Shown: positions 1 through 32,313 of the stretch, piece after piece | Layout: the number at the start of each line of letters is the position of its first letter | How positions within the stretch are numbered: position 1 is the first letter of the stretch | NCBI GenBank assembly: GCA_012515985.1 | Contig: JAAYXJ010000062.1 | Span: 1-32,313 of the forward strand | Direction of reading: 5' to 3' | DNA from: Gammaproteobacteria bacterium | Lineage (GTDB): Bacteria; Pseudomonadota; Gammaproteobacteria; Xanthomonadales; Xanthomonadaceae | Length of the DNA stretch: 32,313 bases | The notes under the pieces: generated by a model | Databases searched by the model: none | What the model was told of the DNA's origin: nothing | What the model saw: the letters and a program-made list of their open reading frames with translations, nothing else | Program-made: the position numbers and the translations under genes

Positions 1-638
<638 letters not shown>

Positions 639-851
639 GCGTTCCGGGGGATTGCGGGCGCGGTTTGCGCCGTGGACCAGCCAGTGTAGCCGAGCCGGCA
701 ACGGGTGGCTTGCCCGGTGGCCGATCGTCCAAACTGTGATGCTGCTACCATTTCGCTGGTACGGGAATTGCCCCCGTGCATTGACGCGGGCTGGCATGCT
801 GATCGGGGGGGATCAGGTGATGCGGGATGCGTTCCAGGAAGGAGCAGTGCC

Positions 852-2990
852 ATGCTGAGCCGCGCGCGCGGTCCGGGGGCCGGCGCATGGTGGCAGCTTG
901 GAGGGCTGCTGCTGCTGAGCCTGCTGGTGGCCGGCGCGGTGGCGGGCCTGGGCGGCGCCAGCGCAGGATCAATCCCGCTGCAGATGACCGCCGCTCCGGA
1001 ACCCGGCCCGGCCACGATCCGTTTCGAACTGCCGCCCGCGACCCCCGAGGCTGCCCCGTGGGTGGTGTGGGTGCCGCGGCAGGCAGGCCGGACGATGTGG
1101 ATCGAGGCGCATGGGTGGCGCAGTCCGGAGCTCAGCTTCTACGCCCCCGATCCGGCCGAGGGCCTGCTTCCGGCGGGCTACAGCTTCGAGCTGCCGCGTC
1201 GCTGGGAGGGCCCCATCACCGCCACGCTCCATCCCCGGCTCGCAGCGTCGAGCGCTCCGGCCGTGCGGGTGCTCCCGCTGGACCAGGCTGCGCGCCTGGA
1301 ACGGACTGCGGCGGTGGCGAACACCGCGCTCTACACCGGCCTGCTGATGCTGGCACTGATGTCGCTCTCCCTGTATGCGGCCGCCCGCGACCGCGTCTTC
1401 CTGACCCTGGCCACCTGCACCGGGGTATTGGCGGCGACGCTGGCTGCCCTCAACGGCCATCTGTATACGGTTCCCGGATTGCGGATGCTGGCCCACCTGC
1501 AGTCGGCCGGTCTCTGGGCGCTCGTGTTCGTGCTCCTTGCCACCTGGGTCCGGCTGATCCAGCAATTCGTCGTCGCCGACCAGCCGGGGCTGTGGGTCGA
1601 CCGGGCCGGCGGGGTGCTGTTCTGGGCGTTGCTGGCGGCGGCGGCCGCGTGTCTGGTGGGAGCCGGCCTGGGCGTGCCCGGATGGTTCTGGCACCGGCTG
1701 TCGGGCGTCGCATGGCTGCTGACGGGCGTGGGCAGCCTGGCCGCCCTGGTGGACGCGGGACGGCGGCGGGTGGCGATGGCCTGGTTGATGGCCGCGCTGC
1801 TGCTGGTGATCCTGGCGATCGCCGTGCTGCAGCAGTTCCAGCTCCTGGCGGCGGGGCCGGATCCGCTGCTGATGCGCCTGTTCTACCAGCTCGGGATGGT
1901 CGTGTTCCTGACGGTATCGGCCATGGGGCTGGTGCAGCGCATCAGTGAGTACCGGGAGCAGCGGGACCGGGACCGCCTGGCGCGGGCCGATACCGAGCGC
2001 AGGATGCTGCGCGAGGCGGCGCGGACCGACCTCGTCAACACCTTGCAGTCCAGGCTGCGCCAGGTCGGGCAGGAGGAGGTGGCCTGGACGGGCTTCCGGG
2101 TCATGGCCGACCAGCTCCTGCCGCTGTTGCCGGTGGAGACCCTGGTGGTGGTCGCCGAGGGCCTGCATGGCGGCGAACTGTTGCTCGTCGATCCACCGGC
2201 GATGAAGGACGAGGTGGCCGGTCAGCTGCGCGGACAATACCTGTCCCTGCGTCGCCAGGCGGCCGGCGGGATCGCCATGCAGCAGCCGGTCTCTGCCGCC
2301 CGGGAGCCATGCACCCAGGCAATGGTCCCGCTCAAGATGCGCGCGCCCAGCTGGGGCGCGTTGATCCTGCGCCGTCGTGGCACCCAGGGCTTCGCCCCCG
2401 ACGAAATGGCCCTGGCAAGCGAGTTCTGCCGCATCGCCCAGATGCACGTGGAGCAGGCGGTCGCCGCGATCAAGCTGCGCCAGTCGGCCGAACTCGACGC
2501 CCTCACCGGCAGCCTCAACCGGCGGTCGATCGACCAGTGGCTGACCCGCAGCTTCCTGGAGGCCGATCGCGACGGCCAGCCGCTGTCGGTGCTGTTCGTG
2601 GACCTGGACCGGTTCAAGGCCATCAACGACCGCTACGGGCACGCCTGCGGCGACCACTGCCTTCGCGCAGTGGCCGCGACGCTGTCGGCTTCCCTGGGCG
2701 ATGGCGCGCTGTTCGGGCGCTATGGCGGGGAGGAGTTCCTCGCGATCCTTCCCGGCCATGGCGGCGCCGCGGCACGGCAGGTGGGCGAGGAGCTCAGGGC
2801 CGCCGTGGAGCGCCAGACCCTGGCCTGGGAAGGGCATGTGATCCGGCTCACGGTAAGCGTGGGCGTGGCCACGCGGCGCGACGGCGAGCGCGTCCCCGGG
2901 GCGACCATTGAGCGCGCCGACAAGGCGCTGTATGCCTCCAAGCGCGCAGGGCGCAACTGCGTGCACGTGGCCCCGGCGGTCTTTACCTGA
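852..2990 (+). CDS. Membrane-bound diguanylate cyclase: N-terminal extracytoplasmic domain, 7TM region (7TMR-DISM-like), GAF-like segment, C-terminal GGDEF
   Basis: ORF 705..2990; ATG at 852 in frame. Multiple hydrophobic helices, then LDALTGSLNRRSIDQWL...VLFVDLDRFKAINDRYGHACGD...GRYGGEEFLAIL (GGEEF active-site motif). Confidence 0.9.
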   Translation: MLSRARGPGAGAWWQLGGLLLLSLLVAGAVAGLGGASAGSIPLQMTAAPEPGPATIRFELPPATPEAAPWVVWVPRQAGRTMWIEAHGWRSPELSFYAPDPAEGLLPAGYSFELPRRWEGPITATLHPRLAASSAPAVRVLPLDQAARLERTAAVANTALYTGLLMLALMSLSLYAAARDRVFLTLATCTGVLAATLAALNGHLYTVPGLRMLAHLQSAGLWALVFVLLATWVRLIQQFVVADQPGLWVDRAGGVLFWALLAAAAACLVGAGLGVPGWFWHRLSGVAWLLTGVGSLAALVDAGRRRVAMAWLMAALLLVILAIAVLQQFQLLAAGPDPLLMRLFYQLGMVVFLTVSAMGLVQRISEYREQRDRDRLARADTERRMLREAARTDLVNTLQSRLRQVGQEEVAWTGFRVMADQLLPLLPVETLVVVAEGLHGGELLLVDPPAMKDEVAGQLRGQYLSLRRQAAGGIAMQQPVSAAREPCTQAMVPLKMRAPSWGALILRRRGTQGFAPDEMALASEFCRIAQMHVEQAVAAIKLRQSAELDALTGSLNRRSIDQWLTRSFLEADRDGQPLSVLFVDLDRFKAINDRYGHACGDHCLRAVAATLSASLGDGALFGRYGGEEFLAILPGHGGAAARQVGEELRAAVERQTLAWEGHVIRLTVSVGVATRRDGERVPGATIERADKALYASKRAGRNCVHVAPAVFT

Positions 2991-3045
2991 GCCGCACACC
3001 GGCGCGCTGATAAGCTGCGCCGTCTGGTCCAGGGTCAGGTTGGAA

Positions 3046-3978
3046 ATGGCGCAGCAGGAAGAAGGGCGCGACGGTCGGGCATGGCTGTGGATGCTGGCCG
3101 GCGCGGCGATCATTGGCAGCAACGGGCTGATGGTGCGCTTTGCCGAAACCCCGGCCACCATTTCCGCCTTCTACCGGATGCTGTTCGCCGGGCTGATGCT
3201 CGCTGCCGTGCTCACAGTGCGGGGCGGGTGGCGCCCGCTGCCGCGCCAGGTCTGGTGGTGGTGCGCGGCCGCGGCAGCCGCATTCGCCGCCGACCTGTGG
3301 CTGTGGCATCGCAGCATCCTGCTGGTGGGCCCCGGTCTGGCGACGCTGCTGGCCAACGCCCAGGTCTTCTTCATGGCGTTGGCCGGGATGGTGCTTTTCG
3401 GTGAGCGGGTGGGGCTGCGTTTCGCATCCGGGATCGCGCTGGCGTTCTTCGGGCTGTACCTGATGCTCGGCGGTGACTGGGACAGCCTGCCTCCGCAGTA
3501 CCGCTGGGGCGTGTGGGCCGGACTGGGTACCGGGCTGTGCTACGCGCTGTACAACCTCTCGCTGCGTCGCGCGCAGGGCGAGGCGCGCGCCGGGGCCGCC
3601 GCCGGCGCGAGGGCGCCGATCGAGCAGGTCCTCGCGGTGATCGCACTGCTTTGCGCCGTGCTGCTGGGAATGGCCGGACTCGCCGAGGGAAGTTCCTTCG
3701 TGATCCCGAGCTGGCAATCCCTGGGCTGGCTGCTGCTCCTGGCAGGCCTGGGGCATTGCCTGAGCTGGGTGCTGATCTCGCGTGCGATGGCGCACCTCAA
3801 GGTGGCGGTGGTTGGCCTGCTGCTCCTGCTGCAGCCGATCGTGGCGTTCCTGCTTGACCTGGTGGTGCTGGAGATCACGGTCGAGCCGCGTGCCTGGGTG
3901 GGCCTGGCGCTGACCCTGGCGGGGATCTTCCTGGCCAGTCTCAGGGGCCGGTCGCGGCTGCCGGGCCCGGCAGCGTGA
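3046..3978 (+). CDS. EamA/DMT-family transporter
   Basis: About 10 hydrophobic helices; duplicated EamA-type architecture (AAIIGSNGLMVRFAETPATISAFYRMLFAGLML ... LLLLQPIVAFLLDLVVLEITVEPRAWVGLALTLAGIFLAS). Confidence 0.85.
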   Translation: MAQQEEGRDGRAWLWMLAGAAIIGSNGLMVRFAETPATISAFYRMLFAGLMLAAVLTVRGGWRPLPRQVWWWCAAAAAAFAADLWLWHRSILLVGPGLATLLANAQVFFMALAGMVLFGERVGLRFASGIALAFFGLYLMLGGDWDSLPPQYRWGVWAGLGTGLCYALYNLSLRRAQGEARAGAAAGARAPIEQVLAVIALLCAVLLGMAGLAEGSSFVIPSWQSLGWLLLLAGLGHCLSWVLISRAMAHLKVAVVGLLLLLQPIVAFLLDLVVLEITVEPRAWVGLALTLAGIFLASLRGRSRLPGPAA

Positions 3979-4056
3979 ACGGATCATGCGCGCCCGGCTT
4001 GGAAGAGCGGCGCGCAGGCCACATCATGAAGGCCTTCGAGCCAGAACAGGAAACGC

Positions 4057-4632
<576 letters not shown>

Positions 4633-4650
4633 CCAGGAGGCCGGCGCGGC

Positions 4651-5076
4651 TCAGGAAGCCCGCTCGGGCGCCGGCGGCGGTTCAACCGCAATCACCTTCA
4701 AGTGCAACGGCCTGCCTTCCGGGTTGGCCCAGTCGATGTGCTGGCCCACGGAAAGTCCGATCAGCGCGCTGCCCATCGGCGCCAGCACCGACACGCGGCC
4801 GGTGCCCACGTCGGCCTCGTGCGGGTACACCAGGGTGAGGTGGTAGCGCTTGCCGCTGTCCTCGTCCTCGCACTCCACGCGCGAGTGCATGCCCACCACC
4901 CCGGCGGGCATCTGGTCGACCGGGCGCACCTCGGCGCGCAGCAGCTCGTCCTGCAGCGCCTGTGCCGCGGGCAGGTCACGCCAGCGCGGCGACTCGAGCA
5001 GCGCCTCCAGGCGCGCGGCATCGAGGCTTGAAACGATCAGGGCCGGGGGCGCCTGGCTGGGCCGGCTGTCAGTCAT
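4651..5076 (-). CDS. rnk: Rnk-like nucleoside diphosphate kinase regulator / GreA-GreB C-terminal-domain family protein
   Basis: VRPVDQMPAGVVGMHSRVECEDEDSGKRYHLTLVYPHEADVGTGRVSVLAPMGSALIGLSVGQHIDW matches the Rnk/GreA C-terminal fold pattern (V.P.G.ALLG...G). Confidence 0.85.
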   Translation of the reverse strand: MTDSRPSQAPPALIVSSLDAARLEALLESPRWRDLPAAQALQDELLRAEVRPVDQMPAGVVGMHSRVECEDEDSGKRYHLTLVYPHEADVGTGRVSVLAPMGSALIGLSVGQHIDWANPEGRPLHLKVIAVEPPPAPERAS

Positions 5077-5197
5077 GGTCTGCTTCCTGGATGGGCCCGT
5101 CGCGGGGCTGTTGTCTGTCCTGAACGGAAAGCGGGCGACGCTTGGCGCGCCGCCCGCTGTCGGTCCGGTCCTACCGTATCTCCGCCGGCGGCGGTGA

Positions 5198-6151
5198 TCA
5201 AGCGTCCGGACGGGCGCTTGCGCGTGCGTGTGCGCCGGACGGTTCGGGACGGAATTCGAACAGGTCCCCGGGGAGCCCGCGGATCACCGTCGCCAGCCGG
5301 CGCAGGAACCCGTCCAGGGCCGACGTCCGGCGCCAGACCATCGCGATGCGCCGGCTGGGTGGGGAACCGGAGAACTTCAGCAGGCGGATGTCCGGCGAGG
5401 GCGCCACGGGGGGTTTGACCGCCAGCGCCGGCAGCAGGGTCAAGCCGACATTGGCGGCCACCATCTGCCGCAGCGTTTCCAGGCTGGTGGCACGGAACTC
5501 GCCCTTTTCATGGGCGCCGGCCAGGTGGCAGACCTCCAGCGCCTGTTCCCGCAGGCAGTGACCGTCCTCGAGCAGCAGCAGGCGTTCGTCGCCCAGGTCC
5601 TCCATGCGCAGGTCGTCGCGACCGGCCAGCGGGTGGGAGTGCGGCACCGCCATCACGAACTCTTCTTCGAACAGGACTTCGCTGTGCAGCTGTTCCTCTT
5701 CGACGGGCAGCGCCAGGATGGCGGCGTCCAGGCGCCCCTCCCGCAGCCGTGCCATCAGCACGTCGCTTTTTTCCTCCACCAGCAGCAGCTCAAGCTCCGG
5801 GAAGCGGTCGCGGATCGCCGGGACCGCGTGGGGCAGCAGGTAGGGGGCAAGGGTGGGGAACAGCCCCAGCCGCACCGTGCCGGACTCCTGGTCCTGGTCA
5901 CGGCGGGCGGTTTCCTTCAGCTGTTCCACCTCGGATACGATCCGGCGCGCGCGTTCGGTGGCGGCGCGCCCCGCCGGGGTCAGCATCACCTGGCGCGGAT
6001 TGCGCTCCACCAGCGCGACGCCGAGTTCTTCCTCGAGCTTGCGGATCTGGGTGGACAGGGTCGGCTGGCTGACGAAGCAGGCGGCCGCGGCGCGGCCGAA
6101 ATGCCGGTGGTCGGCCAGCGCGACCAGGTAGTACAGGTCGCGCAGGTTCAT
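5198..6151 (-). CDS. oxyR: LysR-family hydrogen-peroxide-responsive regulator OxyR
   Basis: MNLRDLYYLVALADHRHFGRAAAACFVSQPTLSTQIRKLEEELGVALVERNPRQVMLTPAG; LLLLEDGHCLREQALEVCHLAG carries the two redox-cysteine contexts; located next to ahpF/ahpC. ATG (CAT) at 6149-6151. Confidence 0.93.
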   Translation of the reverse strand: MNLRDLYYLVALADHRHFGRAAAACFVSQPTLSTQIRKLEEELGVALVERNPRQVMLTPAGRAATERARRIVSEVEQLKETARRDQDQESGTVRLGLFPTLAPYLLPHAVPAIRDRFPELELLLVEEKSDVLMARLREGRLDAAILALPVEEEQLHSEVLFEEEFVMAVPHSHPLAGRDDLRMEDLGDERLLLLEDGHCLREQALEVCHLAGAHEKGEFRATSLETLRQMVAANVGLTLLPALAVKPPVAPSPDIRLLKFSGSPPSRRIAMVWRRTSALDGFLRRLATVIRGLPGDLFEFRPEPSGAHARASARPDA

Positions 6152-6179
6152 CGCGGGAACGCCTGGCGCGCCAGCGGTC

Positions 6180-7775
6180 TCACGCCGCGGCCTCCTCCGC
6201 CTGCGTGGCCGCAGCCGGGGCGGAGGTGCGGATGATGTGGTCAAAGGCCGCCAGCGCCGCACGCGAGCCTTCGCCCATCGCGATGACGATCTGCTTGTAC
6301 GGCGTGGTGGTGCAGTCGCCGGCGGCGAACACGCCCGGCACGTTGGTGCGGCCGTGGCTGTCGGTGACGATCTCGCCGCGGTCGGACAGTTCCACCGTGC
6401 CCTTGAGCCATTCGGTGTTGGGCAGCAGGCCGATCTGCACGAAGATGCCCTCCAGCGCGACCTCGTGGCTTTCGCCGGTGGTCCGGTCGGTGTACACCAG
6501 CCCCGTCACGCGCTTGCCGTCGCCCAGTACCTTCGTGGTCTGGGCACTGGTGAGGATGGTCACGTTCGGCAGGCTGCGCAACTTGCGCTGCAGCACTTCG
6601 TCCGCGCGCAGCTTCGCGTCGAACTCGAGCAGGGTCACGTGGGCGACGATGCCGGCGAGGTCGATCGCGGCCTCGACGCCCGAGTTGCCGCCGCCGATCA
6701 CCGCCACGTGCTTGCCCTTGAACAGCGGGCCATCGCAGTGCGGGCAGTAGGCCACGCCCTTGTTGCGGTACTCGTTCTCGCCCGGCACGTTCATCTGCCG
6801 CCAGCGCGCGCCGGTGGACAGGACCACCGTCTTCGCCCGCAGCGAGGCGCCGTTGGCAAGCTGGATCTCATGCAGGCCGTCGTCGCCGGCCGGCACCAGC
6901 GCCTCGGCGCGCTGCAGGTCCATCACGTCCACGTCGTACTCGCGCACGTGCTGCTCAAGTGCCGCCGCCAGCTTCGGACCCTCGGTGTGGGGCACGGAGA
7001 TGAAGTTCTCGATCGACATCGTGTCCAGCACCTGGCCACCGAAGCGCTCGGCGGCAACGCCGGTGCGGATGCCCTTGCGGGCCGAGTAGATCGCCGCGGC
7101 CGCGCCGGCCGGGCCGCCGCCGACCACCAGCACGTCGAACGGATCCTTGGCCGCGATCTGCTTCGCCATGCGCTCCTCGGCGCCGGTGTCGATCTTGGCC
7201 ACGATCTGCTCCAGGCTCATGCGGCCCTGGTCGAACGGCTTGCCGTTGAGGAACACGGTCGGCACCGACATGATCTCGCGCGCCTCGACCTCGTCCTGGA
7301 ACAGGGCGCCGTCGATGGCGACGTGGCGGATGTTGGGATTGAGCACCGCCATCAGGTTCAGCGCCTGGACCACGTCCGGGCAGTTCTGGCAGCTGAGCGA
7401 ATAGTAGGTTTCAAACAGGAACTCGCCCTCCAGGTTGCGCACCTGCTCCAGCGTTTCCCCGGCGGCCTTGGGGGGATGCCCGCCAACCTGCAGCAGCGCC
7501 AGCACCAGCGAGGTGAACTCGTGGCCCATGGGCAGGCCGGCGAAGCGCAGGTGGATGTCCTGGCCCGGGCTGGTCAGCGCGAACGACGGCTTGCGCTCGT
7601 CGTCATCGCGCACCACGTCCACGCTGATCAGCGCGCTGGCCTCCTGCAGGTCGTCCAGCAGCGACAGCATCTGGGCCGACTTCTCGCCGTCATCCACGGA
7701 TGCGGTGATCTGGATGGGGCGCGTGGCGCGTTCCAGGTAGGCCTTGAGCTGGGCTTTGAGATCGGGTTCCAACAT
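6180..7775 (-). CDS. ahpF: Alkyl hydroperoxide reductase subunit F
   Basis: [29 protein letters not shown]...; [15 protein letters not shown] (N-terminal CxxC); [54 protein letters not shown]. Confidence 0.97.
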
Positions 7776-7842
7776 GCGTGGGTCTCCTGCGGACGAAAAC
7801 GTGGGTTCGCGACGCGCCGCCAGGCGGGCATCGGTTGGGGGA

Positions 7843-7919
7843 GGGAGTGAACCGGAGCCCGCGCGCCGGAATGGCTGGCGGCGGCTGGCTGGCCCGGGAA
7901 CGGGCTCCGGTTCACTCCC
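7843..7919. repeat. Perfect 19-bp inverted repeat (gggagtgaaccggagcccg 7843-7861 / cgggctccggttcactccc 7901-7919) in the ahpC-ahpF intergenic region
   Basis: Arms are exact reverse complements, separated by 39 nt; the right arm overlaps a GC palindrome cccgccccgcggggcggg (7917-7934). Confidence 0.9.
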
Positions 7920-7955
7920 GCCCCGCGGGGCGGGACGGGAGTGGGGTACTGCGGT

Positions 7956-7975
7956 TGCAGCCCTGGAAGGGCTGC
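7956..7975. terminator. Hairpin just after the ahpC stop (gcagccct / agggctgc, short loop); possible terminator or processing hairpin without a U-tract
   Basis: Reading +: ttgcagccctggaagggctgcgtt, an 8-bp inverted repeat with a 3-nt loop, a few nt downstream of the ahpC stop on the minus strand. Exact ends approximate by 1-2 nt. Confidence 0.45.
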
Positions 7976-7980
7976 GTTGC

Positions 7981-8544
7981 TTAGATCTTGCCGACCAGGT
8001 CCAGCGACGGCTTCAGGGTCTTCTCGCCTTCCTTCCACTTGGCCGGGCAGACCTCGTTCGGGTTGGCGGCGACGTACTGGGCGGCCTTCAGCTTGCGCAG
8101 GGTCTCGCTGACGTCGCGGGCGATGGCGTTGTCGTGCACTTCCATCGTCTTGATCACGCCTTCCGGGTTGATGATGAAGGTGCCACGCAGGGCCAGGCCT
8201 TCGTCATCCAGGTGCACGCCGAAGGCGCGGGTCAGCTGGTGGGTCGGGTCGCCGACCAGCGGGAACTGGGCCTTGCCCACCGCGTCGGAGGTCTCGTGCC
8301 ACACCTTGTGGGAGAAGTGGGTGTCGGTGGTGACGATGTACACCTCGGCACCGGCCTTCTTGAACTCCTCGTAGTTCTCGGCGGCGTCCTCGACCTCGGT
8401 GGGGCAGTTGAAGGTGAAGGCGGCCGGCATGAAGATCAGCACGGACCACTGGCCCTTCAGGCTGGCCTCGGTGACTTCAATGAACTCGCCGTTGAGGTAA
8501 GCGGTGGTCTTGAAAGGCTGGACTTCGGTATTGATCAGGGACAT
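7981..8544 (-). CDS. ahpC: Alkyl hydroperoxide reductase subunit C (peroxiredoxin)
   Basis: [61 protein letters not shown]...[33 protein letters not shown]; resolving Cys context [27 protein letters not shown]. Confidence 0.97.
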
Positions 8545-8599
8545 GTATTCCTCATGTGATTGGAGAGGGGAAGAAGGCCGGCAGTGCCGGCAGCGGGAT

Positions 8600-8670
8600 G
8601 AATGATAGGGAGGGTGAATCGATGTGTAAAATCGATAGATATTATATTTGTAATAGACCCTATCAATCAA
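8600..8670. promoter_or_regulatory. AT-rich ahpC upstream regulatory region with several ATAG/CTAT half-sites
   Basis: gatagggagggtgaatcgatgtgtaaaatcgatagatattatatttgtaatagaccctatc: strongly AT-rich against a GC-rich background, flanked by GATAGGG (8604-8610) and CCCTATC (8658-8664). Confidence 0.5.
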
Positions 8671-8755
8671 GCTTTCGCTTCAAGTGGCATTGTCGATCGT
8701 CCCCGTGCGGAGTGCATTGACCCAGGTCAGCTGCCGTGGACTGGCCGCAGACCGA

Positions 8756-8767
8756 TAGACTGCGGCG
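8756..8767 (+). promoter_or_regulatory. Candidate -10 element (TAGACT) 6 nt upstream of the prmC ATG; predicted leaderless start
   Basis: gaTAGACTgcggcgATG; a 6-nt gap would place transcription initiation at or next to the A of the start codon. Confidence 0.45.
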
Positions 8768-9622
8768 ATGGATCACTCACCAACCGTGGAGGCCGCGCTG
8801 CGGCGCGCGAGGGGCCGCGTGGAGGCCCACGAGGCCGTCCTGCTCATGGCGCATGTGCTGGGGCGCCCGTCAGCCTGGCTCTACGCACATGGCGACGCGA
8901 GCATGGAAGAGGCCGACGCGCACCGGTTCATGAAGTTGGTGGAGCGCCGGGCGGCCGGCGAGCCGGTGGCCTACCTGACCGGCAGGCGCGGCTTCTGGAC
9001 GCTGGATCTCGCCGTTTCGCCCGATACCCTCATCCCGCGCCCGGAGACCGAGCGCCTGGTGGAGCTGGCGCTTGAACGCGTGCCTCCCGAGGCTTCCGCG
9101 CGCGTCCTCGACCTGGGCACGGGCAGTGGCGCGATTGCCCTGGCGCTGGCCCGGGAGCGCCCCCGGGCGCTGGTCACCGCCACCGACCGCAGCAATGCGG
9201 CGCTGGCGGTCGCGCGCCGGAACGCGGCGGACCACGCCATCAACAACGTGGCCTTCCTGCCGGGCGACTGGTACCAACCGGTGGCCGGCGGGCGGTTCGA
9301 CCTGGTCGTCTCCAATCCGCCCTACATCGCCGGGGGCGATGCGCACCTGGCGCGCGGGGACCTGCGCTTCGAGCCTGCCGCGGCCCTGGCCTCGGGTGCC
9401 GACGGCCTCGATGCGCTGCGGGTGATCAGCGCCGGCGCGCCGCGGCACCTGCATCCGGGCGGCTGGCTGCTGGTCGAGCACGGCATGGACCAGGGGAGCG
9501 CGGTGCGCGCCCTGTTCCTGGGGGCCGGGCTGGAGAACGTCGGGACCGCCCGCGACCTGGAAGGCCGCGAGCGGGTGACCTTCGGGCAGGCGGCCGGGGA
9601 GCCCGTCGCCCGGAGCGGCTGA
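8768..9622 (+). CDS. prmC: Peptide chain release factor N5-glutamine methyltransferase
   Basis: [20 protein letters not shown]...[60 protein letters not shown] (NPPY motif). Confidence 0.95.
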
Positions 9623-9660
9623 TAAACTGCCCGGTTTGCAGACCGAGCCCGGGAGGGCCC

Positions 9661-10605
9661 ATGCGCACCCTGTATCCGGAGATCGAGCCCTACGACAGCG
9701 GGATGTTGCCGGTGGACGGGCGCCACACCCTCTACTACGAGCAGTGCGGCAACCCGAAGGGCAAGCCGGTGGTGGTTCTGCACGGCGGGCCCGGTGGCGG
9801 CAGCAGCCCCAAGATGCGCCGGTTCCACGACCCGGCCAGGTACCGGATCGTGCTGTTCGACCAGCGTGGGGCCGGCCGCTCGATCCCGCATGCCGATCTC
9901 ACCGACAACACCACGTGGCACCTGGTGGAGGACATCGAGACCCTGCGTGGGCACCTTGGCATCGATCGCTGGCAGGTGTTCGGCGGCTCCTGGGGGTCGA
10001 CCCTCGCCCTTGCCTACGCGCAGACCCATCCGCGCGCGGTCACGGCGCTGCTGCTGCGCGGCATCTTCACCCTGCGCCGTTGGGAGGTGGAATGGTTCTA
10101 CCAGCAGGGTGCCTCGCGGCTGTTCCCGGAAGCCTGGGAGCAGTACGAAGCCGCGATCCCGGAGGACGAGCGCCACGACTTCCTCGCGGCCTACCACCGG
10201 CGCCTGACCAGCGACGACGAAGCGACACGCCTGGCGGCCGCGCGCGCGTGGAGCGTGTGGGAAGCGGCGACCTCGTTCCTGCACGTTGACGAGGACTTCG
10301 TGCGCGGCCACGAGGATCCGCATTTCGCGCTGGCGTTTGCCCGCATCGAGAACCATTACTTCAGCAACCGCGGCTTCTTCGAGGTCGATGGCCAGCTGTT
10401 GCGCGATGTCTACCGGATGATCGACATCCCGGGGGTCATCGTCCACGGCCGCTACGACGTGGTCTGCCCGGTGGCCAACGCCTGGGACCTGCACAAGGCC
10501 TGGCCGAAGTCGGAGCTGGTGATCACCCCGGCCTCCGGCCACTCCGCGTTCGAGCCCGGGAACGTCGACGCGCTGGTGCAGGCCACCGACCGCTACGCGG
10601 TCTAG
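9661..10605 (+). CDS. pip: Prolyl (proline imino) aminopeptidase, alpha/beta hydrolase
   Basis: MRTLYPEIEPYDSGMLPVDGRHTLYYEQCGNPKGKPVVVLHGGPGGGSSPKMRRFHDP...VLFDQRGAGRS...VFGGSWGSTLALAYAQTHP (GGSWGS nucleophile elbow). Confidence 0.95.
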   Translation: MRTLYPEIEPYDSGMLPVDGRHTLYYEQCGNPKGKPVVVLHGGPGGGSSPKMRRFHDPARYRIVLFDQRGAGRSIPHADLTDNTTWHLVEDIETLRGHLGIDRWQVFGGSWGSTLALAYAQTHPRAVTALLLRGIFTLRRWEVEWFYQQGASRLFPEAWEQYEAAIPEDERHDFLAAYHRRLTSDDEATRLAAARAWSVWEAATSFLHVDEDFVRGHEDPHFALAFARIENHYFSNRGFFEVDGQLLRDVYRMIDIPGVIVHGRYDVVCPVANAWDLHKAWPKSELVITPASGHSAFEPGNVDALVQATDRYAV

Positions 10606-11168
10606 GCCTCGCCACTCCCCGGGGCGGGCGACCCGTCCGGGTCACGGTCGATCATCCACAGGCCCGCCCAGAGCTTGAGGTCCAGTTCGTAGCCCTCGGC
10701 ATGCTTTTGCATCAGCCACGCCGGGACCTGGGCGCGCGGCACGGCGTGGACCACGATGTTTTCCCCGCCCACGCCGCCGCCCGGGCCGACCTTGCGCAGA
10801 TCGCGCGCGCGCACCATCACGATGCGCTCGTTGCTCATGCCGGCCGTCGTCGGGCCCGCCAGCAACACGTCCACGCGGCCCGGCTCCCAGCCGGTCTCCT
10901 CGACCAGTTCGCGGCGCGCGGCGGCCTCGATGGTGTCACGGTCGTCCTCGTCCCCCACCAGCCCGGCCGGCATCTCGATCGCCGCGGCGCCCAGGGCTTC
11001 GCGATGCTGCTCGACGAAGAGGACCTCGCCGGCCGGCGTCACGGCCACCACCAGGACGGCCAGGCCCGCGCTGCTGTGGGTGCGCTCGCACCATTCCCAG
11101 CGTCCGCGCCGCACCAGGCGCAGCCACTTGCCCTCGTACAGCAGCTCGGGTTCGTGGTGCTTGCTCAC
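10602..11168 (-). CDS. NUDIX hydrolase (ADP-ribose pyrophosphatase-like)
   Basis: GTG start overlapping the upstream stop (GTGA). MPAGLVGDEDDRDTIEAAARRELVEETGWEPGRV is a Nudix-box-like segment (first Glu position is Asp). Confidence 0.85.
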   Translation of the reverse strand: MSKHHEPELLYEGKWLRLVRRGRWEWCERTHSSAGLAVLVVAVTPAGEVLFVEQHREALGAAAIEMPAGLVGDEDDRDTIEAAARRELVEETGWEPGRVDVLLAGPTTAGMSNERIVMVRARDLRKVGPGGGVGGENIVVHAVPRAQVPAWLMQKHAEGYELDLKLWAGLWMIDRDPDGSPAPGSGEA

Positions 11169-12100
11169 GCCAACACCTCCGTGCCGGCGGCCGCGAATGG
11201 CAGACCTGAGGCTTCGTGCAGCCGCCGGCGGGTCATCGGCCCGAAGCCCAGCGCCCAGCACAGTTCCGGCAGCGCCCCCGCATCCGCCTGGCCGCGGGCG
11301 AAAGGAGCCTTGGTCCCGGTGAGCGGCGCGTCGCAGGCGACGGTGGCGAGCCTGCGGTACAGCAGCGCCTGTTCCCGGTGCTCGCGCAGGCGGGCGGCGA
11401 TCCCGGTGGCGCCGCGCAGGCGCAGGAACGGCACTTCGTCGACTCGCCCGAGCAGTGCGTCAAGGCTGCCGAAGTGGGCCAGCAGCGCGGCCGCGGTGCG
11501 TGCGCCCACCCCGGGCACGCCGGGGATGTTGTCGCTGGCGTCCCCGCACAGGGCAAGGAAATCAGGGACCTGTTCGGGGTACACGCCGTGGCGCGCATGG
11601 ACGCCATCGGGTCCCCAGCGCAGCCCGCGCGCGAAATCCCACTGCTCGTCGCCCGGACCCAGCAGCTGCGAGAGGTCCTTGTCGGCGGAAACAATCACCC
11701 CGCGATGGCCCACGGCCCGCCCCTGCGCCAGCGCAGTGCCGATGAGGTCGTCGGCCTCGTAGCGAGGGTGGGTGAGCACCGGCAGGCCAAGCACCATGCA
11801 CAGGGTTCGGCAGTAGGCGAACTGCCGCTTGAGCGTATCGGGCGCCGGCGGGCGGTTGGCCTTGTAAGCCGGGAACAGGGCGGTGCGGAAGCAGTTGTCG
11901 TGGGCCTCGTCGAAGGCCACGACCACATGCCGCGGGCGCTCGTCCTCGAGCACATCCAGCAGGAACCGGGCGAAGCCGTGGACGGCGTTGGTCGGCCAGC
12001 CGTCGGCGTCATGGGACTCGTCCGGCATGGAGTGCCATGCGCGGAACACGTACAGGCTGGCGTCCAGCAGGTACAGGGGTGGACGCGCGGCGGGGCTCAC
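11165..12100 (-). CDS. 5'-3' exonuclease / flap endonuclease-like (Xni/Pol I N-domain family)
   Basis: PLYLLDASLYVFRAWHSMPD...VVVAFDEAHDNCFRTALFPAYKANRPPAPDTLKRQ...RYEADDLIGT...VSADKDLSQLL...ALCGDASDNIPGVPGVGARTAAALLAHFGSLDALL (acidic metal-binding residues and HhH). Confidence 0.92.
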   Translation of the reverse strand: MSPAARPPLYLLDASLYVFRAWHSMPDESHDADGWPTNAVHGFARFLLDVLEDERPRHVVVAFDEAHDNCFRTALFPAYKANRPPAPDTLKRQFAYCRTLCMVLGLPVLTHPRYEADDLIGTALAQGRAVGHRGVIVSADKDLSQLLGPGDEQWDFARGLRWGPDGVHARHGVYPEQVPDFLALCGDASDNIPGVPGVGARTAAALLAHFGSLDALLGRVDEVPFLRLRGATGIAARLREHREQALLYRRLATVACDAPLTGTKAPFARGQADAGALPELCWALGFGPMTRRRLHEASGLPFAAAGTEVLA

Positions 12101-12687
12101 GGCCGCCAGTCGCGGAGCAGGTCGCGCGGATCCGGCCGCTCACGCTCGGGGGCTTCCGCGGTCGGGGTGCCGATGTGGATGAACCCGGCGATCCGCTCGT
12201 GCTCCGACAGGCCCAGGCGCGCAAGGACGTCGTCGTCATACGCCGGCCACCCGGTCAGCCACTGCGCGCCAAAACCTTCCGCCTGGGCGGCGACGAGCAG
12301 CGAAAAACACACGCAGCCGGCACTCAGCAGGCGCTCCTGGGCCGGGATCTTGTGGTCTTCAGGGTCCAGCACCGCGACGACCGCAACCACCAGGGGCGCG
12401 CGCGAGAACCGCTGCCGGTCCTTCTCCAGCACCGCCGGCGGCGTGTCGGGGTCGCGCTTGCGGGCGATCTGCTCAAGCTCCTCGCCCAGCCGATGGCGGG
12501 CTTCACCTTCGATGGTGATGAACCGGAACGGCACCCGCCGGCCATGGTCGGGCACGCGCACGGCGGCCTCGAGCATGCGCAGCAGGGTCGGTCGGTCCGG
12601 GCCGGGGGCCTCGAGCAACCGGGCGGGGGTGGAGCGGCGGGCGGCAAGCGGCGCTGGACCGTTGCCTTCATTTGGGACGGGGCTCAC
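12097..12687 (-). CDS. Nitroreductase-family protein (YdjA-like)
   Basis: RSTPARLLEAPGPDRPTLLRMLEAAVRVPDHGRRVPFRFITIEGEARHRLGEEL...RAPLVVAVVAVLDPEDHKIPAQERLLSAGCVCFSLLVAAQAEGFGAQWLTGW. Start uncertain; GTG at 12685-12687 is the most plausible. Confidence 0.8.
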   Translation of the reverse strand: MSPVPNEGNGPAPLAARRSTPARLLEAPGPDRPTLLRMLEAAVRVPDHGRRVPFRFITIEGEARHRLGEELEQIARKRDPDTPPAVLEKDRQRFSRAPLVVAVVAVLDPEDHKIPAQERLLSAGCVCFSLLVAAQAEGFGAQWLTGWPAYDDDVLARLGLSEHERIAGFIHIGTPTAEAPERERPDPRDLLRDWRP

Positions 12688-12713
12688 AGACGTAACCTCG
12701 TTCAATTCAGGAT

Positions 12714-12727
12714 GGTATACCGTACGG
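12714..12727. promoter_or_regulatory. Two overlapping 8-bp palindromes GGTATACC/CCGTACGG in a divergent intergenic region (possible operator)
   Basis: Sequence ggtataccgtacgg between nitroreductase (-) and the first DUF1631-like gene (+). Confidence 0.35.
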
Positions 12728-12763
12728 CACGCAACCCGTGCCTTTCCCCCGATTGTGGCCCGA

Positions 12764-15142
12764 ATGGCGTCCAGAGACGACATCGCAGACATCCCGCGTC
12801 CCCGCGCGGTTCCATCCGGCAGCCGGGATGCGGAACGGATCCTCGAGCGCCTCAAGCGCGAAGCCGTGACCGAGCTCGTCGGCGTGCTCTCCGGCTTCTG
12901 GAGCGCGATCGAGGAGCAGGTGCGGCTCGCGGCGCTGGCCGGCCACAACTTCAGCGCGGCCCAGGAAGACCGCGTGGCCGTGCTCGCACTCAGCCACCGC
13001 GCGCTGGAGCTGGCGACCCGCTACCGCGAGGCGGTGGAGGCGGCGTTCGAATACTGGCGCCAGCCCGCCTCGCAGCCAGAACGGCCCCACGACCTGGAGC
13101 TGATGTCCGAGGGGGAACTGGAAACCCACCTGGCCGGGCAGCAGATCATCGAGCTGCTCGAGCACCAGTTCCTGCACCCGCTGGCGCAGCTGGACGAGCG
13201 GCTGGAGGCCCTGGCCGCCAGCATTGGCATCCAAGGCAACCCGCTCAACCCGCTGCGGCCGGAGGTGGCGGTGTCCGCGTTCGTCGACCTGTTCGACGCG
13301 GACGACCTCACGCCGGGCCTGCGGACGATGGTCTTCCAGCAGTTCGACAAGCGCCTTCCCAAGGTGCTGGGCGAGGTGTATTCCAAGGCCAACGCCACCC
13401 TGGCCGAAGCCGAGTATGGCGGCCAGGGGCAGGCCTATCGTGCGCGGTCCCGGCGCTCCGCCGAGCGGGCGTCACCGCGCACCGGGGAAGAACGCGCGCA
13501 ATGGGTTCCCGACGGCGGCCTGGTCGAGCCGATTGCGCCGGTAGGCGGAGCGGGCGCCGGGGGCGGGGCGACTGCGGGAGGGGAACGCGAGGGCGCCGGC
13601 GGTGGCGGCGGCGGATACGCTGCGGCGGGCGACAACGCAGGGCAGCCGCTGCGCTATCGCGACATCGTGCGCGAACACCTGCGCGCATGGCGCGCCCGCG
13701 GCGGCCTGCACCCGGTCCCGGCGGATGAGGGCCCCAGCGTGGCCGATGAGGCCAGCGCGCTGGCCGATGCCGCGGCCGAAGCCGCCGGCGACGTCCTCGA
13801 GACGCAGGACATGCTCAACGTGGCCTCGATGCTGCAGGGAGCGGACCCGACGCCCTATGCGCGGGTGCTGGCAGGCGAGGACAGGCGGGCCCTGGCCGAC
13901 GTGATCCGGGCGGAGATCCTGGGCGGCGTGGAGCAGCTGGGCTTTGACCCGGAAACCACCCGCTTCGCCGCCGACGAGCAGGACGCCATCGATCTGGTCG
14001 GCATCCTGTTCCAGTCGCTGTACGACGCCAACGACCTGCTGCAGCGCGCAAGTTCGATGTACGGGCGCCTGGTGCTGCCTTACGTCAAAGTGGCGCTCAC
14101 CGACGATTCGATGTTCAACCGCCGCAGCCATCCGGCGCGCCGCCTGCTGGATGCACTGACCGAGGCGTGCGATGGCAACAGCGGGCAGACACCGCAGGAC
14201 CGTGAGACGCTCGAACGGGCCGAGCACGCGGTCGACCGGGTGGTGGAGGAGTACCAGGACGACCAGGCCATCTTCGAACTTGCCGCCAGTGAGCTGCGTG
14301 ACCAGCTCGACCAGCAGCGGAGGCGCACGGAGGTGGCCGAGCGGCGTGTGGCCGAGGCCATCCACGGACGCGAACGGCTGCAGGCCGCGCGGCGCAACGC
14401 CGAGAGCCTGGTGGCCTCGCGGCTGGCCGGCCGGCCCCTGACCCAGCCCATCGCCCAGTTCATCGACGAACACTGGCGCCACTACCTGACCCAGACGTGG
14501 CTGCGCGACGGGCCGGAATCGGAGCGTCATCGCCGTGCGATCGGGCTGGGCGACGCCATGGTCCAGGTGGATGCGGACGCGGCGCAGGTCCGCGGCTCCG
14601 CGGTCGCCGCGCAGCTGCTCGCGCTGCAGGCGCCGCTGGGCGAGTGCTACACCAGCTGCGGGCTGGATGCCGAAGGCGCGCGCGACTCGCTGGCACGGAT
14701 CATCTCCGCGCTGGCGATGCCCGACACCCCGCGCTCCACTTACGAGCCCCGTGCCGACGCGCAGGACGAGGCCGGTGACGACGAAACCGGGGTACCGCTG
14801 CGCCTGGCTGGCGGCCTCGACAGCCTCGAGCACGATCCTGCCGTCGCGGCGCGCATGCGCAGGCTGAAGGTCGGCCAGGGCTTGCGGTTGATTGATCGCC
14901 ACGGCCGCGAGTCGGCCGCGCGGATCGCCTGGATCAGCCCACTGACCTCCCGGTTCCTCATCGTCAACCGCCGCGGGGTGCGCCAGATGGTAGTGTCCCC
15001 CGAGGAGCTGGCGGTCCTGGTGGCCAATGGACGCGCGCAGGTCCGCTCGGTCGAATCGCCGTTCGATGAGGCCATGAAGCAGCTCTGGCAGCGTCTGCAG
15101 CAGGCGCCTTCTCCCACCAGGCGGGCGGCCAATTCGGGCTGA
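12764..15142 (+). CDS. DUF1631-family protein, copy 1
   Basis: MASRDDIADIPRPRAVPSGSRDAERILERLKREAVTELVGVLSGFWSAIEEQVRLAAL...LELMSEGELETHLAGQQIIELLEHQFLHPLAQLDERLEALA...; C-terminal beta-rich segment LRLIDRHGRESAARIAWISPLTSRFLIVNRRGVRQMVVSPEELAVLVANGRAQ. Matches my memory of DUF1631 proteins; not searched. Confidence 0.8.
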   Translation: MASRDDIADIPRPRAVPSGSRDAERILERLKREAVTELVGVLSGFWSAIEEQVRLAALAGHNFSAAQEDRVAVLALSHRALELATRYREAVEAAFEYWRQPASQPERPHDLELMSEGELETHLAGQQIIELLEHQFLHPLAQLDERLEALAASIGIQGNPLNPLRPEVAVSAFVDLFDADDLTPGLRTMVFQQFDKRLPKVLGEVYSKANATLAEAEYGGQGQAYRARSRRSAERASPRTGEERAQWVPDGGLVEPIAPVGGAGAGGGATAGGEREGAGGGGGGYAAAGDNAGQPLRYRDIVREHLRAWRARGGLHPVPADEGPSVADEASALADAAAEAAGDVLETQDMLNVASMLQGADPTPYARVLAGEDRRALADVIRAEILGGVEQLGFDPETTRFAADEQDAIDLVGILFQSLYDANDLLQRASSMYGRLVLPYVKVALTDDSMFNRRSHPARRLLDALTEACDGNSGQTPQDRETLERAEHAVDRVVEEYQDDQAIFELAASELRDQLDQQRRRTEVAERRVAEAIHGRERLQAARRNAESLVASRLAGRPLTQPIAQFIDEHWRHYLTQTWLRDGPESERHRRAIGLGDAMVQVDADAAQVRGSAVAAQLLALQAPLGECYTSCGLDAEGARDSLARIISALAMPDTPRSTYEPRADAQDEAGDDETGVPLRLAGGLDSLEHDPAVAARMRRLKVGQGLRLIDRHGRESAARIAWISPLTSRFLIVNRRGVRQMVVSPEELAVLVANGRAQVRSVESPFDEAMKQLWQRLQQAPSPTRRAANSG

Positions 15143-15245
15143 CCCCCAATTCATCCCTGGCGCCGGTGCAGTGGCGTAAACTGCGAGGCGTGTCACAGGT
15201 TGGTCGGGCCGGGTGCGCGGCAGCTGGACGCTGCAGGGGGGAAGC

Positions 15246-17387
15246 GTGGTGCAGTCCAGGGTGGGCCAGGAAGAGCGGCGCGGCGGCGATGCCCGGGCGC
15301 AGCTCATGGCGTCGATCGGTCATGGCATGCTCGGTTTCCTGCAGCCGCTGCTGCTGGGCAGCGTCGCCGCAGAACGCGACCGGCTCGCCCGCGCCGGGGA
15401 GGATGCAGCCGCGGCGCAGGCGCAGGTGGTGGAAGACCTCGCCAACCTCAACATCATCATCAACGGCATAACCGCCTACGAACGGCGCTGGCGCAGTCGC
15501 CTTGACCGCATCCTGCAAGCCTGGCCACGACCTCCCGCAGGTCCGCAGGCCAGTTTCAGCCTGGTTTCCGACGATGAGCTGCAGGGCCAGCTGGTGGGAC
15601 AGCCGGTGATCGACGCGCTCGAACGGCGCCACGCCGACATCCTCGACACCCTGGAGAAACGGCTGTGGACCCTGGCCGCGCAGCTGGGTGCGGAACAGGC
15701 TCCGGAGAATCCGTTCTCGCCCAGGCACCTCGTGGACGGGCTGCTGGAAACCCTCACCCCGGCCGACTGCGGCCCGGCGTTGCGGGCGACGCTGCTGCGC
15801 CGCTTCGAGCAACTTGGGGCGGTCCGGCTGGGGGAAGCCTACGACTGGTGCAACCGGCAGCTCGCCGAGGCCGGGATCGGGCTGGCGAGCACCGCCGACT
15901 ATGCAACCCTGGCTGCCACCACCATCGCGGCCCAGCGGCCGGCGCCGCCGCCGGCCAGGCTGCAGGTGTGGGGGCCGGACAACGCGGTGGCGCCGGTGCG
16001 CTCGAGCTGGCGCGGGGTGGAAGAGGGCACGCGCGCTGCAGGCGCGGTGCGCGGCGCCATGCTGCGGCACGCTGCCCGCGCGCGGCGAGCCCGGTCCGGT
16101 CCGCGCCCGGCCGGCGCGCGTGAGCTCCGGGATGAGGAATTCCTGGCGGCCGTGTCGCTCCTCCAGGTGGATCCCGCGCCGCTGCCTGGCGCCGGTGCCG
16201 GCTCCGCCGCCGCCGCCGCCCGCCAGGCGCTGCTTGGAGCCGCCGCGAGCCTGGGGATCGACAGCGCCTCCGCGACGCCATCGGCGGAACAGGAAGACGC
16301 GATCGACGTCGTCGGCGGACTGTTCGATGCGCTGGTGGCAGGTCATCTCCTGCAGCCTGGCGCGCGGGATTCGCTCGCCGCGTTGCTGCTTCCGTACCTT
16401 CGCCTGGCGTTGCTGGAGCCGCGCATGTTCGAGCCGGCCCAGCCGCCGGCGATGCAGCTCCTGGCGCGCCTGGTCCAGCTTTGGGACGGCAACGGCCGGG
16501 CCAGCGAACACGAAACGCGGCTGCATGAACTGGCCGATGCGACCGCGCGCGAAATCGTCGCCGATTTCCACGGCGATGCCGGTGCGTTCGCAAACGCCCT
16601 GGTGCGGCTTGAAGACGCATTGGCCCCGCTGTCCCGACGCGCCGATCTTGCGGCGCGCCGGGCATGGCAGGCGATCGAGGGCGGGGAACGGCTGGACGCT
16701 GCACGCGCGGCCGCCGCCCGGGAACTGGCCGTGCGGCTGGAAGGGCGCGAGCTGCTGCCGGCGGTGACCGCCTTCCTCACCGGCCATTGGCAACAGTCGC
16801 TGGTGCAGGCGTGGCTGCGCGCCGGGCCCGGATCGCCGCGCTTCGCGGAGGCCGCCGCGCTCGGCGACGCCGTGGTGCGCCTGGACGCCGCCGCGCGCGC
16901 AGGGGCGGGTGGGACGGTCGCGTCGACACTGATCGGCCTGCAGCCCCGGTTGCAGGCGTGCTGCCAGGCGAATGGGGTGGACGGGACGGCTGCGGACGCG
17001 GAGATCGCTCGGCTCGTGGCCGATCTGGCCCAGCCCGATGCCCCGCGCCATCCGTATGTGCCCGCCGGGACGCCCGGTGCGCCCGCTGTGAATGGCGGCG
17101 GCGCCGGCGGAATCGCAGGGGAACTGGAACCCGGGCGCCGGCTGGTCCAGAACCCGTCCGGCGGGCCTCCCCGGGCACTCACGCTGGCCTGGCGCAGTCC
17201 GCTCACCGGTGCCCTGCTGCTGGTCAACGCCCAGGGTTCCCGCGAACTCCTGCTGCGTCCCCCGGAACTGGCGGCCATGCTCGCCGATGGACGGCTCGTG
17301 CTGCGCCCGCCCGGGGACCCGGTCGAGGCGGCGCTGCAGGGCCTGGAGCGCGCCTGGGCTGCGCCCGGTCCCGGTGGATCAGGCTAG
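15246..17387 (+). CDS. DUF1631-related protein, copy 2 (divergent tandem paralog)
   Basis: SLVSDDELQGQLVGQPVIDALERRHADILDTLEKRLWTLAAQL..., AEQEDAIDVVGGLFDALVAGHLLQ..., VTAFLTGHWQQSLVQAWLRAGPGSPRFAEAAALGDAVV align with copy 1. GTG start placed after aggggggaag; alternative GTG at 15213. Confidence 0.75.
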   Translation: MVQSRVGQEERRGGDARAQLMASIGHGMLGFLQPLLLGSVAAERDRLARAGEDAAAAQAQVVEDLANLNIIINGITAYERRWRSRLDRILQAWPRPPAGPQASFSLVSDDELQGQLVGQPVIDALERRHADILDTLEKRLWTLAAQLGAEQAPENPFSPRHLVDGLLETLTPADCGPALRATLLRRFEQLGAVRLGEAYDWCNRQLAEAGIGLASTADYATLAATTIAAQRPAPPPARLQVWGPDNAVAPVRSSWRGVEEGTRAAGAVRGAMLRHAARARRARSGPRPAGARELRDEEFLAAVSLLQVDPAPLPGAGAGSAAAAARQALLGAAASLGIDSASATPSAEQEDAIDVVGGLFDALVAGHLLQPGARDSLAALLLPYLRLALLEPRMFEPAQPPAMQLLARLVQLWDGNGRASEHETRLHELADATAREIVADFHGDAGAFANALVRLEDALAPLSRRADLAARRAWQAIEGGERLDAARAAAARELAVRLEGRELLPAVTAFLTGHWQQSLVQAWLRAGPGSPRFAEAAALGDAVVRLDAAARAGAGGTVASTLIGLQPRLQACCQANGVDGTAADAEIARLVADLAQPDAPRHPYVPAGTPGAPAVNGGGAGGIAGELEPGRRLVQNPSGGPPRALTLAWRSPLTGALLLVNAQGSRELLLRPPELAAMLADGRLVLRPPGDPVEAALQGLERAWAAPGPGGSG

Positions 17388-17417
17388 GATGGCGGGCACG
17401 GGACTTCGGAGAGCGGG

Positions 17418-18521
17418 ATGGGCCTGACGATCGGTGTCGCGCGCGAGTCCGCGCAAGGGGAGCGGCGGGTTGCCGTCACCCCGGAAACCTGCCGGAAACT
17501 GGTGGCTGCAGGGGCGAGTGTCCGGATCGAACGCGGCAGCGGCGCGGGTTCGCACTTTCCGGACCCGGCCTATGCGGATGCCGGCGCCGAGGTGGTGGAC
17601 ACCGCCGCCTCCGCGCTTGGGGATGCAGACCTCGTGCTGTGCGTGCAATCACCCGCTGCCGACGCCATTGCCACGCTCAGGCCCGGCGCGGTGCTGGTGG
17701 GCATCCTGCAGCCGCAGGCCGATCCGGCGCGGGAGGCAGCGCTTTCCGCGCGCGGGATCGTGGCGTTTCCACTCGAGCGCCTGCCGCGCACGACCCGTGC
17801 CCAGGCCATGGACGTGCTCAGCTCCCAGGCCGGCATGGCCGGCTACAAGGCGATGCTGGCGGCGGCGTGGCTGGCGCCAGGGTTCTTCCCGATGCTCACC
17901 ACCGCCGCCGGGACGATCCGGCCCTCGAAGGTGCTGGTGATCGGCGCCGGCGTGGCCGGGCTGCAGGCAATCGCCACAGCCAGGCGGCTTGGCGCGCAGG
18001 TGGAGGGTTTCGACGTGCGCCCGGAGACCCGCGAGCAGATTGAATCACTGGGCGGACGCTTCCTGGACCTGGGCGTGAGCGCCGTCGGCGAGGGCGGCTA
18101 TGCGCGCCAGCTGACCGACGAAGAGCGCGCGGAACAGCAGCGCAGGCTCGGCGAGCATCTGCGGAGCATCGATGTGATCGTGTGCACTGCGGCCGTGCCC
18201 GGGCGGCCGGCCCCGAAGATCGTCACCACCGCCATGGTGGAAGGCATGAAGCCGGGCAGCGTGGTGGTGGACCTTGCGGCGGAGACCGGGGGCAACTGCG
18301 AGCTCACGCGCCCCGGGGAGACCGTGGAGCACGCCGGGGTCACCGTCACCGGCCCCCTGGGACTGGCCAGCCAGGGTGCGCGGCACGCCAGCGAGATGTA
18401 TGCGCGAAACCTGCTCAACTTCACCATGCTGCTCATCGTCGACGGCGCGCTCGCCCTGGACTGGGAAGACGAGCTGCTGGCGAAAACGGTGTGGCCGGAG
18501 CGGGAGGGCGCGCCGGCCTAG
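17418..18521 (+). CDS. pntAA: NAD(P)(+) transhydrogenase (Re/Si-specific) subunit alpha, part 1
   Basis: MGLTIGVARESAQGERRVAVTPETCRKLVAAGASVRIERGSG...; VLVIGAGVAGLQAIATARRLGAQVEGFDVRPETREQIESLGGRFLDL. Confidence 0.93.
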   Translation: MGLTIGVARESAQGERRVAVTPETCRKLVAAGASVRIERGSGAGSHFPDPAYADAGAEVVDTAASALGDADLVLCVQSPAADAIATLRPGAVLVGILQPQADPAREAALSARGIVAFPLERLPRTTRAQAMDVLSSQAGMAGYKAMLAAAWLAPGFFPMLTTAAGTIRPSKVLVIGAGVAGLQAIATARRLGAQVEGFDVRPETREQIESLGGRFLDLGVSAVGEGGYARQLTDEERAEQQRRLGEHLRSIDVIVCTAAVPGRPAPKIVTTAMVEGMKPGSVVVDLAAETGGNCELTRPGETVEHAGVTVTGPLGLASQGARHASEMYARNLLNFTMLLIVDGALALDWEDELLAKTVWPEREGAPA

Positions 18522-18535
18522 CCTGCCGGCACGCC

Positions 18536-18952
18536 TCATTCGGCGGGCCTGTGCCGCTCCAGCCAGGCGCGCCGCTCTTCGGCACTCATGGTCTTCCAGC
18601 GGGCCCGCAGGGCCTCGCGTTCGGCGGCGGGCATCCCGCGCATGTGCTGGAAAAGCGCCCGGGCCTCCTCGCGCCGCTCGGGGCTCATGTCGTGCCAGCG
18701 CTTCATGCCGTGGCGCGCGCTGCGGCGCTCCTCGGGCGTCATCTGCTGCCAGCGTTCGGCGTGGCGCAGCATGTGCGCCCGCCGCTCGGGGGAATTGTTC
18801 CAGCGGTCGCGGACGGTGGACACGAGGGCTTCGCGCTGTTCCGGCGCCAGCTGATCCCATTCGGGGAGCTGCTGGCGCTGCTGCGCGAGCGCCGGGCCCG
18901 CCAGCATGCCGGCGGCCAGGGTCGCGGCCAGGAGGGAAATCGCGGCTTTCAT
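18536..18952 (-). CDS. DUF3106-like secreted helical repeat protein (signal peptide plus tandem W-x2-M-SPEER repeats)
   Basis: MKAAISLLAATLAAGMLAGPALAQQ signal peptide; repeats WDQLAPEQREAL / WNNSPERRAHML / WQQMTPEERRSAR / WHDMSPERREEAR / MRGMPAAEREAL / WKTMSAEERRAW. Confidence 0.8.
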   Translation of the reverse strand: MKAAISLLAATLAAGMLAGPALAQQRQQLPEWDQLAPEQREALVSTVRDRWNNSPERRAHMLRHAERWQQMTPEERRSARHGMKRWHDMSPERREEARALFQHMRGMPAAEREALRARWKTMSAEERRAWLERHRPAE

Positions 18953-18955
18953 GGG

Positions 18956-19327
18956 TTACTCCATCGCTACGGGCTGGGCGTCGGAGGCCAGCCACACGAA
19001 CAGGTCGGGGTCTTCGTCAAAGACCATCATCGGATCTTCCCAGGGCTCCGGCGTGGACAGGCCGTCGGCAGCGCCCGCGAGCCCCGGTGCCGGGCCACTG
19101 GATCCTTCCGGGTCAACCAGCGTGTACATGCCAACGGCGAAGGCGAACACCGCGGCGCAGGCCGCGGCCAGCGCCCAGCCGAACGCCGGCGGTCGACCCG
19201 GGCTGCGGCGGCCCGCGGTGCGCGGCTGCAGCTGCGCCAGCGTCCGTGGCGGGACGCGTTCGACCGCGCGGGCGTGGATTGCGCGGGCGACCAGGTCAAT
19301 GGGGTGGTTCTCGCTCTCGCGGCTCAT
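18956..19327 (-). CDS. Small single-TM protein, candidate anti-sigma factor
   Basis: Start overlaps the sigma-factor stop (ATGA); cytoplasmic N-terminus followed by a TM helix FGWALAAACAAVFAFAVGMYTLV. No HxxxCxxC zinc anti-sigma motif. Function inferred from context. Confidence 0.55.
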   Translation of the reverse strand: MSRESENHPIDLVARAIHARAVERVPPRTLAQLQPRTAGRRSPGRPPAFGWALAAACAAVFAFAVGMYTLVDPEGSSGPAPGLAGAADGLSTPEPWEDPMMVFDEDPDLFVWLASDAQPVAME

Positions 19328-19869
19328 CGGAATTCCTCCAGTTGCTTTTGCAACGCGCTGCGCGCGCGCGACAGGTGCGTCTTGACCGATCCCTCGCTGC
19401 AGACCATCACCTTCGCGGTCGTGGCCACATCAAGCCCTTCCAGCACGCGCAGCGTGAACGCCTCGCGCTGGCGCCGCGGCAGCCCGCGCAGCGCGCCGGC
19501 CAGGCGGGCCCAGGCCTCCCGCCCATCGTGGGCTGCGGACGGGTCGGGGCTGGCATCCGCCCAGTCCAGATCCTCGAACCCGCGCTCGTCCGCGCTGGTC
19601 ATCCAGCCCAGCCGGAAAGTCCGGCGACGCTGCAGGTCGATGATCCGGCTGCGCAGGATGGTCCAGAACAGCGCGGTCCACTCGTGCGGGGGGCGCCCGG
19701 CATAGCCCAGCATCCGGGTCATGGCGTCCTGCACGGCATCCAGCGCATCGTCGCGGTTGCGCAGGCCGGTTTCCGCGAACCGGAACGCGCGTCCGCGCAC
19801 CGCGGCCAGGAAATCCTCGAGCGTCTGCGGCTGGTCATCCGCGGCGGCAGGAGGGCGGGCATCGTCCAT
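19324..19869 (-). CDS. ECF-type RNA polymerase sigma-70 family factor
   Basis: DALDAVQDAMTRMLGYAGRPPHEWTALFWTILRSRIIDLQRRR (sigma2) and LPRRQREAFTLRVLEGLDVATTAKVMVCSEGSVKTHLSRARSALQKQLEEF (sigma4). Confidence 0.88.
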   Translation of the reverse strand: MDDARPPAAADDQPQTLEDFLAAVRGRAFRFAETGLRNRDDALDAVQDAMTRMLGYAGRPPHEWTALFWTILRSRIIDLQRRRTFRLGWMTSADERGFEDLDWADASPDPSAAHDGREAWARLAGALRGLPRRQREAFTLRVLEGLDVATTAKVMVCSEGSVKTHLSRARSALQKQLEEFR

Positions 19870-19882
19870 CGGCACGAGCTTA
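19870..19882 (-). promoter_or_regulatory. Candidate -10 element (TAAGCT) 7 nt upstream of the sigma-factor ATG; predicted leaderless start
   Basis: Minus strand: TAAGCTcgtgccgATGGACGATGCC. Confidence 0.4.
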
Positions 19883-20079
19883 ACGCGGGCGCCCGGGCTG
19901 CCGGGGCCGCGCACTTGCCGCGCAACAGGGTGTTTCCTGGCCAGGCTGCCATCCACGGGGCTTGCTTTCCATCGGGCCTGTCATGTCAACGCGCGTGCGT
20001 GCCAGCGGTTGACGCGCTGGCGCCGGGTTCAGGTCCGGTTATGATGCCGGCAACGCCGACCGGCCGGGAGCGGGGACTG

Positions 20080-20385
20080 ATGGACGGATTCGCCGCGCTG
20101 TACATCTTCATGCTGGCTGCCATCGCCGGCCACGTGATCATCTCGCGGGTGCCGGTGATCCTGCACACCCCGCTGATGTCGGGTTCCAATTTCATCCACG
20201 GGGCGGTGCTGATCGGCGCCATGATCGTGCTCGGGCACGCCGACACCCCCCTGGAGAAGGTCATCGGGTTCATCGCCGTGGCGATGGGTGCGGCCAATGC
20301 CGCGGGCGGCTACGTGGTGACGGAGCGCATGCTGGAGATGTTCAAGCCCAGCAGCAGGCGCGACGGCGGGGAAGACGCGACATGA
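20080..20385 (+). CDS. pntAB: NAD(P) transhydrogenase subunit alpha, part 2 (membrane)
   Basis: MDGFAALYIFMLAAIAGHVIISRVPVILHTPLMSGSNFIHGAVLIGAMIVLGHADTPLEKVIGFIAVAMGAANAAGGYVVTERMLEMF. Confidence 0.93.
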   Translation: MDGFAALYIFMLAAIAGHVIISRVPVILHTPLMSGSNFIHGAVLIGAMIVLGHADTPLEKVIGFIAVAMGAANAAGGYVVTERMLEMFKPSSRRDGGEDAT

Positions 20386-21779
20386 GCCCGGCCGGATCCG
20401 GGATCTCCGCATGGCTGGTGGATGCCAGCTACCTCGTCGCGGCCGCCCTGTTCCTGCTGGGATTGCAGCGCATGGCCTCGCCCCGCACTGCGCGCAGCGG
20501 CATCCAGTGGGCGGGCGTGGGCATGCTGCTGGCCACGGTGGTGACGTTCTTCCAGCCGGGCCTGGGGAACATCGCCCTGATCCTGCTCGCGATCGCGGTG
20601 GGCGGCGCGCTGGCCTGGTATTCGGGCCGCAAGGTGCCGATCACCGACATGCCGCAGATGGTGGCGATGTACAACGGCCTGGGCGGCGGCTCGGCGGCGG
20701 CGATCGGCGCGGTGGAGCTGCTGCGCTGGTCGGCGGGCGACCCCGCGCCGGGCACGACCGGGCAGGTGCTCGCGGTGCTGGGGGCGCTGATCGGCGCGGT
20801 GGCGCTGTCCGGCTCGCTGATTGCCTGGGCCAAGCTCGACGGGCGCATGGACAAGCGCTACGCGTTCCCGGGCATGCAGGTTTTCAACTTCCTGGTGTTC
20901 GCCGCCGCCATCGTGCTCGGCGGCGTGGTGCTCTGGACCCTGGGCGTGCCGTGGATCATCGCGTTCTTCCTGGTGGCGCTGGCGCTGGGCGTGCTGATGA
21001 CGCTGCCGATCGGCGGCGCCGACATGCCGGTGGTGATTTCGCTGTACAACGCGCTGACCGGCCTGGCCGTGTCGTTCGAGGGATATGTGCTGGGGAACGA
21101 GGCGCTGATCATCGCCGGCATGATGGTGGGTGCGGCCGGCATCCTGCTGACGCGCCTGATGGCCAAGGCCATGAACCGCTCGATCAAGTCGGTGCTGTTC
21201 TCCAGCTTCGGCGGCGGGGGCCAAGCGCAGGAAATCGCCGGCAGCCAGAAGCCGATCGAGGCCGCGGACGTGGCGGCGATGATGGCGTATGCCGAGCGGG
21301 TGGTGATCGTCCCCGGCTACGGCATGGCGGTGGCCCAGGCCCAGCACAAGATCTGGGAGCTGAGCCAGCGGCTGATCGAGCGCGGGGTGAAGGTGAAGTT
21401 CGCCATCCATCCCGTCGCTGGGCGCATGCCGGGGCACATGAACGTGCTGCTGGCCGAGGCCGGGGTGCCCTACGACCTCATCGTGGACATGGAAGACATC
21501 AACCCGGAGTTCAAGAACACCGATGTGTCCCTGGTGATCGGGGCCAACGATGTGGTCAACCCGGTGGCCAAGACCGATCCTTCAAGCCCCATCTACGGCA
21601 TGCCGATCCTGGACGTGGTGGATTCGAAGAACACCATCGTGATCAAGCGCGGCAAGGGCACCGGCTTTGCCGGGATCGAGAATGCGCTGTTCTACGCCGA
21701 CAACACACGCATGCTGTACGGGGATGGCGCGGAGATGGCCAATGCGCTGGTGAGCGAGCTCAAGGCGCTCGACGGCTGA
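20382..21779 (+). CDS. pntB: NAD(P)(+) transhydrogenase subunit beta
   Basis: SGRKVPITDMPQMVAMYNGLGGGSAAAIGAVEL...; VVIVPGYGMAVAQAQHKIWELSQRL...FAIHPVAGRMPGHMNVLLAEAGVPYDLIVDMEDINPEF. Overlaps pntAB by ATGA. Confidence 0.96.
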   Translation: MSPAGSGISAWLVDASYLVAAALFLLGLQRMASPRTARSGIQWAGVGMLLATVVTFFQPGLGNIALILLAIAVGGALAWYSGRKVPITDMPQMVAMYNGLGGGSAAAIGAVELLRWSAGDPAPGTTGQVLAVLGALIGAVALSGSLIAWAKLDGRMDKRYAFPGMQVFNFLVFAAAIVLGGVVLWTLGVPWIIAFFLVALALGVLMTLPIGGADMPVVISLYNALTGLAVSFEGYVLGNEALIIAGMMVGAAGILLTRLMAKAMNRSIKSVLFSSFGGGGQAQEIAGSQKPIEAADVAAMMAYAERVVIVPGYGMAVAQAQHKIWELSQRLIERGVKVKFAIHPVAGRMPGHMNVLLAEAGVPYDLIVDMEDINPEFKNTDVSLVIGANDVVNPVAKTDPSSPIYGMPILDVVDSKNTIVIKRGKGTGFAGIENALFYADNTRMLYGDGAEMANALVSELKALDG

Positions 21780-21797
21780 GCCGGCGCCGGGGGCGGC

Positions 21798-22211
21798 TCA
21801 GCGCGAGAGCACCGCGGCGATGACCGCGCCGGCCACAAGCCAGGCGGCGTCCGCGGCGCCGTGGGTGGTCTGCACCAGCGTCCAGGCATGGTAGGAGCCC
21901 ATCCGGGTGGCCGCCTCCCACGGGGTCAGGCCGAGCATCCGCCCCAGCAGGCCCGATACCACCAGCCACAGTGACAGGGCGATGCACGCCGCGGTGGCCA
22001 GGGTGCCCCACAGCGAGCGCCACGGTCCCGCGCGCACCTGGGCCAGCCGCAGCAGCAGGGCTGCATCCAGCGCCGCGACCACGGCCATCCAGCTGCAGAC
22101 CCGGCCGGTGGCCATCGACACCAGCACCCACAGGGCCGCGCACCCCGCGATGCCCAGCATCAGCAGAAGCACGGCGACCCAGGGCCGGGGCGGTGGGTTG
22201 ATCGGGGTCAT
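21798..22211 (-). CDS. Small integral membrane protein of unknown function
   Basis: MTPINPPPRPWVAVLLLMLGIAGCAALWVLVSMATG...; about 4 hydrophobic helices; CAT at 22209-22211. Confidence 0.65.
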   Translation of the reverse strand: MTPINPPPRPWVAVLLLMLGIAGCAALWVLVSMATGRVCSWMAVVAALDAALLLRLAQVRAGPWRSLWGTLATAACIALSLWLVVSGLLGRMLGLTPWEAATRMGSYHAWTLVQTTHGAADAAWLVAGAVIAAVLSR

Positions 22212-22263
22212 GGAAAGCGGGATTGCCGGGGCGCGACAGGATACCTTCACCGGGGCAGGGCGA

Positions 22264-22276
22264 TACAATGGGCGCC
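22264..22276 (+). promoter_or_regulatory. Candidate -10 element (TACAAT) 7 nt upstream of the sufT-like ATG; predicted leaderless start
   Basis: cgaTACAATgggcgccATGTAC. Confidence 0.45.
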
Positions 22277-22828
22277 ATGTACTCCCGAACCAGCGAACCC
22301 GTGCGCTTCGAGCGCGACTGCCCTGCCGTGCTGGTGCCCCAGGGGGACCACGTGACCCTGCCCGTGGGCAGCGCCGGCTACATCACCCAGGCCCTTGGCG
22401 GCAGCTACACGGTGTTCGTGGAAGGCAACCTGTTCCGCATCGCCGGCAAGGACGCGGACGCGATCGGCAAGGAGATCCCCCCGCCCATCGAGCTGCCCGA
22501 GGGCGCCGACGAGGCGGCGGTTGAAAAGCTGGTGTGGGCGCAGCTGCGCACCTGCTTCGACCCTGAAATCCCCATCAACGTCGTCGACCTGGGGCTCGTG
22601 TACGAGGTGGAGGTGGAGCCGGTGGCGGACGGCCAGCGCAAGGTCTCGGTGAAGATGACCTTGACGGCGCCCGGCTGCGGCATGGGCGAGATCCTGGTGG
22701 ATGACGCGCGGAGCCGGATCGAGATGATCCCCACCGTTTCCGAAGCGGATGTGGAGCTGGTTTTCGATCCGCCCTGGAACGCCAGCATGATGTCCGAGGC
22801 GGCGCGCCTGGAAACCGGGATGTTCTAG
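22277..22828 (+). CDS. sufT: SufT-like (DUF59/MIP18 family) Fe-S assembly protein
   Basis: MYSRTSEPVRFERDCPAVLVPQGDHVTLPVGSAGYITQALGGSYTVFVEGNLFRIAGKDADAIG...LRTCFDPEIPINVVDLGLVYEVEVE...MTLTAPGCGMGEILVDDARSRIE...VELVFDPPWNASMMSEAARLETGM. Alternative in-frame ATG at 22268. Confidence 0.9.
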   Translation: MYSRTSEPVRFERDCPAVLVPQGDHVTLPVGSAGYITQALGGSYTVFVEGNLFRIAGKDADAIGKEIPPPIELPEGADEAAVEKLVWAQLRTCFDPEIPINVVDLGLVYEVEVEPVADGQRKVSVKMTLTAPGCGMGEILVDDARSRIEMIPTVSEADVELVFDPPWNASMMSEAARLETGMF

Positions 22829-25680
22829 CGTCGTACGAGCGCCCGGGTTCCGGCTGGCCCCTCTTCCGCATCCGCCGCCGGCAGCGCAGCTGCCAGCCAC
22901 GCCAGGCTTGCGCCGGCCAGGCCGGTGCGCGCGGCCGGGGCCGGGGCCGGGTCCGGGCAGCCCGGCAACCGGGCCTCGCCGGGTACCAGGCTGTGCACTT
23001 CGAGGATGGCCAGGACGTCGCCGGACCGGTGGGACTGCGCGTCCAGCCGCGACAGCAGTCCAATGGCCTCTTCGCGGTCACCTGCTGCCAAGGAAAGGAC
23101 CGCCGCGACCTGGTCCAGGCGCCGTGCAAGCGGGATGGCTCCCGCGGGTGCAAGGCCGCGGGCCGCGGCCAGGTGGCGGGCGCCCAGTTCCCGGTTCCCT
23201 TCCGCAACCAGCGTTTCCGCCAGGCCCGTTTCGGCAAGCGCCAGCAGCCCGCGGAGCCCGGCCGCCTGCGCGGCGTCGCGGGCATCGGCATACAGCCGCC
23301 GGGCCGCGGGATGCAGTCCGGCGTGGTTGTGCAGGTCTGCCAGCCCCAGCACGAGCCACAGGCGATCCGGCCCGCGCAGGCCGGCCGCTTCCAGCTCCCC
23401 CCGTGTCCGGGCCAGTCGCTCACGGGCAGCGCGCGGCCGGCCGGAAATGTGCAGGAGTCGTCCCTCCAGCAGGCCGGCATGCAGCCGCGGCAGGGGGTGT
23501 TCGGCTTCCGCGCATCGCGACAGCGCCATCCGCGCGCCCGCAAGGTCGCCCAGCTGCAGCAGCAGATCGGCGCGGGCGCAGGCAAGGCGCGCCCGCGCCA
23601 GGGCGGGCAGCCGTGACGAAGCAGCATGGGAGTGGTTCCCGTCCGCACCCGCCGCGTCGAGTTTCGCCAGCGCCTTCCGGGCGAAGCCGCCCTGCTGCAG
23701 CAGGTATGCCTCGAAGATCGCCAGGCGCGCCCGGTTTTCTCCCTGCAACGACGCGGCGCGCAGCGCTTCCACTCGCACGCGCGCGCCATGCAGGTCCCCG
23801 CGCAGGATGTCTTCGTTGATCAGGTCGAGCCCGATCCGGTAACGCCAGTAGGGATTGCCGGCCTCGTTGGCGAGCGCCGCCGCCTGGTCAAGGCGCTCAC
23901 GAAAGGATTCGTGGCGACCCGCCTGGTAGAGGCGCCCGGCTACCTCGTACAGCAATGCGATTTCCGCATCGCGGTTGCCGTCCCGGCGTGCCTCCTGCAG
24001 CAGCACCTCCAGCTCCTGGCCGTGGGCGACCTCTTCCGAATGCACCAGACGCGCCCGGAACTGTGCAGCACGCGCCTGCGCGGGGCGGCCGGCGAGTTCG
24101 AACTGGCGCGCGGCCTGTTCCAGCATCACCACGGCGGCGTCCTCGCGCCCGCGCATGAGTTCGGCCCGCGCGACCATCAGCAGCGCCTGACCCCGCTCGG
24201 CCTCCCGGCCCGGACCCACTGCCTGGGCCATGCGCGCGGCGTCCCGGGCGCTGGCGCGGGCGCGCTCGGCGTCGCCCAGCAGCAGCCAGCCGCCGGCCAC
24301 CAGCAACTGGTGTTCCATGCGCAGATCGACGGGCTGCCGCTGCCAGGCGGGGGTTTCGAGCAGCTCCAGCGCCGGCCCGGGGTCGCCCGCCCGGATGAGC
24401 TGCCGCGCATGTTCGAGCACGAAGCGGTGCCGCTGCGGGTGGAGGCGCGCCAGCTCGCCCCAGGCCTGCGCGGCCTGGGCCGCCTTGTGCGGATCCAGCG
24501 CCAGCTCCCGCGCCTCCATGAGCGCGGCGGCGTCGTCGGGGAGCGGAACGAGCAGGCGGCGCGCCAACGCCATCTGTTCGCGGGCGGCCGGGCCCAGGCC
24601 GAGCCGCGCCTGGGCCTGGGCCAGGTCGAACCGGACCAGGCCGGACCCCGGAGCGCGCTGCATCACTTCCCGGGCAGCCTCGGCCATGCCGTGCCAGTCG
24701 CGCGCTTCCCGCGCCTCTTGCACCCTGGCGTAGGCCCTGGCGCCGCCAGCATCGAGTTCAAGCGCAGGCCAGCGGCTGGATCGCCGCGCCGGCAGCAGTT
24801 CCCCGAGCAGCAGCTGGGAGAGCTCGTCCACCAGCGCCGGGACCTGCGCCGGCCGCGCCCGCCGTTTCACCTGGAGCGGCTCCCGGCCGGAGGCGCTGGC
24901 CAGCTGCGCTCCCACGACGAGCTCCCCGCTTCCGTCGGCGGCGGGACCGGAGGAAAGCAGGAGCACCGCCCCGGCGCCGGTTCCGTCGGTGGCGGCCAGG
25001 CCCGGCTCGCCCACCAGGACCACTTCCGGAAGCTGCGCGAACTTCCAGCCAAGCCATGCATGCAGCAGTTTGGCTGGCCAGCCGTGCTCACCGGGGCCCT
25101 GGCCCACCTCGACCAAAGTCACGGCGATGGTTTCCCGCGGCGCCGCCGTGTCGCGGCCGTTCCACGCCGCGCTGGCGAGCACAAGCAGGCATGCGGCGAT
25201 TGCAGCGGCGATTGCGGCCGGCGCGGCCCGGATCGGCCGGGGCCGGAGCCGGGAGGCGGGCCGGCCGGCGAGTGGACGGTTTCCGGCCTGCGCCGGCTCC
25301 TGGGGGTCCGCCACGGGGCTGGCCGCTTCCACCGGTCCCGGTGGTTCAAAGACGTAGCCGCTGCCCGGCACCGTCCGGATCCAATGCCTGCGCTCGGGGC
25401 CCAGGGCCTTGCGCAGCATCCATACGCTTTGCGAAAGGTTGGCGTCCTCGACCACGACCCCGCGCCACACCTGGTCGAACAGGGAAGCGCGGGTGTGCAG
25501 GGCATGCGGACGGGCCAGGAACAGCAGCAGCAGATCGAACATGCGGTTGGGCAGTTCGGTGGCGCCGTCAGGCCTTTGCACCCGCCGGTAGCGCAGGTCG
25601 ATCACGAGGTCACCCAGCCGCAGCATTTTGGCGTCCTCGGGCCAGGCGCGGCGGCCCGGCCCGCATGATCCAGCTGTCAC
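22825..25680 (-). CDS. Membrane-tethered (ToxR/CadC-like) winged-HTH transcriptional regulator with long C-terminal TPR-like region
   Basis: LRLGDLVIDLRYRRVQRPDGATELPNRMFDLLLLFLARPHALHTRASLFDQVWRGVVVEDANLSQSVWMLRKALGPERRHWIRTVPGSGYVFEPPG (OmpR/ToxR-type wHTH); single TM AAIAAAIAACLLVLASAAW; then helical repeats. GTG start at 25680 preceded by AGGAGG (complement of 25687-25692). Confidence 0.85.
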   Translation of the reverse strand: MTAGSCGPGRRAWPEDAKMLRLGDLVIDLRYRRVQRPDGATELPNRMFDLLLLFLARPHALHTRASLFDQVWRGVVVEDANLSQSVWMLRKALGPERRHWIRTVPGSGYVFEPPGPVEAASPVADPQEPAQAGNRPLAGRPASRLRPRPIRAAPAAIAAAIAACLLVLASAAWNGRDTAAPRETIAVTLVEVGQGPGEHGWPAKLLHAWLGWKFAQLPEVVLVGEPGLAATDGTGAGAVLLLSSGPAADGSGELVVGAQLASASGREPLQVKRRARPAQVPALVDELSQLLLGELLPARRSSRWPALELDAGGARAYARVQEAREARDWHGMAEAAREVMQRAPGSGLVRFDLAQAQARLGLGPAAREQMALARRLLVPLPDDAAALMEARELALDPHKAAQAAQAWGELARLHPQRHRFVLEHARQLIRAGDPGPALELLETPAWQRQPVDLRMEHQLLVAGGWLLLGDAERARASARDAARMAQAVGPGREAERGQALLMVARAELMRGREDAAVVMLEQAARQFELAGRPAQARAAQFRARLVHSEEVAHGQELEVLLQEARRDGNRDAEIALLYEVAGRLYQAGRHESFRERLDQAAALANEAGNPYWRYRIGLDLINEDILRGDLHGARVRVEALRAASLQGENRARLAIFEAYLLQQGGFARKALAKLDAAGADGNHSHAASSRLPALARARLACARADLLLQLGDLAGARMALSRCAEAEHPLPRLHAGLLEGRLLHISGRPRAARERLARTRGELEAAGLRGPDRLWLVLGLADLHNHAGLHPAARRLYADARDAAQAAGLRGLLALAETGLAETLVAEGNRELGARHLAAARGLAPAGAIPLARRLDQVAAVLSLAAGDREEAIGLLSRLDAQSHRSGDVLAILEVHSLVPGEARLPGCPDPAPAPAARTGLAGASLAWLAAALPAADAEEGPAGTRALVRR

Positions 25681-26075
25681 CTCGATCCTCCTCTCGCGAC
25701 CCAGCCTGCCGCGCGAACGCCCGGCAGGGCCAGGCGCGACCGCCAATTGATATCGCATCCGCGGGCCGCACGGTTCAAATCCCCGCCACCCACGCCGCGG
25801 AAGCGGTAGCAGTTCACAGTTTCGTGCCGATTTGAGAGTTTTTTGATGTTCCGGGGCAGGTCCAAGGGCGTTTCTGGCGGCAGCGTCAAGCGCGGCCGGC
25901 AAGGAAGGCAGGCCAGCGCGCCTGTCGCCAGCACCTGGCGATGGCGCTGCTGTTCACGTGCACCTGGCAGTGCCGCCACCACGGAAGCAGGGGGATTCCG
26001 CGGCCGGCCTGCCGCAGCTGAACGCGCCCGCGGGCCATTCCCGCGGCCATTCCCCTTGTGTTGGAGGCTTCACAG

Positions 26076-27962
26076 ATGAAGGATGCTCCCCGGGTCCACC
26101 CCAAGGTCCAGGCCCTTGCCGCAGCGACCATGCTTTCCCTCTCGATGTCCGCCGCGTTCGCCGCGGACGACCTTTCCAACCTGCTCCTGGCCGAAAAGCC
26201 GGTCAAGGGCCAGTACATCGTGGTGCTGAAGGAAGAGACCGCAGCCCTGGCCAGCGAGACGGCGGCGCGGTCCGGCGCCCCAAGGGTCGCTGATGTGGCC
26301 GGCTCGCTCGCGCGCTCGCACCGGCTCGATGTGGTGCATTCCTATCAAAACGTGCTGCGCGGCTTCGTGGCCCGGGCCGACGACCGGGCGCTGGCGCGCC
26401 TGCTCAGGGATCCGCGCGTGGAGTTCGTCGAGGAGGACGGGATCGTCAGCATCTCCGCCACGCAGAACAATGCGACCTGGGGCCTGGACCGGATCGACCA
26501 GCGCAACCGCCCGCTCAACGGCACCTATGTCTACGACACAAGCGCGCCCAGCGTGCACGCGTATGTGATCGACACCGGCATCCGTGCTTCCCACAACGAC
26601 TTCGGAGGGCGGGTTGGCAGCGGCTACAGCGCGATCAGCGACGGCCGCGGCAGCGACGATTGCAACGGCCACGGCACCCACGTCGCCGGCACCGTGGGGG
26701 GCGCAACCTGGGGCGCGGCCAAGCAGGTGCGGCTGTACCCGGTCCGGGTGCTCGGGTGCGACGGCTCGGGAACCAACTCCGGCGTGATCGCGGGCATGGA
26801 CTGGGTGGCCAGCAACCACAGCAAGCCGGCTGTGGCGAACATGAGCCTGGGTGGCGGCGCGTCCACCGCGACCGACCAGGCCGTGACCCGCATGCGCAAT
26901 GCCGGCGTCACCGTGGTGGTCGCGGCGGGAAATGACAACGGCAACGCATGCAACTACTCGCCCGCGCGGTCAAGTTCGGCCATCACCGTGGGCTCCACCA
27001 CCAGCAGCGACGCGCGATCGTCGTTCTCCAACTACGGCAGCTGCGTGAACATCTTCGCCCCGGGCTCCTCGATCACTTCCGCCTGGCACACCAGCAACAC
27101 GGCCACCAACACCATCAGCGGCACCTCCATGGCCGCGCCGCACGTGGCGGGCGTCGCCGCGCTGTACCTGGCGGAGAACCCGGGGGCCAGTCCGTCCCAG
27201 GTGGAGAACGCGCTCTATGCCAACGCCACCACCGGCGTCGTCGGCAACCCCGTGGGTTCGCCCAACCGTCTGCTGTATTCCCGGTTCGACGGCGGCGGTG
27301 GCGGCGACCCGGATCCCGGCCCGGGCCCGGGCGAGCTCGGCAACGGGGTGCCGGTCACGGGGATCTCGGGTGCCAGCGGCAGTGCCCAGTACTGGACGAT
27401 CACGGTGCCGGAGGGAGCAACGAGCCTGGGGATAACCATTTCCGGCGGCAGCGGCGACGCCGATCTGTACGTGCGGCGCGGCGCGCAGCCGACCACGTCA
27501 ACCTACGACTGCCGCCCGTACCGCACCGGCAACAACGAAAGCTGCAACTTCTCCTCCCCGCAGGCGGGCGTGTACCACATCATGGTGCGCGGTTACTCGT
27601 CGTTCTCCGGGGTGACCCTCACCGGTACCTACCAGGCTGGTGGCGGCGGCGGAAGCCAGCTCCAGAACGGCGTGCCGGTGACCGGGCTGTCGGGAGCGGC
27701 GGCCAGCGAACGCAGGTACACGTTCAACGTGCCCACCGGCGCGCGCAACCTGGTGATCCGCACCAGCGGCGGCAGCGGCGACGCGGACCTGTACGTGCGC
27801 CGGGGTTCGCCCCCCACCACGTCCGCCTACGACTGCCGGCCGTACCGTGCCGGCAACAATGAAACCTGCACGGCCTCCGCGCCGCAGGGTGGCACCTATC
27901 ACGTGATGGTGCGGGGTTATTCCTCGTACTCCGGCGTGACCCTCAGCGCGAGCCACGACTGA
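26076..27962 (+). CDS. Secreted subtilisin-like serine protease (S8) with signal peptide, I9 propeptide and two C-terminal PPC domains
   Basis: Signal peptide near [20 protein letters not shown]; propeptide [10 protein letters not shown]...[12 protein letters not shown]; catalytic Asp YVIDTGI, His [10 protein letters not shown], Ser [10 protein letters not shown]; two PPC repeats. RBS ggagg before ATG. Confidence 0.96.
27334..27630 (+). repeat. PPC-domain coding repeat 1 within the subtilase gene
   Basis: [98 protein letters not shown]. Boundaries approximate. Confidence 0.85.
27655..27957 (+). repeat. PPC-domain coding repeat 2 within the subtilase gene
   Basis: [97 protein letters not shown]; near-copy of repeat 1. 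Boundaries approximate. Confidence 0.85.
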
Positions 27963-27977
27963 GCGGCACGTTCCGCG

Positions 27978-28007
27978 GCGGCACCCCGCTAGACTGCGGG
28001 GTGCCGC
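27978..28007. terminator. Perfect 12-bp stem hairpin (gcggcaccccgc-TAGACT-gcggggtgccgc) after the subtilase; probable terminator lacking a U-tract
   Basis: Exact inverted repeat 27978-27989 / 27996-28007 with 6-nt loop, 15 nt after the subtilase stop. Confidence 0.6.
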
Positions 28008-28025
28008 AATGGGACCGCCCCGCGC

Positions 28026-28361
28026 ATGGACACCATCGAGCTCCCCGGGGATGGCCCCTGGCAGCGCTTCATCATCAAATTCCGCGACGGCACCGCGCCG
28101 CGCGCCGACCCGCGCCATGCCCAGGCACGGCTGGACCGTGCCGCGGCGGGGGCAGCGGAGAGCGGGGTGCCCGGCCTGCGGCTGGCCTGGCTGCGCAGGC
28201 TCGGCATCGGCGCCGATGTCTTCGCGGCCGACCGCCCGCTCGGGCACGACGCGGCACGCTGGCTGATGCGTACCCTGGCCCAGGACCACGAGGTGGAATT
28301 CGTGGAAGTGGACGCCGTGATGCGGGCCTTCGGCCCGGGAGAGGACGCGGCGCGGCCCTGA
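28026..28361 (+). CDS. Free-standing S8 peptidase propeptide (I9-like) protein without protease domain or signal peptide
   Basis: WQRFIIKFRDGTAPRADPRHAQARLDRAAAGAAESGVPGLRLAWLRRLGIGADVFAADRPLGHDAARWLMRTLAQDHEVEFVEVDAVMRAFG resembles the prodomain of bacterial S8 proteases; in-frame TAG at 27990 with no intervening start precludes an N-terminal signal peptide. Confidence 0.65.
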   Translation: MDTIELPGDGPWQRFIIKFRDGTAPRADPRHAQARLDRAAAGAAESGVPGLRLAWLRRLGIGADVFAADRPLGHDAARWLMRTLAQDHEVEFVEVDAVMRAFGPGEDAARP

Positions 28362-28370
28362 ACGGGTGGA

Positions 28371-28856
28371 TCAGCCCGCCGCCTCGAAGCGGTTGGCCTC
28401 CACGTTCTTGCGCACCTTGCGCGGATCCCAGATGCGTCCGTTCATGGCGATCCAGGTGCCCGGCGGCAGGCACTGCACGGCGCCCACCGCGGTGCCGATG
28501 TTGAACTCGGCATCCGAACCGCGGAACCGCGCTGGGTTGAGCGCGCCGGTGAGCACGATGGTGCGGTCCAGCCCGTCCAGGGCGCGGGCGGTCTCGACCA
28601 TCGAATCGGTGCCGTGGGTGATGAGCACGTGTCGGGTGGGCTGGGCGACGACGGTGGCGCGGATGAGGGCCCGGTCGTCATCGGTCAGGTGCAGCGAATC
28701 CTTGCGCAGGATGGGGATGACGCGGAACCGGAAGGCCACCCCGAGTTCCTCGAGGATCCGCCCGATCTGCGGTTCGCCGACCTGGAAGTCGGACTTGTCG
28801 TCGAAATACACCTTGTCGATGGTGCCGCCGGTGGTGACGATCAGCAGCTCTTCCAT
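28371..28856 (-). CDS. Short asparaginase-domain protein (N-terminal domain only, about 160 aa)
   Basis: MEELLIVTTGGTIDKVYFDDKSDFQVGEPQIGRIL...VLITHGTDSMVETARAL...IVLTGALNPARF (TGGTID and HGTDSM motifs). Confidence 0.88.
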   Translation of the reverse strand: MEELLIVTTGGTIDKVYFDDKSDFQVGEPQIGRILEELGVAFRFRVIPILRKDSLHLTDDDRALIRATVVAQPTRHVLITHGTDSMVETARALDGLDRTIVLTGALNPARFRGSDAEFNIGTAVGAVQCLPPGTWIAMNGRIWDPRKVRKNVEANRFEAAG

Positions 28857-28953
28857 TCGGTCTTTCCAGCCATCTTCGCGGGCGCACATTCTAGCCGCTG
28901 CCAGGCCCGGAGCGGCCGCGCGCGCAGGGCCCGGGGCACCCGGCGCGGGCCGG

Positions 28954-29301
28954 TCAGGGGGCTTTGCCCCGGCCGCCGAAGCGGGCGACCAGGCCCGGCC
29001 AGCTGGCAAGGAAGATGATCACGATCGCGAGCACGACCTCGACCAGCGCGAACGCCCGCACCGCCGGATCACTCCATGCGTCCATGACCCCGTGGCTGAA
29101 CCACAGCAGCCCCAGCACGCCGGACCAGAAACCGGCCAGCCGGCTGCCCCGCAGCACGCCGATGGCCAGCAGCAGCGGCGGCGCGATGAACACCAGCAGC
29201 GCCGTCCACAGGTGGCCGCGACCGAGGAACCAGGCCGAGAACAGCACCGCCAGCGCCAGCAGGGCGCCGGCGTGGACGAACCGCAGGGTGCGCGGACTCA
29301 C
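28954..29301 (-). CDS. DUF2069-like small membrane protein
   Basis: MSPRTLRFVHAGALLALAVLFSAWFLGRGHLWTALLVFIAPPLLLAIGVLRGSRLAGFWSGVLGLLWFSHGVMDAWSDPAVRAFALVEVVLAIVIIFLAS; GTG start overlaps the wrbA-like stop (GTGA). Confidence 0.8.
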   Translation of the reverse strand: MSPRTLRFVHAGALLALAVLFSAWFLGRGHLWTALLVFIAPPLLLAIGVLRGSRLAGFWSGVLGLLWFSHGVMDAWSDPAVRAFALVEVVLAIVIIFLASWPGLVARFGGRGKAP

Positions 29302-29891
29302 GACGCCAGCCTCGCCGCCAGCAGCGCCACCCGCCGTCCCAGTGCCCGGGCCAGCTGCGCCTCCTCGGCCGTCGGCTGGGGATCGTCGTCGGTGCCGGCC
29401 ACGTGGCTGGCGCCGTAAGGGGTGCCGCCGCTGCGGGTGGTGCTCAGCGCAGGTTCGGTGAACGGGATGCCAACCAGCACGCAGCCGTGGTGCAGCAGCG
29501 GAACCATCATCGACAGCAGGGTCGATTCCTGGCCGCCGTGCATGGTGGTGGTGGAAGTGAAAACGCCGGCGGGCTTGCCCACCAGGGTGCCGCTGGCCCA
29601 CTGTGCGCCCAGCCCGTCGAGACAGTGCTTGAGCGGCGCCGCCATGTTGCCGAAGCGCGTGGGGCTGCCCAGGAGCAGGCCGTCGCATTCGTCGAAGTCG
29701 GCCCCCTCGACGAACGGCGCGCCGTCCTCCGGCACGGGCGGCGCGGCAGTGCGGGTGACCGGCGCGACGGGCGGCACGGTCCGCAGCCGCGCCCGGGCGC
29801 CGTCGACTTCCCCGACGCCGCGGGCGATCTGGCGCGCCAGCCGCGCCACCGACCCGTTGCGGCTGTAATAGAGCACCAGGATTTCGGCCAT
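29298..29891 (-). CDS. wrbA: NAD(P)H:quinone oxidoreductase / flavodoxin-like WrbA
   Basis: MAEILVLYYSRNGSVARLARQIARGV...GLLLGSPTRFGNMAAPLKHCLDGLGAQWASGTLVGKPAGVFTSTTTMHGGQESTLLSMMVPLLHHGCVLVGIPFTEP...GGTPYGASHVAG. Confidence 0.93.
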   Translation of the reverse strand: MAEILVLYYSRNGSVARLARQIARGVGEVDGARARLRTVPPVAPVTRTAAPPVPEDGAPFVEGADFDECDGLLLGSPTRFGNMAAPLKHCLDGLGAQWASGTLVGKPAGVFTSTTTMHGGQESTLLSMMVPLLHHGCVLVGIPFTEPALSTTRSGGTPYGASHVAGTDDDPQPTAEEAQLARALGRRVALLAARLAS

Positions 29892-29972
29892 CGATCGCCT
29901 CCAAGGGAAGCGGTCAAGGATAGAGCAAGCCGCCGACCGCGGGCCGTGCCGCTGGCGCCGTCGCGATTCGGG

Positions 29973-29985
29973 TAACCTCGCGCGG
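29973..29985 (+). promoter_or_regulatory. Candidate -10 element (TAACCT) 7 nt upstream of the yihY ATG; predicted leaderless start
   Basis: cgggTAACCTcgcgcggATGGAG. Confidence 0.4.
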
Positions 29986-31260
29986 ATGGAGTCGCTGGCC
30001 ACCCTGCGCCGCTGGAAGGAACACCTTGCCGATCGCGCCCGGGCGCGATCCTTCGCCCGCTTCCTTGGCCGCCGCTTCATGGACGACCGGCTGTTCGAAG
30101 CAGCTGGCGCGCTGTCCTTCACCACCCTGCTGGCGCTGGTGCCGCTCTCGATCGTGGTGTTCGGGGTGCTCTCGGCCTTCCCGGTGTTCGAGCAGTGGAG
30201 CGACATGTTGCGTGGCTTCATCTTCACCAATTTCGTGCCCAGCGCCGCGCAGGCGGTGGAGACGTACCTGCTGCAGTTCTCCCTCAATTCCGGCCAACTC
30301 ACCGCCGTGGGCGTGATCACGCTGGTGGTGACGGTACTGATCACGCTGCAGGGCGTGGAGGCGACTTTCAACCGCATCTGGCGCGTGCGCTCGGCCAGGC
30401 CCCAGGTGTGGCGGTTCCTGGTGTACTGGACGGTACTGACCCTGGGAGCGCTGGTGGCCAGCGCCTCGATCGCCGTGGTGACGAGCGTGTTCGCGATGGA
30501 CGTGTTTCGCACGGTCACCGGCGCCTGGCTGCAGCGCAACCTGGTGGGCGCTGCGCCGTTCGTGATCGAACTGGTGGCGATCGCCGCGATCTACAGGGTG
30601 GTGCCGCACCGCACGGTGAAATGGCGGCACGCGTTCGCCGGCGCATTCCTGGCGGCGGTGCTGCTGGAACTGCTCAAGCGCTTGATCGCGATGTACCTGG
30701 GCAGCTTCGATGCCTACCAGCGCATCTATGGCCAGGTAGCGTTCTTCCCGATCCTGTTGCTGTGGATCTACGCGGCGTGGGTGTCCGTGCTGCTGGGGGC
30801 CTCGTTCGCGGCCTCGGTGTCGGCGTTCCGGTACCAGCCGGCCGCGATGCGGTTGCCGGAGGGCTACGAGATGTTCGGCCTGCTGCGCCTGCTCGGCCGC
30901 TTTGCACAGGCGCGGCGCGAGGGCCGGGGGCTGCACAGCGAGGACATCGAGCGGCTCGAGCCTTGCCTGACCGATGCGCTCGTGCAGCAGATGCTGGGCC
31001 AGCTGGGTGCCATCAAGCTGGTCACCCGCGCGGAAAGCGGAGAATGGCTGCTCTCGCGCGATCTCGACGGGCTGACCCTGGCCGAACTCTACGAAGCCTG
31101 CAATTTGCGGGTGCCCATCAACGAGGCGCACCTGCCGTGCCGGGATGATGCGCTCGGCGTCGCCGCCGCAGCCGCGCTGGACGACCTGCGCATTCCCCTG
31201 CGCGACCGGCTGAAGCGGCGCGTGGGCAGCCTGTATGAACCGATGGAGGAGGGCGCATGA
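29986..31260 (+). CDS. yihY: YihY family (UPF0761) inner-membrane protein
   Basis: FMDDRLFEAAGALSFTTLLALVPLSIVVFGVLSAFPVFEQWSDMLRGFIFTNFVPSAAQAVETYLLQFSLNSGQLTAVGVITLVVTVLITLQGVEATFNRIWRV. Confidence 0.92.
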   Translation: MESLATLRRWKEHLADRARARSFARFLGRRFMDDRLFEAAGALSFTTLLALVPLSIVVFGVLSAFPVFEQWSDMLRGFIFTNFVPSAAQAVETYLLQFSLNSGQLTAVGVITLVVTVLITLQGVEATFNRIWRVRSARPQVWRFLVYWTVLTLGALVASASIAVVTSVFAMDVFRTVTGAWLQRNLVGAAPFVIELVAIAAIYRVVPHRTVKWRHAFAGAFLAAVLLELLKRLIAMYLGSFDAYQRIYGQVAFFPILLLWIYAAWVSVLLGASFAASVSAFRYQPAAMRLPEGYEMFGLLRLLGRFAQARREGRGLHSEDIERLEPCLTDALVQQMLGQLGAIKLVTRAESGEWLLSRDLDGLTLAELYEACNLRVPINEAHLPCRDDALGVAAAAALDDLRIPLRDRLKRRVGSLYEPMEEGA

Positions 31261-31835
31261 TTTACCGATGGCTGTTGGCGGCGCTGGTGGGCGCGACGGT
31301 GCTGGCGGGGTGCCAGCGCGGCGAGCCGTCCGAAGCGGGCGCCGGGACATCAAGCGGATCGCGGGAGCCGGCGGCCGGCACCGATGCGGCCGGCGACGGG
31401 CCCGCCCTGCAGGTCACGACCATCGACGATGACCGCTGGGACCTTGCGGACCACCGCGGCCAGTGGGTGGTCGTCAATTACTGGGCCACCTGGTGCGCCC
31501 CGTGCCGCGAGGAAATGCCGGAACTGTCCGCGCTGGCGAGCATGCGCCCGCACATCGAAGTGATCGGCCTGGCCTACGAGGACATCGCGCCGGAGGCGAT
31601 ACGGGCGTTCCTGGAGGAATTCCCCGTCACCTACCCGATCGCGATCATCGGGATGCTCGATCCGCCGGCGGATTTCGACATCCCCCGCGGGCTGCCGATG
31701 ACCTGGCTGATCGGACCCGATGGACGGGTGGCCCGCCGTTTCCTTGGCCCGGTGACGGCGCTGGAGATCGAAACGGCGGTAGCGGAGGCCGGCGGGCCGC
31801 CGGTTCCCGCCACGCCGGCGGGAGATCCTTCGTGA
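31257..31835 (+). CDS. TlpA-like thioredoxin-family lipoprotein
   Basis: Lipobox VLAGC at the N-terminus; WVVVNYWATWCAPCREEMPELSAL (WCAPC). Overlaps yihY by ATGA. Confidence 0.9.
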   Translation: MIYRWLLAALVGATVLAGCQRGEPSEAGAGTSSGSREPAAGTDAAGDGPALQVTTIDDDRWDLADHRGQWVVVNYWATWCAPCREEMPELSALASMRPHIEVIGLAYEDIAPEAIRAFLEEFPVTYPIAIIGMLDPPADFDIPRGLPMTWLIGPDGRVARRFLGPVTALEIETAVAEAGGPPVPATPAGDPS

Positions 31836-32101
31836 CGGCGGCGCGGTTCCTGGTGTCCGGGCGGGTGCAGGGGGTGTTCTTCCGCGCTTCCACCAGGACC
31901 AGGGCTCGGGAGCTTGGGCTGCGTGGGCATGCGCTCAACCTGCCCGATGGGCGGGTGGAGGTCCTGGCCGCCGGGCTGCCGGATGCGCTGGAGGCGCTGG
32001 CGGAGTGGCTGCGGCAGGGCCCGCCTGGCGCCCGGGTCGAGGCCGTGGAACGGACGCCGGCGGCGCCAGGCGACGTGGGGGAAGGTTTCCACGTCGGCTG
32101 A
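31832..32101 (+). CDS. acyP: Acylphosphatase
   Basis: MTAARFLVSGRVQGVFFRASTRTRARELGLRGHALNLPDGRVEVLAAG (SGRVQGVFFR motif); GTG start overlapping the upstream stop (GTGA). Confidence 0.93.
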   Translation: MTAARFLVSGRVQGVFFRASTRTRARELGLRGHALNLPDGRVEVLAAGLPDALEALAEWLRQGPPGARVEAVERTPAAPGDVGEGFHVG

Positions 32102-32143
32102 GCGGCGCCCGGTGACGGCATGGGCGGCCGGAGGCTGCGTGCC

Positions 32144-32313
<170 letters not shown>

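Follow-up and report, generated by a model that had tools for sequence, protein, structure and literature searches.

A stand-alone S8 prodomain protein without a signal peptide, from a Lysobacteraceae family of candidate trans-acting subtilase inhibitors

What might a subtilase prodomain do when it is encoded apart from any protease? The question is raised by a short gene at positions 28026..28361, forward strand, of a 32,313-nucleotide stretch of gammaproteobacterial DNA (here called the window). The gene runs as an intact open reading frame (ORF) of 111 aa from an ATG at 28026 to a stop at 28361, beyond which lies a convergent gene, so that the product lacks a catalytic domain and is free-standing. 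Upstream there is an in-frame TAG at 27990, with no start codon between it and the ATG. The codon-usage log-odds of the ORF frame is 27.2, against -16.9 and -45.7 for the other two forward frames, and its GC3 of 0.88 is the same as that of the neighbouring subtilase; the Shine-Dalgarno (SD) site is weak (-3.9 kcal/mol). An earlier, sequence-only reading had described a complete protein resembling an S8 prodomain, with neither a catalytic domain nor an export signal, and both parts of that description are borne out, the first by the ORF, its homologs and the predicted fold, the second by the TAG and the lack of an in-frame leader. A plasmid origin was considered and dropped, there being no plasmid match.

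Predicted with AlphaFold2 from an alignment with 27 homologs, the protein alone adopts the b-a-b-b-a-b topology of a prodomain (mean pLDDT 87.3, pTM 0.77), with strands at residues 12-19, 53-58, 63-72 and 90-95 and helices at 29-46 and 74-85. Profile searches were less informative. The ORF product had no match at E<10 in Pfam or NCBIfam, including Inhibitor_I9 (PF05922), a match that the sequence-only reading might have led one to expect, and the best of the 27 homologs reached E 0.035, short of the PF05922 gathering score; kinship with S8 prodomains therefore rests on the homologs and the structure. Foldseek returned weak matches in the PDB, mainly generic ferredoxin-like folds and among them an Aspergillus fumigatus alkaline protease entry, and these matches alone do not identify the fold as a prodomain. 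Matches to RecA in a PDB profile search were taken as spurious.

Homologs were found in most of the Luteimonas members included in a search of related genomes that was a sample and not an exhaustive survey, the window genome itself being 74% complete and genes being called by a simple codon-usage script. The set used for phylogeny comprised 56 stand-alone copies from Luteimonas, Lysobacter and related Lysobacteraceae, the loci being read individually. In a maximum-likelihood tree of 157 prodomains a branch supported at 99/93 sets all 56 apart, and prodomains attached to proteases form separate branches; the alignment has about 100 columns and leaves many inner forks unresolved, and the placement of the window copy and its closest relative, L031, inside the stand-alone clade is weak (100/37). 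As judged from this tree, the stand-alone gene most likely had a single origin and is old. That the window ORF is instead the decayed remnant of a full-length protease, made recently by truncation, was the main alternative in the sequence-only reading and is now highly improbable. Remnants of this kind do occur: in the tree a single further short ORF, L148:12795-13163, falls outside the clade and resembles a true one, and a Caballeronia ORF (L081:7662-8306) likewise looks like the truncation of a protease gene and is probably another. The L148 ORF, however, groups among the attached prodomains, whereas the window copy lies inside a clade of 56 stand-alone genes, a position that rules out an isolated truncation among full-length homologs, and it has its synteny in common with intact, leadered orthologs.

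A search for conserved stand-alone copies next to subtilases, as the earlier reading had proposed, found an S8 gene on the same strand within 6 kb in 51 of the 56 loci and an S1 gene within 6 kb in 43; five copies of the Lysobacter clade have no adjacent protease. The usual order in Luteimonas is an iron-sulfur assembly gene, an A-type S8 subtilase, an S1 protease of lysyl-endopeptidase type, the stand-alone prodomain and a convergent asparaginase gene. The last serves as a syntenic marker, being kept as a neighbour in most loci, and is represented in the window by an asparaginase N-terminal-domain gene (PF00710) at 28371..28889 on the reverse strand. Some Luteimonas (L064, L066, L067, L132, L133, L135) carry in place of the stand-alone prodomain a gene of 445-455 aa, M28-type aminopeptidase-like as assigned by eye from its sequence. 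In Lysobacter sp. GX 14042 (L116:7985-8300), outside the 56 copies counted, a prodomain ortholog without leader or neighbouring proteases apparently starts with GTG, immediately after the gene for iron-sulfur assembly.

The window and L031 depart from the usual order, with a proteinase-K-like subtilase (26076-27962 and 6598-8172, respectively) at the site where an A-type subtilase and an S1 protease usually lie. The window enzyme, on the forward strand, is a complete, secreted subtilase of the proteinase-K/aqualysin kind according to Pfam and a PDB sequence search, with two PPC domains and, as had been claimed before, a propeptide of its own (PF05922, E 1.2e-9). It is a possible target of the adjacent stand-alone protein; it is probably not the original partner, because in the lineage of the window and L031 the prodomain of this enzyme reaches 18-20 bits with the stand-alone profile, whereas complete prodomains from the enzymes usually adjacent in Luteimonas reach about 79-102 bits. 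With the usual neighbour protease replaced in this way the target of the window protein is uncertain, and could be either the adjacent enzyme or another exported subtilase. A cytosolic S8 target was considered and rejected, for by eye the remaining S8 proteins encoded in the window genome and in G030 begin with what look like signal peptides.

Between the subtilase and the ORF lies a perfect 12-bp hairpin (27978..28007, forward strand; RNA fold z -4.9), which is terminator-like but, in the window, lacks a T run; the similar hairpin of L031 (z -3.3) is followed by TTTT. A hairpin of this strength makes co-expression of the two genes uncertain. In L032 and L033, too, terminator-like hairpins occur 3' of the upstream protease. 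Fusion to the preceding subtilase by read-through was discarded as an explanation, for although the two genes share a frame in the window, two stops intervene, and in L031 the frame differs.

Leaders distinguish the window copy from most of its family. They were classified by a simple rule of hydrophobicity and lipobox, after which each was compared by eye with the reading frames, the classes of L142, L153 and L155-L157 being set by eye where the start was miscalled or the rule missed the lipobox. On this basis 52 of the 56 stand-alone copies have a leader, about 41 of them predicted lipoproteins and 11 Sec-like, and four have none, namely those of the window, L031, Luteimonas suaedae (L032) and L. 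endophytica (L033). In L. suaedae (L032:6267-6338, the same in L068) a signal-peptide-like ORF, MPAHLHAGLLALMLAATPAGAEES, persists out of frame; its TGA stop overlaps the prodomain's own ATG, an arrangement that looks as though a small indel had cut the leader off. The leader of L. endophytica is decayed. The exported form is thus common and was probably ancestral. The leader appears to have been lost separately in L. suaedae, in L. endophytica and in the lineage of the window and L031, the domain ORF staying open each time, which would make the cytoplasmic form in the window lineage probably a derived one. The earlier suggestion of a cytoplasmic, immunity-like inhibitor accordingly survives in part: the window copy is leaderless, but the family is for the most part not cytoplasmic.

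A second start may bear on the same point. Of 32 leadered stand-alone genes of Luteimonas, 25 have an in-frame ATG no more than 16 codons ahead of the domain, 17 of them with an SD site of -6 kcal/mol or stronger, as against 3 of 38 attached Luteimonas prodomains with such an ATG and 0 of 38 with the SD site, counts that are not independent given the relatedness of the sequences and that include some ATGs at the lipobox. Some close relatives lack the SD-like site. It is conceivable, if doubtful, that a single gene yields two products, an exported (lipo)protein and a cytosolic inhibitor with no leader, and that lineages such as that of the window kept only the second; this idea is a lead and not a result.

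The stand-alone proteins retain, by motif, the acidic pair with which a prodomain docks, and have lost the site at which it is cut. For the BPN' propeptide a helix-capping acidic pair that docks onto the S8 enzyme has been described (PMC6993865). Its motif counterpart in the window protein is Glu94-x-Asp96 (28305..28313, forward strand); the Glu is present in 56/56 stand-alone copies and the Asp in 55/56, with Glu in the remaining one, the pair having been read by eye in seven of the 56. Comparison of stand-alone and attached tails shows that the TPND autoprocessing junction of the latter is gone in stand-alone copies, commonly with Gly/Asp-Pro instead, and in the window it is replaced by the C-terminal tail AVMRAFGPGEDAARP (28314..28358, forward strand). 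The retained acidic pair and the lost junction fit a protein that would dock on an S8 enzyme without being cut from it. Several stand-alone proteins (L034, L039, L040, L042, L043, L045, L126 and others) end in RGD.

A dN/dS test, also proposed with the original observation, indicates purifying selection on the domain: none of the compared pairs reaches a ratio of 1, and the values lie at 0.09-0.36, apart from one near-identical pair at 0.55. For the window against L031 the ratio is 0.33-0.36, the upper end of the range, with pN clearly lower than pS (Fisher p 1.2e-5, site counts approximate); the leaderless L033 compared with the leadered L123 gives 0.16. The window copy therefore looks still constrained, and may be partially relaxed. 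The main rival explanation for it is indeed a slowly relaxing relic, in which the family is functional elsewhere and the window copy, under weakening constraint, no longer matters. We regard this as a real but unlikely alternative. Consistent with it are the absence, at the locus in this lineage, of both the leader and the original A-type subtilase and S1 neighbours, the weak ribosome-binding site, the position of the window pair in the dN/dS range, and a three-species count that gives the leaderless L033 8 nonsynonymous and 11 synonymous changes and the leadered L123 3 and 15, a small difference. Against it, the window and L031 copies are both intact at 111 aa with Glu-x-Asp kept and pN well below pS, and a similar dN/dS of 0.28 is found for L035/L127, two leadered copies whose dS matches that of the window pair.

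It is narrowly probable, in our judgement, that the window ORF is an ortholog belonging to a family of trans-acting S8 inhibitors, most of them in the envelope and this one predicted to be cytosolic. The computations show the intact reading frame, the fold, monophyly, synteny, the distribution of leaders, the conserved docking pair, the loss of the processing junction and purifying selection; inhibition, location, target and the function of the leaderless form are what we infer. On this view the old stand-alone prodomains of the Lysobacteraceae would tightly inhibit, in trans, subtilases that the bacterium itself exports, and would themselves be poorly cleavable. Contact with the S8 enzyme would be made by the sheet of the prodomain and by the Glu-x-Asp helix caps, and the tail would occupy the substrate groove uncut. 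In most species export as a lipoprotein, or by Sec, would place the inhibitor where it protects the envelope from subtilases on their way out; in the window lineage the leaderless protein could neutralise subtilase that folds prematurely, a role that has been suggested for Spi and the staphostatins. Considerations that weigh against an inhibitor here are the weak SD site, the upstream hairpin, the identity of the ORF product to that of L031, which at 58% is lower than that of its neighbours (SUBT 88%, YihY 97%), the absence of the A-type and S1 neighbours, and the five protease-free loci of the Lysobacter clade.

Of the two roles offered by the sequence-only reading, inhibitor and folding factor, it is the former that we infer. 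S8 prodomains are folding catalysts, and placement as a lipoprotein recalls membrane-anchored foldases such as Lif, so that a trans-acting chaperone, which would help exported subtilases to fold rather than block them, has its attractions. It is nonetheless improbable: a leaderless copy could not reach an exported, unfolded enzyme, and the neighbouring subtilases have complete prodomains of their own, so that an extra foldase is not needed.

Trans-acting inhibitors of the kind proposed have parallels. SUB1-ProM of Plasmodium is a stand-alone, subtilisin propeptide-like inhibitor (PMC6993865) with which the Lysobacteraceae proteins share the free-standing prodomain fold, synteny with subtilase genes, the docking Glu and a proposed role as endogenous regulator; it differs in being eukaryotic, in having no lipoprotein forms and in that its inhibition has been demonstrated experimentally. 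The stand-alone inhibitors of MEROPS family I9, such as Pleurotus ostreatus proteinase A inhibitor 1, yeast proteinase B inhibitor and Arabidopsis SPI-1 (PMC6993865), likewise have a free-standing propeptide-like fold and S8 targets, as is presumed for the window protein, but are eukaryotic, and the window protein has no significant Pfam I9 match. Within bacteria the likeness is one of working principle and not of family: in the SpeB-Spi pair of Streptococcus pyogenes, the staphostatins and Bfi of Bacteroides the inhibitor is encoded next to an exported protease, Spi is an analogue of a propeptide, lipoproteins are predicted among the Bfi, and protection against ectopic protease has been proposed (PMC2873492), but the enzymes are cysteine proteases and the folds unrelated. 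The window protein has the Spi-type feature of lacking an export signal. Its gene adjoins that of a subtilase which may or may not be its cognate protease, for the prodomain of that enzyme is unlike the family and a terminator-like hairpin lies between the two genes. The attached N-terminal prodomains of Lysobacteraceae S8 subtilases are homologous (47-102 bits to the stand-alone profile) and share the Glu-x-Asp motif, but are joined to a catalytic domain, conserve the TPND junction and occupy separate branches of the tree.

Stand-alone propeptide-like subtilase inhibitors are documented in fungi, plants and protists, and we found no report of a bacterial one for S8 enzymes in the open-access literature, which does not prove absence; the Lysobacteraceae family is a candidate for this bacterial counterpart. 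If the proposal is true, stand-alone prodomains would provide genetically encoded inhibitors of compact size for subtilisin-type enzymes, and the repeated loss of the leader would amount to a natural experiment on where protection is needed. Luteimonas and Lysobacter carry arrays of secreted proteases, and the family would then explain how such heavy exporters of proteases shield their own envelope.
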